Source: Alphaproteobacteria bacterium (GTDB taxonomy: Bacteria > Pseudomonadota > Alphaproteobacteria > Micavibrionales > Micavibrionaceae). Taken from it: 64,000 nt of DNA. Below the pieces are notes generated by a model. That model had not been told where the DNA came from. It was given only the letters and a program-made list of their open reading frames with translations, and made no database searches. Made by a program: the position numbers and the translations under genes. Position 1 is the stretch's first letter. Every line of letters starts with the position of its first letter. The stretch is from positions 496,001 to 560,000 of the forward strand of contig JAUHVY010000002.1 of the NCBI GenBank assembly GCA_030424975.1. Reading direction: 5' to 3'. Positions 1 to 64,000 of the stretch are shown piece after piece.

Positions 1-845
1 TGGATCATTCGCATATCAGGGCATCACAAAATACCCCTCGTATCTTCGCCGTTGCCAATCAAAAAGGCGGCGTTGGTAAAACCACAACGGCGGTTAACAT
101 TGCCACCGCATTGAGCGCACTTGGTGGTCGGGTGTTGTTAATTGATATGGATCCGCAAGGGAACGCCACGACGGGGCTTGGTATTCGCCGCGCCGATATT
201 CAACATTCCGTCTATGACGTGTTATTCGGTGAAAAGAGCGTCGCGGATGCCGTAAAGAAAACCAAAGTTCCGCGATTAAGTGTTCTGCCGTCATCTGTGC
301 ATTTATCTGGCGCGGATGTGGAATTATCATCTGCTAAAAAACGTGAGCGCCGATTGAAAGAAGCTTTATCTGGTAATCAACCCTATGAATATATCATCAT
401 TGATTGTCCGCCATCTTTAAACTTTTTGACGTTGAATGCGCTTGTGGCGTCGCAAGCGATTATCGTGCCGTTGCAGTGTGAATTTTATGCATTGGAGGGC
501 GTTAGTCAGCTCACGAAAACGATCAAATTAGTGCAGCAGCATTATAATCCGGAGCTGAAAATTCATGGTATTGTGTTTACCATGTTTGATCCGCGCAATC
601 GTTTAACGCGATTAGTTGCGGATGATGTGCGAAAATATTTCGGTGATAAGGTTTACAAAACCACAATTCCGCGTAATGTTCGTTTATCAGAAGCCCCGTC
701 ATATGGCTTGCCTGCGATTGTCTATGATATGAAATGCAAAGGCGCGCAAGGCTATATCAAGCTGGCGAGAGAGATTATGGCGCGGGAAAAAGATTTACAA
801 GAGAATGATAATTCAAATAGCAGCAATCAAACAGAGGTAGCATAA
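1..845 (+). CDS. parA: ParA chromosome-partitioning ATPase (5' end outside window)
   Basis: ParA/Soj ATPase that drives segregation of chromosome origins together with ParB. The reading frame is open from base 3 with no start codon before the P-loop, so the first residues lie upstream of the window. The deviant Walker A motif KGGVGKTTT (about bases 63-89), the LIDMDPQGN motif and the IIDCPPS Walker B-like motif are all present, as expected for a functional MinD/ParA-type ATPase. The stop TAA overlaps the parB ATG by one base (TAATG), so the two are translationally coupled. Family and orientation next to parB leave little doubt. Confidence 0.97.
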   Translation, partial: DHSHIRASQNTPRIFAVANQKGGVGKTTTAVNIATALSALGGRVLLIDMDPQGNATTGLGIRRADIQHSVYDVLFGEKSVADAVKKTKVPRLSVLPSSVHLSGADVELSSAKKRERRLKEALSGNQPYEYIIIDCPPSLNFLTLNALVASQAIIVPLQCEFYALEGVSQLTKTIKLVQQHYNPELKIHGIVFTMFDPRNRLTRLVADDVRKYFGDKVYKTTIPRNVRLSEAPSYGLPAIVYDMKCKGAQGYIKLAREIMAREKDLQENDNSNSSNQTEVA

Positions 846-1843
846 TGATCGAAGAGCTGGACATTGTAATTGAAGAAGATACGCAAGATGCGTCTGATGC
901 ATCGGGCTCCGGTCTGCAGGGATTGGGGCGTGGCCTGAATGCCTTATTCGATGATGAGGAAAGCACATCTGTTGTCGCCGCAATTGAAGAAAAAATTCAA
1001 AGCGAACCGGAAACGACGCGCAAACGTCATTCCGTGCCGATTGAGAACTTGTATCCAAGTCGTTTCCAGCCACGCCGTGTTTTCACGGATGAGAGCATAA
1101 ACGAACTTGCGAGCTCTATTGCGCAATACGGCGTTTTGCAGCCTTTGTTGGTGCGTGAAGATCCCGAATCTGCAGGTAATTATGAAATTATCGCAGGGGA
1201 GCGTAGATGGCGTGCCTCTCAAAAGGCGCAGATCCATGAAATCCCTGTGATCATGCTTGAGCTTGATGAGCTTGAAGCCTTTAAGATTGCCTTGATTGAA
1301 AACCTTCAGCGTGAAGATTTAAACCCGATCGACGAAGCGATGGGATATCAGCGCTTGCTTGAAGATTACAATCAAACACAGGAACAGCTTGCCAAGGCGG
1401 TTGGAAAAAGCCGTCCGCATATCACGAATATGGTGCGCCTGTTAGGGCTGCCTGAGGAAGTGCAAACGCATCTTGGTAAAGGTGAATTAACAATGGGCCA
1501 TGCGCGTGCATTGATTACTGCGGAAAATCCTGCAGCATTGGCAAAGCAAGTTATCTCCAAGGGATTGAGTGTGCGCCAAACGGAAAAGCTAGCCTCTGAT
1601 AAAAAGGGCGGCGCGAATAAAGCTGCGGCTAAGAAGTCTGCACCGAAGCCATCATCAATGGAAAAAGATGCGGATACTGTGGCATTGGAAAATGACATCA
1701 GCACAGCCCTTGGTATGCGCGTGAGCATCGATAGCACAGATGGTAAGACAGGCTCGCTTTCGGTTGAGTTTAAATCATTGGATCAGCTTGATGAGATCTT
1801 ACATCGCTTGGCACATTTTCCGGGCAGCCGCCTGAGCGGTTAA
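845..1843 (+). CDS. parB: ParB chromosome-partitioning protein
   Basis: CTP-dependent DNA clamp that loads at parS and stimulates ParA. The 332 residues show the usual order: a basic LGRGLNALF segment near the N terminus, the CTPase/ParB box (ENLYPSRFQPRR and the later IIAGERRWRA motif), the central HTH (EQLAKAVGKSRPHITNMVRL) and a C-terminal dimerisation part (GSLSVEFKSLDQLDEIL). It overlaps parA by one base. Its stop shares the sequence TTAA (1840-1843) with the stop of the convergent exporter gene, so no terminator separates the two. Confidence 0.97.
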   Translation: MIEELDIVIEEDTQDASDASGSGLQGLGRGLNALFDDEESTSVVAAIEEKIQSEPETTRKRHSVPIENLYPSRFQPRRVFTDESINELASSIAQYGVLQPLLVREDPESAGNYEIIAGERRWRASQKAQIHEIPVIMLELDELEAFKIALIENLQREDLNPIDEAMGYQRLLEDYNQTQEQLAKAVGKSRPHITNMVRLLGLPEEVQTHLGKGELTMGHARALITAENPAALAKQVISKGLSVRQTEKLASDKKGGANKAAAKKSAPKPSSMEKDADTVALENDISTALGMRVSIDSTDGKTGSLSVEFKSLDQLDEILHRLAHFPGSRLSG

Positions 1844-2499
1844 TGCTGCTTTTGCGGCGTGACGGCAGCCAGAATGCCAAGGCCGATATAAATAAATCCA
1901 CTAAGGCTTTTCATGATTGGAAAGCCTTTTTGTTTGCGTGATAAATACGGGTAGATCACCCCCGCCAAAAGTACATATATAGCATCGGTTAGGGTTGCGA
2001 TGATTACAAAGACCATGCCGAGGAATAATGTCGGGGCGATATGTGATTGTGCATCGGCGTTTAAAAATTGCGGTAAAAACGCGGCGAAAAATAATGTGGT
2101 TTTCGGGTTCAACAGGGCGACCAAAAAACCGTCAGAAAAAAGACGTTTGGTTGAGGCTGTTTTAATGGCATTCGGTATCACAGGATTTGAATTATCTTGT
2201 GCCGCACTGATAAGGGTTTTAATGCCCAGATAAATCAGGTATAGCGCACCCGCTAACTTCACTACGGTGAACGCAAGGGATGACATCGCAAATAAAGCCG
2301 CAAGCCCAAAACACGCACACAGAGCATTTCCGAAATTTCCGAGCGCCGCGCCAAGGACTGATGCCAAACCTGCAATACGTCCTTGTGTAAGGGTGCGCAT
2401 CACAACGTATAAAACGACCGGTCCCGGTATAACGGCGAGGATAAAGCTGGCACTTATGAATGCAAAAAGCATCGGTAATTCAGGGAGCATTGATGACAT
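1840..2499 (-). CDS. LysE/RhtB family amino-acid exporter
   Basis: Inner-membrane protein of 219 residues with about six hydrophobic segments. The N-terminal pattern AFISASFILAVIPGPVVLYV matches the conserved PGP motif of LysE/RhtB translocators, and GALYLIYLGIKTL and LNPKTTLFFAAFLPQF are further family blocks. Members export amino acids such as threonine, homoserine, lysine or cysteine; the substrate cannot be told from sequence. An AAAGGAAAG ribosome-binding site lies just before the ATG. It ends in a 4-base convergent overlap with parB and lies directly downstream of the amidotransferase gene, perhaps in one transcript with it and hisE. Confidence 0.9.
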   Translation of the reverse strand: MSSMLPELPMLFAFISASFILAVIPGPVVLYVVMRTLTQGRIAGLASVLGAALGNFGNALCACFGLAALFAMSSLAFTVVKLAGALYLIYLGIKTLISAAQDNSNPVIPNAIKTASTKRLFSDGFLVALLNPKTTLFFAAFLPQFLNADAQSHIAPTLFLGMVFVIIATLTDAIYVLLAGVIYPYLSRKQKGFPIMKSLSGFIYIGLGILAAVTPQKQH

Positions 2500-2509
2500 A
2501 GACTTTCCT

Positions 2510-3220
2510 TTATGTGACTAAACTGCCGAGCCATTCACGCAGGAATTTTCCTGTTTGGGTTTCCAGTGTCGGCGCAAATGTTTTTGTTTGCGCTCTGACG
2601 TTTTTGATAGTCTCCTGCGAATCATCGCCCATATCTTCGATGAAGTTTTCAAAGCAAGAAAGGTGATTTCCATTGACCTCAGGGTGGCATTGTAACGCCA
2701 TAACATGATGGCCATAGGTGAAGGCCTGATGCGCATATTTTTCCGATGACGCGAGCAAGGTAGCGCCAACGGGCAAATCAAAAGTATCACCATGCCAATG
2801 AAACATATTGGTAAGCGTCCCATCAAAATGTTTCAGCGGTGTGTTTTGTGCATTTTCATGAAGTCGAAGCGGAAACCATCCGATCTCTTTTCCCTGTGTC
2901 CCGGGATAGACCTTTGCCCCCAGCGCCGCTGCGATTAACTGCGCGCCCAGACAAATTCCCAAGATTGGTTTATGTGCGGTAATACGTTTTTGAATGAGGG
3001 ATATTTCATTATTCAAATAAGGGTGTTTATCGTCTTCGTATACGCCCATCGGGCCGCCCATGATTATCAAGATGTCAGGTGATAAAATATCAAGATCACA
3101 AAGATGATCATGTGGCGTTTCAATATATCGATATGAGTATCCGCATTCTTCCAGAATAGGGGCAAAGCCCGCAAGATGTTCTTCCTCCAAATGACGAAAA
3201 ACAAGAACGGATTTTGTCAT
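2510..3220 (-). CDS. Class I glutamine amidotransferase-like protein
   Basis: 236-residue free-standing class I glutamine amidotransferase domain. The nucleophile elbow GICLGAQ (Cys near residue 96) and the His-Glu pair in QCHPEVNG supply the catalytic triad, so hydrolysis of glutamine or a gamma-glutamyl substrate is plausible. It resembles the GMP-synthase-like amidotransferases annotated YP_/GuaA-type that lack the synthetase domain; some members cut gamma-glutamyl amines, but the substrate here is unknown. It lies between hisE (15 bases upstream) and the LysE-type exporter, probably one operon. It is not hisH, which is found at 9265-9936. Confidence 0.85.
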   Translation of the reverse strand: MTKSVLVFRHLEEEHLAGFAPILEECGYSYRYIETPHDHLCDLDILSPDILIIMGGPMGVYEDDKHPYLNNEISLIQKRITAHKPILGICLGAQLIAAALGAKVYPGTQGKEIGWFPLRLHENAQNTPLKHFDGTLTNMFHWHGDTFDLPVGATLLASSEKYAHQAFTYGHHVMALQCHPEVNGNHLSCFENFIEDMGDDSQETIKNVRAQTKTFAPTLETQTGKFLREWLGSLVT

Positions 3221-3235
3221 GTGCGGATATCCTTT

Positions 3236-3583
3236 TTATTTTGTTCGGGCGGCTTTTTCATCGTGTCCGGATATGCCGAAACGATCCTGCAAAATGTCGA
3301 AAACATCGGCGGGGTTTACGTCATGATGCGCCATCATAACCATTGTATGAAACAGAAGGTCTGCGGCTTCGCTGCGGATGTTTTTTTGGGCTTCATTATT
3401 CCCTTTATCCTGATCCAGCGCGTAAGCTTCATCGATAAATTCTTGTGCTTCTTCAAGGATCTTTTCTGCGATTTTTGGTGATCCCTTTTCGTATAGGGAT
3501 GCGACATATGATTTTTCACCGCTTGCGGCTTTGCGCTGTTCTAATATGGCGTATAATTGTTCAAGAATATGCGTGCTCATCAT
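3236..3583 (-). CDS. hisE: Phosphoribosyl-ATP pyrophosphatase HisE
   Basis: Hydrolyses phosphoribosyl-ATP to phosphoribosyl-AMP, the second step of histidine synthesis. The 115-residue single-domain MazG-like all-alpha protein has the family's acidic metal-binding helices (KILEEAQEFIDEA and RSEAADLLFHTMVMM). In many alphaproteobacteria hisE follows hisF directly; here two plus-strand orphan genes (3651-6000) lie between them. Two ATGs sit at the start; the first was kept. Confidence 0.93.
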   Translation of the reverse strand: MMSTHILEQLYAILEQRKAASGEKSYVASLYEKGSPKIAEKILEEAQEFIDEAYALDQDKGNNEAQKNIRSEAADLLFHTMVMMAHHDVNPADVFDILQDRFGISGHDEKAARTK

Positions 3584-3650
3584 TTTGACTTTATGTTAAA
3601 ATTTACGGTATATATAACGTCATAATAAATAAGAGTACAAGCGGGTAAGC

Positions 3651-4823
3651 GTGAATAACAGATTTCTAAGCATCGATAAGAAAGCGATTACTGAGCAGGA
3701 CGGGCAAGCCCTTCTGGATCAGAGTTATGCTTTGACGCGTCCGCTTGGTATTGCCACGATGTTTATCCGCCCCGAAGAATTTTCTCCGCACTGGCTTGAG
3801 GGAAAGCCGTCATTGGTCAAAAGCATCATAAGGCCCTTTGATAAAAATGCAAAAATGCGCGATGAGCTTACCGATAAAATTAACGCGTTTTACGAAGGTG
3901 GGCATCTCTCACATCTAAGCGCAGAAGAGCAAGACGAAGCGATGCGTCGATTTCATGAGAATGTGGGAACGATTGCAGATTTGGTTGCACGCACTCGGCT
4001 TAATCCGAAAAGCTTTAATGAAATGGGCGCTGTGGCGCATAATAGTGATTTTTCAAAGCCTGATGAAAAAAGTCCTGAAACGTATAAATCACCCATTAGC
4101 TCTATGATTATTATGCCTATGCAAGAAACGATGGAAACAAGTTTCATTAGTGAGATGATTGGTGAAGAGAGCCAGACAGCAAAAGATTTTTCACAAAGTA
4201 ATTCGCAGATACATTTCATGGCTCTATGGCATGAGATTGGGCATGGTCTTGGCGCAGGCGAACCGCAGACAGAAGCGATATCGGCGATGGTCACGCGCAA
4301 GGCGTTCGAAGACACTGAAGCGCTGGGTGTTTTTGGAGATATACGAGCGTATGTCGCGATTATGCAGCATAATCAAATGCCGGAAGATAGTCGAATTATT
4401 ATTCCCGAGCGTGAGGAATACGGATGGCCGATGGTTGAGGTAAATGATTATGTGCGTAATTTACCTGCCGATAAGATCGATAAGATGACAGAAGGTGATA
4501 TCGTTAATCTTCGTCATCAATCCTTTAATCATCTTGGGCGTAATATTCAAATGGTCGCAGAGATGATGCGCGATAATAATGAAGAGGCCTGGTTGCTCCA
4601 AGACATGAAGGGCTTGGGTGAGATTGCTGGCGATTTAGCAGATAGCCCGTTTTTAGAGGACGGAGAAAAACAAATTGCGCGCCGTTTTAAATTGGCCTGT
4701 GAAAGATTACGTCTTGGTGCGTCGGCCTATCGCGAGGGAAATAATTTTATTTCATCTGATCTTCAGCAGGCGGATAAACAAGACCCTCTGACATTTACGC
4801 CGGGAGCATATATCCCGGAATAA
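3651..4823 (+). CDS. Orphan protein with HExxHxxGxxE motif, tandem copy 1
   Basis: Not recognised as a named family. The 390-residue soluble protein has no signal peptide or membrane segment. Residues 194-204 read HEIGHGLGAGE, which has the metzincin spacing HExxHxxG with Glu in place of the third His, followed by PQTE; a zinc-peptidase role is therefore possible but unproven. A second block, YGWPMVEVNDY, about 60 residues later contains a Met that could form a Met-turn. The next gene is a paralogue sharing the N-terminal IDKKA-TEQD block, the HEIGH region, YGWPMVE-NDY and the C-terminal TFTPGAYIPE end. Start is GTG at 3651; the only upstream purine run is GCGGGTAA. It is inserted between hisE and hisF on the opposite strand. 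Confidence 0.85.
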   Translation: MNNRFLSIDKKAITEQDGQALLDQSYALTRPLGIATMFIRPEEFSPHWLEGKPSLVKSIIRPFDKNAKMRDELTDKINAFYEGGHLSHLSAEEQDEAMRRFHENVGTIADLVARTRLNPKSFNEMGAVAHNSDFSKPDEKSPETYKSPISSMIIMPMQETMETSFISEMIGEESQTAKDFSQSNSQIHFMALWHEIGHGLGAGEPQTEAISAMVTRKAFEDTEALGVFGDIRAYVAIMQHNQMPEDSRIIIPEREEYGWPMVEVNDYVRNLPADKIDKMTEGDIVNLRHQSFNHLGRNIQMVAEMMRDNNEEAWLLQDMKGLGEIAGDLADSPFLEDGEKQIARRFKLACERLRLGASAYREGNNFISSDLQQADKQDPLTFTPGAYIPE

Positions 4824-4842
4824 AAAGAGCGAATTAAGAGCA

Positions 4843-6000
4843 ATGAGCTTCATTCAAATTGATAAAAAGGCAGTGACAGAACAAGACGCGCAGGACATGC
4901 TGCTGCAGACCTATGCGCTTGCCGATCCGCTGGGGACGCCGACCTTATTCCTAAATCCTGATGATTTCTCAAATCACGGGTTACAAAATATGCCGAAATT
5001 CGTTCAAAGTATTTTTCGTAGTTCCCCCCCATATAGCGGTAAAATCATGGCAGAGGTTCGGGACCGTATTGATGATTTCATTGATGGCGGTGCATTTGAG
5101 CATTTGGAAGGTGGTCAACGTAAACACGTTGAACGTCTTTTAAAGGAAAATGCAGGTGATTTTGAAAAGATAATCAGTGAAGCGAAATTGAATCCGCATA
5201 TACCCAAGATGACGACTCTAATTCATTTTCGTGATGTTTTTAAGGCACATTATTTTCCCGAAGAAGAGTATGAAAGCCCGTTGCGCGCCGTCATCGTAAC
5301 GCCCAGAAAAAATTTAAATGCGTACGATATCCGATCGTATATGACAGGATTACCCGTTGATGATGCGCCCGCATCATTACCCGGCACAAATGCACAACAT
5401 CAGTTTAATATTACCTGGCATGAAATCGGGCACGGCGTCGGCGCTGCGGAACCGCAAACAGAATTAATCGCGGCAAGCGTGACAAAGAAGGCATTCGAAG
5501 ATTGCAGTATCCTAAGTATGAATGCAGATGCACGCGCCGTACGAGCAATTTTTAAACACGCCAATGAACGTGTTGATCAAACTAAATCAGGGGGCTTGAT
5601 CAGAGAGCGTGATAAATATGGATGGCCGATGGTCGAGGCCAATGACTATATCGTTCAGGTTTCTCAGGACGCTATAGATTCCTTAAGCGAGGATAACCTT
5701 GTGCGCATGCGTTTCCAGAAATTCGATCATTTGGGGCAAAGCGTAAAAAGCGTATCTGATGCATTGAAATGGGAAGACCGTAAGGCGTTTCATTCACGCG
5801 ATTTGCAAAGGCTCGGCAGTATCGCTCAGGCATTTTCAGAAAAACGATCAACCCCGTCTGACCAGGCGCAGATCTATGATCGCTTTGCGCTCGCGTGCCG
5901 TCGTTTAAGTATTGGTGAAGATGCCTATGATAATGCCGGTGATCACCCGAGTGAGCAGAAGAGAATAACCTTTTCACCGGGATTTTACGTACCGGATTAG
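4843..6000 (+). CDS. Orphan protein with HExxHxxGxxE motif, tandem copy 2
   Basis: 385-residue paralogue of the gene just upstream (19-base gap), evidently a tandem duplication that has since diverged. HEIGHGVGAAE lies at residues 193-203 and is followed by PQTE; YGWPMVEANDYI and the C-terminal ITFSPGFYVPD match the first copy. The retained HExxH glutamate and both histidines in each copy suggest selection on this site, consistent with metal binding. The N-terminal ~180 residues are more diverged and of unknown fold. No secretion signal. The function is unknown; a cytosolic metallopeptidase is one possibility. Confidence 0.85.
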   Translation: MSFIQIDKKAVTEQDAQDMLLQTYALADPLGTPTLFLNPDDFSNHGLQNMPKFVQSIFRSSPPYSGKIMAEVRDRIDDFIDGGAFEHLEGGQRKHVERLLKENAGDFEKIISEAKLNPHIPKMTTLIHFRDVFKAHYFPEEEYESPLRAVIVTPRKNLNAYDIRSYMTGLPVDDAPASLPGTNAQHQFNITWHEIGHGVGAAEPQTELIAASVTKKAFEDCSILSMNADARAVRAIFKHANERVDQTKSGGLIRERDKYGWPMVEANDYIVQVSQDAIDSLSEDNLVRMRFQKFDHLGQSVKSVSDALKWEDRKAFHSRDLQRLGSIAQAFSEKRSTPSDQAQIYDRFALACRRLSIGEDAYDNAGDHPSEQKRITFSPGFYVPD

Positions 6001-6012
6001 GTGTCATTAACC

Positions 6013-6774
6013 TTACCGTGTAGGAATACCTGCGGCTTTCATCTTCTCTTTCGCTTCTGCAATTGTATATTCTCCGAAATGGAAAATAGAGGCTGCTAAT
6101 ACCGCGCTGGCATGCCCTTCGGTAACACCTTCGACGAGGTGATCAAGGTTCCCCACACCGCCTGATGCAATCACGGGAATGGAAACGGCGTCACTAATGG
6201 CGCGTGTCAGGGGAATATTAAATCCTGCTTTTGTGCCGTCACGATCCATTGATGTGAGCAGGATTTCGCCTGCGCCGTATTCTGCCATTTTAATCGCCCA
6301 CTCTACGGCGTCGATTCCTGTGCCCTTGCGTCCGCCGTGGGTGAAAATTTCCCATCCGGCTGATCCGTCTTCTTTTGCTTTGGCATCAATGGCAACAACA
6401 ATGCATTGGCTTCCGCATTTATCGGATGCTTCTTTGACGAAGTCGGGGTTTTTTACCGCCGCCGAATTGATTGATACTTTATCGGTTCCTGCGTTTAGCA
6501 AATTACGGATATGTGAAATTTCGCTGATGCCGCCGCCAACGGTAAGCGGAATGAAAACTTCGTCTGCGACCTGCTCAACCATATGAATAATGGTATCGCG
6601 CCCCTGATGCGTGGCGGTAATATCAAGAAAGCATAATTCATCTGCGCCTTGATCATTGTAAATTTTGGCCTGTTCAACGGGATCACCGGCATCAACGATA
6701 TCGACAAAATTGACGCCCTTTACGACGCGGCCGTTATCAACATCAAGGCATGGAATAATTCTGGTCTTCAGCAC
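6013..6774 (-). CDS. hisF: Imidazole glycerol phosphate synthase cyclase subunit HisF
   Basis: Cyclase half of IGP synthase; works with HisH to turn PRFAR and ammonia into imidazole glycerol phosphate and AICAR. The 253-residue (beta/alpha)8 barrel begins [20 protein letters not shown] with the catalytic Asp of CLDV, and DRDGTKAGF carries the second catalytic Asp. VTVGGGI- and ASGGVG-type phosphate-binding loops are present. The start is GTG at 6774 with AAAGGGAC ahead of it. Its neighbours hisE and hisA are on the same strand but separated from it by plus-strand genes. Confidence 0.96.
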
Positions 6775-6867
6775 GAAAAATATGTCCCTTTATTTTTAAT
6801 CCGTGTTTTTTATAATACGAAAAGTGTAGGGTGAAAAGAGCAAGCCGTCATGTGCAGGGAGTATTTA

Positions 6868-7407
6868 ATGTTTTCATCGTTGTTTTTATCAAAAACGTTG
6901 CAGATTTTAATATCCCGCCTGCGTGAAGACGGGCAAATGGATGCTGCGGCATATAAACGGTTTAAACGGGTAACCTATAAAAGATTTATTATTCATCTGG
7001 TGTTGGCAATCATTCCTTTGATCGTCGCTTTTAATGCCCCGGATGTAAGCTTCACCCTTAAATCCATTTTATATATCGGATCATATCTTGTGATGCTTAG
7101 TTTTTTTATGGATCATTATAAATTGGCATCGCGTTACGTTGTTTTATACATGACGGGCAATCGTGTTTACGGCAAAACGAAAAGCAGTCATAAGGGCAGT
7201 TCGTCTTTTCCGTGGACGGTTGAATATGAATTTGAGGTCGACGGTCAGACCTATCGCGGTGATAGTGGTAAAATCACACCTGCGCTGGAGCCGTTTAAGC
7301 ACCGCGAAGGACAAGATATTGTGATTTGTTATAATCCGAATAATCCCGACGATAACGCACCCTTATTGCCATCCCTGAAACAGGTTTATCATCTACAGGC
7401 GGAATAA
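6868..7407 (+). CDS. Small membrane protein with DUF3592-like C-terminal domain
   Basis: About 179 residues if started at the ATG at 6868, which has AGGGAG six bases upstream; an earlier in-frame ATG at 6850 lacks such a site. After a charged N terminus come two hydrophobic helices (FIIHLVLAIIPLIVAF and ILYIGSYLVMLSFFM), then a soluble part with a YEFEVDGQTYRGDSGK segment and ICYNPNNPDDN, the pattern of DUF3592 proteins (extended strands ending in a YNP motif). Function unknown. A gene at 54721-55599 has a related domain. A hairpin follows 25 bases after the stop. Confidence 0.75.
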   Translation: MFSSLFLSKTLQILISRLREDGQMDAAAYKRFKRVTYKRFIIHLVLAIIPLIVAFNAPDVSFTLKSILYIGSYLVMLSFFMDHYKLASRYVVLYMTGNRVYGKTKSSHKGSSSFPWTVEYEFEVDGQTYRGDSGKITPALEPFKHREGQDIVICYNPNNPDDNAPLLPSLKQVYHLQAE

Positions 7408-7432
7408 AATATCTGAACAATTTTTTAAAAAA

Positions 7433-7458
7433 AGAATCGCCTATTGCTAGGCGATTCT
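7433..7458. terminator. Hairpin, likely bidirectional terminator
   Basis: AGAATCGCC (7433-7441) pairs with GGCGATTCT (7450-7458); two more A-T pairs leave the 4-base loop TTGC. An A-run precedes it and an AT-rich stretch follows. It closes the 6868 gene and could also end minus-strand transcription from the small HTH gene. Confidence 0.65.
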
Positions 7459-7519
7459 GATTAATTTAATATTTCATTAGACTAATCTGTCTAAAGTAAA
7501 TATATCATATATCTAATTG

Positions 7520-7672
7520 TTAACCGTAGTAGCCGTTTTTCACTTCTGAAATTCGACCCTGGTTAACACCTAGCATAGCTGCTATTTGGTGCTGATGATA
7601 AAGACCGCTGGCGAGCATATTCTTTATCTGACGCACCATATCAGGTGTAATCGGATTCGATTTTTTTTTCAT
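7520..7672 (-). CDS. 50-residue helix-turn-helix protein
   Basis: Short gene read on the minus strand from ATG at 7672-7670 to TAA at 7522-7520. After an N-terminal MKKKSNPITPDM, residues 13-46 form a plausible HTH: RQIKNMLASGLYHQHQIAAML, then GVNQGRISEVKNG, where the second helix resembles the recognition helix of homeodomain-like or Xre-type HTHs. An AAGGAA Shine-Dalgarno sequence lies seven bases before the ATG, which supports translation. I recall similar very short HTH proteins scattered in alphaproteobacterial genomes, often phage- or plasmid-linked. DNA binding is inferred; the targets are unknown. Confidence 0.75.
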   Translation of the reverse strand: MKKKSNPITPDMVRQIKNMLASGLYHQHQIAAMLGVNQGRISEVKNGYYG

Positions 7673-7767
7673 AAGCATATTCCTTATAAAATGAAATCCG
7701 TGGCGTATTTTAACTACGCTTGCAATGAATATGATAATGCTCTAAAATTTTTGAACATTGATTCTAC

Positions 7768-7805
7768 AAGGCCGTTTCGCAACACCACATTAGCGATTCG
7801 GCCTT
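7768..7805. repeat. Inverted repeat with symmetric internal loop
   Basis: AAGGCCG (7768-7774) pairs with CGGCCTT (7799-7805); inside, TCGC (7777-7780) pairs with GCGA (7793-7796), separated from the outer stem by TT on each side. It lies between the end of hisA and the promoter side of the small HTH gene. There is no clear T-run on either strand, so it may be a weak terminator, an RNA structure or an operator. Confidence 0.45.
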
Positions 7806-7861
7806 ACTATTTTCTGATGATTCCATAATATAGTCGAGTCATAAATGCATAAAAAATGCAC

Positions 7862-8590
7862 TTATTCGCCGTTTGCGGCCTTCAGAGCATCTTCGGGGCT
7901 AATGCGGCCATCATACAGGGCCTTTCCGACAACAACGCCTTCAACGCCGTATTGGGCGGCTTCGCGCACCAATTTCAAGTCATCAACAGAACCGACACCG
8001 CCACTTGCAATAACAGGAATAGATGTGCTTTGTGCCAGTGATATGGTGGATACAATATTCACGCCTTGTCCAGTACCGTCACGATCAATATCTGTATAGA
8101 TAATTGTCGAAACGCCGACATCTTCGAAAATCTTTGCAAGTTCCGTTGCATCCAGATCAGAGGCTTCTACCCAACCTTCGACCGCGACTTTACCGCCGCG
8201 TGCATCAATACCGACAACAATTTGCCCCGGAAATTCATAGCAGGCTTTTTTCACAAGATCAGGATCACGCACAGCCACTGTGCCAAGGATCACACGGCTG
8301 ACGCCTTCGTTTAACCAATGCTCGATCTGTTCAAGGGTACGAATACCGCCGCCAAGTTGTACGGGAATATCAGCGGCGTTGATAATGCTTTTGACCGCAT
8401 CATGATTAACAGGCTGACCCTGCACGGCGCCATCAAGATCAACAACGTGAATCCATGAAAATCCGCTTTGCGCCCATTTCAATGCTTGCGCACCCGGATC
8501 GTCATTATACACGGTATCTTGATTCATATCGCCCTTATACAGGCGCACACATTGGCCGCCCTTTAAATCAATCGCGGGGTAAATGATCAT
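7862..8590 (-). CDS. hisA: ProFAR isomerase HisA
   Basis: Phosphoribosylformimino-AICAR-phosphate isomerase, fourth step of histidine synthesis. The 242-residue barrel starts [21 protein letters not shown] with the catalytic Asp of AIDLKGG; the second catalytic Asp is in [12 protein letters not shown]. Phosphate-binding loops LGGGIRT and ASGGVG are present. hisA reads in the same direction as hisH and hisF; a GNAT gene separates it from hisH and plus-strand material separates it from hisF. Confidence 0.96.
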
Positions 8591-8656
8591 GGCTTGTCTA
8601 TCCCTTCAAACGGTTTAACTTTCGAAGGGGGACTATAGGGCAGGTTTTATATAATC

Positions 8657-9241
8657 TCAAGCGTCTCGTGTTTCGCAGGATTCACGAATATCGGCGTCGA
8701 TGATTTTGGTATAGTAATATCCCTTTAAGACCTTGTTATCGACAAGCGCATAGGCGGGGTGTTCACCAATACGGTGAAAGCCCAAATGCTCGTATAAACG
8801 CATGGCTTCGGTTAGGGTTTCGCGCACGTCTAGATTTATTACAGCAAAGCCATCTTTTGAAGCGTATTTTTCCGCTTCCTCAATCAGCATTCGCGCTAAT
8901 CCGTGGCCGCGTGCCCAAGGCGTTACAAAATTTGTTGTAAGCTGTACGGAGAAGCTTTGTGCTTCGTTATTGCCGGGGGGCTTTAATAGTTGGCAGGTAC
9001 CGCAAATCATATTATCAAGGCGCGCAACAAATAATGCACGAGAAGGCATTGCCAAGACACCACGCCAATAGCGTTCTAAAACATCACGCTCGGGTACACG
9101 CACCCATCCGAAACCACCACCGCCTTCGATTGCGGCATCCGTCGCATCACATAGATCATTCAAATCACCGGGGTGAAGTTCTGTGATATGTTCAACTGTC
9201 GGTACAGGTTCCAGGGGTTTTACATTTGTATTATCGCTCAT
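8657..9241 (-). CDS. GNAT family N-acetyltransferase
   Basis: 194 residues from the ATG at 9241, chosen because GAGGGAG lies just upstream; an ATG 36 bases earlier would overlap hisH. The acetyl-CoA-binding pattern is visible as VTPWARGHGLARMLIEEAEKYA (an R/Q-xx-G-x-G/A variant) followed by NLDVRETLTEAMRLYEHLGF, the usual beta-strand 5 and YxxxGF block. Substrate unknown. It sits between hisH and hisA in the same direction and is likely co-transcribed with them. Confidence 0.85.
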   Translation of the reverse strand: MSDNTNVKPLEPVPTVEHITELHPGDLNDLCDATDAAIEGGGGFGWVRVPERDVLERYWRGVLAMPSRALFVARLDNMICGTCQLLKPPGNNEAQSFSVQLTTNFVTPWARGHGLARMLIEEAEKYASKDGFAVINLDVRETLTEAMRLYEHLGFHRIGEHPAYALVDNKVLKGYYYTKIIDADIRESCETRDA

Positions 9242-9264
9242 GGCTGCTCCCTCTGTTTTTACTT

Positions 9265-9936
9265 TTACGGTTTCCAATCAAGAAAACCCGATAGTAATTT
9301 TAAGCCGGCAGTGTGACTTTTCTCGGGGTGGAATTGCACACCGATCATATTATCACGTCCCACAACTGCAGGGATCATGCCGCCGTAATCTGTCATAGCC
9401 AGACAATGATGATTATACGTACATTGGAACACAAAAGAATGAACAAAATAGAAATTTTCATCAGAAAGTGTGCTGCGTAGCACAAAGTGTCGATTGTCTT
9501 GTGTGTCATTTGCCGACAAATAATACAGATCATTCCAACCCATATGCGGGATTTTTAGGTTCGGATCATTCGGCTTCATCGGTACGACTTCGCCCTCGAT
9601 CCAGTTTAGGCCGCCTGTTACACCGTGCTCAAGTCCGCGCGTTGCCATTAACTGCATGCCGACACAAATACCCAGAAACGGTGTGCCTTTGTTCAAAACC
9701 GCATCGCCCAGCGCATCAATCATGCCGTCAATGCCTTCCAGATTGTTTTTGCAATCACGAAAAGCACCTTGCCCGGGCAGAACAATCCGATCGGCTTTTT
9801 GCACGTCTTCGGGTTTGTTGCTGATGATAATGTTAACGTCGCGGGCTTCGTTTTTGCATACATGTTCAAACGATTTTTGCGCAGAGCGTAAATTGCCGGA
9901 TCCGTAATCAATAATCAGAAGAGTTTCTTTTGTCAT
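9265..9936 (-). CDS. hisH: Imidazole glycerol phosphate synthase amidotransferase subunit HisH
   Basis: Class I amidotransferase that supplies ammonia to HisF. The 223-residue protein opens LLIIDYGSGNLRSAQKSFE, has the oxyanion and nucleophile motifs PGQGAF and GICVGMQLM, and the catalytic QFHPEKS near the C terminus. A C-terminal AGLKLLSGFLDW matches the family end. It is the first minus-strand his gene of this sub-block; the plus-strand 10028 gene diverges from it across a 91-base gap. Confidence 0.96.
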   Translation of the reverse strand: MTKETLLIIDYGSGNLRSAQKSFEHVCKNEARDVNIIISNKPEDVQKADRIVLPGQGAFRDCKNNLEGIDGMIDALGDAVLNKGTPFLGICVGMQLMATRGLEHGVTGGLNWIEGEVVPMKPNDPNLKIPHMGWNDLYYLSANDTQDNRHFVLRSTLSDENFYFVHSFVFQCTYNHHCLAMTDYGGMIPAVVGRDNMIGVQFHPEKSHTAGLKLLSGFLDWKP

Positions 9937-10027
9937 GAGGCATTTATACTGCGTTTCGACAAAAAGTCGAGCCTAAAACGTGCAGATTTTGTTGACATAA
10001 TGATCATTTTTACTCGATGATGCAGCC

Positions 10028-10849
10028 ATGGAATATTTGTTTAACAACATTGCCTATCCGATTGTCGCATCCGAAGATGATGTGATCGAAGCATTCGCAG
10101 AGCCAAGTGTGCGCGCTGTGATTTTGCGTGACGATACGTTATGGCAGCAAGACAAACAAATTATTGCCCCCGGCATAACCATGACAGATGCACCGAATGT
10201 TGCGCGCCGTTACCATTACGACCCCAGCGAAGAATTTAATCGTAAAAAGGCCGGTGATATTTCTTATACGGATGTGATTAATGTTTCTGATATGTTGGAG
10301 CAATCATCCATTGCCGCCATAGATGTTGCGCAAGGCGCGGCAGATTTATTAACGCAGCGTGTGAATGAAAAGCGCGCGTTATTTTCAAGATTACATGATC
10401 GATTATTCGGGTCCTTTGATGATGAATCAGTTGTCGGGCATTTAATGTTCACGCCAAAGGGCGGGGTCGGCCGCGCGCCGATGATGCATGTCGATAATGT
10501 GCGTATGACCATGCACACCACCTATGCGGGGGCGTCATTGCGTTTATTAAACGGCATGATAACGGATAAATTATGGGATGGTATGAACCATACAAAAATG
10601 CATGCCTTGCCCCAAGATGTCAGAGATCACAAAGAAGCAGAACTTACATTCCTGACAGAGCAATATGCCGAAGAGTTTAGCGGCGCGCGCATTGGTGATG
10701 ATATCTTTATGAAGGGGCAATTGGGGAAAGATTTGGATGATCTTGAAATTCGTCAATCAATGGGTGTTCATGCATCATCCCCGTATGTTTCTTTTCAGGG
10801 GCAGGCGGCCTCTATCTATTATTCGAAAAAAACCCTCGACATTGCCTGA
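10028..10849 (+). CDS. Orphan protein with HxD motif, DUF1826-like
   Basis: 273-residue soluble protein. Residues 150-175 read as APMMHVDNVRMTMHTTYAG, with His154-Val-Asp156. This resembles the HVD-containing core of DUF1826 proteins (a probable 2-oxoglutarate-oxygenase-like fold) in both the motif and the following TTYAG. A later VHASSP could supply the distal His, but the Arg usually found after it is not evident, so activity is uncertain. It is divergent from hisH and lies 22 bases ahead of hisD, so it may share the hisD transcript. The family assignment is tentative. Confidence 0.7.
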   Translation: MEYLFNNIAYPIVASEDDVIEAFAEPSVRAVILRDDTLWQQDKQIIAPGITMTDAPNVARRYHYDPSEEFNRKKAGDISYTDVINVSDMLEQSSIAAIDVAQGAADLLTQRVNEKRALFSRLHDRLFGSFDDESVVGHLMFTPKGGVGRAPMMHVDNVRMTMHTTYAGASLRLLNGMITDKLWDGMNHTKMHALPQDVRDHKEAELTFLTEQYAEEFSGARIGDDIFMKGQLGKDLDDLEIRQSMGVHASSPYVSFQGQAASIYYSKKTLDIA

Positions 10850-10871
10850 TCGGCGTTTTAAGTGTTTTCCT

Positions 10872-12188
10872 ATGAAAATTAATTTGTACCGCTGGGATCA
10901 GGTCGATGCGACCACAAAAAATCGGATTATGCGCAGGGCGCAGGCCGATATTGATTCCGTTTGTAAAATCGTGCAGCCGATTATTGATGACGTGCGTGAG
11001 AACGGCGATGATGCGTTGCGCCGATATGCCGCGAAGTTCGAAGGCGCAAGTATTACAAATATTAAGGCGAGCGCAGAAGAATTTGCAAAAGCGGGCGATG
11101 GTTTGGATGAAACCCTAAAGGCCGCTATACAAAAATGCGTGGCAAATGTAAAAAAGTTTCACGTGGAGCAAATGAAGCATGTGCCCCCACGTTGGATGGT
11201 TGAGATTGAGCCGGGCGTCCATGCAGGCGAGCAAGTAAGCGCCATCGACTCTGTTGGTTTATATGTGCCACGCGGCAAGGGCGCGTTTCCTTCTGCGTTA
11301 TATATGTTGGCGGTTCCTGCTGTTATTGCGGGCGTTGAAAATATCGCTATTGTTACGCCCCCTACCCCTGATGGCGGTATTGATGAGGCCACATTATATA
11401 CGGCGAAATTATGCGGTGTTGAAAATGTATATAAATGCGGCGGTGCGCAAGGCATTGCGGCATTGGCGTATGGAACACAAAGTGTGCCCAAGGTTAAAAA
11501 AGTACTTGGCCCGGGAAGCCCGTATGTTGCCGCAGCAAAAAGAATTTTGTCAGATATTATGGACCCGGGTATGCCCGCAGGGCCGTCTGAATCAATCGTG
11601 CTTGCCGATGAAACCGCAGATTTCGATAACACGATTTTAGATATTTTAAACGAGGGCGAACACGGTATGGATTCAGGCGCGTTATTAGTAACGCATGATG
11701 AAAATTTAGCGCAATATGTCGCACAGAATATGCCTGATGTCATCAATAGCCTGCCGCAACCTCATCGTGATATTTGTGCGCATGTAATGGCGGGCGGAGA
11801 AAATGAAAGCTATGGCGGCATTATCCTGACAAATTCCTTAGAAGAATCAATTGCCTTCAGCAATGAATATGCACCAGAACATTTGCATCTGAAAATTAAG
11901 GACGGCGATAATTACTTGGATGCTTTGAAGCATGCAGGTGAAATTTTAATCGGTGAATATACGCCCTCCTCGCTGGGGAATTACGGTATTGGCGTGAACC
12001 ACGTTCTGCCGACAGGCGGATGGGCGCATACATATTCTTGTACCTCTGTTTGGGACTTTTTGAAACGCACATCGATCTCGCGTTGTGATAAGCAGGGCTT
12101 TGATAGCTTGAAAGATCCTGTGGCCACAATGACAGATTACGAAGGCTTCCCCGCACATGGTGAAGTGTTAAGACGTAGAAAAGTCTGA
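10872..12188 (+). CDS. hisD: Histidinol dehydrogenase HisD
   Basis: Zinc- and NAD-dependent enzyme for the last two oxidations of histidine synthesis. Start taken at ATG 10872 (MKINLYRWDQVD), giving 438 residues, normal for HisD; upstream in-frame extension would run into the 10028 gene. Family motifs include SVGLYVPRGKGAFPS, GGAQGIAALAYGT, PGSPYVAAAKR and the zinc/catalytic region EYAPEHLHL plus a GEYTPSSLGNYGIG stretch. Unlike hisE/F/A/H/B it is on the plus strand. A ParB-site-like sequence lies within it at 11156. Confidence 0.96.
   Translation: MKINLYRWDQVDATTKNRIMRRAQADIDSVCKIVQPIIDDVRENGDDALRRYAAKFEGASITNIKASAEEFAKAGDGLDETLKAAIQKCVANVKKFHVEQMKHVPPRWMVEIEPGVHAGEQVSAIDSVGLYVPRGKGAFPSALYMLAVPAVIAGVENIAIVTPPTPDGGIDEATLYTAKLCGVENVYKCGGAQGIAALAYGTQSVPKVKKVLGPGSPYVAAAKRILSDIMDPGMPAGPSESIVLADETADFDNTILDILNEGEHGMDSGALLVTHDENLAQYVAQNMPDVINSLPQPHRDICAHVMAGGENESYGGIILTNSLEESIAFSNEYAPEHLHLKIKDGDNYLDALKHAGEILIGEYTPSSLGNYGIGVNHVLPTGGWAHTYSCTSVWDFLKRTSISRCDKQGFDSLKDPVATMTDYEGFPAHGEVLRRRKV
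11156..11169. promoter_or_regulatory. Candidate parS (ParB-binding) site inside hisD
   Basis: GTTTCACGTGGAGC has the CACGTG core and matches the general parS pattern GTTTCACGTGAAAC at 12 of 14 positions; GTTCCACGTGGAAC variants are also known. It is about 9 kb from parB, a normal parS distance, but one degenerate site inside a gene is weak evidence. Confidence 0.35.
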
Positions 12189-12274
12189 TTTATCGTATAA
12201 AAGGGTTTTTGGTTTTCTATGACTTGCCGTAAACTTTCTTGCGTGTGGGAATGGGTTAATCGCGGGAACGCATC

Positions 12275-13726
12275 ATGACAATGGATTTCAAAATTATCGG
12301 CTTTACCCTAGGGGTCTTAATCACGATTATCGGGGTTGCCGAGTTGTTTCCTGCTGCCCTGGAATTTTCTTATTCGTCCGCTGAGGCAGGTAATTTCTTT
12401 TTGAATGCAATCTTCTGTTTGTTTTTCGGTGGTTGTTTGATTATGGGGAATAAATCATTCAATCGTCAGATCAACGTTAAGCAGACATTTATGCTCACCT
12501 CAATTAGTTGGGTGGCTTTAAGCTTCTTTAGCGCCTTGCCGTTATATTTTTCCAATCTTGAAATTTCGTTTACTGATGCTTTCTTTGAGGCGATGTCGGG
12601 CGTGACGACAACAGGATCGACAGTGTTATCGCGGCTCGATAGTCTATCTTACGGTATATTATTATGGCGTTCGATTATGCAATGGATCGGCGGGATCGGT
12701 TTGATTGCCTTTGTTATTATTCTTTTGCCGTTTTTGCGCGTTGGGGGGATGCAGTTGTTCCAAACAGAATCCTCTGACAAATCCGATAAAACGATGCCGA
12801 AAAGTGAAAAGTTAATGCAGCATTTGATTTTTTCATATTGTTTGCTGACGTTTTTGTGCTTCATTTTTTATCTGGAATTGGGGATGAGCCTGTTTGATGC
12901 GATAAATCATGCGATGACGACGATTTCAACCGGCGGATATTCAACGCATGATGCCTCGTTTGGTTTCTTTGATGGCATGGATATGCAACTCGTTTGTACA
13001 TTTTTTATGTTTTTAGGCGGTTTGCCGTTTATTTTATATGTCAGATTTCTTTACGGTAAAGACTTCGCTTTTCTAAGGGATGAGCAAGTCGTTCTGTTTT
13101 TCAAAATTGTTGTTGTTCTAACCATTATTATTACGGCTTATGTTTGGTCTTTGGGCGAACTTAGTCTAGCCCGAAGCTTTACTTATGTGATTTTTAATAT
13201 TGTTTCTGTGATGACAACAACGGGATTTGCGACGGTTGACTATACGCTATGGGGGCCGTTCTCTATCGTTATGTTTTTCTTTTTGACATATGTCGGGGCA
13301 TGCGCAGGATCGACGTCAGGCGGGCTTAAGGTGATGCGGATTTCGATTACATCAAAAGCCGTTGGTCATCAGGTGAATAAATTGATCTTTCCAAACGGTA
13401 TTTTTCCGCTTCGTTATCAGGGCGAAGCTGTTGAACATAAAATTGTGCTTTCTGTTCTTGGTTTTTGCGGCTTATATTTCCTAATCAATGCATTGATGAC
13501 CGTTGCTCTTGGTATGATGGGGTTAGATTTTGAAACTGCGATCAGCGCGGCTGCAACATCCATTGCAAATGTCGGCCCGGGCATAGGTGGTATTATTGGC
13601 CCTGCCGGTAATTTTGAGAGCTTGCCTGATGCGGCAAAATGGTTGCTTTGTGTCGGTATGTTGATCGGCCGTCTTGAAATTTTGACGGTATTGGTGATCT
13701 TCACACCGAATTGTTGGCGTCCGTAA
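12275..13726 (+). CDS. trkH: TrkH/KtrB family potassium uptake channel subunit
   Basis: 483-residue integral membrane protein with many helices. Four pore repeats are recognisable by their selectivity-filter segments: SGVTTTGSTV, TTISTGGYST, VMTTTGFATV and SIANVGPGIGG. GRLEILTVLVIF at the C terminus is a TrkH signature. It imports K+, normally with a cytosolic TrkA/KtrA regulator, which is not in this window. It follows hisD by 86 bases and is convergent with the 13733 gene. Confidence 0.94.
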   Translation: MTMDFKIIGFTLGVLITIIGVAELFPAALEFSYSSAEAGNFFLNAIFCLFFGGCLIMGNKSFNRQINVKQTFMLTSISWVALSFFSALPLYFSNLEISFTDAFFEAMSGVTTTGSTVLSRLDSLSYGILLWRSIMQWIGGIGLIAFVIILLPFLRVGGMQLFQTESSDKSDKTMPKSEKLMQHLIFSYCLLTFLCFIFYLELGMSLFDAINHAMTTISTGGYSTHDASFGFFDGMDMQLVCTFFMFLGGLPFILYVRFLYGKDFAFLRDEQVVLFFKIVVVLTIIITAYVWSLGELSLARSFTYVIFNIVSVMTTTGFATVDYTLWGPFSIVMFFFLTYVGACAGSTSGGLKVMRISITSKAVGHQVNKLIFPNGIFPLRYQGEAVEHKIVLSVLGFCGLYFLINALMTVALGMMGLDFETAISAAATSIANVGPGIGGIIGPAGNFESLPDAAKWLLCVGMLIGRLEILTVLVIFTPNCWRP

Positions 13727-13732
13727 CGGGGC

Positions 13733-14179
13733 TTAAATGCCTTCGGGGGATGCGATATCCATCAACTGATTTTTATAATTTTCGGGCATGCCGGGCGCGA
13801 CATTATCAAGGATACAGTTCGCTCTGAACAATATGCTTTGCCCGCGTAGTTCATCATTGGCTTGATCAACGGTGATGTCACCATCTTTGATTAAATCGAA
13901 AATATGCTCAACTTGATATAGCATGCTGAGTTTATGCTGCAGTAGTTGGTTGGTCGGCTCATCCATGGCCATATCTTCATTATGTGCAATAATGCCTTTA
14001 ATCTGATCGCTACCGATTTCTGTTTTTTCTGTTTTTGGAACGAATATGCCATCCATTGTAAATGCGGATTTAAAATGCCCTATTTGAGCGCTAAGGCGGC
14101 CGGTTCTCGATTTTTCGATTTGATTTACACAATAATAATCGCCGCTACGCTTAACGGCAAATTCAAAGTTATCAATCAT
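13733..14179 (-). CDS. Orphan 148-residue protein
   Basis: No recognised domain. It is a soluble, acidic, mostly alpha-helical sequence (for example DEPTNQLLQHKLSMLYQVEHIFDLIKDG) without signal peptide or membrane segment. It lies six bases from the convergent trkH stop and 93 bases downstream of hisB on the same strand. The codon pattern looks like that of its neighbours, and no other gene overlaps it, so it is probably real but lineage-restricted. Confidence 0.6.
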   Translation of the reverse strand: MIDNFEFAVKRSGDYYCVNQIEKSRTGRLSAQIGHFKSAFTMDGIFVPKTEKTEIGSDQIKGIIAHNEDMAMDEPTNQLLQHKLSMLYQVEHIFDLIKDGDITVDQANDELRGQSILFRANCILDNVAPGMPENYKNQLMDIASPEGI

Positions 14180-14272
14180 TTACGCTTCTTTTTGCAATTA
14201 TATTTCATTATTTATTTTTTTACAGAAATACTATTACAATATTTGTAGAAATTTTTCAAATATTCACGCGGC

Positions 14273-14875
14273 TTACAATGCGCCTTTGGTGCTTGGTAAT
14301 TGGTTGCTGGCGCGCGGATCTATTTCTACGGCCATACGCATAGATTTGGCGCAGGCCTTAAACACGCTTTCGATGATGTGGTGGTTATTTGTTCCTGCAA
14401 GCTGTGTGACGTGCAGGGTAAGCCCTGCTGCGCCAGCCAGCGCTTGGAAGAATTCCTGAAATAATTCAGTGTCCATTTGTCCCAATCGATCAACCGTGAA
14501 ATTGACGTTCCAAACGAGGAACGCGCGGTTTGAAAAATCCAAAGCAACAGATGCGCGCGCTTCGTCCATCACCAAGTCAAAATGCCCGTAACGGCGAATG
14601 CCTTTTTTATCGCCGATGGCTTCTTTTAACGCTTGGCCTAGTGTGATGCCCGTGTCTTCGGCGCTGTGATGTGCATCAATGTGCAAATCACCATCACATT
14701 TGATGGTCATATCGATCAATGAATGTTTCGCAAGTTGTTCCAACATGTGGTCGAAGAAACCAATCCCTGTGTTGATATCGGCCTTGCCGGTTCCGTCAAG
14801 ATTTACCGATACTTCTACGGCGGTTTCGTTCGTTTTACGTGAAATTTTTGCTGTGCGATTGCTCATCTTCGACAT
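14273..14875 (-). CDS. hisB: Imidazoleglycerol-phosphate dehydratase HisB
   Basis: Dehydrates IGP to imidazole acetol phosphate. The 200-residue monofunctional form has the di-manganese ligands of the family: GIGFFDHMLEQLAKHSL, HIDAHHSAEDTGI and the C-terminal NNHHIIESVFKACA. There is no phosphatase domain. Its usual alphaproteobacterial neighbours hslV and hisH are both near, but GST separates it from hslV, and trkH, hisD and others separate it from hisH. Confidence 0.96.
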   Translation of the reverse strand: MSKMSNRTAKISRKTNETAVEVSVNLDGTGKADINTGIGFFDHMLEQLAKHSLIDMTIKCDGDLHIDAHHSAEDTGITLGQALKEAIGDKKGIRRYGHFDLVMDEARASVALDFSNRAFLVWNVNFTVDRLGQMDTELFQEFFQALAGAAGLTLHVTQLAGTNNHHIIESVFKACAKSMRMAVEIDPRASNQLPSTKGAL

Positions 14876-14942
14876 CTCATTATTTTTCTCTAAAAAGAGT
14901 TATGACGCAAACTACCCTACTTTGTAAAGCTTACTAAATGGT

Positions 14943-15548
14943 TTATAGGCCTTGCGGGCGTGTGTCCGTAATGCTGGGGCGTGATTTATACGTCTGATAT
15001 ACGGCTTTCAGGTTTGCGTGATCGCTCCAGTCATAGATGTTACGCGCTGCAAACCATTCCAGTAAAAATAAGGACCATAATTCAGGCAGGCCAAAAGTTT
15101 TGCCGAATGTTTTGTCCTGGTCAAGATGGCTTAAACATGATGAAATACGATCGAGCGATTTTTTCATATATCCCTGATCCGCATTAATTTCCGGATGTGT
15201 TTTTAACATTAAAAAGCGCAGTAACGCGGCATCTGCAGCGGCGTATAACACGGTCATTTGATTTTCTTTTTCAAGGGACATCGTTGGATCAAAATCTGCA
15301 TTAGCCGCACCTGCATGATGTTGCAGAAGATATTGGGCGATAATGCGGGAATCGAAAATATTTTTTCCGTTATCCTCCAGAATTGGAATTTTCATCGCGG
15401 GATTATTGCGTGAAACCAGTTCTAAATCTTCCGGCGTAGGATCTGCCATGCTACTTACTTCATGGTAATCATATGCGACATTTAACTCCGCGCATACGGC
15501 GCGCACAAAACGTACAAAAGGGCTGAGCTTTGATCCGATGATTTTCAT
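14943..15548 (-). CDS. Glutathione S-transferase family protein
   Basis: 201 residues from the ATG at 15548 (MKIIGSKLSPFVRFVRAV); longer in-frame starts add an unlikely N terminus. The thioredoxin-like N-terminal domain has SPFVRFVR at the glutathione site, the cis-proline region NPAMKIPIL and the glutamate/serine equivalent IFDSRIIAQYL; an all-helical C-terminal domain follows. Active-site Ser9 is plausible. It resembles YibF-type GSTs; its substrate is unknown. It diverges from hslV, with 63 bases between them. Confidence 0.88.
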   Translation of the reverse strand: MKIIGSKLSPFVRFVRAVCAELNVAYDYHEVSSMADPTPEDLELVSRNNPAMKIPILEDNGKNIFDSRIIAQYLLQHHAGAANADFDPTMSLEKENQMTVLYAAADAALLRFLMLKTHPEINADQGYMKKSLDRISSCLSHLDQDKTFGKTFGLPELWSLFLLEWFAARNIYDWSDHANLKAVYQTYKSRPSITDTRPQGL

Positions 15549-15611
15549 GGCTTGTACCTGTTGTTTGAATGGCCTTGACAGTGCGCCCACTATACAGCAT
15601 ATCTTTAACCC

Positions 15612-16175
15612 ATGACATACGAATTTCACGATTATGCAGATGCATCAAAATGGCGCGGTACGACGATTATTTCCGTCCGCAAGGGTAACGACGTCGTCAT
15701 TGTAGGTGACGGTCAGGTTTCCATGGGGCATACGGTTTTAAAAGCCAATGCGCGTAAAGTGCGTCGTCTGGGCCGTGATAATGATATTATCGTTGGCTTT
15801 GCGGGTTCAACGGCGGATGCTTTTACTTTGTTCGAGCGTTTAGAAGCGAAGCTGGAAGCGCATCCGGGGCAGTTAACGCGCGCTTGTGTAGAGTTGGCAA
15901 AAGATTGGCGTACGGATAAATATCTGCGCAAGCTAGAGGCTCTGATGGCCGTAGCGGATAAGGAAACATCCCTGATCCTGACGGGGAATGGTGATGTTGT
16001 AGAACCGCAAGACGGTGTTATTGGTATTGGTTCAGGCGGTAATTACGCTTTGGCGGCTGCGCGTGCATTATATGATCAAGATTTAACCGCACGTGAAATA
16101 GCAGAGCGTGCGTTGAAAATTGCCGCAGATATATGTGTGTACACAAACGATAATATGGTCGTTGAAACCTTATAA
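15612..16175 (+). CDS. hslV: HslV protease subunit of the HslUV (ClpYQ) complex
   Basis: Proteasome-beta-like threonine protease. The short propeptide [16 protein letters not shown] precedes the mature N terminus TTIISVRKG, so the catalytic Thr would be residue 17 after processing. [22 protein letters not shown] and [20 protein letters not shown] are family blocks; total 187 residues is normal for alphaproteobacteria. HslU, its unfoldase, is at 18386, unusually separated by a HtpX-like gene (plus strand) and terC (minus strand). Confidence 0.97.
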
Positions 16176-16260
16176 ATTCTAAAGCTATAATCCCTTTGTT
16201 AATTCTTTTTCGCTATGGTTCGTGGCGATGCTTTTCTATGCACATATATAAGGGGGAAAT

Positions 16261-17154
16261 ATGGCTGAGGAATTTGGCGGTAATCTTAAGAAGATTCAGT
16301 GGAATAACAGATTAAAAACAACCGCCCTGAGTGCATATTTTATTTTGGGCGTTTTTATTTTTACAACGATGTTCTTGGCGGCAATCCTTGTTCCGCTTGG
16401 CCTGTATATGGGTTTTGAGGGCTTGATGAAGGAAATCACAGGGTCGACCAGCGATATTGTGCGCCTGATAAAACCATACATTAAAGTGTTCGCGGCGATC
16501 ACGGCGGCGTTTTTATTTTTCATGTATACGGATTTAAAGAATGTCGGGGATTTTTTCGGGGCGGAGCGTTTAAACCTGAAACATGATGATTTGTTTTATA
16601 AAACGATAGAAAATTTTTGTATTGCGCGTGGTTTGGCTGTACCCGATTTATATATCACACGCGAAGACGGTTTTATTCCCGATGAATTTGTGACTGGTGT
16701 CGTCACACAAGATTTTACAGGTAAGGCATCGTTGGTGATAACGCCATCAGTCTATCATTTGGATAAACCGCATCTGGAGGCCTATCTCGCGCAAGTCGTA
16801 CAGCGTATTCATACAAAGGATACATTATTTTTAACTTTGTTATGTTTTATCGGCTTTTTTCCTTTTCATTTGAAACATCAGGGAAACCCCATTTTTAACT
16901 TTGTCGCGCGCCCGTTTTTGTATGTGACCGATATAATACTCAAGCCTGTACGTGATATGATTATCAATATGCGTTTTGCGCGGCTTGATGTTGGTGCGCT
17001 TGAGCTAACAAAAGAAAAGCAGCCCATGGATGAACTGCTTGATATTCTTACGCCGCTTGCTGATGTACGTATTTATATAGAGGATGCATATTTGCCGTTG
17101 TTCTTGGCAAAGACGAACGAAGATTACCGCAAAATGTTGCTTATTAAGGCCTAA
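16261..17154 (+). CDS. HtpX/M48-like membrane protein lacking the zinc-binding HExxH motif
   Basis: 297-residue membrane protein with two N-terminal helices (about residues 22-50 and 77-90). Then comes a segment very like M48 peptidases: FYKTIENFCIARGLAVPDLYI, a strand ending LVITPSVYHLDKPHLEAYLA. At the position where HtpX has HELSH, this protein has QVVQR (residues 178-182), followed by IHTKD where HtpX has IRNRD. Another hydrophobic helix and a C-terminal region without the usual downstream glutamate ligand follow. It should therefore be unable to bind zinc or cut peptides, and may act as a scaffold or inhibitor. It starts 85 bases after hslV with AAGGGGGAA before the ATG. Homology to M48 is inferred by eye. 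Confidence 0.75.
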   Translation: MAEEFGGNLKKIQWNNRLKTTALSAYFILGVFIFTTMFLAAILVPLGLYMGFEGLMKEITGSTSDIVRLIKPYIKVFAAITAAFLFFMYTDLKNVGDFFGAERLNLKHDDLFYKTIENFCIARGLAVPDLYITREDGFIPDEFVTGVVTQDFTGKASLVITPSVYHLDKPHLEAYLAQVVQRIHTKDTLFLTLLCFIGFFPFHLKHQGNPIFNFVARPFLYVTDIILKPVRDMIINMRFARLDVGALELTKEKQPMDELLDILTPLADVRIYIEDAYLPLFLAKTNEDYRKMLLIKA

Positions 17155-17166
17155 GGGTGTACGCGT

Positions 17167-18192
17167 TTACTCCTCCTCATCCGCCGTATCTTCATCCTCT
17201 TCGACATCTTGTGTGAAGCCTTTGGTTTTGATCCAAGAGAAAATGAAACCACCGCTTAATGCGCTTAGCGTAACCGTCAAAGACATTGCAGGCGTAACAT
17301 GGTAATCATGCCAACCAAATTGATTACAGACACCGTTATAAAAGACCTTGAAGCCAATGAAGACCAAGACGAATGAAATTGCATATTTCATCAAATCAAA
17401 ACGGTTTATGATGTTTTCTACGGCAAAAAATAACGCCCGTAATCCCAATACGGCAAAGACGTTACTGGTAAACACGATAAAGGAATCAGTTGTGACGGCC
17501 AACGCGGCCGGAATACTGTCTACGGCGAAAATAACATCACTGATTTCAATGACAACCAAAGCCAAGAACAGAGGCGTAAAGATAAATTTTGATTTGCCTT
17601 TGATGCTTTTTTGTTCGTCTTCGCTCAATGTTTCACGTTTCACCAAGAAGCGATTGCCATGAAAATTCGTGCTGAGGGGAATGTATTTACGCAGGAAAAT
17701 AACAAGTTTCTTTTCTTCGAAATTATCAACCTCATCGTCCTCGTCGAATAACATCATTTTGATGCCTGTATAAACAAGAATTGCGGCAAAGATAAATAAA
17801 ACCCAATCAAATTGGTGAACAATCGCAGCGCCCGCACCGATCATTAAACCACGCAAGATAACAACGCCGATAATCCCCCACACCAAGACACGGTGTTGAT
17901 ATTCACGCGGAATGCAAAATGCACTGAAGATAACCGACATAACGAATAGATTATCAAGCGATAGGCTTTTTTCGATGATGTATGTTGTATAATACAGCAT
18001 GGCGCGGTCTGCGCCGAAATCATGCCAGATCAAAAGGCCGAAAGCCAGACCGGCAACGATGTACCAAGCTGAGAGGATCAAGCTTTTCTTAAAGCCGATG
18101 ACGTTACTCTCACCCTTGTTAAACATTGTTAAATCAATTGCGAGAAGAAGGGGAACAAGGACAAAGAAGATTGTCCAATCCATCATAAGCAT
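17167..18192 (-). CDS. TerC/Alx family integral membrane protein
   Basis: 341-residue protein with about nine hydrophobic helices. The family's acidic membrane motifs are visible: VLLAIDLTMFN near the N terminus, TTYIIEKSLSLDNLFVMSVIF, and VVIEISDVIFAVDSIPAAL with conserved Asp/Glu residues likely to bind metal. Alx/TerC proteins export Mn2+ or act in metal and alkaline stress. An AAGGA site lies seven bases before the ATG. A very acidic C-terminal tail is present. It lies between hslV and hslU on the opposite strand. I looked for a yybP-ykoY manganese riboswitch upstream and did not see one. Confidence 0.92.
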   Translation of the reverse strand: MLMMDWTIFFVLVPLLLAIDLTMFNKGESNVIGFKKSLILSAWYIVAGLAFGLLIWHDFGADRAMLYYTTYIIEKSLSLDNLFVMSVIFSAFCIPREYQHRVLVWGIIGVVILRGLMIGAGAAIVHQFDWVLFIFAAILVYTGIKMMLFDEDDEVDNFEEKKLVIFLRKYIPLSTNFHGNRFLVKRETLSEDEQKSIKGKSKFIFTPLFLALVVIEISDVIFAVDSIPAALAVTTDSFIVFTSNVFAVLGLRALFFAVENIINRFDLMKYAISFVLVFIGFKVFYNGVCNQFGWHDYHVTPAMSLTVTLSALSGGFIFSWIKTKGFTQDVEEDEDTADEEE

Positions 18193-18385
18193 AAAAGTAT
18201 CCTTGTATTACGTCGTTATTGCGGCGTGTACTTTTCTTGTAACACGCGCACCCCTTGATATCTACAAAAATCGGTTGTCCGAAGAGTAATCGTAATTGTG
18301 ATTTTAGAGATTCCCCCTTGCTATTTGGCCGGATAAAATCTATCCCATTATCTATTGGCTGTTTATAACAAAAGTATTTGAGAAT

Positions 18386-19720
18386 ATGTCTAAAGAGCAA
18401 AACACAATTGTATCTTCATTTTCCCCGCGTGAAACGGTAAGCGAACTTGATCGTCATATTATCGGTCAGCAAGATGCTAAGCGCGCTGTTGCTATTGCTT
18501 TGCGTAATCGCTGGCGCAGATCGCAACTTGATCCTGCGCTACAGGAAGAGGTCTATCCGAAGAATATTTTGATGATCGGGCCGACAGGTGTCGGTAAAAC
18601 CGAAATTGCCCGTCGTCTTTCAAAATTGGCACGTGCGCCCTTTGTAAAGGTTGAGGCAACAAAATTCACCGAAGTCGGTTATGTTGGAAAAGACGTGGAA
18701 TCCATTATTCGTGATCTGACCGAGGTTGCCATCCGCATGACACAAGAGGAAATGCGCAAATCAGTCAAGGCACAGGCAGAAGTTTACGCAGAAGAACGTG
18801 TATTGGATGCTTTGGTCGGTGAAAATGCCGGTGATAATACACGCGCCAATTTTCGTAAAAAGCTGCGTGAAGGTGAATTGAATGATCGTGAAATTGAAAT
18901 CAGCATCATTGATAATTCTAATCCTCTTGGCGGTATGATGGATGTACCGGGTATGCCTGGAACATCTATGGGCATGATCAATGTCGGCGATATGTTCGGT
19001 AAGGCATTTGGTGAGCGCCGTAAGAAAAAACGCCTGAGCGTTGAGGCGAGCTATGACATTCTAGTCGCAGAAGAATCTGATAAATTATTGGATGAAGACC
19101 GCGTAATCAGTGATGCGTTGGAATTGGTACAAGAGAACGGAATCGTTTTCATCGATGAGATTGACAAAATTGCAGCACGCCAAGACGTACGCGGCGGTGA
19201 TGTCTCTCGTGAAGGCGTACAGCGTGATTTGCTGCCGTTGATCGAAGGAACGACGGTAACAACCAAACACGGTTTGGTGAAAACCGATCACATGCTTTTT
19301 ATCGCAAGCGGCGCATTCCATTACGCAAAGCCGTCTGATTTATTGGCGGAATTGCAAGGCCGTTTGCCAATTCGAGTCGAGCTTCGTGCCTTGACGGTCG
19401 AGGATTTTAAACTCATTTTGAAAGACACAGAGGCGAGCTTGATCAAACAATACGAAGCGTTGATCGGAACAGAGGGCGTTAATCTTCGCTTTGAGGAAGA
19501 AGCAATTGACGAAATCGCGCGTCTTGCGTTTGAGGTGAATGAACGTGTTGAAAATATAGGTGCACGTCGTTTGCATACGGTGCTTGAAAAACTCTTGGAA
19601 GAAATTTCATTCACGGCATCTGATCGTAAGGGAGAAGAGATTTCGATTACGGCACAATATGTACGTGACCAAGTTGAAGAGCTTGTACAGAGCACAGACC
19701 TAAGCAAGTTTATCTTGTAA
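18386..19720 (+). CDS. hslU: HslU ATPase subunit of the HslUV protease
   Basis: AAA+ unfoldase that feeds substrates to HslV. The 444 residues include the N-terminal [19 protein letters not shown], Walker [10 protein letters not shown], the pore loop in [17 protein letters not shown], the inserted I-domain (about residues 110-240), Walker [12 protein letters not shown] and sensor regions. The C terminus LSKFIL matches the family tail that docks into HslV. It has its own 193-base upstream region shared with the divergent terC gene. Confidence 0.98.
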
Positions 19721-19729
19721 TGATTTGAT

Positions 19730-20818
19730 TTAAGGGCCTGCAGGACCATCTTGCTGCAGGTCTTTATCTTCGAAAAGCCTCAATTGAATGGCTTCCTTTA
19801 CCTGTTTGCAGTTGTAGCTCATCTTCTCTATATGAGCGAGAAGCTTTTCTTGTGCGTCTTCATCTAGGGCAAATGTTTGTGATTCGGCATCTTTAATCAC
19901 CCAATGCAGAATTTTCCATGAATCTTTTTCCTGTGAAACCTCAATACCCGGGCTCGCCAGTATGTATTCCGGTGTCCCGCTTGCGATCTCCCCTTCCAAT
20001 ATTTGATAGGGGTCTGTATGCATGGCTTGCTCGCGATCCGTGAAGATCAGATTGCTGATATAAGGCTTACCTTCATCACTTTTTAAATGGTTGCCTTTCA
20101 TACCCTTACCGCCATGAGTTTCGACTGTTTTGTCCGTCGGTACAAAGCATATTAAACGCGGGAAGCCAATCATGCGTGTTTCGCCATGAGGCGTACCCGA
20201 AAGACCATCTTGCATGTTGTTATAAAGAGATGACATCTTCTGACGATTATCGCCAAGGTAAAAATTGTTGTAGGGCACGACCGCACCGCGGTGTAAAGCG
20301 AAGACAGAATCACCAAGCGTACGCCCCATTTCATGGGTTTTTTTGATGGTTTTTATGGCCTGTTCGGCTGATTTGACAGAGACCGTAACAAAATTTCCTC
20401 GGTTATGCCCTATCCAGTTTTCTAAATTATCGGCGCCTGCCTCGCGCATATTCTCAAATGAAACAGGACGCGATGTCAGATCCAGATTTAAGCTAAGTAA
20501 GACTTTTTTGCCATCCTTTATGGCATCATCAAGCTTTTGTTGCTCACCGTGGTCGAATAAATGATCATGATCGCCAAATCCGTCCGGGCGTACCCAACAT
20601 GCACCGACATGCTCTGTTCTTCCCATGCGAAAATGGCTTTTGCGAAATGTAAGAGGGAGCGCATCGTCTTTAGATATCGCTTCAATGTGCTCAAGCTCCT
20701 CCGGATGAGATGCGGTAATGTGCAGGTCTTTATTTCCAACGTAACGACGTTCGAATTCGCTTGCGCTCATTTCTTTTGAAAAGCCAGATTCTTTATTGAA
20801 AACAACCGCTGTTTTCAT
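19730..20818 (-). CDS. Orphan 362-residue soluble protein
   Basis: Not recognised. The start at ATG 20818 (MKTAVVFNKE) is preferred because AGGGGG lies just upstream; another ATG 15 bases earlier would place that site inside the gene. The sequence contains a His- and Asp-rich patch (DGFGDHDHLFDHGEQQKLDD), a basic-hydrophobic region with MGRTLGDSVFALHRGAVVPYNNFYLGD, and a C-terminal mixed-charge helix. No signal peptide or membrane helix. It ends ten bases from the hslU stop. It may bind a metal, but no catalytic signature is complete enough to name. Confidence 0.7.
   Translation of the reverse strand: MKTAVVFNKESGFSKEMSASEFERRYVGNKDLHITASHPEELEHIEAISKDDALPLTFRKSHFRMGRTEHVGACWVRPDGFGDHDHLFDHGEQQKLDDAIKDGKKVLLSLNLDLTSRPVSFENMREAGADNLENWIGHNRGNFVTVSVKSAEQAIKTIKKTHEMGRTLGDSVFALHRGAVVPYNNFYLGDNRQKMSSLYNNMQDGLSGTPHGETRMIGFPRLICFVPTDKTVETHGGKGMKGNHLKSDEGKPYISNLIFTDREQAMHTDPYQILEGEIASGTPEYILASPGIEVSQEKDSWKILHWVIKDAESQTFALDEDAQEKLLAHIEKMSYNCKQVKEAIQLRLFEDKDLQQDGPAGP
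19737..19766 (+). terminator. Possible terminator after hslU
   Basis: CCTGCAG (19737-19743) pairs with CTGCAGG (19754-19760) and is followed by T-rich TCTTTA on the plus strand. It lies inside the C-terminal codons of the convergent 19730 gene. The stem is sound but the T-run is imperfect. Confidence 0.35.
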
Positions 20819-20926
20819 TTTTGCCCCCTGCAATACTTATGCGTAAGAATTTTTATTTTTTGATTTTTATCTTTATCTTACGGAAACTCTTATACCAAAG
20901 TTTTATTTTTTTGTCACGAAACAAAA

Positions 20927-21538
20927 CTATTCACCGCGCCTGCGTTTTAGCAAGACGTAGAGTGCGCCGTCCCCGCCGTCTTTCTGCTTTGCAGCGTGAT
21001 ATTTTAATACATATTCGGCGCACGGATATTCATTTAACCATTCAGGCGTTTTTTGGCGAAGTATGCCGGGCGTACGATCCAGCAACGATTGATCGTTATA
21101 CATGCGGCCGCCTTTGCCGGTGATAACAAGTACACATCGCCTTCCACTTTGATAGGACGTGCTAATAAAACGGATAAGTGCATCATATGCTTGGTGTTGG
21201 TTCAGCCCATGTAAATCAAGACGTGCATCGATATGCATTTGTCCACGCCGTAATTTGTCATCTGTTCGCCTGTCAATTTGATCAGATTGCTTCTCTGTCT
21301 TTGGCAAGCGGTCCGGTAATGTATTGTTATTGGGATACTCTGCCTTTTCTGTTCGGTCTTTTTTTACCGATTTTTTGTCTGTCTTATGGTTGCTATCTTT
21401 ATCCCAGGACAGATTTTTTTTAATTGGGCGTACGTCTTTTGTTATGAAATGCCATAATTCGTCTTCATTGTCTTTTTCTTTAGAAATTCTGTGGTTTTCT
21501 TTACTTTTATCATCCATAATGGTTGTGTCGAGTGTCAT
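20927..21538 (-). CDS. Smr/MutS2-type domain protein
   Basis: 203 residues. The N-terminal half is charged and probably disordered (many Lys, Asp, Asn). The C-terminal Smr domain begins HIDARLDLHGLNQHQAYDALIRFI and continues with CVLVITGKGG, the two hallmark motifs (LDLHG and GKGG) of Smr endonuclease-like domains that act on RNA or branched DNA. No clear Shine-Dalgarno was found; an ATG 21 bases further in is an alternative start. In alphaproteobacteria, free-standing Smr genes are common housekeeping neighbours. Confidence 0.88.
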   Translation of the reverse strand: MTLDTTIMDDKSKENHRISKEKDNEDELWHFITKDVRPIKKNLSWDKDSNHKTDKKSVKKDRTEKAEYPNNNTLPDRLPKTEKQSDQIDRRTDDKLRRGQMHIDARLDLHGLNQHQAYDALIRFISTSYQSGRRCVLVITGKGGRMYNDQSLLDRTPGILRQKTPEWLNEYPCAEYVLKYHAAKQKDGGDGALYVLLKRRRGE

Positions 21539-21557
21539 TTGATTTGATTGTATAGGG

Positions 21558-22346
21558 ATGATATCTGTAAAATCGAAAAATATAAAAACTTATTTTTTAC
21601 TGATTTTTTTCGGTGTATTTCTGCATTCAAGCGAAGTCTATGCAGGGCGCGATTTTGATACACGTATCGATCCCGAAGAAAAAGCTGTTTTTGCATTCTT
21701 TCGCGCGGCCAACACGGCTGTTGATTATGATTTCTGGATAAAAACAAATAAAAACTTTCTTGCATTTAATGAGCAAGAACAAAGGGAGGTTTATTTCCGT
21801 GAACAAATGCGGCTCGGCTATGGATACGGTAATTATGACCTTGATAAAGACCCTTTGAAATTAAATATTGATATTATTGCACAGTATAAAAAAGGTACAG
21901 ATGAGGAAAGGCCAAGGATAGAATTTAGGTTTTTCGGCCTGAATAATGAGAATATTCCAATATTTAATTATGCCTATGGTGATGGAACGATATCTTTGCT
22001 TATAAAAGATATAGAAAAATTTAAAAGCTTGCCTTTGAGTCCTTCTGAAGAAAAAGCGGTTTTAGAAAAAATTCCGTACACCGATAGTGAATTTGATGCA
22101 CGCCTTGAAGTGGAAGTAAAAGTTACGGAAGCTGATTATGAGAACCCGGTGAAAATCAGAGATGAGTTTCAGTGGTTTATGAAGGGTCAGGTTGCCTATA
22201 TTCGTTGTAATGTTTCATCATATTATTCTTCTGAGAGTACATTAATCTGGGATTATGTTGCTCCATGGTTTGAAGAAGTTTTGGAAGAACGAAACAAACC
22301 GGAAGAATTAAAATATCCGCACCCCTATGATCTTTTCAAAGACTAG
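21558..22346 (+). CDS. Secreted protein of unknown function
   Basis: 262 residues beginning with a good Sec signal peptide (hydrophobic core TYFLLIFFGVFLHSS, cleavage near VYAG). The mature part starts RDFDTRIDPEEKAVFAFFRAA and is acidic, with a long predicted alpha/beta region; no cysteine-rich or catalytic motif is evident. Two cysteines are not present as a pair. It is divergent from the Smr gene with only 19 bases between start codons, so their promoters must overlap or lie inside the genes. Likely periplasmic; function unknown. Confidence 0.75.
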   Translation: MISVKSKNIKTYFLLIFFGVFLHSSEVYAGRDFDTRIDPEEKAVFAFFRAANTAVDYDFWIKTNKNFLAFNEQEQREVYFREQMRLGYGYGNYDLDKDPLKLNIDIIAQYKKGTDEERPRIEFRFFGLNNENIPIFNYAYGDGTISLLIKDIEKFKSLPLSPSEEKAVLEKIPYTDSEFDARLEVEVKVTEADYENPVKIRDEFQWFMKGQVAYIRCNVSSYYSSESTLIWDYVAPWFEEVLEERNKPEELKYPHPYDLFKD

Positions 22347-22431
22347 GAAATAGAGCTCAATCGAGTTTATTTGCATAAAAATTTCTTTTTTGATAAAATC
22401 CCACCATCATAAAACATATGTTGTACAGAAG

Positions 22432-22998
22432 ATGGTGAATGTTTCGCATATCGTTACGCCTTTCGCAAAGCCTCTTGAATCGGAGGCTGTTGAAACGCAT
22501 TTGCGTGATCGTAAGGCCAAATTGAATTTACGCCGTCGTCCACGACAGAATAGCTTACATTCTGAGAATGAAAATGAAGCAGATTTAGCTGATCAAACCA
22601 ATATTCTTTCTGTAAAAGCTTTGATCTTATTTATGGAAGATTTCATAGAAGCACGTTTGAGTGATGATCCGCACTCAGCTATGCCCGTGAAGGCAAATTT
22701 TGCGCCTTGGTTGCGTGTACAACACAGTAATACGAATGAGAGTGCTGTGCTACCAACTGTGAAAGCTGCAAATGCATATAATCACAGTGCGCAAACCATC
22801 AATAATATAAAATCTATTCCCAAATCTGATGTTGTGTCTGATGCTCAGGACAGCTTGCGCACAAGCTATACTTTATTACGTGATTTAAGGGATTTACAAC
22901 TTCTCGGCGTTCAGGTTTTGCGTATCGACAGTAACACTACGTTTTTGAATGCTGTTTTTCGTGCTGTTGAACGTGAAAAATTTAAGCATTTGGATTAA
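22432..22998 (+). CDS. Orphan protein, about 188 residues
   Basis: Start uncertain: ATG at 22432 (MVNVSHIVTPFAKPL) or TTG at 22390 in the same frame. The N-terminal half is basic and polar (DRKAKLNLRRRPRQN), the C-terminal half is helical and ends LRDLQLLGVQVLRIDSNTTFLNAVFRAVEREKFKHLD. No recognised domain. Its stop shares TTAA with the stop of the convergent regulator gene at 22995. Confidence 0.6.
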   Translation: MVNVSHIVTPFAKPLESEAVETHLRDRKAKLNLRRRPRQNSLHSENENEADLADQTNILSVKALILFMEDFIEARLSDDPHSAMPVKANFAPWLRVQHSNTNESAVLPTVKAANAYNHSAQTINNIKSIPKSDVVSDAQDSLRTSYTLLRDLRDLQLLGVQVLRIDSNTTFLNAVFRAVEREKFKHLD

Positions 22999-23522
22999 AC
23001 GCTTTTCTCAATCATGTAGCCGAAATCTGTTGTGATAATATAGAGTGGCTCTGACGGATTTTTTTCAATCTTTTGTCTTAATCTATATATGTGCGTTTCA
23101 AGCGTATGTGTTTCAACGCCCTTCGCATATTCCCAAATATTTGATAATAGCTCTTCACGCTCTACACTTTGCCCTTGGTGATCTTTCAGATAACAAAGTA
23201 TTGCGATCTCCTTTTCAGTGAGGGTGATTAGTGTCTCATTGGGTATGCTGAAAGTAGCGTGCGCTACATTGAGGGTGGCGTTACCAATTTGAATTATAAC
23301 GTCTTTTCGGTCATTCTTTTCTGCAAATGTTATGAAATCTATAATCGCTCCTAAGCGCATGGGGTGCGCAAAGGTTTTGCTGCGGCTACCATATTCAATA
23401 ATGGTTTCGCTAATATTTTGACTGTCATCATAGGTGATTTGTTTTTCCGGCATGGATTTGCCGAAATAATGCATGAGTGCAGTTTTTGTAAGGGCATCAC
23501 ATGTAATGTTTAAATGGCTCAT
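22995..23522 (-). CDS. OmpR/PhoB-type winged-helix regulator with shortened N-terminal domain
   Basis: About 175 residues from ATG 23522 (longer in-frame starts exist at 23561 and TTG 23570). The C-terminal ~90 residues are a transcriptional-regulatory winged helix: LTEKEIAILCYLKDHQGQSVEREELLSNIWEYAKGVETHTLETHIYRLRQKIEKNP, ending with an IITTDFGYMIE wing. The N-terminal ~85 residues are too short for a full receiver domain and lack a clear phospho-acceptor Asp environment, so control is probably not by a standard histidine kinase. It faces the 23598 gene across a 75-base gap and could regulate it. Confidence 0.82.
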   Translation of the reverse strand: MSHLNITCDALTKTALMHYFGKSMPEKQITYDDSQNISETIIEYGSRSKTFAHPMRLGAIIDFITFAEKNDRKDVIIQIGNATLNVAHATFSIPNETLITLTEKEIAILCYLKDHQGQSVEREELLSNIWEYAKGVETHTLETHIYRLRQKIEKNPSEPLYIITTDFGYMIEKSV

Positions 23523-23597
23523 CACGACGGTCTTTGTTGTTCGTTTGGTATCATGGCACATATTTTGCAAAATATAAAACCAAAGGGAGTTTTATTG

Positions 23598-24224
23598 ATG
23601 GAACAGATTAGCACGAATACATCATATGCAATGCAAACAAACGGCCGTAACACGGTTTATACGCGTGTTCATAATGAGCGAATGGGCGGGACGGTTCCAG
23701 CATATTTTAAGGCTGAGAATGTGCAAGACAGTATGACAAATATGGCACTTGGCTTTACGGGTAGCGGCAGTCAAGTTGTTGAAAGTCATGAAGATTTCGG
23801 GTTTGCTGATTTGATTGATATGGTCAATCCGTTACAACATATCCCGTTAGTCAGCCACGCCTATCGCAAGATAACAGGTGATGATATTAAGCCTATAGGG
23901 TCAATTGTCGGTGGAGCTCTATTCGGGGGTGGTATTGGCGCCGCAAGTGGTTTGATTGATGTTGTTGTGACGCAAGAAACAGGGAAAGATATGCTTGGTA
24001 ATGCGTTAAGTATGGCAAAAATTACCGAATCTGAACCACAAAGCGCTGAGCGCTCGTTCGCAGAAAATGATGAGACAACAACCGAAGCCCTGTTATCATT
24101 TGCACCAACGCCCATGGAGGCATCGTTCGAATATGATATGAAATATGAGGTTGCATCGAACGCATATAATCGTGTGCCGGCTGCTAGCGGCAGAACAGCG
24201 GGCTCGATTGCTGTATACGGTTAA
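23598..24224 (+). CDS. Conserved alphaproteobacterial glycine-rich protein
   Basis: 208 residues from ATG 23598, which has AAAGGGAG upstream. The central region FADLIDMVNPLQHIPLVSHAYRKITGDDIKPIGSIVGGALFGGGIGAASGLIDVVVTQETGKDM, given here in overview, combines a short NPLQHIP block with a glycine-zipper-like stretch. I recall this block from unnamed proteins in Rhodospirillales and relatives, where its role is unknown. The flanks are polar and probably disordered. It may associate with membranes through the glycine-rich helix. It is divergent from the winged-helix gene and its stop shares TTAA with yggS. Confidence 0.75.
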   Translation: MEQISTNTSYAMQTNGRNTVYTRVHNERMGGTVPAYFKAENVQDSMTNMALGFTGSGSQVVESHEDFGFADLIDMVNPLQHIPLVSHAYRKITGDDIKPIGSIVGGALFGGGIGAASGLIDVVVTQETGKDMLGNALSMAKITESEPQSAERSFAENDETTTEALLSFAPTPMEASFEYDMKYEVASNAYNRVPAASGRTAGSIAVYG

Positions 24225-24886
24225 TATTCCCTGTTACCAAAAATCGCGCTGCCGACGCGCACATATGTAGCGTTTAACGGGATGGCTTTTTCAAAATCAC
24301 TACTCATTCCCATGCTCAGATCTTTAAGATCATGCTGCGCGGCAAGTTTTTTGAGCATCGCAAAGTGCAAAACAGGCGGATCATCAACAGGGGGTATACA
24401 CATCAGGCCGCGAATATCTAAACCACATTCCTGTACGCAGAATGTTAAAAATGCGGGCAATTCATGCGGTGTAATCCCTGCTTTTTGCGGTTCTTCGCCT
24501 GTATTAACCTGAATAAGACATGGTGTTGATGTGCCGCGCGTCTTCATTTCTTCGCCGAGTTTACGCGCCAATTTTTCGCGATCAACGGTTTCGATCATAT
24601 CAAACAGATCAAGGGCTTCTTTGATTTTGTTTGTTTGCAGCGGGCCTATTAAATGCAGGCGCATATCCGGATAGTTCGGTTTTAATGCTGCCCAATGTTC
24701 TTGTGCTTCTTGTACGCGATTTTCACCGAAGAGACGATGCCCCGCATCCAATGCGGCTTGTAACTTATCCTGTGGTTGGCGTTTGCTGACCGCGACGAGG
24801 TTGACATCATCTGCGTCCCTGCTCCATGCGGTGGCGGCTTTTGCGATCTTTGATCGAATATCTTTTAAATTTTCTGCAATGCTCAT
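24221..24886 (-). CDS. YggS-family PLP homeostasis protein
   Basis: 221 residues from ATG 24886 (MSIAENLKDIRSKI); the upstream in-frame extension is not conserved-looking. It is a single-domain alanine-racemase-fold protein: VNLVAVSKRQP carries the PLP-binding lysine, followed by FGENRVQEAQEHW, LHLIGPLQTNK, PCLIQVNTGEEPQKAG, GLMCIPP and SMGMSSDFEKAI with VRVGSAIFG. YggS/PROSC proteins balance intracellular PLP and amino-acid pools rather than racemise alanine. Convergent overlap of four bases with the 23598 gene. Confidence 0.94.
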   Translation of the reverse strand: MSIAENLKDIRSKIAKAATAWSRDADDVNLVAVSKRQPQDKLQAALDAGHRLFGENRVQEAQEHWAALKPNYPDMRLHLIGPLQTNKIKEALDLFDMIETVDREKLARKLGEEMKTRGTSTPCLIQVNTGEEPQKAGITPHELPAFLTFCVQECGLDIRGLMCIPPVDDPPVLHFAMLKKLAAQHDLKDLSMGMSSDFEKAIPLNATYVRVGSAIFGNREY

Positions 24887-24950
24887 GTTGTGAAAGATAA
24901 GTAAGGAAGGGAACCTTGGCAAGCACAAAGCGTAAAGGGGAAAGCAAAAG

Positions 24951-24975
24951 AAAAGGCGCTGAAATAGCGCCTTTT
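24951..24975 (-). terminator. Intrinsic terminator of the porin gene
   Basis: AAAAGGCGCT (24951-24960) and AGCGCCTTTT (24966-24975) form a perfect 10-bp stem with loop GAAAT. Read on the minus strand, the stem is followed by TTTTCTTTTG, so it ends porin transcription 29 bases after the stop codon. Confidence 0.88.
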
Positions 24976-25003
24976 GCAAATTCTATATAAATCTGACTTC
25001 GAA

Positions 25004-25966
25004 TTAGAAGTTGATTTGTGTACCGATCATAACAGCAGTAGCATCTGTGTCTGTTGTGTCTTCGTCGATGTAAGAAACAGAACCACGTAGTGACATACCA
25101 GGACCGTATTCGTAGTTAACACCACCAGTGTAACGGTCTGTGTCTGTGCTGTTGTCGATGTCTTCGTTCAAGTAAGAGATACCGAACTTGAAAGGACCGT
25201 TTGTGAAGTCAGCACCAACAACGATTGTGTCAGTTTCTGTACCGTTATCATCTTGGTTAACATAAGCAGTACCGATACCGAATGCAGCGATGTCTAGGTC
25301 TAGACCTAGGTTGAATGCATCGAAGTCATCTTCAGATGAAACATAACCCGCACCAGCGATAACGCCAACATTCTGGAATTGACCTTCATAACGACCAGCA
25401 AATTCAAGAACAGAATCTGTTGTACCGTCTAGGTCGATTGAACCAGCAGCATTGTTTGTTGAAGTGTATGACGCACCAACTTGGAAACCGCTGAAGATAG
25501 GTGACAAGTATGTGAACTTGTCAGACTTACCTGCTGTGTTCAAGTCATAGTCTAGAGCTGTATCGAAAGGTGATACATACTGACGGATACCATCGTAGTT
25601 TGAGTCAGCTGAAGGAGCAGCAACCTGCAATAGGTAAGCAGCACCGTCTTCCGCACCAAAGTTTACACGACCCCAGTCACCTGAGAAGTAAATATATGAT
25701 TCGTCAGTAGCAGCTGAGTCTGGACCGTCAACATCAAATTCAAAGTGAACACCAACTGTTAGACCGTTGTCTAGAGTTGTTTCGCCACCGATGTGAAGTT
25801 CTGTGTCACGGATGATGTCAAAAGATGAATCCGCACCGTCTACGTCAGCGTATGCGCCGTAACCTTTAAAGTAACCACCGACTTCTAGGTCGATTTCAGC
25901 GTGAGCAGGAGCAGCAGCAAATGCCAAACCGCTAACAGCAACGCTTGCTAGTAGTAATTTTTTCAT
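25004..25966 (-). CDS. Outer-membrane porin
   Basis: 320 residues with a clear signal peptide (MKKLLLASVAVSGLAFAAAPAHA, cleavage after AHA) followed by IDLEVGGYFKGYGAYADVDG, typical of Gram-negative 16-stranded general porins. The mature chain alternates polar and hydrophobic residues and ends with ATAVMIGTQINF, the C-terminal aromatic residue needed for Bam-dependent insertion. Very acidic and Asp-rich loops. Codon use is more restricted than in neighbours (few synonymous choices, as in groEL), indicating high expression. GGAGGAAA lies four bases before the ATG and a strong terminator follows. Confidence 0.93.
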   Translation of the reverse strand: MKKLLLASVAVSGLAFAAAPAHAEIDLEVGGYFKGYGAYADVDGADSSFDIIRDTELHIGGETTLDNGLTVGVHFEFDVDGPDSAATDESYIYFSGDWGRVNFGAEDGAAYLLQVAAPSADSNYDGIRQYVSPFDTALDYDLNTAGKSDKFTYLSPIFSGFQVGASYTSTNNAAGSIDLDGTTDSVLEFAGRYEGQFQNVGVIAGAGYVSSEDDFDAFNLGLDLDIAAFGIGTAYVNQDDNGTETDTIVVGADFTNGPFKFGISYLNEDIDNSTDTDRYTGGVNYEYGPGMSLRGSVSYIDEDTTDTDATAVMIGTQINF

Positions 25967-26283
25967 TTTAGTTTCCTCCGATCATGTTAATCATGACCAT
26001 TTGTTAAAGTTAATCCGTAATGGATAAAAGTTAAGTAGGTGCCCCTCGTGTGGAGGAACGAGTGCATTACGCCATATAATAAGTATAGGGGTCAATGTGA
26101 TTTTGTGCCTTTTGGGTAACATTTTTCAGGGGCGTTGCATTTTTGCAACAGGCTTTTTTGCAGCCCTGTATATATAAGTCATGATGTTTACCTTGTTGAC
26201 AGGGGGCTTTCAACAGTTAATCGGGGTTGTGGGGGCAGGTGCGGCATGCTAAGGAATGATATTGCAAAATTTTACGAGGAATT
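25967..26283. promoter_or_regulatory. 317-base divergent region between porin and DUF3576 gene
   Basis: No gene seen. On the minus strand TTGACC (26095-26090) and TATACT (26087-26082) are promoter-like but not correctly spaced as a pair; an AT-rich block follows. On the plus strand TTGACA lies at 26196-26201 without a good -10 partner. A hairpin GTTGCA-TTTT-TGCAAC occupies 26134-26149. The region must hold the strong porin promoter, whose exact position I cannot fix. Confidence 0.5.
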
Positions 26284-26832
26284 ATGAAGATGTCGCAAAA
26301 AACAGTTTTAAGATCCACTGCATTGCTTGGCGCGGTTGCGCTATGTTTGTCTGCGTGTAGCGGCATTGAGACTGAAGCCAAATACCCGACGGGTTTAGAT
26401 AGAAACCAAACGGGTGGCGATAATAATATTTACGGCGATCGTGAATCTATTTTTGGCAAGGACAAAGGCTTGTTCGGCAAAAAGAAGAAAAGCGTGGATG
26501 AAAGTCCGCTTGGCGTTAATAGCTTTTTGTGGCGTGCGACGCTTGATACGGTTTCCTTTATGCCGCTTGCGAGCGCTGATCCTTTTGGCGGTGTAATCTT
26601 AACAGATTGGTATACGGACCCTGCGTCACCCAATGAGCGTGTGAAGATTAATGCATTTGTATTGGGGCGTGAATTAAAAGCAGAAGGCATTCGTGTTCGT
26701 ACATTCCGTCAGGAATTGGTAAAGGGACAATGGCGTGATGCACAGGTTTCTGAGGCGACTGCGCGTAAATTGGAAGATGCGGTGTTAACCCGTGCGCGTG
26801 AATTACGTATCGCCCATTTGGCCGAACAATAA
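26284..26832 (+). CDS. DUF3576 lipoprotein
   Basis: 182 residues with a lipoprotein signal peptide; the lipobox LSAC puts the acylated cysteine near residue 25. The mature part contains LGVNSFLWRATLDTVSFMPLASADPFGGVILTDWY (shown as a block), characteristic of the alphaproteobacterial DUF3576 family found next to leuS. Its place upstream of leuS and lptE suggests an outer-membrane or lipopolysaccharide-related role, but this is inference; the function is not established. Confidence 0.9.
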   Translation: MKMSQKTVLRSTALLGAVALCLSACSGIETEAKYPTGLDRNQTGGDNNIYGDRESIFGKDKGLFGKKKKSVDESPLGVNSFLWRATLDTVSFMPLASADPFGGVILTDWYTDPASPNERVKINAFVLGRELKAEGIRVRTFRQELVKGQWRDAQVSEATARKLEDAVLTRARELRIAHLAEQ

Positions 26833-26862
26833 TAAATAAAGACAAGCGGGTAGAGTGGAATA

Positions 26863-29421
26863 ATGGCTGAGCGTTACAATATAAAGCAAACCGAAACAAA
26901 ATGGCGCAATAAATGGGAAGAGGCGGATGCCTTTGCTGTGAGCGCGGATTCGGATAAGCAAAAATATTATGTGCTGGAGATGTTCCCCTACCCCAGTGGT
27001 CGTATTCATGTTGGTCATGTGCGTAACTACACATTAGGTGATGTTGTTGCGCGATATAAAAATGCAAAGGGCTTTAATGTTATGCACCCGATGGGGTGGG
27101 ATGCATTTGGATTGCCTGCTGAAAATGCGGCGATTGAGCGCGGCGAACATCCGAAAAAATGGACACATGAAAATATCGCTGTGATGAAAGAGCAGCTGAA
27201 ATCTATGGGGCTTTCGATTGATTGGAGCCGCGAATTTGCAACCTGTGACCCTGAATATTATGCGCATGAACAGCGTATGTTTATCCGTTTTCTTGAAGAA
27301 GGCATCGCATATCGTAAAGAATCCGTTGTGAACTGGGACCCCGTTGATAACACGGTATTGGCGAATGAGCAGGTGATTGACGGCAAGGGCTGGCGTACAG
27401 GCGCACCGGTTGAGCGCAAGAAATTAAACCAGTGGTTTTTGAAAATTACGGATTATGCGGATGAGCTTCTGGATGATTTAAAAACGCTTGATCGTTGGCC
27501 GGAAAAGGTGCGCATCATGCAGGAGAACTGGATTGGAAAATCCGTTGGTCTGCAGTTTAAGTGGAATATCGTTGGTAGCGATGAGCAGATCGAAGTATAT
27601 ACAACGCGCCCTGATACGTTATTTGGTGCATCTTTCCTTGCGCTTGCGCCCGATCACCCGATGAGTGCTAAGCTCTGTGCGGGTAAGGACGGCTTTGATG
27701 CTTTCGTAAAAGAGTGCCAAGCAAATGGTACATCTGAGGCAGCAATCGAAAAGGCGGAAAAGATTGGCTTCGATACAGGGCTGAAGGCAACGCACCCGTT
27801 ATTGGGGCGTGAGGTTCCTATTTATATCGCAAACTTTATTTTGATGGATTACGGGACGGGCGCGATTTTCGGTGTGCCGGCACATGATCAACGTGACTAC
27901 GACTTTGCCAGCAAATATAATCTGGACATCCTGCCTGTGGTATCACCTGATGGAGATGCTGATTTCGCTCTGGATGGTGAGGCGTATACAGGCGAAGGCA
28001 GTTTGGTCAATTCGCAGTGGCTTGATGGTAAATCCATCGCGGATGCCAAGGCCGAAGTGATTAAACGCTGCGAAGAAAACGGTACGGGTTTTGGCTCAAC
28101 GCAATATCGTTTGCGCGATTGGGGGATCAGTCGCCAACGTTATTGGGGGTGCCCTATTCCGATTGTGTATTGTGATAACTGTGGCGCCGTGCCTGTGCCG
28201 GATGACCAGCTCCCTGTTACTCTGCCCGAAGATATTAGCTTCGATAAGCCGGGTAACCCGCTAGATCATCATCCGACATGGAAGAATTGTGATTGCCCGA
28301 AATGCGGCAAGGCGGCAAGACGTGAAACAGACACATTTGATACATTCTTTGAAAGTAGCTGGTATCAATTCCGTTATTGCGATTCAAAGAATGAAAACTT
28401 GCCGGTTGCCAAGGATAAGGCGGCCTATTGGTTGCCTGAAAATGGCGGCGTTGATCAATATATCGGCGGCGTAGAGCATGCGGTTTTGCATTTATTGTAT
28501 GCGCGTTTCTTTACCAAGGCGATGCGCACATGCGGTTTTGTTGATTGTAAAGAACCGTTTAGCGGACTGTTCACACAAGGTATGGTGACGCATGAAACCT
28601 ATCAGGATGAAAACGGTAAGTGGATATTCCCGACAGATGCCGTGAAAAAAGACGGTCAATGGGTGCATGTGGAAACAGGTGCGCCTGTGACGATCGGTGC
28701 TTCGATTAAAATGTCAAAATCGAAGAAAAACGTTATTGATCCCGAAGAAATTCTTGAAACATACGGTGCGGATGCCGCGCGTTTGTTCATTTTATCGGAC
28801 TCTCCGCCTGAGCGTGATTTGGAATGGACTGAAAGCGGTATCGAAGGTGCATGGAAATTTGTAAACCGTGTTTATTCCGTGATCTCCGCGATGGATTTGG
28901 TGCCGGGCGATGAAAATGCATGTGGTGATAAGGCAAAAGATTTGCGTCGATTAACGCACAAAACAATCAAGGGTGTCGGAGAGGCGATTGAAGCCTTTGC
29001 CATGAATAAGGCCGTTGCCTATTTGCGTGAATTCTATAACGGTTTTACGGCGTTCAAAGTACAAGATGATGGCGACGCGTTTGCATTGCGCGAAGCGGTT
29101 GAAAACTTCATTATGATGATCAATCCGATCATGCCGCATTTGGCTGAGGAATTATGGGCGCAGCGCGGTAATACGCAGAGCCTTGTTGACTGTGCATGGC
29201 CAAAATATAATGAAGACCTGTTGGTGCAGGATACAATTACCATTGGTGTGCAGGTCAACGGAAAAGTAAGGGCGACCATAACATTGCCGGCTGATGCTGA
29301 CCAAAATAAAGCACAGGAAATTGCATTGGCGGAAGAAAAAATTCAAAAAGCCATGGACGGGAAAACACTGCGCAAATTTATCTATGTTCCCGGCCGTATT
29401 GTGAATGTTGTAGTAGGATAG
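26863..29421 (+). CDS. leuS: Leucyl-tRNA synthetase
   Basis: Class I aminoacyl-tRNA synthetase, 852 residues. The HIGH-type motif appears as [14 protein letters not shown] near residue 45 and the KMSKS loop as [13 protein letters not shown] near residue 620. Between them lie the CP1 editing domain ([19 protein letters not shown] and the DQRDYDFA region) and a Cys-containing insertion ([20 protein letters not shown]). The anticodon-binding and C-terminal domains follow, ending [14 protein letters not shown]. Four bases separate it from lptE. Confidence 0.98.
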
Positions 29422-29424
29422 AAA

Positions 29425-29931
29425 ATGAAAAAAACAATTTTGATTTTACCTGTTTGCCTTGCTCTTGGTGCGTGTGGTTTTCAACCTGTACACGGAAATT
29501 TCGGATTAAACGCGTCGGAAAATCAAACCCTGCGACAAACATTACAACATGTACAAATAGCAAATATTCCTGATCGTAACGGTCAGTTTCTCCGTAACGA
29601 ATTGATTGATCGTTTTTATAAGGACGGCCGCCCGACTGATACGCGCTTTGAATTGAAAATTAGCCCGATTCAGGAAACCGTTTCTGATTTGGATTTAACC
29701 AAAGAATCTGATGCAACGCGTTCACAGCTAAAGATGAATACAGACATGCGCTTGGTTGATAAAGAAACGGGAGAGGTTGTTTTGAGCCGTGCGTTAACTG
29801 CTGTTTCGAGTTACAATATTCTGGTTAGTGAGTTTGCTACCCGTGTGTCGGAACAAAATACACGTGAAAATGCGTTGAACGATATTGCACGTCAAATTGA
29901 ATTGCATTTAAGCCTGTATTTCAAACGATAA
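29425..29931 (+). CDS. lptE: LPS-assembly lipoprotein LptE
   Basis: 168 residues; signal peptide with lipobox LGAC (Cys at about 17) followed by GFQPVHG, the usual start of mature LptE. LptE plugs the LptD barrel and helps insert lipopolysaccharide into the outer leaflet. The remainder is a mixed alpha/beta fold with IANIPDRNGQFLRNELIDRFY and a C-terminal QIELHLSLYFKR. It is expected directly before holA, as is normal in alphaproteobacteria, but here two genes intervene. Confidence 0.92.
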   Translation: MKKTILILPVCLALGACGFQPVHGNFGLNASENQTLRQTLQHVQIANIPDRNGQFLRNELIDRFYKDGRPTDTRFELKISPIQETVSDLDLTKESDATRSQLKMNTDMRLVDKETGEVVLSRALTAVSSYNILVSEFATRVSEQNTRENALNDIARQIELHLSLYFKR

Positions 29932-29960
29932 CGTATTCTACAAATATTCCATAAAAATTC

Positions 29961-29990
29961 TTGACGTAAGGGCACATGCCCTTATATAAG
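29961..29990 (+). promoter_or_regulatory. Promoter with an operator-like palindrome in the spacer
   Basis: TTGACG (29961-29966) is a -35 match. The next 18 bases (29967-29984) are the palindrome TAAGGGCA-CA-TGCCCTTA. TATATA (29983-29988) or TATAAG (29985-29990) can serve as -10 at spacing 16 or 18. A symmetric site exactly between the hexamers is where repressors commonly bind. It would drive the 30205 and 31195 genes. Confidence 0.6.
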
Positions 29991-30019
29991 CAAATCGTAT
30001 TGTCAATTTGTTCAATACA

Positions 30020-30093
30020 CGCGGCATTTGAAGGATCAGCTTGCACCGCGTTACAAAAGCTAAAGCGCCACAGCGAGTAACTTCCGTCTGTGG
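30020..30093 (+). other. Two hairpins in the leader of the 30205 gene
   Basis: CGCGG (30020-30024) pairs with CCGCG (30046-30050); CCACAG (30068-30073) pairs with CTGTGG (30088-30093). Both lie in the roughly 200-base untranslated stretch between the promoter above and the ATG at 30205. I cannot match them to a known riboswitch class; they may shape a regulatory leader or simply be chance structure. Confidence 0.4.
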
Positions 30094-30204
30094 TACCTGA
30101 AAAAGGAAGCCCGGCGGAATGTGTCTTACCCATTCGATATATTCATTCCGGTTTAAATAAAAATATCGCGCAAAAAACAGCGTGAAAATATTGGAGTGAT
30201 TACG

Positions 30205-31101
30205 ATGAGTGATACAAGCAGACCACCAAAAATGAATAACAATTTTTTTCGTGAGCATTCGCGGGAAAAAGGCCTTGTGCTTGATTTCAATGATGCTGCG
30301 AAAGAGATGGATTTTGACGGTTCACAAGATTATGTGCAGGCGATGGATTATCGTTTGCATTCAACATTTTCCCGCGATGCAGAAGCCGTAAAGGCACGAA
30401 GTGCCCATGCAGAAACACATATCATTGCAACATGTGATGATGTAGATCAGGAAAACCTTGCGGATATTACATGCGATGCAATGACGGTTAAACGTGCGGG
30501 GGATATGCATATTGCTCTGCCTGAGGCATATGATTTTACACTCAGCCGCATTAATGCTGCGGCGTTGGATGCCCTGAAATTATATGGTCCCGAGGTATTC
30601 GAGGAAACGTCAATGCTCCTTATCGTGCAGAGAACAGATGTGGATCCGGGTGATTGCCACCGTCCGCATATTTCAAACTGGCACGATCATATTTCAGGCG
30701 GTCAAAATACCGATACGGTTTATTTGTTTCATAATAAATTGGGCACGGAATATAGGTTCAATACGCATAAAGGACAAAAAATTGATCAGGTGGAAATAGC
30801 CGCGCCTGATAATACGCTTGCCCGTGTCGGCGGAGAGATAATTCATCGTCCGCAAACAAATCAAGGTGATGAGCTTCGCCGTGAATGGGGGGCGTTGATC
30901 GTAAACATTAAGCCTGCGGTCATGACGCGTGCGAGTAATTACCGTAGTGACAATAATGCGCTCGTTAAGGCTGATAATCCTTTGTTTGATGCATTTAAGC
31001 AAAGAGCGCAGGAAATATTGGATGCGGATACACGTTTGCATGTGCTTGACGAGCCTCAAACATTGATTGAATATACGCAAACAGATGTTTCGCCGACATA
31101 A
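30205..31101 (+). CDS. Orphan protein with His/Asp-rich core, possible dioxygenase-like fold
   Basis: 298 residues from ATG 30205, which has GGAG eight bases upstream. The middle of the protein reads DCHRPHISNWHDHISGG, then VYLFHNKLGTEYRF, and later GGEIIHRPQTNQGDELRREWGALIVN. A cluster of His/Asp followed by a distal His and an Arg on neighbouring strands is the layout of 2-oxoglutarate/Fe(II) oxygenases and related cupin-like folds, but the spacing is not canonical, so this is only a suggestion. No signal peptide. It lies 93 bases before the glutamate-cysteine-ligase-like gene and probably shares its transcript. Confidence 0.7.
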   Translation: MSDTSRPPKMNNNFFREHSREKGLVLDFNDAAKEMDFDGSQDYVQAMDYRLHSTFSRDAEAVKARSAHAETHIIATCDDVDQENLADITCDAMTVKRAGDMHIALPEAYDFTLSRINAAALDALKLYGPEVFEETSMLLIVQRTDVDPGDCHRPHISNWHDHISGGQNTDTVYLFHNKLGTEYRFNTHKGQKIDQVEIAAPDNTLARVGGEIIHRPQTNQGDELRREWGALIVNIKPAVMTRASNYRSDNNALVKADNPLFDAFKQRAQEILDADTRLHVLDEPQTLIEYTQTDVSPT

Positions 31102-31194
31102 ATAATAAAAAATGTAACCCTCTTTGTTTGTCAAAAGAATGTCATAGGGATATACTTTATTCTTCTAATGTTTTTTTGATGAAAGGGGCACGCA

Positions 31195-32652
31195 ATGTCC
31201 GAAGTCAACGCAAATGATTTGGGTGAGATAAACACCGTTGCTGATGTTTATGATCTATACCTTGGTTCCGGCGATAATGCCAAAGCGGGTATTGAGATTG
31301 AGCTGTCCTTTTTCAAGCCTGATACCAAAGATCTTGATGTGATGAGCTTGTCACAAAACAAGGTTTTGAAAAATTGTGCTATGGCGGCATTGCCGGATGA
31401 AGACTGGGTGCATAACGAGCCTACGAGCGAGCTGTTGGAAGTGGCGAGCAAAGCTGATACTTTCGAAAATGCAAAATCTGTTATTGAAGATACGAATAAG
31501 AAAATTAAAATCCTGAGTGATAAAGCGCTTGGATTAGGGTTAAAGCGTTCTTATTTCCAGGAGCTTCCGGAACGTACGGCAGATGATCTGCTTTCACGTA
31601 TCGTAGATGTAGAGCGGTATAAGGTGATGTACGCCCCCTATCGCGAAGATATGAAGAAATGCGTACAATATTTTGCAGTTTGTAAATCAAATCAAGTATC
31701 CGTCAGCCACAAAGACCCCGCGCATTTGCTATCTAATGTTAAAAGATTGTACATCTTAGCGCCGTTCCTGTTCTTGCTGACCGATAACAGCACTGGCTTC
31801 AGCGAGGGAAAAGCGTTTAAAGGGCAGGCGCCTATGACGCTTCGTCACGAAGGCTTGCTCGAGGGGCGCGGCGGTGTATTGCCGTATGTGTTCACGGCTG
31901 ATACGGGTGAAGAGCTTATCGAAAATCATATTCATCACGTTATGAATAATCCGCTCTTTATGTATTATGATCGTGATGGCGGTTTAAATCGCGTGCCGTC
32001 TGGCGATTGGGGTGTGACATTCAATACCCTAAAGGAACGCGGCCTTAATATCGCGAGTAATTATTATCTTGCTCAAAGTTTACTGTGGCCGGATGTAAAA
32101 ATAGCCACCCTAAAGGACAGTGACGGCGCGGTATTCGGCCACCGATATGAAGCGCGTATGTTCGGCGTGGGTATTCATCAACACCAAACGGCGTTTTTAA
32201 TTACAACCGCATTGGCTTTCCACCCGACATTTGCAGATGACGTTGACGAGCTTTTGATGAAGTATGGTTTTGGCAGCGATAAAGAGCAAAGTTATGCACG
32301 TACACTTGAGGCTTATGCGGCCGCACGTCAACACAATGGCAAATTTTTTGATATCGCATTCGGTACAGGTAATATGGCGACGTTCGCGCGCGAATTCGCG
32401 AATCTGATAGAGCCCGTGCTTGAGGAGGTTGGCCTATATGATGAAGGGCAGGCGTTATTGAATATATGCCGCAGCGGATGCACAGATGCCAAAGTGAATC
32501 GTGTGATGTTCCCTACTCTGTCTGATGTTTTAGCGTTCCAGAAAAATTATGATCCTGCCGTTTTTGATGATATGAATCAAAGTGCACGTGACGTCTTTGA
32601 AAAGGAATTAAAAGGTCGCCGCAATCAATGTTGCAATGTGAATGCAGGATAG
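31195..32652 (+). CDS. Glutamate-cysteine ligase-like (GCS2-type) ATP-dependent ligase
   Basis: 485 residues. AGIEIELSFF (residues 31-40) resembles the GIExE substrate-binding start of GCS2/YbdK-type glutamate-cysteine ligases, and NQVSVSHKDPAHLLSNVKRLY plus ILAPFLFLLTDNSTGF matches the following core strand and helix, with LEGRGGVLPYVF later. Such enzymes join the gamma-carboxyl of glutamate to an amine. The sequence is distant from standard GshA, so the actual substrate may differ. AAAGGGG precedes the ATG. It sits between the 30205 protein and holA (12 bases), an insertion into the usual lptE-holA pair. Confidence 0.7.
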   Translation: MSEVNANDLGEINTVADVYDLYLGSGDNAKAGIEIELSFFKPDTKDLDVMSLSQNKVLKNCAMAALPDEDWVHNEPTSELLEVASKADTFENAKSVIEDTNKKIKILSDKALGLGLKRSYFQELPERTADDLLSRIVDVERYKVMYAPYREDMKKCVQYFAVCKSNQVSVSHKDPAHLLSNVKRLYILAPFLFLLTDNSTGFSEGKAFKGQAPMTLRHEGLLEGRGGVLPYVFTADTGEELIENHIHHVMNNPLFMYYDRDGGLNRVPSGDWGVTFNTLKERGLNIASNYYLAQSLLWPDVKIATLKDSDGAVFGHRYEARMFGVGIHQHQTAFLITTALAFHPTFADDVDELLMKYGFGSDKEQSYARTLEAYAAARQHNGKFFDIAFGTGNMATFAREFANLIEPVLEEVGLYDEGQALLNICRSGCTDAKVNRVMFPTLSDVLAFQKNYDPAVFDDMNQSARDVFEKELKGRRNQCCNVNAG

Positions 32653-32664
32653 AAACCGCCCGCA

Positions 32665-33687
32665 ATGAAGCTTAATTTTCGCCAAATAGAACCTTTTGTG
32701 AAATCGCCGGATAAGGCGGCGCGCGTCATATTGGTTTATGGACCTGATCAGGGCTTGGCGAAGGAACGCTGCGCGGTGATGGGCAAGACTGTCGTTGCTG
32801 ATTTGAATGATCCGTTTAACGTTTGCGCTTTGACGGCCGATATTATTGTTGATGACCCTGCGCGGTTGTCAGACGAGGCAGGTGCAATTTCGATGATGGG
32901 CGGCGATCGTTTGATCCGTATTGATGGGGCGACCGACAAAATCACAACCACGGTTAAATTATATTTGGAAAACCCAAGTGATAGTGCGCTTGTTATTATA
33001 CAGGCAGGTGAGCTTGGTCCGAAATCAGCTTTGCGCAAATTATGCGAAAGCGCAAAGAATGCAGCGGCGGTGCCCTGTTATGTGGAGGATGAGCGCGATG
33101 TCAGCCGTTTTATTCGTGAAACATTACAGGCGGAAAATTTAAATGCACAAAGTGATGCGGTAGCGTGGCTTGCCGCAAATATATCAGGTGATCGTGCGAA
33201 GGTCAGGTCAGAGCTTGATAAATTGATTACCTATAAAGGAGATGAAAAAACGCCGATATCGTTACGCGATGTGCAGGCTGCTTGCGGCGCTGCAGGGGCG
33301 CAAGGTTTTGATGATCTTGTTTACAATGTAGCAGGAAGGAACGCGCAGGCTGCACTTAAAGCATATGCGACATTGTTAGAAGAAGGCACGCCTTTTATTG
33401 CTCTGTTACGTAGTTTGCAAAACCATTTTCGTCGCTTACATGCAACAAAGTCATATATGCAAAGTGGCATGGACATGGATAGTGCGATGAAAAAATTGTC
33501 ACCACCCATCTTTTTCAAACAGGCGCCTATGTTCAAAAGTCAGTTGAATAGCTGGTCTATGCCTGCATTGGAAAATGTTCTTTATAAGTTGGGTGAGTTA
33601 GAGGCGCAGTGTAAGCAGACCGGTATGCCTGTTGAAACCCTGTGTTCTCAGGCGATTCTTGGTATTAGTAAGAGTCGCGCAGCCTGA
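32665..33687 (+). CDS. holA: DNA polymerase III delta subunit HolA
   Basis: Clamp-loader delta subunit that opens the beta clamp. 340 residues starting MKLNFRQIEPFVKSPDKAARVILVYGPDQGLAKER, typical of alphaproteobacterial HolA. The AAA+-like first part (RLIRIDGATDKIT, VIIQAGELGPKSALRKLCE) and the C-terminal helical collar (GTPFIALLRSLQNHFRRL) are present. In relatives it lies convergent with parB; here it lies about 32 kb from parB on the same strand. Confidence 0.95.
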   Translation: MKLNFRQIEPFVKSPDKAARVILVYGPDQGLAKERCAVMGKTVVADLNDPFNVCALTADIIVDDPARLSDEAGAISMMGGDRLIRIDGATDKITTTVKLYLENPSDSALVIIQAGELGPKSALRKLCESAKNAAAVPCYVEDERDVSRFIRETLQAENLNAQSDAVAWLAANISGDRAKVRSELDKLITYKGDEKTPISLRDVQAACGAAGAQGFDDLVYNVAGRNAQAALKAYATLLEEGTPFIALLRSLQNHFRRLHATKSYMQSGMDMDSAMKKLSPPIFFKQAPMFKSQLNSWSMPALENVLYKLGELEAQCKQTGMPVETLCSQAILGISKSRAA

Positions 33688-33714
33688 TAAAGTCCGCCAC
33701 CCAAAGAAAGGGTT

Positions 33715-35118
33715 TTAAAACCCCTCCTCCGTTTGTTGAATATTCGCACCCAGCATTTTTGCCAATTGTTTCACATGCGAAATTTCTTGCGCATCGATCG
33801 GCAGGTTTTTATTCGCCGGTTTTTTCTTTGATAGATTTGGAATAGTCGCCTTTTCAAAGCCGAGTTTAGATGATTCCTTTAACCGCAGATCCGGTTGCGA
33901 TACTTGACGTACTTCTCCGGCAAGGCCGATTTCACCGAAAAAGACTGTGTCCGCAGGCAATGGTAGATTGCTTAACGCGCTGATCAGTGCGGCGGCGACG
34001 GCAACATCGGCGGCCGGTTCTGAAATGCGTATGCCCCCTGCTATGTTGAGGAAAATATCGTGGCTGGATAATGAAATACGGCAACGGGTTTCCAATACGG
34101 CAACAATCATCGCCAGACGGTTATGATCCCAGCCCAACACGGCGCGGCGTGGTGATGCCAATGATGATGGCGCAACGAGTGCTTGTACCTCGACCAAGAT
34201 CGGACGTGTTCCCTCTAGGGCAGCCAGAACTGCGCTGCCTGCTGCGTCCTCATGTCGTTGGGACAGGAATAGGGCGGAAGGATTGGCAACCTCGATCAAG
34301 CCTTGTTCAGCCATTTCAAAAACACCGATCTCATCTGTCGGGCCGAAACGGTTTTTAACCGCGCGTAAAATGCGGAATTGGTGGCTACGGTCGCCTTCAA
34401 AATAAAGTACGGTATCCACCAAGTGTTCAAGAACGCGGGGGCCTGCTATTTGGCCATCTTTGGTTACGTGCCCAACAAAAATAACTGATATATCTAGGCT
34501 TTTTGCCATTCTTATTATTTCTTGGGCAGACGTACGTACTTGTGTAACTGTGCCCGGCGCGCTGTCTATTGAATCAACATACATGGTTTGAATGGAATCA
34601 ATCACCAATAGCTGTACTTTTTCTGGCGCGGATTTCACCGATTCAATAATGTCACGAACATTTGTGGCAGAGGCAAGTTTTACGGCGGAATCACCAAGCC
34701 CTAAACGGTTGGCGCGCATGCGGATTTGGTCTGTTGATTCCTCACCTGAAATATAAACACAATTGACGTTGTTATTTGTCAGTGCGCAGACAGATTGTAA
34801 AAGTATAGTAGATTTCCCAATTCCCGGATCGCCACCAATAAGGATCGCCGCACCCGGCACAATGCCACCGCCCGTTACACGATCAAATTCATTGATACGG
34901 GTTTGCAAGCGTGGATATGTGCGCCCTTTTTCATTTTTCAGATCGATGAAGTCAATGACGCGACCTTTTTGTTTACCACTCAGGCCTTTTGGAACACTTG
35001 CCTCGACAATTTCCTCGGTGATTGTATTCCATTCATGGCAGGCATCGCATTTTCCCGCCCATCTGGAGGAAACAGATCCGCAAGCGGTACAGACATAGTT
35101 TTTTTGTGCTTTTGCCAT
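33715..35118 (-). CDS. radA: DNA repair protein RadA
   Basis: RecA-related ATPase that helps process recombination intermediates by branch migration. 467 residues: N-terminal C4 zinc finger (YVCTACGSVSSRWAGKCDAC), Walker A GGDPGIGKST, Walker B LLVIDSIQ, the RadA-specific KNRFG motif and the C-terminal Lon-protease-like domain with FLNIAGGIRISEPAADVAVAAAL. A 14-bp palindrome (33710-33723) covers its stop codon and may aid termination on both strands. Confidence 0.97.
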   Translation of the reverse strand: MAKAQKNYVCTACGSVSSRWAGKCDACHEWNTITEEIVEASVPKGLSGKQKGRVIDFIDLKNEKGRTYPRLQTRINEFDRVTGGGIVPGAAILIGGDPGIGKSTILLQSVCALTNNNVNCVYISGEESTDQIRMRANRLGLGDSAVKLASATNVRDIIESVKSAPEKVQLLVIDSIQTMYVDSIDSAPGTVTQVRTSAQEIIRMAKSLDISVIFVGHVTKDGQIAGPRVLEHLVDTVLYFEGDRSHQFRILRAVKNRFGPTDEIGVFEMAEQGLIEVANPSALFLSQRHEDAAGSAVLAALEGTRPILVEVQALVAPSSLASPRRAVLGWDHNRLAMIVAVLETRCRISLSSHDIFLNIAGGIRISEPAADVAVAAALISALSNLPLPADTVFFGEIGLAGEVRQVSQPDLRLKESSKLGFEKATIPNLSKKKPANKNLPIDAQEISHVKQLAKMLGANIQQTEEGF

Positions 35119-35158
35119 AGAAAAAGAAGCGTGTTTGTTTGTGAATTTACGCTAATTC

Positions 35159-36001
35159 TCACAGATCGAGGGTTTTTTGGCAAGTGCTATCGACTTTGGT
35201 CGCATAATCAAAATCTTCGGCGCGTAACTGTCTGCCCTGTACGCCTGTAAATCCCATGTCAAACAATTGATCGGCCTCTTGTCTTGAGCGTACGCGTTCT
35301 GCTATCAACTCAATATCGGGGTGGGTTTCACGTATATATTCCAATATGTTAGCCAAGTCATTGTGCTTGTTCGTGTCACTGTCGCCATCAAAAAAAGCGC
35401 GAATAATCGGGCCGTCAATTTTGATGTAGTCAATAACATCGCCAAATACTTTTAATCTGTTTTTGTGGCTTTCGCCTAGCGCAAAATCATCCAGTGCAAA
35501 GCGATAACCCTGATCACGTAATGCGTACATGTGGCTGATATCACTATTTAGGTCAACATCATGTTCTAAAATTTCAAAAACCAAATCATCGGGCGAAAAG
35601 GGAGATAAACGTTTTTCCATTTTATTCCAGAAACCGGGTGACAAAACGGTATCAACGGCAATATTCAAGGTAACAGGTAGATTTTCTGCTCCTTTTAATC
35701 CGTTAGCGGAGGTCAAGATGTCAAATTCCTCGGCTACGCCATGGGCATAAAATTGCTGTGATAGAATATCCATGTGAAATTGGACTTCATCATGCGCAGG
35801 GCGTGATAATGATTCGTGTGCTATATATTGGTCTTTGCCGTAAATGGGTTCCTGCACGACACCATTTTTAAACGCATCAGATAACAACGCCTGATATGCA
35901 TCTTCGCCCAGGCTGTTTTCTATTGTGAGTGCTGCATCATCCGGAAGGCTTGCTTCTACAAGTTCGCCAAAACTATGCTGTTTTATATTTTTTTGAGCCA
36001 T
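35159..36001 (-). CDS. EAL-domain protein (c-di-GMP phosphodiesterase type)
   Basis: 280 residues; most of the protein is an EAL domain. The signature is HESLSR in place of xEALxR, keeping the metal-binding Glu. Further expected residues are seen: Asn in VTLNIAVDTVL, VFEILEHD, FALDDFALGESH with the DD pair, YIKIDGPII with the Lys, ELIAERVRSRQEADQLF and GVQGRQL. All likely catalytic residues are kept, so activity is plausible, although loop 6 (DDFALG) departs from DDFGTG. There is no GGDEF or sensor domain. Located 40 bases upstream of radA. Confidence 0.8.
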   Translation of the reverse strand: MAQKNIKQHSFGELVEASLPDDAALTIENSLGEDAYQALLSDAFKNGVVQEPIYGKDQYIAHESLSRPAHDEVQFHMDILSQQFYAHGVAEEFDILTSANGLKGAENLPVTLNIAVDTVLSPGFWNKMEKRLSPFSPDDLVFEILEHDVDLNSDISHMYALRDQGYRFALDDFALGESHKNRLKVFGDVIDYIKIDGPIIRAFFDGDSDTNKHNDLANILEYIRETHPDIELIAERVRSRQEADQLFDMGFTGVQGRQLRAEDFDYATKVDSTCQKTLDL

Positions 36002-36094
36002 TATTTTTATTTCTGGTACTTGTTTAGGCGCGCAGTATAAAGCGCATGTAAAAAAAATTGCCAGAAAAACTTTGAAAAGAATTTTGCGCTTAGT

Positions 36095-37732
36095 TTAACC
36101 TTCGCGTTTTAACGACCATTTTACACAGGCATCACCTTCACTCATGCGCCCATAGATAACGATCTGTTGGGTCTTGCGATGTGTGATTCCTTCGCCCAGA
36201 TATAAGCTGTCTTCGAGTTTTAATACCCCTGTGGAATGTTTGAAACGCCATCCCATTCCGCCGGGCATTCTGAGTAAGACCTCTTGCCCCTCATTGACAA
36301 GGGATGCTTTTACATTCGGGTGAATGTGGAACCGTATAGCCGTTTCGACGGGTTTCATCAGGTCAAGCGTGCTTGTGAAGTCATCTTCTCCGCGTATATC
36401 ATGCCCTTCATCGGCCATGTAAATCTTACGCTCATGTGTTATGCCGTTAAGGGCGACATATCCGTTATGTGATGCATCCAGCAAAACGGCATCACGTGTT
36501 TGCTCTCGTTCACATGTTGTTTTCGTAACCTTGCGGCCGAAATATCCGTCTTTCTTTATCTCGCAGGAATTGCGGTAATCAATGCAGGCCGTGTTGTGCG
36601 CGGCCGTAAACCTTAGGGCTTCGCGCCAATCTTCATTGGCAGGATGTGTGCCGCAGGATACGAATATCCGTTCTTTACCATAGGATAATTCAAAACCGAG
36701 TGCGCCTGCATGTGCGGTTTTATCATACGGAGCAGGGGGGGCGCGCCCTGTATCGATAACGATCAAACTACGGCCGCATTCAAGGCGTTCAAACCCTGTA
36801 TCAGGTAGGCTTGTTTTTGCTTTTGTATGTGTTCCGGCTTGGGCAAGAATTGAATCAATGGTTTCAATATCGCCTTCTTGCGTGCCATTAAAGACGCCGA
36901 ATTTACGGTCGCGATATCGGAATAAGCGCAGTGCCGCGCTTACGGAATCAATAGTCGATGCGATATGATCGGGAACGGGGTAGGCGCCAGCGGTAAGCGC
37001 GGAGCGAATATCAACCAGTATTTCCAAAATCTCGAGCATCGTTGCAGGTGAACGTGAAACATGTCCGCCATCCGCTAAGATTTGCTCATCGATGGCATGT
37101 TCTAAACATTTCAGAGATTGGTCGATCCATTTTTCATACCCTTCAAGTGCGATCCCTGCATAAAGAAGCCCCTTTAACGACTCCATGCGGTTTGCCCCTT
37201 TGGTCATGCTGAATGTATTGCTCAGATGTTTTGCTTGCTTAACGATGCTGCTTAAGAATTGGTCTTCAAATGCTTCGTCATGTCCGCCGCAGAAAAAATC
37301 GTAATGGCAAATCCACATCGCAAGGCGGCGGCCAGTAATATCGGGACGCCAGTTTTGCGCATTCCATGATCCGTACGCGGAAAGCCAGTTTTCAATCATT
37401 AAACGGCCTTGTTCTCTGGCATGTGGTGTACCAAGTGTACGTAAATCACGTAGCCAGCCAAAGCCATGCATGTGAGAAATCCAGAGCTCGTCAGCGTCTT
37501 CGGGGCTCCACCAATCGGTTTGCCATTGCGGACCTGTACGTTCCTGAACGCCTGCGGCATTCAATAAATCTTGTGCTTTTGCCGCATCACCGCGCCATGG
37601 GTCAACGGGACGTACGATCAGGCGATCAGGCGTTTGGCCACGTAATGACCAGTCATAAAAAACGGTATGGCATGCCATATGGCCTGCGCGTGTTTTCAGG
37701 GCATCCAGAATATCGATAGAGGAAATTAACAT
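36095..37732 (-). CDS. Heparinase II/III family protein
   Basis: 545 residues. An N-terminal alpha/alpha-toroid region (WLRDLRTLGTPHAREQGRLMIENWLSAYG) is followed by a C-terminal beta-sandwich with VSCGTHPANEDWREALRFTAAHNTACID, the heparinase II/III C-terminal block. In alphaproteobacteria such proteins are commonly found next to rsmB and rpe, as here; the natural substrate is an unidentified acidic polysaccharide. No signal peptide is visible, as in other members of this subgroup. AAAGGAG precedes the ATG. Confidence 0.92.
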   Translation of the reverse strand: MLISSIDILDALKTRAGHMACHTVFYDWSLRGQTPDRLIVRPVDPWRGDAAKAQDLLNAAGVQERTGPQWQTDWWSPEDADELWISHMHGFGWLRDLRTLGTPHAREQGRLMIENWLSAYGSWNAQNWRPDITGRRLAMWICHYDFFCGGHDEAFEDQFLSSIVKQAKHLSNTFSMTKGANRMESLKGLLYAGIALEGYEKWIDQSLKCLEHAIDEQILADGGHVSRSPATMLEILEILVDIRSALTAGAYPVPDHIASTIDSVSAALRLFRYRDRKFGVFNGTQEGDIETIDSILAQAGTHTKAKTSLPDTGFERLECGRSLIVIDTGRAPPAPYDKTAHAGALGFELSYGKERIFVSCGTHPANEDWREALRFTAAHNTACIDYRNSCEIKKDGYFGRKVTKTTCEREQTRDAVLLDASHNGYVALNGITHERKIYMADEGHDIRGEDDFTSTLDLMKPVETAIRFHIHPNVKASLVNEGQEVLLRMPGGMGWRFKHSTGVLKLEDSLYLGEGITHRKTQQIVIYGRMSEGDACVKWSLKREG

Positions 37733-37755
37733 GATATGATCTCCTTTAATAAAAC

Positions 37756-38412
37756 CTATTCCCCTCTGAGCGAACGGATATGGTTAGCGTATTGTTCCGG
37801 CCCGTCTTTGAAAACGGCTGTTCCCGCGACAAGAACATTGGCGCCGGCTGCAATAACATCTTTTGCTGTTTGCGGATTGACGCCGCCATCGACCTCCAGA
37901 TCGATATCGCGCCCTGTGGCGTTAATCATACGGCGGGCATCAGCGATTTTATCGAGGAGGGGAATGAAGCTCTGCCCACCGAAGCCGGGATTAACAGTCA
38001 TAATTAAAATGAGGTCCACCAAATCCATAACATGTTTAATGCTTTCGATCGGTGTGTGCGGATTGAGGGAAACACCCGCCTTTACGCCGCGTGCCTTGAT
38101 ATGTTGCAATGTACGGTGCAGATGTGGCCCGGCTTCTACATGTGCGGTAATAATGTCTGAGCCTGCATCTACGAAACTATCAATAAGCGGATCAACAGGA
38201 GCGACCATTAAATGTACATCAAATGTTTTTTGCGTAGATTTACGAATGGCCTTCACTACGGGCGCGCCGAATGTCAGGTTGGGCACAAAATGTCCGTCCA
38301 TGACATCGATATGAATATAGTCGGCGCCGGCTTTATCAATAGCGGCGACTTCCTCACCTAAGCGTGAGAAATCAGATGAAAGAATAGAAGGTGCAATTTT
38401 GATGTCAGACAT
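37756..38412 (-). CDS. rpe: Ribulose-phosphate 3-epimerase
   Basis: Interconverts ribulose 5-phosphate and xylulose 5-phosphate in the pentose phosphate and Calvin routes. The 218-residue barrel has [33 protein letters not shown] with the metal/catalytic His-Asp, [25 protein letters not shown] and the phosphate loop [10 protein letters not shown]. Twenty-three bases upstream of the heparinase-like gene on the same strand. Confidence 0.97.
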
Positions 38413-38541
38413 AAATTAGTTACTCGAATTTTAATATTGTGGGAGAGGTGCGAGGGGAAGCGAATCGATACGTCGCACCTTCAGGGAAGATGTCACAAAT
38501 GTAACAGAATTTTTAAATTATATCCACAGGCGAATTTATTT

Positions 38542-39894
38542 TCACGATCTCTTTGTCAGGCGTGAAATATAAAATCCGTCCATACCGCCTTGTCCGGCTA
38601 GATGAAACGGCAATACACGTATGTCGCCTTCATCCGTTAACAGATCATCATATTTTCCGATTTCATCACTCTGTACGGGGATGCGCTCAAAATTCGGATT
38701 GGCCTTCAGGAATTTTTCAATTTGGTTTTCGCCTTCTGCCTTTTGCAAGGAACACGTACAGTAAATCAGGATGCCGCCAACAGCCAAAATGTTACCGGCA
38801 TGTTGTAGTAATCGCTCTTGGATAGACATTAATCCGTCAATGTCTTTTTGTGATTTCAGGTACCCTGTATCGGGATGGCGGCGGATCGTTCCGGTGGCAG
38901 AGCATGGTGCGTCCAGTAAAATATAGGAGGCAGGCTCAATAGCTTTCCAAGCGGCGGCATCGGAAATTTCAATTTTGACGCGGTCTTTTAAATTCATGCG
39001 CACAAGGTTTTCTTCCAAACGTTTCAGACGTTTTGCTGAACGATCGATTGCCGTAACGGTGGCGCCCAAGCTCGCAAGTTGTAGGGTTTTACCACCCGGC
39101 GCGGCGCACATATCGATAACGTGCTGATCTTTGATGTTTCCAAGTAATGTCGCAGGCAGCGCCGCGGAGGCATCTTGTATCCACCACTTGCCGTCATCAA
39201 ATCCTTCCATTTCGCGGATATTACCGCCGGCCATGCGGCGTAATGTACCCGTTGATAATTCTGATGCTTGCAATACATTTCCCCAATAAGGGCGATCAGC
39301 CGGTTTTTTAACGGTGATATCCAAAGGGGCTTCGGTCATATTTGCTTGCGCGATTTGCGCGGCAACATTCAGGCCATAATCCTCTATCCATAATTTCAAA
39401 AGCCAATCGGGCGTATTTAATCGCGCGGCATCTTGTTTTTCAATGCGTTTTTTTCCCTCACGACTAAGGGTGCGTAAAACTCCGTTCACAAACCCCTTCT
39501 GGCTGGGCATTTTATGTTCTTCAACCAGTCGTACGGCTGTATCAACACTGGCGTGATCGGGAACTTGCATGAAAAAAAGTTGTGTCACCCCAAGGCGTAA
39601 AATATTACGCACGACCTCTGTTTTTAAGGCGTCAGGGCGGTTTAATGTGCTTTGGATGAGGTCGTCAATTTGCCCAAGGCGGCGAATTGTTGTGGTTAAT
39701 AACATGCGTGTAAAGGCACGGTCACGTGGGGATAGCGCAGCAAAAGATGCACTGCTGTCCAGGGCGATATCAAGGGCATTACGTTTGATAATAACCTGTC
39801 CTAATAATTCAAGCGCGCAGCGGCGTGTGGCCAGGTCGTCTTGTTCTTTGTTGTCGTTTTGATCGTTCAAACTGTTCTCGGGCGTTAAATTCAT
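38542..39894 (-). CDS. rsmB: 16S rRNA m5C967 methyltransferase RsmB
   Basis: 450 residues: an N-terminal NusB-like RNA-binding domain (RRCALELLGQVIIKRNALDIAL to about residue 160) and a SAM-dependent methyltransferase domain. Motif I is VIDMCAAPGGKTLQL; motif IV DAPCSATGTIRRHPD and motif VI YCTCSLQKAEGENQ carry the two cysteines that form the covalent intermediate with cytosine. Divergent from the DUF1674 gene. Confidence 0.96.
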   Translation of the reverse strand: MNLTPENSLNDQNDNKEQDDLATRRCALELLGQVIIKRNALDIALDSSASFAALSPRDRAFTRMLLTTTIRRLGQIDDLIQSTLNRPDALKTEVVRNILRLGVTQLFFMQVPDHASVDTAVRLVEEHKMPSQKGFVNGVLRTLSREGKKRIEKQDAARLNTPDWLLKLWIEDYGLNVAAQIAQANMTEAPLDITVKKPADRPYWGNVLQASELSTGTLRRMAGGNIREMEGFDDGKWWIQDASAALPATLLGNIKDQHVIDMCAAPGGKTLQLASLGATVTAIDRSAKRLKRLEENLVRMNLKDRVKIEISDAAAWKAIEPASYILLDAPCSATGTIRRHPDTGYLKSQKDIDGLMSIQERLLQHAGNILAVGGILIYCTCSLQKAEGENQIEKFLKANPNFERIPVQSDEIGKYDDLLTDEGDIRVLPFHLAGQGGMDGFYISRLTKRS

Positions 39895-39929
39895 TTGATT
39901 GCTATGCTCTTTTTATCTTACTATGGGAT

Positions 39930-40079
39930 ATGGACACGAAAAAACCAAGCACAGAAATAACCAAGGATCAAAAAGATGCGCCTGAAAAGGCGGATCGAGA
40001 GATTGGCGGATTTGAAAACAGACCCGAACCCACGCGCTATGGCGATTGGGATGTTAACGGGCGTTGTTCTGATTTTTAA
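39930..40079 (+). CDS. DUF1674 protein (SDHAF4 family)
   Basis: Forty-nine-residue protein from ATG 39930. The C-terminal half, EIGGFENRPEPTRYGDWDVN followed by GRCSDF, is the DUF1674/SDHAF4 signature (EIGG...PEPTRYGDW...G...DF). The eukaryotic relative assists flavinylated succinate dehydrogenase assembly; bacterial members are assumed to do likewise. The N-terminal 25 residues are charged and unstructured. Adjacent rsmB is a typical alphaproteobacterial neighbour. Confidence 0.88.
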   Translation: MDTKKPSTEITKDQKDAPEKADREIGGFENRPEPTRYGDWDVNGRCSDF

Positions 40080-40098
40080 GAGAGTAGTGAGGCGTATT

Positions 40099-40989
40099 AT
40101 GTTCCGAAAAGTGACTATGAAGAAAATAGCTACATTATCGGCTGTAATCCTAGGCTTGTCTATGCAGGTCGCGCAGGCAGATTCTCTCGTCTTTCTTGAA
40201 ATGTTTGGTCGGAATACATGTACCTATGATGATGCGGCACAGGAAATGTTGTTGGATGTTTTACGTGAACGCCAAGACATCGTCATGATCAATTGCCGAA
40301 ACACGTTTGGCGGCCCGGGTGAAATAAAATTTACACATAAATTTTGCGAAGACCGTGCAAAAAAATACAGTGATTCCATGCGTTTGGGGGGCGTTAAGAC
40401 GCCAATGATTATTGCCAATGGTCGCTGGGATGCTTCAATTCGTGACGTGACGCCTGCTATTAATCTGGCAAAAACCGATAATGTACAAGCAATTGAAATT
40501 GTTCGCGATACTGCGCTTGATGTTTTGAATATTGATGTTCCCGGTTTAGAGCTTGATCCTGATGAGGTTCATAAAGGGAAGTTGTTGATTTATGCGATGG
40601 CACCGACACAAGGTACAGAGCGTTTTGTTGCCGACCCTGATCTGGAACTCACGAAGGAAATCAGAGAGAAAGTTAATAATAATCAGAGTGTACCATTCGT
40701 AACGAAAGTACGGATGTCGCAGTTCTTTTTGCGTCCTGTAATCGCAATGGGTGAGATCGCAAGTTGGAGCGGTACGCCGCTACATATTACATACCCGTTG
40801 AGTGATATTAATCGCCTTGCAGGATCACTTGAAAAAGATCTCAGTTATGTCGTTGTTTTGCACCGTGATAATGAAACGGGGCCTGTATTGGCCGTCGGGC
40901 AGGTGTTGTCTGTTGCGGAAATGCGCGCTGTGATGCTGAGCAGTGAAACCGTGGAAATCGAACAGCTTTCCGTTCCTGTTGATTACTAA
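40099..40989 (+). CDS. Secreted DUF1223-like protein
   Basis: About 296 residues from ATG 40099 (GAGG seven bases upstream); ATG 40117 is an alternative. The signal peptide is MKKIATLSAVILGLSMQVAQA with cleavage near QAD. The mature start LVFLEMFGRNTCTYDDAAQEMLLDVL resembles the thioredoxin-like N-terminal part of DUF1223 proteins, though only single cysteines (not CxxC) are present. TPMIIANGRWDASIRD also fits that family. Periplasmic; function unknown. Lies 19 bases after the DUF1674 gene in the same direction. Confidence 0.78.
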   Translation: MFRKVTMKKIATLSAVILGLSMQVAQADSLVFLEMFGRNTCTYDDAAQEMLLDVLRERQDIVMINCRNTFGGPGEIKFTHKFCEDRAKKYSDSMRLGGVKTPMIIANGRWDASIRDVTPAINLAKTDNVQAIEIVRDTALDVLNIDVPGLELDPDEVHKGKLLIYAMAPTQGTERFVADPDLELTKEIREKVNNNQSVPFVTKVRMSQFFLRPVIAMGEIASWSGTPLHITYPLSDINRLAGSLEKDLSYVVVLHRDNETGPVLAVGQVLSVAEMRAVMLSSETVEIEQLSVPVDY

Positions 40990-41001
40990 GGTTTCAATTT
41001 C

Positions 41002-41787
41002 TTATTTGAATTCTACAATGACCGGAACATGGTCGCTTGGCTTTACGAAGTCACGCGCATGTGTCACAATTTCGTGATTTTTCAGATCATCTTTTAAAGG
41101 TGGGGTGACCCAAATATGGTCAAGTCGGCGGCCGCGATTTGATTTTTTCCAGTCGCGGTTACGATATGACCACCACGTATAACATTTTTCGTCTTCGGGA
41201 ATAAACTGGCGTGATACATCCACCCAATTCAGGGAGTTTTGCATTGCTGTTATTTTTTCAACCTCAATCGGCGTATGTGATACGACCTTTAATAATTGCT
41301 TGTGTGACCACACATCATGTTCCAAGGGTGCGATGTTAAAATCACCGACGATCACTAATTTATCATCCGTTGTGTAGCTTTTCGCAAATAAGTCGCTAAT
41401 TTCGTCCACGAAATCGAGCTTGTGCCCAAATTTGTCGTTTATACTGCGATCCGGCTCATCGCCGCCTGCCGGAATATATAAATTATGCAGTTCGAATTTC
41501 GGAAATTGCACAGAAATATGGCGGCAATCCTCTAGGGCAACGCGGGAATACACGGTAGGGTTTTCGAACGGAATGCGAGAAATTATAGCGACGCCATTAT
41601 ATCCCTTCATGCCGTTAAAATGTAGGTGTTCGTATCCCGCATCTATAAAGTCTTGCGCAGGAAAATGCTCGTCAGGTGTTTTGGTTTCCTGCAGGCATAA
41701 AACATCAAGATTATGTTCGCGCAAGACATCTAAAACAATGCCGATGCGCAAACGCACAGAGTTAATATTCCAAGTGGCTAATCGCAT
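41002..41787 (-). CDS. xthA: Exodeoxyribonuclease III
   Basis: AP endonuclease and 3'-5' exonuclease of base-excision repair. 261 residues with the EEP-fold motifs MRLATWNINSVRLR, LCLQETKTPDEHFP (metal Glu), GYNGVAIISRIPFE, VIVGDFNIAPLEHD (Asp and Asn) and RRLDHIWVTPPL plus PSDHVPVIVEF (final Asp-His). Twelve bases downstream of ybaB on the same strand. Confidence 0.96.
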   Translation of the reverse strand: MRLATWNINSVRLRIGIVLDVLREHNLDVLCLQETKTPDEHFPAQDFIDAGYEHLHFNGMKGYNGVAIISRIPFENPTVYSRVALEDCRHISVQFPKFELHNLYIPAGGDEPDRSINDKFGHKLDFVDEISDLFAKSYTTDDKLVIVGDFNIAPLEHDVWSHKQLLKVVSHTPIEVEKITAMQNSLNWVDVSRQFIPEDEKCYTWWSYRNRDWKKSNRGRRLDHIWVTPPLKDDLKNHEIVTHARDFVKPSDHVPVIVEFK

Positions 41788-41799
41788 GTTGATATCAGA

Positions 41800-42123
41800 T
41801 TAAAACGGTAATCCGGAGCCGTCAGATGGAAGGCCAAGGGAATCCATCATGGCTTTTGTTTCGCTTTTGATGCGGTCATCTTTTGTTGCGTTGGCATTGT
41901 TTACAGCCGCAGCAATTAAATCTTCCAGCGTTTCTTTATCAGAACCGATCAAGCTTTCGTCGATATTGATTTTTGTAACATCACCATCGCAACGCATTGT
42001 CACCTTTACCATGCCGCCGCCTGATTCTGCTTCGACTTCAATGTCTTTTAATTTCTCTTGCACTTCTTGCAATTTAAATTGCATTTCCTGTGCTTGTTTC
42101 ATCATTTTTTGCATATTGAACAT
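41800..42123 (-). CDS. YbaB/EbfC nucleoid-associated protein
   Basis: 107-residue DNA-binding protein usually found after dnaX. FNMQKMMKQAQEMQFKLQEVQEKL is the typical amphipathic N-terminal helix; AESGGGMVKVTMRCDGDV and the C-terminal GLPSDGSGLPF complete the family pattern. It lies 18 bases after dnaX, so the two are likely co-transcribed. Confidence 0.95.
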   Translation of the reverse strand: MFNMQKMMKQAQEMQFKLQEVQEKLKDIEVEAESGGGMVKVTMRCDGDVTKINIDESLIGSDKETLEDLIAAAVNNANATKDDRIKSETKAMMDSLGLPSDGSGLPF

Positions 42124-42141
42124 CGGGGGATCCTCGTCTGG

Positions 42142-43899
42142 TTAATGCGTTGTTACGTCGTTACTGTTTTCATTGTTGTCTTCCTTGGGCGGCTCAATTT
42201 TTTTCACTTCAATCAGCTGTGCTTCGGGGAAAATCTCTAAGATATTACTGACGATAGGCATTTGTGCCACGTCCGCCAGTTCTTGTAAACGTTTAGCTTC
42301 TGCAATTTCGGATAGGGTTTGGCCGCCTTGTTCCTTGGCAACAACAATCGCCCAATATTGCCCCGTAATTTCACGCAGGGCCTTGCTCAAATCATTTGAT
42401 AAATTCGGCATGGCCTCTTCTGCTTGGCGAAAACGAATTTCCTTGTCCGTGATTTTTATAGGGTGCGCAAAATGATACATTTGCTCTGCGACCAAATAGG
42501 CTTCGTGCTTGCGTAAAACGCAAACCAAGTCTTCCATGGTTTTAATTTGTTTCACGGGCTCGGGCGTCGGTACAACTGACAGAACGGGTGCCGCACGCGC
42601 TATTTCTTGCCCAGCATGATTCATATGCGTCGCACCCTGTGGTGGGGGCGTAAAATCTTGTGCGTGTACATTAGATACGCCGCTTGGCTGCGGTGATCCT
42701 TGCTGGGGCGCTCCTGCGCCATTTGTGCCTGATGGCATATCTTTTAATTTTTTCACTAAATCGGATGGGTCAGGCAAGTTTGCAGCATAAGCCAAACGAA
42801 TGATAACCATTTCTGCTGCGCTTTGCGGGTTTGGCGCGGTGTTGACCTCGCCCAGACCTTTGAGCAGAATTTGCCATGTTTTCCCCAATGAGGGCATGGA
42901 TATTTTTTGTGATAATTCCTGCGCGCGCTTGAGCTGGTCGCCCGAGAGGGCTTGGTTAATTTCTTCTAATCCGGGCACAGCGCGAAGCTTGGTCAGGATA
43001 TGCGTGAGGTCGAGTAAGTCCTGTATGACAACAGATGGCGCACCGCCATTCTTATAGATGTTATCCATGATCGATAGGGCGGAGGGCATATCACCCTGAA
43101 GCGCCTTTTCAAGCAAATCGAGGTTCTGTGCACGATCCGCCAAGCCAAGCATATCTTGCACTTGCTGTGCAGTGATTTTTTTACCGGCTAGGGCAATGGC
43201 CTGATCCAAAAGGCTGAGGCCGTCACGCACAGATCCGTCTGCCGCGCGCGCAATCATCGATATCGCATCTTCATCAGCGCCGACATTTTCCTTTTCGCAG
43301 ATCGACATGAAATGCGGCGTCAATAAATCAACGCCCACGCGTTGCAGGTCAAAGCGTTGGCATCGTGACAGAACGGTAATCGGAACCTTGCGGATTTCTG
43401 TTGTTGCGAAAATGAATTTTACATGCTCCGGCGGCTCTTCCAATGTTTTCAAAAGGGCGTTAAACGCATTTTTCGAGAGCATATGCACCTCGTCAATGAC
43501 GTATATCTTATAGCGTGCTTCGGTCGGGGCGTAACGTACGCCGTCTAAAATTTCACGGATGTCATCAACACCTGTACGGCTGGCGGCATCCATTTCGATG
43601 ACATCGGGATGACGGTCTTCGGAGATGGCCTGACAAAGTGAGCAATCATCGGTATTGCCTGTTGTCGGCCCGCTTGTGCCGTCGGGACCTTTATAGTTCA
43701 ATGCCTTGGCAATAATACGGGCGGTTGTTGTTTTACCAACGCCGCGTACCCCCGTTAGCATAAATGCATGCGCAATACGGCCTGATGTGATCGCATTCTT
43801 TAATGTGCGCACAAGGGCATCTTGCCCGATCAGTTCGTCAAAATTTTGGGGGCGGTATTTTCGCGCCAGAACGCGGTACACTTCAGTATCTTTTGCCAT
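42142..43899 (-). CDS. dnaX: DNA polymerase III subunits gamma/tau
   Basis: Clamp-loader ATPase, 585 residues. It opens YRVLARKYRPQNFDELIGQD, with Walker A LTGVRGVGKTTTAR, a cysteine region (DDCSLCQAISEDRH), Walker B YVIDEVHMLS and the sensor region FATTEIRKVPITVLSRCQRFD. A proline/glycine-rich linker (around 370-440) leads to a C-terminal domain like the tau polymerase-binding part. I saw no A-run-based frameshift signal that would yield a separate gamma form. Confidence 0.96.
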   Translation of the reverse strand: MAKDTEVYRVLARKYRPQNFDELIGQDALVRTLKNAITSGRIAHAFMLTGVRGVGKTTTARIIAKALNYKGPDGTSGPTTGNTDDCSLCQAISEDRHPDVIEMDAASRTGVDDIREILDGVRYAPTEARYKIYVIDEVHMLSKNAFNALLKTLEEPPEHVKFIFATTEIRKVPITVLSRCQRFDLQRVGVDLLTPHFMSICEKENVGADEDAISMIARAADGSVRDGLSLLDQAIALAGKKITAQQVQDMLGLADRAQNLDLLEKALQGDMPSALSIMDNIYKNGGAPSVVIQDLLDLTHILTKLRAVPGLEEINQALSGDQLKRAQELSQKISMPSLGKTWQILLKGLGEVNTAPNPQSAAEMVIIRLAYAANLPDPSDLVKKLKDMPSGTNGAGAPQQGSPQPSGVSNVHAQDFTPPPQGATHMNHAGQEIARAAPVLSVVPTPEPVKQIKTMEDLVCVLRKHEAYLVAEQMYHFAHPIKITDKEIRFRQAEEAMPNLSNDLSKALREITGQYWAIVVAKEQGGQTLSEIAEAKRLQELADVAQMPIVSNILEIFPEAQLIEVKKIEPPKEDNNENSNDVTTH

Positions 43900-44002
43900 G
43901 CATTATTTGTACTGCGATTTACGCGTCACTGCAAGGCGCAAGGATGTTTTTTCTGTCGTAAAATGTCGGTTTATGTTCTGCGTGTTTACGGACAGCGCGT
44001 GC

Positions 44003-44521
44003 TTACTCTTCGGTGTCTTCGATGGCGTCTTCTTGTATGTCGGCCTTTATAAATGGTGTAACATAATCATTGATGTATTTTTCGCCCAATGTTTTAGCGG
44101 CTTGAAGATCTTCAGCTGATAATACGGTTAAGAGTTCACCTTGCATTTCTTGCGCTTCTTCATCTATTTGCGCAATAGCGGCCGCATACCATGCATAGGC
44201 TTCGACAGGGTTTTGCTCAAGGCCGTCGCCGTCGTGGTACAATGTCGCTATTGCGAATTGCGCATCACGATCACCTTGCTTTGCGGCCTTCATATACCAA
44301 TAAGCCGCCTTTTCATAGCTTTGCTCAACGCCGTCGCCTGTATCATATAAATTTGCCATATAAAATTGCGCATCTATATCGCCGCCTTCCGCATCTTCAA
44401 TCATTTTTTCAATGTTCTCATTTGATGGTGCGGCAAAGGGGGAGGGCACGCTTTCCGCATGTGCCGAGAACGTGGTTAAGGGTGCAGAAACCAATAGTAG
44501 CAATAGGAAAAGTAAGCGCAT
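44003..44521 (-). CDS. Secreted Sel1-repeat protein
   Basis: 172 residues with a signal peptide (LLFLLLLLVSAPLTTFSAHA). Two Sel1-like repeats follow: GDIDAQFYMANLYDTGDGVEQSYEKAAYWY and GDRDAQFAIATLYHDGDGLEQNPVEAYAWY (given as blocks), about 36 residues each. Sel1 repeats form helical hairpins used for protein binding. The acidic C-terminal tail ends EDTEE. Likely periplasmic; partner unknown. Confidence 0.85.
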   Translation of the reverse strand: MRLLFLLLLLVSAPLTTFSAHAESVPSPFAAPSNENIEKMIEDAEGGDIDAQFYMANLYDTGDGVEQSYEKAAYWYMKAAKQGDRDAQFAIATLYHDGDGLEQNPVEAYAWYAAAIAQIDEEAQEMQGELLTVLSAEDLQAAKTLGEKYINDYVTPFIKADIQEDAIEDTEE

Positions 44522-44676
44522 GTGCCATCCTTATAAATAAATAATACGGCGTAAAATCTATCATGAAAGTCATATAGATTCACAACAATATTATATACGC
44601 AGCAAGGATCATACACATGCGAAATTTTTTGCAAAAACTTGCGTGTGAACGGCTTGGAAATGGAAGAAAATGAAGT

Positions 44677-44770
44677 GGAAAGCCGGACACGACCCGGAGA
44701 ATTCGTTGGTGGCTGCTTCCTTTCGGACCTGACCGGGCTACAATCGAGCATCCGCCCGCGCCGACTTCCC
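44677..44770 (-). ncRNA. ffs: Signal recognition particle 4.5S RNA
   Basis: Read on the minus strand, GGTCAGGTCCGAAAGGAAGC gives the conserved SRP domain IV with symmetric and asymmetric loops and a GAAA tetraloop. The 5' end GGGAAGTCGG pairs with 3' CCGGCTTTCC (ten pairs with two G-U) to close the rod; ends are set by this pairing, so they may be off by a few bases. With Ffh it targets membrane proteins to FtsY. Location near dnaX is common. The flanks 44522-44676 hold nothing else I can support. Confidence 0.93.
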
Positions 44771-44861
44771 ACGCGATTACTATAAAAAACCTATGCCAAA
44801 TGCAAGTTTTATTTCTTGTGATTCAAAACTTGCTTTTCGTTTAGCTGTGTTGTATCCGTTT

Positions 44862-44880
44862 AAATGATAATCATTTTCAT
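44862..44880. promoter_or_regulatory. Fur box
   Basis: AAATGATAATCATTTTCAT closely matches the 19-bp Fur consensus GATAATGATAATCATTATC and lies 22 bases before the cupredoxin gene. It indicates repression of the iron-uptake pair 44902-46534 when iron is sufficient, by Fur or a Fur-like protein (Irr/Mur are alphaproteobacterial alternatives). Confidence 0.8.
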
Positions 44881-44901
44881 TACTGACAGGATTTAAGAAT
44901 C

Positions 44902-45633
44902 ATGAAAAAGCTTATGTTTTTAGCTGGTTTAACAATGATTGGCTTTGGCGCTACATCTGGATATGTGCATGCCGAGCAGTTTGAAACAAGCTCCAAAGAG
45001 GGTGTTCATCACTATAAAGGCGAGAAAATTGAAAGCGCAGAACAGGGCTTTGATTTGCTTGATAAAGAAATTGAGCGCATCGGCGTTATCATGGAAAAAG
45101 AAGGTGAGCTTGAGTTTACTGAGCTTGAGAGTATTCATGAAGTGACATATACAATGGAAAATGTTGTCGATTATTTCCGTGCGAACAATTCAGTAGACGC
45201 AGCAAAAATTGATGCGGTTGATGAGGCTGTACAAGCTATTCACTATTCTTCTGAAAATCAGGAAGAAGAAAAATTACGTGAGTGGTTCCCGAAGCTGAAG
45301 GTTGCGGCTGCGTCATTAAAAGATGCGCCCGTGGTTGAAGCTGCTGCACAAGATGCCGCACCGGTGAAGCAAGATTTTTATGAAATCGTCATCAAAGATC
45401 ATAAATTCGAACCTGCGGAAATTGTTGTTCCTGCGGGTGAGAAAATTAAATTAATCGTGAAAAACGAAGACCCGACACCTGAGGAATTCGAAAGCCACGA
45501 TATGAACCGTGAAAAAATTATTGCGGGCAATAAAAAGGCGACAATTTTTGTTGGCCCTCTTCAGCCAGGCAAATATCATTTCTTTGGCGAATTCAATATG
45601 GATACAGCCAACGGTTATATTATTGCTAAGTAA
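44902..45633 (+). CDS. Periplasmic iron-uptake protein with cupredoxin-like domain
   Basis: 243 residues with signal peptide (cleavage near VHA-EQ). The N-terminal half is a helical, acidic region (FDLLDKEIERIGVIMEKEGELEF); the C-terminal ~95 residues are a cupredoxin fold (YEIVIKDHKFEPAEIVVPAGEKIKLIV). The usual copper-site end is replaced: YHFFGEFNMDTANG has no Cys and no axial Met at the expected place, so it should not bind type 1 copper. Similar proteins accompany FTR1 permeases, as EfeO does. The Fur box upstream and the FTR1 gene 37 bases downstream support an iron-donor role. Confidence 0.85.
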   Translation: MKKLMFLAGLTMIGFGATSGYVHAEQFETSSKEGVHHYKGEKIESAEQGFDLLDKEIERIGVIMEKEGELEFTELESIHEVTYTMENVVDYFRANNSVDAAKIDAVDEAVQAIHYSSENQEEEKLREWFPKLKVAAASLKDAPVVEAAAQDAAPVKQDFYEIVIKDHKFEPAEIVVPAGEKIKLIVKNEDPTPEEFESHDMNREKIIAGNKKATIFVGPLQPGKYHFFGEFNMDTANGYIIAK

Positions 45634-45670
45634 TCTGATGTAAATTGGAAGAGATAGGAAAGGGTTCGTT

Positions 45671-46534
45671 ATGTATGAGATAGCCATTATCGTGTTCAGA
45701 GAAATTTTGGAAATTGCGCTGGTTGTGGGTATTGTTCTGGCGGCAACGCGCGGTCTTCCTGCACGTGGTGCTTTGGTCCTTGGTGGCCTTGGCCTTGGCC
45801 TTCTCGGCTCTTACCTGATCTTCCATTTTACCGACGCAATTAACGAAGCAGTAGACGGTGTCGGACAAGAGGTATTCAACGCAGGCGTGATGTTCACGGC
45901 TGTTTTATTCCTGAGCTGGACAGTGATTTGGATGAAACGTCACGGGCGCGAACTGGCTAAGCATTTGAACGAGGTTGGTGCGGCCGTTGTTTCGGGTAAA
46001 AAATCATTATTTGTGATTGTTGGTGTTGTGGCTTTGGCAACATTGCGCGAAGGGGCAGAGATTGTTTTATTTGCCTATGGCCAGAGCTTATCCGGTGTTG
46101 CCATGACAGAGATCGTGATTGGTGGTCTTATTGGTCTTGCCGGCGGTACCATTGTTGGTTTTATGCTGTATTTCGGTTTGTTGAAAACCGTGAAGCGTCA
46201 CTTGTTTAGTGTCACAAGCTGGATGTTGATTTTCCTGACGGCCGGTATGGCGGCGCAAGGGGCAAACTTCCTGATCCAGGCTGATATGTTGCCGATGCTG
46301 CACCCACAGGTATGGGATACATCCTGGCTTCTTGATAACGGTACATTCCTTGGCGATACACTTAGCGTATTGTTGGGATATAACCCGCGTCCGACAGGCA
46401 TGGAGCTTGCGTTCTATGTGGCGGTGATGGTTATTGTCGGCGGTGCATATAAAATGGTCGGCTCGGCTTATAAGCCGGCTGCCGCCCCCAAGCAGCAGGA
46501 TGGTAGCGCTGCGGACGTTGTGCCTGCCGAATAG
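45671..46534 (+). CDS. FTR1-family iron permease
   Basis: 287-residue inner-membrane protein with about seven helices. The two REXXE iron-binding motifs are present: FREILEIALVVGI at the N terminus and LREGAEIVLFAYG mid-protein. It imports ferric or ferrous iron with the cupredoxin-like partner encoded just upstream; both appear to be one Fur-controlled operon that ends at the terminator at 46561. Family members in other bacteria are EfeU/FtrC. Confidence 0.94.
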   Translation: MYEIAIIVFREILEIALVVGIVLAATRGLPARGALVLGGLGLGLLGSYLIFHFTDAINEAVDGVGQEVFNAGVMFTAVLFLSWTVIWMKRHGRELAKHLNEVGAAVVSGKKSLFVIVGVVALATLREGAEIVLFAYGQSLSGVAMTEIVIGGLIGLAGGTIVGFMLYFGLLKTVKRHLFSVTSWMLIFLTAGMAAQGANFLIQADMLPMLHPQVWDTSWLLDNGTFLGDTLSVLLGYNPRPTGMELAFYVAVMVIVGGAYKMVGSAYKPAAAPKQQDGSAADVVPAE

Positions 46535-46560
46535 CGCATCTTATAAAAATTTTAAAAGTT

Positions 46561-46586
46561 AAAAGCCCCGTTCGCGGGCTTTTTTT
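46561..46586 (+). terminator. Intrinsic terminator after the FTR1 operon
   Basis: AAAAGCCC (46561-46568) pairs with GGGCTTTT (46576-46583) around the loop CGTTCGC, and the T-run continues to 46586. Confidence 0.85.
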
Positions 46587-46618
46587 GTGGTATTGTGTAG
46601 TTAAGATGGAGGGCTGCT

Positions 46619-47068
46619 GTGCTTAGAAAATTGTTCTTATTATGTATGGCCGTTGGCGCTATTCTAGGCATATATGTGCAAGTGCATAAAATGTCTAAGC
46701 AGCAGATTACGATATTGGGATCTCAAGACGGTCGTTCAATAACTCTTATCACCGATCAGGGCCCTAAGGTTATTTCACCGGAGTTTAAGGTTGATATAGA
46801 ATTTTCAGATTGGTCATCACATAATAACCCCGTAGAGCCGTATGTTTGGCTTGATGATAAAAGTATATTAACACAAAAGAAAAATGGCGCTTTGTATACG
46901 GTTGGGCTTGGTGCGCGTATCCATCATGTTGTGACTATCCCTGATATAGAGCCATGTATTTCATATCCAATTTTTAAGAAAAATATATTAGGACGTGTTT
47001 CTTACGAGATAGACGGGCGAAAATTTCATATAAATTTAGCGCAGAAATCATACATAGAACTCAAATAG
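46619..47068 (+). CDS. Orphan membrane-anchored protein
   Basis: 149 residues starting at GTG 46619, with GGAGGG six bases upstream. One N-terminal hydrophobic segment (LFLLCMAVGAILGIYV) serves as anchor or uncleaved signal; the rest is a small extracytoplasmic beta-rich domain (ITILGSQDGRSITLI, LGRVSYEIDGRKFHINLA). No recognised family. It is separated from its neighbours by a terminator upstream and a 105-base gap downstream, so it probably has its own promoter. Confidence 0.6.
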   Translation: MLRKLFLLCMAVGAILGIYVQVHKMSKQQITILGSQDGRSITLITDQGPKVISPEFKVDIEFSDWSSHNNPVEPYVWLDDKSILTQKKNGALYTVGLGARIHHVVTIPDIEPCISYPIFKKNILGRVSYEIDGRKFHINLAQKSYIELK

Positions 47069-47173
47069 ATAGTTTCGGCAATGCACGGTTATATCGGTGC
47101 ATACAAAAGCCTGTGTTTTTGTTATGCTTCTGGCGTTTGAAATTATTCATTTTCTGATCAGGATTTTACCAAT

Positions 47174-50100
47174 ATGCAAAAAAATCAATTTGCCCTCATG
47201 TCGGATAAGCGTTTTGCGCCGCTTTTCATCACGCAATTTTTAGGGGCGTGTCATGATAATTTATTCAAAAGTGCGTTAACGGCGGTATTGTTGTTCAAAA
47301 CGGCAGAGGGCATTGCCGATGCAGGATCAGAAGAAAAAATGTTGGTGACGATTGCCACAGGCGTTTTTATTTTGCCGTTCGTTTTGTTTTCCGCCATGGC
47401 GGGGCAATACGCCGATAAATATGCAAAAGACAAAGTCATGCGTGTGGTAAAGGCCGTGGAGATCGGCGTGGCCTTATTGGGGGCTTCATCCTTGATGGCA
47501 TTTGCAGTGCAGGCAGATTTTGCGATTATTTTATCTTTTGTCACGTTATTTGCCTTGGGCGCGCAGTCTGCTTTTTTCGGGCCGAGTAAGTTCTCCATCC
47601 TGCCGCAATTATTAGAAGATGATGAGCTTGTTGGCGGGAATGCGTTATTGGGCGTCGGGACGTTCCTTGCGATTTTGGTTGGAACGATTGTCGGGATGAG
47701 TGTTGTAAACGCCCCCGCAGGGCTGTTTATTTTATCGGCTTTGATTTTGATCACGGCAGTTGTCGGCTATTGGGCGAGTTTGAAAATCCCCTTGGCGGAG
47801 TCGGTCGATAAAGATTTAAAGGTTAATTATAATATATTTTCTGAAACGTTGAAGATGCTGGATGATTTGTTCACCAGTCGCCAAACCTTAATTCAGTGCG
47901 CGCTGGGGATTGCGTGGTTTTGGTTTATGGGCTCGGTTTTCTTGTCACAAATGCCGAATTTTACACGCCTGAATTTGGGCGCGAATGAACATGTCAGTGC
48001 CTTGTTCATGGTGTTGTTCTCTATTGGTATTGGTATTGGCGGCCTGTTGAATAATCGGTTATTACGCGGGCGTATCGAAGCCGTGTACGTACCTGTGGCG
48101 GCTGTATGCGTTAGTATTTTTTCCATCGATTTATTTTTTGCCGGACGGTCGTTTGCTACGATAATTGATACGACATCGTTAATGGGGCTGCCTGAATTTG
48201 TCATGTCATTAAAAGGCATCCGCATCATGTTCGATGTGTTTATGATTGCGGTGTCTGCTGGTGTTTTTGTGATTCCGCTCAATGCGATTTTTCAACACGC
48301 CTGTGATGAGGAAACACGATCCCGTAAATTGGCGGCATTATCGATTCTAAATTCCTTGTTCATTGTTATGGCATCGGTGGTTTCGGCGACTTTGTTTGCA
48401 ATCGGCTTTAGCGTGCCGATGTTATTTTTCACGATCGCGATGGGGAATCTTTTGGTCGCATTGTATGTCTGCCAGCTCTTACCTGATTACCTCATGAAAA
48501 GTTTGATGCAGGCCGTGCTTAAATTATTTTATAAGGTCGAAGTTAAGGGCCTTGAGAATTACGAGAAGGCAGGAGACCGCGTTGTTATTGTTTCTAACCA
48601 TGTGTCGTTTTTGGATGCGCCTGTTTTGGCGGCCTTCCTTCCGGGGCGTCCGATGTTCGCGGTCAATAGCTTCGTTGCAAACTGGGCGTGGGTCAGACCG
48701 TTTTTGAAAATGGTTGATGCTTTTCCGCTTGATCCGACCAATCCGTTTTCACTCAAATCCCTCATTCAAGAAGTCGAAAAAGATAAAAAATGTGTCATCT
48801 TTCCCGAAGGGCGTTTGACGGAAACGGGGGCTCTTATGAAGATATATGACGGCCCCGGCATGATTGCAGATAAATCAGGGGCAACTATTTTGCCCATTCG
48901 ATTGGATGGGGTACAGCATACGCCGTTTTCTCGCCTGAAGGGGAAAGTGCCGCTCAGGACATTCCCGAAAATTACCATGACTATTTTGCCGCCGCAAAAA
49001 TTCGAAGTACCTGAGGAAATTAAAGGGCGTGGGCGTCGTAAGGCGGCTGGGCGTATGCTTTATGATGTGATGGAAGAGATGATGTTCCTGACCAAAGACC
49101 GAGAGCAAACGTTATTCGATGCATTGATGAAGGCACGTCATGTGAACGGGGATAAGGCAATTATTCTGGAGGATATTGAGCGTAAACCGATGAAGTTTAA
49201 ACGCCTTGTCCAAGGCTCTATGACATTGGGGCGCATGATTAATGCCTTTACCGTGCGCGGTGAAAATGTCGGTTTATTATTGCCTAATTCTATGGGAGCG
49301 GTTGTGACGTTTTTTGCTTTGCAATGCTTTGGCCGTGTTCCTGCAATGTTAAATTTCTCTGCGGGCGCAAAGGCAATAATATCGGCCTGTACGTCTGCTC
49401 ATGTAAAGACCGTTCTGACGTCCCGTCGATTTATTCAAATGGGCCGTTTGGAAAGCTTGATTGAGGAAATGTCTGAATGTGTTGAAATTGTATATCTTGA
49501 AGATATCAAAGAAAGCATTACCCCGTTTGAAAAATTGCGTACGTTATATGCACATCGCAGCGCACGCTATACGCATCGCCGTTTGAATATATCTTATGAT
49601 GGTCCGGCGGTTGTGTTGTTTACATCAGGATCGGAGGGTAATCCGAAAGGCGTTGTCCTAAGCCATGCAAACATCATGAGCAACGTCGTGCAATTATCAT
49701 CACGCGTTGATTTCAATAGACAGGATGTGGTCTTTAATTGTTTACCGATGTTCCATTCCTTTGGCTTGACGGGCGGTACGTTATTGCCTGTGTTGTCCGG
49801 TGTACGTACATTCCTATACCCAAGCCCATTGCATTATCGCATCGTGCCAGAGCTTGTTTATTCTTCGAATGCAACAATTATGTTCGGTACGGATACGTTC
49901 CTGAACGGATATGCGCGTATGGCTGATCCTTATGATTTCTACCGTATGCGTTACATTTTTGCAGGGGCTGAAAAGGTGAAGGATGAAACGAGAAAGCTAT
50001 ATGCCGATCGTTTTGGTGTGCGTATTCTTGAGGGGTATGGTGCAACGGAAACGGCGCCTGCGCTGACGTTAAATTCACCGATGCATATGAAAAACGGTAC

Positions 50101-50626
50101 GGTGGGGCGTTTGCTGTCGGGGGTGGAATATCGCCTTGAGGATGTACCTGGCGTTGATGACGGCGGACGATTATTCGTCAAGGGACCGAATGTTATGCTT
50201 GGTTATTACAAAGATGATAAGCCGGGTGTACTGCAGCCGCCCGAGGGTGGTTGGTATGATACCGGTGATATCGTCGATGTCGATGACGAGGGGTTCGTCA
50301 AAATTTTAGGACGGGCGAAACGCTTTGCCAAAATCGCAGGGGAGATGGTGTCCCTGAGCGCTGTCGAAACGATAGTTGATAAAGTCTATCCCGATGCGGG
50401 GCATGCCGTTGTTGCCATCCCTGATGCCAGAAAGGGCGAGCAGTTGATATTGGTCACGACATACGCGAAAGCCGATAAATCGGATTTATCATCTTATGCC
50501 TCTGCTCATGGTTTTTCAGAATTGGCGGTGCCGCGAACCATCCTTGTGGTTGATAAGATGTTTGTCCTTGGTAGTGGAAAGACAGATTATACAAGCGTGA
50601 AAGAATATGTTCTGGAAAATGTGTGA
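47174..50626 (+). CDS. aas: Fused lysophospholipid transporter / acyltransferase / acyl-ACP synthetase
   Basis: 1150-residue protein. Residues 1-430 are an MFS transporter of the LplT type (about 12 helices). Residues ~440-640 are a PlsC acyltransferase with NHVSFLD and FPEGRLTETG motifs. Residues ~650-1150 are an acyl-AMP-forming synthetase with the P-loop-like LFTSGSEGNPKG, EGYGATETAP and YDTGDIVDVDDEG. The combination salvages lysophospholipids: import by the first part, fatty-acid activation by the third, reacylation by the second. Such triple fusions are known in proteobacteria. Confidence 0.93.
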   Translation: MQKNQFALMSDKRFAPLFITQFLGACHDNLFKSALTAVLLFKTAEGIADAGSEEKMLVTIATGVFILPFVLFSAMAGQYADKYAKDKVMRVVKAVEIGVALLGASSLMAFAVQADFAIILSFVTLFALGAQSAFFGPSKFSILPQLLEDDELVGGNALLGVGTFLAILVGTIVGMSVVNAPAGLFILSALILITAVVGYWASLKIPLAESVDKDLKVNYNIFSETLKMLDDLFTSRQTLIQCALGIAWFWFMGSVFLSQMPNFTRLNLGANEHVSALFMVLFSIGIGIGGLLNNRLLRGRIEAVYVPVAAVCVSIFSIDLFFAGRSFATIIDTTSLMGLPEFVMSLKGIRIMFDVFMIAVSAGVFVIPLNAIFQHACDEETRSRKLAALSILNSLFIVMASVVSATLFAIGFSVPMLFFTIAMGNLLVALYVCQLLPDYLMKSLMQAVLKLFYKVEVKGLENYEKAGDRVVIVSNHVSFLDAPVLAAFLPGRPMFAVNSFVANWAWVRPFLKMVDAFPLDPTNPFSLKSLIQEVEKDKKCVIFPEGRLTETGALMKIYDGPGMIADKSGATILPIRLDGVQHTPFSRLKGKVPLRTFPKITMTILPPQKFEVPEEIKGRGRRKAAGRMLYDVMEEMMFLTKDREQTLFDALMKARHVNGDKAIILEDIERKPMKFKRLVQGSMTLGRMINAFTVRGENVGLLLPNSMGAVVTFFALQCFGRVPAMLNFSAGAKAIISACTSAHVKTVLTSRRFIQMGRLESLIEEMSECVEIVYLEDIKESITPFEKLRTLYAHRSARYTHRRLNISYDGPAVVLFTSGSEGNPKGVVLSHANIMSNVVQLSSRVDFNRQDVVFNCLPMFHSFGLTGGTLLPVLSGVRTFLYPSPLHYRIVPELVYSSNATIMFGTDTFLNGYARMADPYDFYRMRYIFAGAEKVKDETRKLYADRFGVRILEGYGATETAPALTLNSPMHMKNGTVGRLLSGVEYRLEDVPGVDDGGRLFVKGPNVMLGYYKDDKPGVLQPPEGGWYDTGDIVDVDDEGFVKILGRAKRFAKIAGEMVSLSAVETIVDKVYPDAGHAVVAIPDARKGEQLILVTTYAKADKSDLSSYASAHGFSELAVPRTILVVDKMFVLGSGKTDYTSVKEYVLENV

Positions 50627-50767
50627 TTAATTCCGTGCTAAGCATGGATTTTTAACGCTTATCCCTTAATGTGATTTTAACCCGCATAGACTAAAAAGGA
50701 TGTTTATGGTAGGTATATTATGTGATCAGAATCTAATCGCGGATGCATGTATTTAAGGAAATTTTGA

Positions 50768-52426
50768 ATGGTCGGTGTCAAACCCTCAGCAAAAAAATCA
50801 GCCCCAAAAAAAGATAAAGAAAAATCACCGTCTATGGCGGCTTTTGGTGACAAGCTTGATGATATTACAGAGGCATTGTCAATTCTGTATATTAAGAATA
50901 ATGCCAGTGGCCGTAATCGTTTCCGCGAAAAATTACCGGATATCGCTGAGTATCTTTTTGATGACGAATTAACACGTTTTGATAACGAAGGTACAACTGA
51001 TTACGAGCACCGTACAAAACTTGAAGAAGAAGCGAATGACCGTCGTATTCTTTTGAAAAAGACTATTTCTGAAATCATAGAAAAAAGCGTTGATGCCGGT
51101 GTGTTGAATTTTGATTACGTCGGTCGTGTCATTGATAAATTCGGCCCTCTTATTTCTCAATATCTATATGCAAAGGATGTCGTGGAGCGTGTGCGCCCTG
51201 GATTGATCGCGCGATACGAAGCCGAGAAGGAAGGCAAGCCGCTTCCGGAACAATCAACGGAAAAGAAAAAAGCATCGCCGGATTCTCTTTATGATGATCA
51301 GAAAATCAGCGAGGAAGAGGCCAAGTTATTATCAAATTCAGATGATCAATATGATGCAATAAAACCTATACAATTATCTGATTCTATTGAAAACCCACGT
51401 GATGCAGATGATGAGGAAGTTGCGTTACCCGGTGATGAGGAAAAACGTGCTGCCAAAGAAGAGCAACGTCAAAAGGAAGAGGAAAAACAAGCGCAGAAAG
51501 AACGTAGCAACGAGCATGATGCGCCGATTGAAAAGCCAGTGGGAAGCGATCAAAATGCTGACATTCCGGATGATGTAAAGCCGATTGATGCGGGGCAGAG
51601 TGCAGGCGCACCTGTCGTGTCAGAAGGTAAGGCGTTGGGCGGTATGAATACGGTGGTTTCACAAGCGCAAGAATTTACTGCGCGTCCTGCGGAAAAACCA
51701 CAAGAAGAGCAGGCCGCTAATCCCGCGCCGCCATTAGGTGCGCCGACTGGAGTGCACGCTCCGTTGCCTGCAGATTATGCTGCCCCATCGCAAGCTGATG
51801 TTTCTAATCCTGCTCCGCCAGTTTCACAAGAGCCTACAGAGAAGCTATCTAATCCTGCACCGCCGTTGCATACGTCGCCGCAAGATGCGTCTTTAGATGA
51901 TGTAAAGCCAATCGAAACGGCAATGCCACCTCAGGCTGAGGCAGCGAATCCGGCTCCGCCTATTGCTGCGCCACAAGCCGAGGCGTCTAATCCCGCGCCG
52001 CCTCTAAACCCGCCAACGGCGAGCCCTGCACCGGATGTGAATGCAGGAAGTAATCCTGCACCACCATTAAATCCGACAACAGTGACTTCGGGTAACCCTG
52101 CGCCGCCGGTAGAGGGCAGCAACCCCGCCCCGCCAGTTTCTCCGACGGTTTCACAAGAACCGGCAGCGCCAGTAGGCAATCCCGCCCCGCCGATTGAGAA
52201 ACCGTTAGCAGAGGATACCTCAACACCATCGGAAGGTAGTAATCCTGCACCACCTCTTGAGGCTGCGCCACAAGAAGAGCAGGCCGCTAATCCTGCGCCG
52301 CCTGTTGCGGAAGTTCCACCGCAGCCTGTTGAGCAAGAAGAAGTAAAGCCGCCCCAACCAAAAGTGGCAGCAGGGCATTATTCTGCTATGTTTAATGCTA
52401 TTGCTGTGAAAACTGATCAGGCGTAG
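50768..52426 (+). CDS. Protein with eleven NPAPP repeats in a disordered C-terminal region
   Basis: 552 residues, not recognised. A basic N-terminal tag precedes a helical domain (about 20-160) with YIKNNASGRNRFREKLPDIAE and GVLNFDYVGRVIDKFGPLI. Then comes an acidic, Lys/Glu/Gln-rich segment (EEEKQAQKERSNEHD). From about residue 317 to 520 the pentapeptide NPAPP occurs eleven times, mostly as SNPAPP or ANPAPP followed by L, I or V, at irregular spacing with Gln/Glu/Ser-rich spacers. There is no signal peptide or membrane helix. Such proline repeats usually form extended linkers or bind SH3/WW-like or adaptor partners; function unknown. Confidence 0.75.
   Translation: MVGVKPSAKKSAPKKDKEKSPSMAAFGDKLDDITEALSILYIKNNASGRNRFREKLPDIAEYLFDDELTRFDNEGTTDYEHRTKLEEEANDRRILLKKTISEIIEKSVDAGVLNFDYVGRVIDKFGPLISQYLYAKDVVERVRPGLIARYEAEKEGKPLPEQSTEKKKASPDSLYDDQKISEEEAKLLSNSDDQYDAIKPIQLSDSIENPRDADDEEVALPGDEEKRAAKEEQRQKEEEKQAQKERSNEHDAPIEKPVGSDQNADIPDDVKPIDAGQSAGAPVVSEGKALGGMNTVVSQAQEFTARPAEKPQEEQAANPAPPLGAPTGVHAPLPADYAAPSQADVSNPAPPVSQEPTEKLSNPAPPLHTSPQDASLDDVKPIETAMPPQAEAANPAPPIAAPQAEASNPAPPLNPPTASPAPDVNAGSNPAPPLNPTTVTSGNPAPPVEGSNPAPPVSPTVSQEPAAPVGNPAPPIEKPLAEDTSTPSEGSNPAPPLEAAPQEEQAANPAPPVAEVPPQPVEQEEVKPPQPKVAAGHYSAMFNAIAVKTDQA
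51717..52314 (+). repeat. NPAPP-coding repeat region
   Basis: Eleven degenerate copies of the coding unit AAYCCNGCNCCNCC (AAT/AAC-CCN-GCN-CCN-CCN) within the gene above. Synonymous positions differ between copies, so the repeat is old or kept at protein level rather than a recent DNA expansion. Two longer matches exist: CACAAGAAGAGCAGGCCGCTAA precedes both the first and last copies (shown here as 22 bases in two parts: CACAAGAAGAG, CAGGCCGCTAA). Confidence 0.8.
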
Positions 52427-52436
52427 TTTTTCATTG

Positions 52437-53501
52437 TTAATATTGTGATTTCATGCCGCTCCATTTTGCGGCGTGTAAGCTTGTGATCAATAGCGTGAGC
52501 AAAATGACTGCACCTGCTTGATGGGATGCTGCGACGTGAAGATGTACGCCGCTAAATAATGTCGCTAAACCCAGTCCGAATTGTACAAATACCCAAACGC
52601 CGATTAATGGAAAGCATTTTTCTTGGCGCTTTTTTATACCTGCATGAATTGCAAAGCTTAGGACTGCGATGAGGGTCGCTGCGGCAAGCCAACGATGTGT
52701 GAATTGCACGCCTGCATGTGTTTCGAAGAAATTATACCAAACAGGTTTGTCCTGATTATAAAGCCAGACCTCTTCGGGGATAAATGTTTTGCCCATAAGG
52801 GGGTAGCTGTCGTTATAGACCAATCCTGCATCAAGGCCGGCGGTATACGCGCCCCAGAAAATTGTCAGCACTAATACAATAAGGGTAACAAGTCCGTGCC
52901 CATATAAAGCGGCATCAGGGGTTGGAATCACGCCCTTTGCGGTTTTGCGGAATGTCAGAGCAAGCCAATACATAAGTGCGAAAATCAGAAATGCCAGTGA
53001 TAAATGCGCGGCAAGGCGATAATGGGAAACGGCAGGCATATCAACAAGGCCGCTTTTGACCATGTACCATCCCATAAACCCTTGTGCGCCGCCAAGAATG
53101 AACAAGCCGCATAATTTTAAGACATACCCTTTTGGCACCCATTTTTTGATCATAAAGAAGATAAAGGGTAGAGCAAAAAACATGCCGATTAAACGGCCGA
53201 GCAAACGATGAAACCATTCCCAGAAGAAAATGTTTTTGAAATCGTCCAGGCCCATCCAATGATTGTTTTTCTGAAATTCGGGTGATTGTTTATATAAGTC
53301 AAAAACCCTGTTCCATTCCGTTTCATTCATTGGAGGCAGTGCACCAATTAACGGGCGCCATTCAACCATGGATAATCCGGATTCTGTTAAACGCGTGATG
53401 GCGCCGACAATAATCATTAAAAAGACCGCCCCACAACAAAATAGCAGCCAATTTGAAAGGGCGATAAGGTGATGATTTGGATTAATATTTTTCTCTGTCA
53501 T
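52437..53501 (-). CDS. ctaA: Heme A synthase CtaA (COX15 type)
   Basis: 354 residues from ATG 53501 (MTEKNINPNHHLIALSNW); upstream in-frame Met codons are less likely. Eight membrane helices; it hydroxylates the C8 methyl of heme O to make heme A for aa3 oxidase. Conserved blocks include GAITRLTESGLSMVEWRPL near the N terminus, FFWEWFHRLLGRLIG with a heme-ligand His, VSHYRLAAHLSLAF and FTHRWLAA. Divergent from the 53591 membrane protein. Confidence 0.94.
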   Translation of the reverse strand: MTEKNINPNHHLIALSNWLLFCCGAVFLMIIVGAITRLTESGLSMVEWRPLIGALPPMNETEWNRVFDLYKQSPEFQKNNHWMGLDDFKNIFFWEWFHRLLGRLIGMFFALPFIFFMIKKWVPKGYVLKLCGLFILGGAQGFMGWYMVKSGLVDMPAVSHYRLAAHLSLAFLIFALMYWLALTFRKTAKGVIPTPDAALYGHGLVTLIVLVLTIFWGAYTAGLDAGLVYNDSYPLMGKTFIPEEVWLYNQDKPVWYNFFETHAGVQFTHRWLAAATLIAVLSFAIHAGIKKRQEKCFPLIGVWVFVQFGLGLATLFSGVHLHVAASHQAGAVILLTLLITSLHAAKWSGMKSQY

Positions 53502-53590
53502 CTTGTTTTTCTTTGCTGTAAAGGCTTTCATCAATTTCACGTTAATGCTAGGCTGCGCCATTGACACAGGCATAAACCGAGAAGTTATAA

Positions 53591-54406
53591 ATGGCAAGGT
53601 TTGATTTCATAGAGGCATCGGCAAAGGGATATGAATTTGTATGGAGCCAAAAAGCGTTTTTAACGCGCGTTGCCATTCCTGTCGTTTATGTAAAGGTCGC
53701 AAGCTTCCTGATGATTTTTTTGATGCAGGAACAAGCCAGTAATCTTATGGATGGTTTGATTTTGATGCCCGGCTATGTGCTGGAGGGGTTATTCATGATC
53801 GGCCTGATCCGTTATTTCCTTTATAATGAAGATATATTTGTATGGGGTAAAACCTTGCAGGTACCTGAGGGGCGAGAAGCCGTGCGCCCGTATCAGGGGG
53901 CATTGACGCGTTTGCAATGTATACAAGGCGGATTTGCGGTTTATATGTTGATCAAAGTCGTTTTGCTGGCTTTTGTCGGTGCAATGCAAGATTTGGCAGA
54001 GATGACGCCTGAACCATCCCAAGCGGCAGGGGCGGGGCCATCTCCTATGGGCTTTTTGTTATGGATTGCGATGTTCGCAATTTTCCTTTGGATTTTCAGA
54101 CTGGTTTGGATGTTTATTCCCACGGCTATGGGGATGCCGATCCGTTTTATGCTAGAAAGAACAAAGGGGCTTGATACTGCGGCTTATATTTTTGGTACAT
54201 GGTTAACATGCTTTCTTCCGTCTGTGGTGTTTATGTTTATTTTATTGGGGCTTGGGGTGGCCGTTTTCGGGCCGAATACACCGGCATCGGTTATATTAAC
54301 TGCGTTATTCTTTAGCGGGTTTGAGGTATTTGTAACTGCGGTTTCGATTATCGCAATGACAATCGGATTTCATGAAATTTTGTATGGAAATAAGCAGGAT
54401 AAGTGA
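53591..54406 (+). CDS. Multi-pass membrane protein of unknown function
   Basis: 271 residues with about six hydrophobic helices and short loops; it opens ARFDFIEASAKGYEFVWSQKAFL. A soluble loop (MTPEPSQAAGAGPSP) divides two three-helix halves. No recognised transport or enzyme motif. The stop TGA overlaps the ferredoxin start ATG (TGATG), so the two are translationally coupled, which hints at a redox or iron-sulfur-related role but no more. Confidence 0.75.
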   Translation: MARFDFIEASAKGYEFVWSQKAFLTRVAIPVVYVKVASFLMIFLMQEQASNLMDGLILMPGYVLEGLFMIGLIRYFLYNEDIFVWGKTLQVPEGREAVRPYQGALTRLQCIQGGFAVYMLIKVVLLAFVGAMQDLAEMTPEPSQAAGAGPSPMGFLLWIAMFAIFLWIFRLVWMFIPTAMGMPIRFMLERTKGLDTAAYIFGTWLTCFLPSVVFMFILLGLGVAVFGPNTPASVILTALFFSGFEVFVTAVSIIAMTIGFHEILYGNKQDK

Positions 54407-54720
54407 TGAAAATTTTCGTAACGGATAGAGAAGGTCAAGAGCATCCGCTTGAAGCCGTCGAAGGATGGCGTGTCATGGAAATTATCCGTGAATACGGATT
54501 GCCGATTAAGGCGGAGTGCGGCGGCGCGTGTTCATGTGCGACATGCCATGTTTATGTTGATGAGGAATGGTTATCCCGTATTCCTGCAATGCGTGATGAC
54601 GAAGAAGAAATGCTGGATGAGGCATTTGATGTGCAGGATAATTCGCGATTGTCCTGTCAGATCATTCTGGATGAAGGTTTAGACGGTTTGCGTGTTACGC
54701 TTGCCCCGTCTGATGACTAA
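54406..54720 (+). CDS. [2Fe-2S] ferredoxin, adrenodoxin type
   Basis: 104 residues from ATG 54406 (MKIFVTDREG). Cluster cysteines are in AECGGACSCATCHVYV (CX5CX2C) with the fourth in RLSCQIIL, the vertebrate-type pattern used in Fe-S assembly, P450 or heme A pathways. Mitochondrial heme A synthase relatives need a ferredoxin, and ctaA is two genes away, so a link is possible (inference). The gene ends directly against the stop of the DUF3592 gene (TAATTA). Confidence 0.93.
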   Translation: MKIFVTDREGQEHPLEAVEGWRVMEIIREYGLPIKAECGGACSCATCHVYVDEEWLSRIPAMRDDEEEMLDEAFDVQDNSRLSCQIILDEGLDGLRVTLAPSDD

Positions 54721-55599
54721 TTAAAATCCCGGTGACCTGAATTTAAGATTTGTGAAGCATAACGACCATAGGGATGTCAGGAAGAAAAATAAGCCGATCC
54801 CGAATAAAGCGATGGTTTTCTTTTCGCTTTCCGAGCGTTTTCCCGCAGTCAATTCGCTCCAAAACCCCGAAAAATCAGATTTCACATAGGATATTGTATC
54901 GGCCGGTAATTGTGAATATGTGTGGTTCATAGCCCAAAGAGCAGCAATCAGAAGAATGATGCCAAAGATGTTTCCCCATAAGTTATGGTTTGAAATTTCT
55001 GCGGCGTAATCTTTTTTTGTCTCGATCATCGTGGAATTATTTTTCGGGCCGTCTTCTTTGATATCCTTAATAATCGCCGATACCCCCGTCAGCATGGACC
55101 CTGAAATCATATGACCGATATACCAGAACAGTATAGGCATGGCGATTGACGCAATGATATTTCCTCCAATGCCGATGAGGTAGACTAATATGGCAACCAC
55201 ACCCATTGCGGCGAATAATGCGCCAATTACAATATTGATTTTGTCATTCACTTTGGATTGAATTTCACCATTCTCAAGCTCATTAATCATGACATCAACA
55301 TGTTGTCCTAATTTATGCCTGAGGGAATTGACGCTGGGGCCTACGGTTTTATGCACTGTGTCTTTATAGGTGAACTCAACCCAGGGTCTGTAATAAACTT
55401 GTCTGCTTTTCATGTTATCGGCGGTGCGCATTGTTGATATATATTTCTCAATCGCCTTAACAACGCCTTTTACATGTGTTGATCGTGCGCGAAAGCGATA
55501 GAAATGCGTTATAAAATTTACGCCTATTGAAAAGAATATACTGCCTACAATCAGCGGGATTAAGAAAGCGGGAGATGTGGTCAATTGAATAAAGTTCAT
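54721..55599 (-). CDS. DUF3592-type membrane protein
   Basis: 292 residues with a first hydrophobic helix, a DUF3592-like extracytoplasmic part (VYYRPWVEFTYKDTVHKTVG, then GQHVDVMINELENGE) and two or three further helices, the last region with long hydrophobic stretches (FGIILLIAALWAMNHTY, IGLFFFLTSLWSLCF). No known function. The 6868 gene carries a related domain. Confidence 0.78.
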   Translation of the reverse strand: MNFIQLTTSPAFLIPLIVGSIFFSIGVNFITHFYRFRARSTHVKGVVKAIEKYISTMRTADNMKSRQVYYRPWVEFTYKDTVHKTVGPSVNSLRHKLGQHVDVMINELENGEIQSKVNDKINIVIGALFAAMGVVAILVYLIGIGGNIIASIAMPILFWYIGHMISGSMLTGVSAIIKDIKEDGPKNNSTMIETKKDYAAEISNHNLWGNIFGIILLIAALWAMNHTYSQLPADTISYVKSDFSGFWSELTAGKRSESEKKTIALFGIGLFFFLTSLWSLCFTNLKFRSPGF

Positions 55600-55703
55600 T
55601 ACGTATAGAGCAGGTAGGTTTGCGTTGCGAATGTTTTATGTATACCAGTCTTTTGGTTTGCCGTCTATTCAGCGGTGATGGAGCGCGTTTCAGGCAACGA
55701 TAT

Positions 55704-55967
55704 TTATTGCAAAGTGCCTTGCCAATCAGCGAAGCGATAATCGCCTGGCGTGATGATTTCCTTTTTCGCGACATAAACCGAATGTAGCTTTCCTTCGATC
55801 TTATCAACCCAGAAATCAAGGAATTTTCGCAATGTCGGATATTCAGGAGCGATATCGTATTCCTGCCAAATATATTCCTGCAACAGGTTCACGTGATCAG
55901 GTAAATGATAGATAATTTGCGCTGTTGTCAGGCGGTAATCTTTCATTTGCATGGATAAATCGGCCAT
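55704..55967 (-). CDS. usg: Usg family protein
   Basis: 87 residues. KDYRLTTAQIIYHLPDHVNLLQEYIWQEYDIAPEYPTLRKFLDFWVDKIEGKLHSVYVA (abbreviated view) is the Usg family pattern of alphaproteobacteria, first noted upstream of trp genes in Caulobacter. Its molecular role is not known. GGAGGTGA lies before the ATG, a strong ribosome-binding site. No trp genes are seen in this window. Confidence 0.92.
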   Translation of the reverse strand: MADLSMQMKDYRLTTAQIIYHLPDHVNLLQEYIWQEYDIAPEYPTLRKFLDFWVDKIEGKLHSVYVAKKEIITPGDYRFADWQGTLQ

Positions 55968-56101
55968 CTATGTCACCTCCCATACGTTGTTTTCACAGAT
56001 ATATTATACCTGAAAAACACCTGTTTGCTCAAATTACAGTTTACGATGGTTGCGTTGAAAAAGTATTAATAATCATGGTTTTAGCTATGTATTAGGATAA
56101 A

Positions 56102-56131
56102 ATTGACAAAACTGTGCTTTTTTAGGCATAA
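56102..56131 (+). promoter_or_regulatory. Probable promoter of the 56180 gene
   Basis: TTGACA (56102-56107) is a perfect -35; CATAAA (56126-56131) at spacing 18 is a weaker -10. The stretch lies 49 bases before the ATG. The rest of the 212-base gap before it has no gene that I can support. Confidence 0.5.
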
Positions 56132-56179
56132 ATAAGGGAATAAAAAAATAAATATGAACAGCGGGTAATCACAAAAAGT

Positions 56180-57100
56180 ATGAATCACGTATTTATCTAT
56201 GGGCATGCGCATTTTGAAGGACGCGATAAAGACGCGGAGCCGTATAACCATGGATTTGCGACAACAATATCCCTTCAGGATGGTAAAGCAAAGATGGGTG
56301 CCGGGCTGAATTTCGGATCGCCTCATGGGTATGATATTGATGGGACGATGGGCGATCAAAAGGTAACGCAGGCTGTTTTAATGCCGATATCCGAAGAGAC
56401 ATATGATCGTTTTGAAAAAATGATTACTGACCTGCATATGCTGGAACGACAATATCGATCACCGTTTTATTTTTCACGTTATCACACGGCCAGTTTGTAT
56501 CTGGAGCGTCCGGATGAGAGCCCGATCGATTTAATGGGTAAACCGCGCAATGTTTCGGATATTGATTTTCGCGCGGATGGGTTTATCGATGCGCATGGTG
56601 ATCATGTTTGGCCCGATGCGGATATGGATAATATTCCCGTGTATAAAGACATTTCATATGTGCATGCAAACTGTGTTGAGATGACAAATTTCATCGCGAA
56701 GTGCTCCGGTATTGATATGGGGCAGGTCAATCCGCAATGGATGGATATGGGATATGGTCGCGATCTGGAGCGCACGCTAACGCAAACCTTTAATGCCGGA
56801 AAATTCAAAATGGGACAGGATAAGAGCTTCTTTTATGAGCTCTGTGTATCCCCGGATCGGCATGAGGCTTGGAAGGTTAGCTCAGATAACGGTGAGAACA
56901 GGACGGTAGATGAGCTGATTAATGCGGTGACGCATGTAAAAGGTGAACCTGAAACATTTTTTGAATTTATGAATACACGTAAACCCTTTGATTGTGAGCC
57001 GATAGCAGTACCGCCCTATTTGGCAAAAAGTTTAAAAGAAGTTCAGCCAAAACAAAAGGTCGACTTACATCAAGCACATATCCCTGATTCCTTATCATAG
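56180..57100 (+). CDS. Orphan protein, possible permuted papain-like (NlpC/P60-related) fold
   Basis: 306 residues, no signal peptide. IYGHAHFEG near the N terminus (His9), then a helix after VLMPISEETYDRFEKMITDLHM, and later YVHANCVEMTNFIAKCSGI with Asn164-Cys165. This order (GHA, then a conserved helix, then NC at the start of a helix) is the layout of circularly permuted NlpC/P60, LRAT-like and DUF4105 proteins, in which Cys and His form the catalytic site. The match is by pattern only, so an amidase or peptidase role is a hypothesis. It is alone between usg (minus strand) and groES. Confidence 0.65.
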   Translation: MNHVFIYGHAHFEGRDKDAEPYNHGFATTISLQDGKAKMGAGLNFGSPHGYDIDGTMGDQKVTQAVLMPISEETYDRFEKMITDLHMLERQYRSPFYFSRYHTASLYLERPDESPIDLMGKPRNVSDIDFRADGFIDAHGDHVWPDADMDNIPVYKDISYVHANCVEMTNFIAKCSGIDMGQVNPQWMDMGYGRDLERTLTQTFNAGKFKMGQDKSFFYELCVSPDRHEAWKVSSDNGENRTVDELINAVTHVKGEPETFFEFMNTRKPFDCEPIAVPPYLAKSLKEVQPKQKVDLHQAHIPDSLS

Positions 57101-57135
57101 GATGGGATGCAGTTCGAATTTCTGTCCGAAAAATG

Positions 57136-57164
57136 TTGAAAAATTTCACGCGTGGGGCTATAGA
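57136..57164 (+). promoter_or_regulatory. Promoter upstream of groES-groEL
   Basis: TTGAAA (57136-57141) and TATAGA (57159-57164) are spaced by 17 bases. GTTGAAA and GGCTATAG also partly fit a heat-shock (sigma-32-type) promoter of alphaproteobacteria. No CIRCE (TTAGCACTC...GAGTGCTAA) repeat is present in 57101-57297, so HrcA control is not indicated. Confidence 0.6.
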
Positions 57165-57297
57165 TGGCTCATCATAAAAAATCTTGGCCAAAATGCTTTG
57201 ATCTTTTGTGATGTGGAAGGGGTTTTTCGGCTCTTGCTCTTTGATTTGAGAAGACGGAAAACCTGCTTGTTAAACCATAAACGAAGGAGATACGAAT

Positions 57298-57588
57298 ATG
57301 AAATTTCGTCCTTTACATGATCGCGTTCTAGTCCGTCGCGCGGAAGCTGAAACAAAAACAGCAGGCGGAATCATTATCCCGGGCACAGCAGAAGAAAAGC
57401 CGTCAGAAGGCGAAATCGTTGCAGTTGGTAACGGTTACGTTAACGACAATGGTGACCTGCGCGCATTGGATGTAAAAGTTGGTGACAAAATCATCTTTTC
57501 CAAATGGGCCGGCACAGAAGTGACAATCGACGGTGAAGAACTGATGGTGATGAAAGAATCAGACATCATCGGTGTTATCGCTGCCTAA
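57298..57588 (+). CDS. groES: Co-chaperonin GroES
   Basis: 96 residues, the standard length. [20 protein letters not shown], the mobile loop [18 protein letters not shown] and the C-terminal ESDIIGVIA are family hallmarks. It caps GroEL. GAAGGAGATA precedes the ATG; groEL follows after 34 bases. Confidence 0.98.
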
Positions 57589-57598
57589 TCATTATTAA

Positions 57599-59272
<1,674 letters not shown>

Positions 59273-59294
59273 TTCACGCCCCATATAAAATTTT

Positions 59295-59330
59295 AAAAGC
59301 GGCTTTCGGTTTGGAGGCCGCTTTTTTTTT
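59295..59330 (+). terminator. Intrinsic terminator of groES-groEL
   Basis: AAAAGCGGC (59295-59303) pairs with GCCGCTTTT (59317-59325), loop of 13 bases, T-run to 59330. Confidence 0.9.
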
Positions 59331-59362
59331 ATAGCTTGTTTCGAAGGTGGTTTTGATGAGGC

Positions 59363-59400
59363 AAAATAAAACCCCCTTCAGGTGATGGGGGTTATTTTTT
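59363..59400. terminator. Bidirectional terminator between groEL and the formyltransferase gene
   Basis: AACCCCC (59370-59376) pairs with GGGGGTT (59387-59393) with A-rich left and T-rich right flanks, so it can stop transcription from either side; it serves the convergent formyltransferase gene on the minus strand. Confidence 0.8.
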
Positions 59401-59417
59401 TAAATATTTATTCTGGC

Positions 59418-60533
59418 CTATGTATCGTACGCAAGATCGTTGCCTGCGGCATCTGCTCGTGTATACAAGTCGGGGCGCTGGCGAATTGGGCGTTCATTTC
59501 TGAAATCATAGATCGCGCTCTCGATAAGTATTCTCAAATTTTGAGCATGTGCAGGGTGTGTTGATTGATCACTGAACATTTCTAAATAACGTTCGACTGC
59601 TGTATCTTCGTTCAGCAGATTTTTTGGCGGATCACGATCTGCAAGTTCCTGAATTTCTTCTGCTGTTGGGAAGCTGAAATAGCGTGCGTTAGATTCGTCT
59701 TGTGGCAGTGGGCTGCGTGGCATGCCCTTTGCTGCTAATTTGATGTTGTCGACAATCATATTCGCGCCTTTTTCCGCCATATTGTAATAGGCATCAAGTG
59801 CTGTTTCGTCATCCTCTAAGAAGCGTGTGCGAATATCAACGACGGGACCTGTATCAATTCCGGGATCAATATCATGTAGTGTCCAGCCGTATTCCGAATT
59901 CCCATCTTGCATAACGCGCACGGGAATAAAGACGCCACGGTAATTCGGCAATTCACCTGTGTGAACATTCCAAAGGAATTTACCCTCGCTCTTTAATCCT
60001 TCAATCGCGGGTTCACAGAAAATTTTGTAATTCTTAATAGATACGCTGCCGATGATGCTTGGGTCGGCATTAATCGACGCAATCAATTCAGGGTCGTTCA
60101 CATCATCAATTTTTTCGACTTGGACATTATATAAATCGGCTAATTGATTTGGGGAATAATGCATGTCCTTTTTCGGGCGGCCTTCATCATCTAAAACGAT
60201 GTCTGAATTTTCAAGATGATCATATATTGCGTTTGGCAAGCCGGTTTCAAAGAATGAAAATTCTTTGATTTCAGGTATTTTTGCTTTTGGTGAATTTGTT
60301 CCCGATGTCAGCAGAACAATCGGCTCGATACCTGCGCGTTGCAGATCAGGAATCAGAGTGTTCAGTGCGGCATGACATGTTCCGTTATCGCCTGTGAAAA
60401 GAACCACTTTCTTGTGATCATTCGCAGGTGTGATCGTCGATGAAGATCCAACAGCCACGCTGTTGAAGGCTTTGTTCGATCTGTTCAGGTTGGCAAATGA
60501 TGCACCCGTGTTTTTATTGTCTTCTTTACTCAT
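59418..60533 (-). CDS. Formyltransferase-like protein
   Basis: 371 residues. A disordered N-terminal ~40 residues precede a formyltransferase Rossmann domain. FLWNVHTGELPNYRGVFIPVRV and WTLHDIDPGIDTGPVVD hold the catalytic Asn, His and Asp (N-x-H and D of the Fmt/GART family), so 10-formyl-tetrahydrofolate-dependent transfer is plausible. It is not the housekeeping Fmt (no C-terminal tRNA-binding domain of the usual kind). The acceptor could be an amino sugar or other amine. It lies 17 bases downstream of the XRE regulator gene on the same strand. Confidence 0.82.
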   Translation of the reverse strand: MSKEDNKNTGASFANLNRSNKAFNSVAVGSSSTITPANDHKKVVLFTGDNGTCHAALNTLIPDLQRAGIEPIVLLTSGTNSPKAKIPEIKEFSFFETGLPNAIYDHLENSDIVLDDEGRPKKDMHYSPNQLADLYNVQVEKIDDVNDPELIASINADPSIIGSVSIKNYKIFCEPAIEGLKSEGKFLWNVHTGELPNYRGVFIPVRVMQDGNSEYGWTLHDIDPGIDTGPVVDIRTRFLEDDETALDAYYNMAEKGANMIVDNIKLAAKGMPRSPLPQDESNARYFSFPTAEEIQELADRDPPKNLLNEDTAVERYLEMFSDQSTHPAHAQNLRILIESAIYDFRNERPIRQRPDLYTRADAAGNDLAYDT

Positions 60534-60550
60534 AGTATCTTACTTAAATT

Positions 60551-61195
60551 TTATGGCTTTACCGATACATGTTTCCAGGCAATGTTAAATAACGCCCTGA
60601 AACCATCTGCAAAATCTTGATTTCTAACCACGTTTATCAGGATGTCAGTATCGGTGAAATTTAAAAACGCCAATCTGTCGCCATAGGCATAGAAAGACTG
60701 TTGGTTAAAAATTTCCTTTGGGAACCATCTGTATTCCACAAAGTCTTTACCGATAAATTGGCCTTCCCCTTCGTTTACGCTGACTTTGAAGTCAAAATTG
60801 TCACGAAACTCTTGCATACGCTCAGAATGCGTAATGTACCAATCTTCTCCCAGGTATTTATTCCAGTTCGCCGGATTTGCATTATACAGGCATATTTCTC
60901 CGCCAACGGTTCTTGCGACCTCATAAACATCGTCCATAAAATCACGAAATCCTGTGCGCCCTCTTAGGGTTCTGATTTCGCCGCTGCGCTTTTTAACGCC
61001 TGTTGTGCCGATAAATTCAACATCCGCTTTATCAAACGCATTTCTTATTTTCTCAATCGTTGTTGAGTTCGGCTGGTTTGTTCCATTCTCAATGCGTGCA
61101 ATGCCTGTTTGTGACAAGCCGGATTGATCTGCTAGATCGCCTTGGCTCCAGCCAATAAGTGCGCGTGCAGCGCGTATCTGATCGATCGTCGGCAT
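60551..61195 (-). CDS. XRE-family regulator with C-terminal ligand-type domain
   Basis: 214 residues. Residues 1-62 are a Cro/C1-type HTH: IRAARALIGWSQGDLADQSGLSQTGIARIENGTNQP (abbreviated). The remaining ~140 residues are a separate alpha/beta domain ending DILINVVRNQDFADGFRALFNIAWKHV, which resembles effector domains of TrmB-like or phospholipase-D-fold regulators, a tentative match. It probably controls itself and the downstream formyltransferase gene. On the minus strand a TATAAT (61314-61309) lies upstream without an ideal -35. Confidence 0.85.
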   Translation of the reverse strand: MPTIDQIRAARALIGWSQGDLADQSGLSQTGIARIENGTNQPNSTTIEKIRNAFDKADVEFIGTTGVKKRSGEIRTLRGRTGFRDFMDDVYEVARTVGGEICLYNANPANWNKYLGEDWYITHSERMQEFRDNFDFKVSVNEGEGQFIGKDFVEYRWFPKEIFNQQSFYAYGDRLAFLNFTDTDILINVVRNQDFADGFRALFNIAWKHVSVKP

Positions 61196-61367
61196 TGATA
61201 TTCCAATTCATTTTAGTTTCATAAGCTTATACATAGGTTTATATGGCCCTATGAGACGTTTGTCTACTAATTTGAGCATAAATGCATAATAAATGTACAT
61301 ATGTGAATATTATATGCGATAAAGTTAGGGTTCGTATACAAGGATTTGTCAAATCTTAAACCATGAG

Positions 61368-61395
61368 TTGATTTCTGGCATTTTTGTAATACAAT
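61368..61395 (+). promoter_or_regulatory. Sigma-70-type promoter of a candidate small RNA
   Basis: TTGATT (61368-61373), 16-base spacer, TACAAT (61390-61395). The predicted start of transcription is near 61402, just before a hairpin. Confidence 0.6.
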
Positions 61396-61401
61396 AGCAT
61401 T

Positions 61402-61490
61402 CAATCTGTGCGGGCCACACACTTGCACAGAAATTAACTATTACTGCGTAAGGGCCGAGATGTGTTTGTTATGGATACGCTCGGCTTTTT
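61402..61490 (+). ncRNA. Candidate small RNA, about 89 nt
   Basis: Between a promoter and an intrinsic terminator with no open reading frame of note. A first hairpin is CTGTGC (61406-61411) with GCACAG (61425-61430); an AT-rich single-stranded stretch AAATTAACTATTA follows; a second hairpin GCCGAG (61454-61459)/CTCGGC (61480-61485) leads into TTTTT (61486-61490). The T-run is only on the plus strand, so the hairpin does not serve the minus-strand YgjV-like gene, whose last codons it overlaps. Architecture is that of a trans-acting sRNA; no known family recognised. Confidence 0.5.
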
Positions 61491-62032
61491 AGTGCTTTTG
61501 TAATCGGAACGGGGATGCTGACAAAAGAATGGCGGGATATCAGCGTGAGTTTTCTGGCATGCGCGAATGCGCATACTCCGTTGAATATTACCGCAGGTAA
61601 GGACATTGCCAAAGCGCCACCCATGCATAAAAGCAGGGCAGTTGTGAAAGCAAAAAATCTGAAACGAAACGCATCTGTTGCAAATTTAGAAGTCACCATG
61701 GATAAAAATGCGATTAGAACGAAGCTGTCAACCGCTGTACCTTTTGAGAAAGTGAGCAGAAGAACGCTACCGCCGAAAAAAATCATGGCGATGCGCGTTA
61801 AGCGTTCTTGATGGTTGTTTTGCGGTTTCAAAGCATTTAGTGCGGTTAAAACGACAAGAATATTCAGACAGAAAAATGTCATCTGCCCCAGCAGCAGCCA
61901 CTGTAAGCATAAAACACTACAGGCCAATGCATCGGCGCGAATGACGGTTTCTTGACCCTGTAGGAAAGAAGCGCGTGTAAAGAGTAGGTAGCCAATGAAA
62001 CCTATGACTTGTGCGAAAATGTATAATGTCAT
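61469..62032 (-). CDS. YgjV-like inner-membrane protein
   Basis: 187 residues with about five or six helices. FAQVIGFIGYLLFTRASFLQGQ and LQWLLLGQMTFFCLNILVVLTALNAL match the YgjV (Imp-YgjV) family of small inner-membrane proteins of unknown function. The last 22 bases are antisense to the terminator of the candidate small RNA. Confidence 0.8.
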   Translation of the reverse strand: MTLYIFAQVIGFIGYLLFTRASFLQGQETVIRADALACSVLCLQWLLLGQMTFFCLNILVVLTALNALKPQNNHQERLTRIAMIFFGGSVLLLTFSKGTAVDSFVLIAFLSMVTSKFATDAFRFRFFAFTTALLLCMGGALAMSLPAVIFNGVCAFAHARKLTLISRHSFVSIPVPITKALKSRAYP

Positions 62033-62179
62033 ATTTTCCTCTAACGAATAAAAACTAATGTTATCGCCGTGAGGTTAAAATAATAATAATATCAGTGACT
62101 TGGTTCGGGTATATTATGTATTATTATGCATCATTTATAACATTTTCGGTTATCAGGTAAATTTTTTAAGGTAAGAGCC

Positions 62180-62983
62180 ATGAAGAATACACATCAAGAC
62201 ATCACGCCAAAACCACGTTTAGGTAAATTACGGAACATGACTTTTTTCTTTGCTGTTGGTTTTGCTGCGCTCTCCAGTGTTGCTATTCTGAGCTATGTTT
62301 ATGTGCATGATAATGATGAGCAGGGGCATAAAGTTATTAAGGTGCCGACAAAAACCCCAAAGGCGCATGCTCAAAAAAATTTAGACCACATTCCCCTTCA
62401 GGATGATGCGCAAGATCAAAAAGATGAAATAAGGCTCGCGCAGGAAATTGAAAATGAGGTCGAGCCTACACCGATGGATGAAGTTATTGATCAAAAGGTC
62501 GGTTATGAGGATTTAGTCGATGATAAGTTGCCGTTACCGCGGGCTGAAATGATCGTGCCTAAAGAGGCTGATATCCGTAAGCAATGGATGACGTATTACG
62601 GGCAGGGCGCGCAAGCAGAGCTTAGTTTGGATGTCGGCCGCTATCAGGTGATACAAGCCGATCAGGCATCGGGGAATACATACAGGTTTTCTCGTGGTGT
62701 GTATGAATATAATGAGGAAACAGGAGAATTAAGTTTGCGTCATGATGTTTCGATGGGTGCGCCTGCGCCGATTGATGGGGTGACATATAAGGTGTTAACC
62801 ACTAACAGCTTTAAGGTGCATGTTTTACAAGACCCGGAAAGCGGCGCCATTTATTTGATCGGCAGTGAGGACGGCATGAAAAGCAAGAACCTGTTTCCCG
62901 TGTTTTTATTCGCGGATTATAGTGGTGCGCCCGTTTTAAAATTCGAAGAAGTCATAGCGCCATTGTTGCCGGAAAGTAAGTAA
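62180..62983 (+). CDS. Orphan single-pass membrane protein
   Basis: 267 residues: cytoplasmic 20-residue N terminus, one helix (MTFFFAVGFAALSSVAILSYVYV), then an acidic, low-complexity stretch (QDDAQDQKDEIRLAQEIENEVEPTP) and a C-terminal beta-rich domain (GRYQVIQADQASGNTYRFSRGVYEYNEETGELSLRHDVSMG in overview). No recognised family; probably periplasmic. Its stop overlaps the mutM ATG (TAATG), so the two are co-translated. Confidence 0.7.
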   Translation: MKNTHQDITPKPRLGKLRNMTFFFAVGFAALSSVAILSYVYVHDNDEQGHKVIKVPTKTPKAHAQKNLDHIPLQDDAQDQKDEIRLAQEIENEVEPTPMDEVIDQKVGYEDLVDDKLPLPRAEMIVPKEADIRKQWMTYYGQGAQAELSLDVGRYQVIQADQASGNTYRFSRGVYEYNEETGELSLRHDVSMGAPAPIDGVTYKVLTTNSFKVHVLQDPESGAIYLIGSEDGMKSKNLFPVFLFADYSGAPVLKFEEVIAPLLPESK

Positions 62984-63813
62984 TGCCTGAATTGCCTGAG
63001 GTTGAAACGGTTAAAGGCGGGCTTGAGCGTGCAGTCTTGGGCGGACGTATAAAAGGCCTGCGGGTTAATCGTTATGACCTTCGTATTCCTGTACCACAGG
63101 ATTTAGGTCAGCGCCTCAGTGCGCAAACTATTCATGAAATTTCAAGGCGCGGTAAATATATTATAATGCATATCGGTGATTCATATGCAGTTTTGCATTT
63201 GGGGATGTCAGGGCGCATTCGTATTTTTGCCGCTGCATCTGATTACGAAGCGCGTAAGCATGATCACATTATTTTTGAAATGGAAGATGGTGGCTTGTTC
63301 GCCTTTGAAGATCCGCGCCGTTTCGGGATGTTTTACTTGGCAGGCGACGATGGTTGGGCGGTGGAGCGTCCGTTTTCGCAAATGGGGCCGGAGCCGCTGG
63401 ATGATGAGTGGACAGGCACGCATTTTTATAATGCTATCAATAAACGCAAGGCCCCGATTAAGGGGCTGCTATTGGATCAGGCGATTGTAGCGGGTCTGGG
63501 CAATATATATGTCTGTGAGGCATTATACGGCGCAGGCGTTGATCCAAGGCGCGGCGGTGATTCGATAAGCAAGGCAGAGGCTGATAAAATAGTCGTGCAA
63601 TCGAAACAAGTTCTTGAACGTGCCATAGCAGCAGGGGGCAGTACGCTGCGTGATTATCAAAAAACGGACGGGTCGCTTGGGTATTTTCAATACGGGTTTC
63701 AGGTTTATGATCGGGACGGGCACGATTGCCCACTGGCAGAATGTAATCAAAAAATACTAAGGATAGTTCAGGCGGGGCGCTCAACATTTTATTGTCCGTC
63801 ATGCCAGAAATAG
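62983..63813 (+). CDS. mutM: Formamidopyrimidine-DNA glycosylase MutM
   Basis: Removes oxidised purines such as 8-oxoguanine. 276 residues starting MPELPEVETVKGGLE, so the N-terminal Pro nucleophile and Glu3 are intact. The helix-two-turn-helix region (ILLDQAIVAGLGNIYVCEALY, here GLLLDQ...) and the C-terminal zinc finger, with HDCPLAECNQKILRIVQAGRSTFYCPSCQ (CX4C-CX2C form seen in alphaproteobacteria), are present. Coupled to the gene upstream by TAATG. Confidence 0.97.
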   Translation: MPELPEVETVKGGLERAVLGGRIKGLRVNRYDLRIPVPQDLGQRLSAQTIHEISRRGKYIIMHIGDSYAVLHLGMSGRIRIFAAASDYEARKHDHIIFEMEDGGLFAFEDPRRFGMFYLAGDDGWAVERPFSQMGPEPLDDEWTGTHFYNAINKRKAPIKGLLLDQAIVAGLGNIYVCEALYGAGVDPRRGGDSISKAEADKIVVQSKQVLERAIAAGGSTLRDYQKTDGSLGYFQYGFQVYDRDGHDCPLAECNQKILRIVQAGRSTFYCPSCQK

Positions 63814-63830
63814 ATACTCTTGATGCTGTA

Positions 63831-64000
63831 ATGAAAAATACGACCTTAAAAATTGTAATCATGGCCGTCTGTGCATCAGGTTCTTTCTTCCCGTTTGATG
63901 GTGTGTCTGCGCAAAGCGGACAGGAATCACACAGTGCGCCCGAATTTTTTTCTGACCTGCAGGATGTGCCCTTGATGGATGGGATGCAGGAAATGGTTGA
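63831..64000 (+). CDS. Secreted protein, 3' end outside window
   Basis: Frame open from ATG 63831 to the window end (57 codons). The start MKNTTLKIVIMAVCASGSFF is a signal peptide with likely cleavage after VSA (VSAQSGQES). The mature part begins with FFSDLQDVPLMDGMQEMV. An ATG at 63801 in the same frame would overlap mutM; 63831 gives the better signal peptide. Family not recognised from this fragment. Confidence 0.7.
   Translation, partial: MKNTTLKIVIMAVCASGSFFPFDGVSAQSGQESHSAPEFFSDLQDVPLMDGMQEMV

Follow-up and report, generated by a model that had tools for sequence, protein, structure and literature searches.

A tandem pair of putative zinc peptidases between hisE and hisF in Micavibrionaceae, proposed as a gluzincin-like family with a short linker

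The third zinc ligand and how far it lies from HExxH are used to classify zincins into subclans. In the portions of the sources available, metzincins are described by HExxHxxG/NxxH/D together with a Met-turn (PMC11674741), and the Glu of gluzincins is placed 18–72 residues after HExxH (PMC4580569). The DPP III (M49) of Caldithrix abyssi is, according to the available text of its report, a cytosolic, two-domain enzyme of 558 amino acids, where the zinc ligands are the histidines of HEISH and a Glu of EECKAD (PMC5805324). For PF06262, the accessible part of the source records that the third residue differs in some homologues, where the Asp of HExxHxxGxxD is frequently replaced by Glu (PMC3890501).

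The two proteins described here carry a Glu at the metzincin distance. On balance, they appear to represent a new gluzincin-like family of probable intracellular zinc-dependent peptidases, in which the linker has shrunk to five residues and the pair has come about by duplication.

A tandem pair within the his cluster

The window, the whole stretch of 64,000 nucleotides that was analysed, contains two tandem genes on the + strand. Copy 1 (P0001, 3651..4823, GTG start) encodes 390 amino acids and is a putative zinc peptidase of the candidate gluzincin-like family, and copy 2 (P0002, 4843..6000), its tandem paralogue, encodes 385 amino acids. The two ORFs are separated by 19 bp, and a search of the genome (two contigs, 2.43 Mb) found two copies at E ≤ 0.001. 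Both ORFs contain W-HEIGHG-x-GA-x-EPQTE, bearing out the original prediction, made from this DNA, of HEIGHGxGAxE followed by PQTE in both proteins; in copy 1, HEIGHGLGAGEPQTE starts at H194, and in copy 2, HEIGHGVGAAEPQTE starts at H193. HEIGH of copy 1 (4230..4244, + strand) would provide two zinc ligands, H194 and H198, and a general base, E195, with EPQTE (4260..4274, + strand) contributing the putative third ligand, E204, and a candidate second-shell acid, E208. The corresponding residues of copy 2 are H193, E194, and H197 in HEIGH (5419..5433, + strand) and E203 and E207 in EPQTE (5449..5463, + strand). The H+10 position, that of the third ligand in metzincins, is Glu in both copies. A second family motif is found at D230-x-R232 in copy 1 (4338..4346, + strand) and D229-x-R231 in copy 2 (5527..5535, + strand), and a YGWPMVExNDY block lies ∼60 residues after the HEIGH motif in both, with its YGWPMVE part at 4419..4439 and 5617..5637 (+ strand), respectively.

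The left neighbour of the pair is hisE (PRA-PH; 3236..3583, − strand), which is divergent, and the right neighbour is hisF (6013..6774, − strand), which is convergent, both assigned by Pfam. The pair had been described as an insertion into a histidine operon. Its location between hisE and hisF stands; its inclusion in the operon does not, as both genes are on the opposite strand and outside the his transcript. The pair thus interrupts the his cluster without being part of its transcript, and co-transcription with the his genes was ruled out by strand. Between hisF and hisA, a further + strand gene (6850-7407) encodes a DUF3592 protein (Pfam), so that the cluster is broken more than once by opposite-strand genes. 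A 273-aa ORF with no Pfam match (10028-10849, + strand), a further orphan of the cluster, also adjoins the his genes.

The distance between hisF and hisE is at most about 100 bp in 13 of the 18 loci with a clear hisF, a count that leaves out four genomes with only weaker matches. The remaining five are the window's own locus, that of genome G011, which has the gene, two loci whose flank contains no hisE, and one on a cut contig. In G011, a single family copy and a GNAT-like ORF are situated between the his genes (hisF identified by search, hisE by reading), and genome G036 has a single family copy between hisE and hisF (both named by reading). Other members are located away from the his genes, as in L012 and L014, where the family gene is found on the opposite strand between ispG-like and RodZ-like genes, also named by reading. 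Copy 1 and copy 2 are sisters in the tree with moderate support (88/90), and the G011 protein joins them next (94/92). This order makes a duplication that followed divergence from G011, its nearest relative, the probable origin of the pair; a gene would first have been set between hisE and hisF and then duplicated to give the pair. Tandem arrangement recurs away from the his locus, in two single-contig genomes of about 2.5 Mb, where L042 1177-3309 (G033) and L043 1231-3318 (G082) are pairs of remote HExxH-x(11-16)-ExxAD proteins, and the first protein of the L042 pair has no Pfam match over the cut-off.

Conservation of the site, linker length, and distribution

A 14-row alignment was made from 13 genomes, with both window copies included and one member (L013) truncated by its contig end. 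It leaves out duplicate loci, a C-terminal fragment (L022, G085), and a remnant (L020/L049), and the member counts further leave out L083, a frame of 43 aa interrupted by a stop, and matches of the 14-row profile that have no assigned locus. The remnant (L020 1474-1929, also L049; G056) is a 152-aa ORF that has both family ends without the HExxH core and looks like an in-frame deletion of the catalytic part.

H194, E195, H198, and E204 (copy 1 numbering) are invariant in all 14 members, so the survey of homologues revealed no free variation of the His and Glu residues in intact members. The two window copies, with 39% identity, have diverged elsewhere and kept this site, as originally noted. 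E204 heads E-x-x-[AT]-[DE] in every member, with position 208 being D in nine and E in five; D230 and R232 are each present in 13/14, and W193 and G201 each in 12/14. E195 shows the same invariance as the ligands, and this argues for catalysis beyond metal binding alone. The same residue bears on the idea of a zinc-binding, non-proteolytic or regulatory protein, whose site would be kept for structure or metal-dependent binding. This idea gains from the persistence of L020 as an open frame without the zinc core, but a catalytic-type Glu in 14 of 14 members would be needless in a purely structural site, and we regard it as improbable.

The zinc site had originally been assigned to the metzincin type on its spacing, and the YGWPMVE block was taken as a possible site of a Met-turn. 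Neither reading is supported by the sequence. The third residue is Glu in 14/14 members and heads a gluzincin-style ExxA[DE]; HExxH and this Glu are separated by five residues in ten members, by six in the other four, and by 10 in the relatives L039 and L040. Met is found in the YGWPMVE block of only four of the 13 members with a letter at that position (P0001, P0002, P0003, and L015), the other nine having A, L, C, P, or T. Both low-confidence models described below predict a helix for this block. Assignment to the metzincins was rejected on the variable linker and the absence of a conserved Met. A metzincin variant, with Glu serving as third ligand where the classical HExxHxxGxxH/D has His or Asp, could still be argued from the exact spacing in both copies and in 10 of the 14 members, from the Gly in 12 of them, and from the third-residue Glu of some PF06262 homologues in the available text of PMC3890501, by which a Glu at metzincin spacing is not wholly unprecedented. 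Against such a variant stand the linkers of 6 and 10, the unconserved Met, and the helical form of the YGWPMVE block in the low-confidence models, and we consider it unlikely.

Linker length was followed outwards in 34 proteins picked for HExxH, namely the 14 members and 20 further remote or neighbouring proteins, in which it is five in four, six in two, and 10–20 in fourteen. All 34 were picked for HExxH, and any test on their common pattern is biased by this choice; L038 2159-3172, L042 2350-3309, and L043 2359-3318 are neighbours of matches and not matches themselves, and L046 fits poorly. Motif-masked N-terminal and C-terminal profiles were built to lessen this circularity, and 1956 ORFs, from loci mostly retrieved with unmasked profiles, were searched. 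The C-terminal profile recovered four intact proteins on which it had not been trained (E 2e-8 to 2.7e-6), L036 and L037 from one genus with linkers of 5 and 5, and L039 and L040 from another with linkers of 10 and 10, all of which have HExxH and ExxAD or ExxGD. It also recovered the C-terminal fragment L022 and the remnant L020/L049. After L020/L049, the N-terminal profile gave weak matches to L043, L042, and L038 (E 0.004-0.012), where the pattern is present. We raise tentatively the possibility of a graded gluzincin series within one lineage, along which the HExxH-Glu loop would shorten from ∼20 residues to 5, where the site matches the metzincin spacing. The family would then stand between MA(E) and MA(M), as a natural intermediate or through convergence, and its linker would be shorter than that of any known gluzincin; steps 5, 6, and 10 of such a series are linked by profile homology and steps 11–20 by weak matches.

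D-x-R is present in the tails of 20 of the 34 HExxH-selected proteins, compared with 6.4 expected from shuffled tails. Either D-x-R or x-R-A-[LIVM] is located about 20–30 residues after ExxA[DE] in core and remote relatives, the D-x-R of L042 and L043 sitting at a different place. In thermolysin an Arg binds substrate, and by analogy the Arg of D-x-R could do the same.

In the genomes sampled, the family is nearly confined to a single order that is related to the predatory bacterial genus Micavibrio, as judged from counts over the order, class, phylum, species, plasmid, phage, and viral searches. A single-sequence search gave matches in 3 of 58 genomes, that of the window counted. Of 142 genomes from the order, 14 had matches to a 4-row profile and 32 to the 14-row profile. 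The 14-row profile matched two of the 385 genomes of the class, one being that of the window, and two of the 398 of the phylum, these being that of the window and one in which the match is the 43-aa frame with a stop (E 7.6e-5). When 84,980 species were scanned with two short conserved peptides, matches were confined to the two nearest relatives. A tblastn search with P0001 (E ≤ 0.1) gave no match in 72,556 plasmid and 50,697 phage records, and no relative was found in viral contigs with the 4-row profile, on which grounds mobile-element cargo was ruled out. For Micavibrio ARL-13, the genome paper gives a total of 49 proteases and peptidases, and in its available text the family is not mentioned (PMC3189940).

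Profile comparisons, predicted structure, and location

Pfam gave no match over the cut-off for any of the 14 members, window pair included, or for 10 remote relatives, the best being GDH_HM1 for L036 (E 0.003, below its cut-off). The two window proteins had no match in NCBIfam and nothing significant in PHROGs (best E 0.07). Sequence searches of the PDB gave a best E of 0.0056 for copy 1, to engineered protein A chains, and of 0.24 for the family profile. The 14 members do not match PF03571 (M49), which has no match in the whole genome, PF01435 (M48), which has four matches in the genome and none in the window, or PF06262 (Zincin_1), whose single match in the genome lies on the second contig. 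On this lack of Pfam matches, the family was excluded from M49, M48, and PF06262. In the literature searched, neither HEXXHXXGXXE nor the linker-5 spellings tried were found, where other wording may exist, and no co-mention of Micavibrionales and metalloprotease was retrieved. With a conserved zincin-type site and no Pfam, NCBIfam, or significant PHROG match, the earlier suggestion of a possible new metallopeptidase-like family is upheld, the peptidase nature being read from sequence.

In M49 and M48 sequences, the motif following HExxH is E-x-x-[AS]-D. Comparison of the family with uncut profiles by hhalign gave 47% and a score of 39.9 for M49, 4% and 28.2 for M48, 30% and 36.6 for metzincins retrieved with the M43 profile (25 loci chosen by the metzincin pattern, seven of them under the Pfam cut-off and several serralysin-like), and 11% and 28.1 for PF06262. 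Natural profiles therefore fail to separate gluzincins from metzincins, with uncut M48 falling below the metzincins; for a metzincin variant, it counts that the uncut metzincin profile scores above uncut M48 and near uncut M49. When the gluzincin loop was cut to five residues, the M49 profile (cut made on 24 of 25 sequences) rose to 89% and a score of 53.2, the best of ten lengths tried, and the M48 profile to 81% and 48.5, the best of six, both aligning in register at the Glu and the acid that follows it. Thus cut, M49 and M48 outscore metzincins and PF06262, which goes against the metzincin variant. The nine other lengths tried for M49 scored 34.1-48.8 and the five others tried for M48 scored 38.6-42.4, and M49 with shuffled tail columns scored 30.7-35.7 in eight shuffles. 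Because off-length cuts also gain, the gain is only partly tied to the exact length of five and partly to a nearer helix, and because the cut itself imposes the spacing, the result supports the kind of helix and is no proof of descent from M49 or M48.

AlphaFold (AF2; two jobs, four sequences) gave low-confidence models, with mean pLDDT 52.6 and pTM 0.62 for copy 1 and 46.7 and 0.49 for copy 2. In these, HExxH lies near the end of a helix (181-199 in copy 1 and 182-198 in copy 2) and a new helix starts from the Glu (204-219 and 203-218, respectively). Foldseek with the weak copy 1 model gave no match at E ≤ 0.001 in PDB and viral sets. The top VIA row for copy 1 is DPP III (6eom; Z 3.3, rmsd 4.5, 153 aligned), within the noise range, and no other zincin was recognised among the matches listed; for copy 2, neither a zincin nor DPP III was recognised among the 50 entries listed (134 chains with Z ≥ 2).

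These results bear on a further reading, in which the proteins would be distant, loop-shortened derivatives of DPP III (M49) and would trim dipeptides in the cytosol. M49 has the top hhalign score of the four sets whether cut (53.2) or uncut (39.9), HEVAHGLG of several M49 sequences resembles HEIGHGLG, ExxAD is found in both, and copy 1 has DPP III as its top VIA match, as noted above. However, Pfam gives no M49 match, a Z of 3.3 is in the noise range, DPP III is absent among the VIA rows listed for copy 2, and the similarity to M49 spans only about 70 columns around the motif. We judge descent from DPP III very unlikely.

The best 15-residue hydropathy mean at the N terminus is 0.99 for copy 1 and 0.74 for copy 2, and by this simple measure neither has a hydrophobic N terminus, in agreement with the original statement that a secretion signal is lacking. 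The window pair is thus likely cytosolic, as judged from sequence. The same measure is at most 1.2 in 11 of the 12 other members. The exception, L019/L035 (2.55), has a lipobox-like PLASC and a lipoprotein-like signal (L019 1000-2337), indicating that the family is not always cytosolic. The remote relatives L038, L050, and L052 have signal-like N termini by eye. Signal-like N termini in some relatives mean that versions of the protein may work outside the cell.

Proposed activity and comparison with known zincins

In gluzincins, the Asp of ExxAD belongs to the second shell. For the gluzincin-like reading favoured here, the two His of HExxH and E204 (copy 1), six residues after the second His, would hold one zinc, E195 would activate water, and D/E208, four residues past the ligand, would sit in the second shell. 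The loop between the HExxH helix and the glutamate helix would have shrunk to five residues, so that the motif mimics that of metzincins through spacing only. Peptides would be hydrolysed inside the cell, with short peptides or cytosolic proteins as conceivable substrates. On this reading, the family would show that the spacing of a motif alone can mislead annotation, and a gluzincin-type Glu at metzincin distance, together with intermediate relatives, would provide a test of whether this distance is a real boundary.

Like the PF06262 mini-zincins (Acel_2062), as far as the available source describes them, the window proteins have HEIGH-xxG-xx-acid spacing and, as judged from sequence, no Met-turn and no signal peptide; PF06262, by contrast, is a domain of 97 positions that stops soon after the motif, and hhalign gives 11%. 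With the metzincins, MA(M), the family shares the third-ligand spacing in 10/14 members and the Gly in 12/14, and differs in having Glu for His/Asp, a spacing that varies, and a Met that is not conserved. M48 has the same ExxAD Glu motif, and its loop-cut profile aligns in register (81%), whereas its linker is 49-80 residues long (25 sequences measured) and its uncut profile gives 4%. DPP III (M49) is similar in its site, HEISH and EECKAD in the text available, and in having the top profile score of the sets tried, but the M49 linker is 25-29 residues (24 sequences measured) and the family has no Pfam M49 match. Compared with the gluzincins, MA(E), as a whole, the linker of 5-6 residues is well short of the 18-72 given in the accessible part of PMC4580569 and no sequence-family match is found, whereas HExxH with a later Glu in 14/14 members, an E-x-x-A-D-like context, a putative catalytic Glu and, in the low-confidence models, a Glu predicted to start a separate helix are features that the family appears to share with them.
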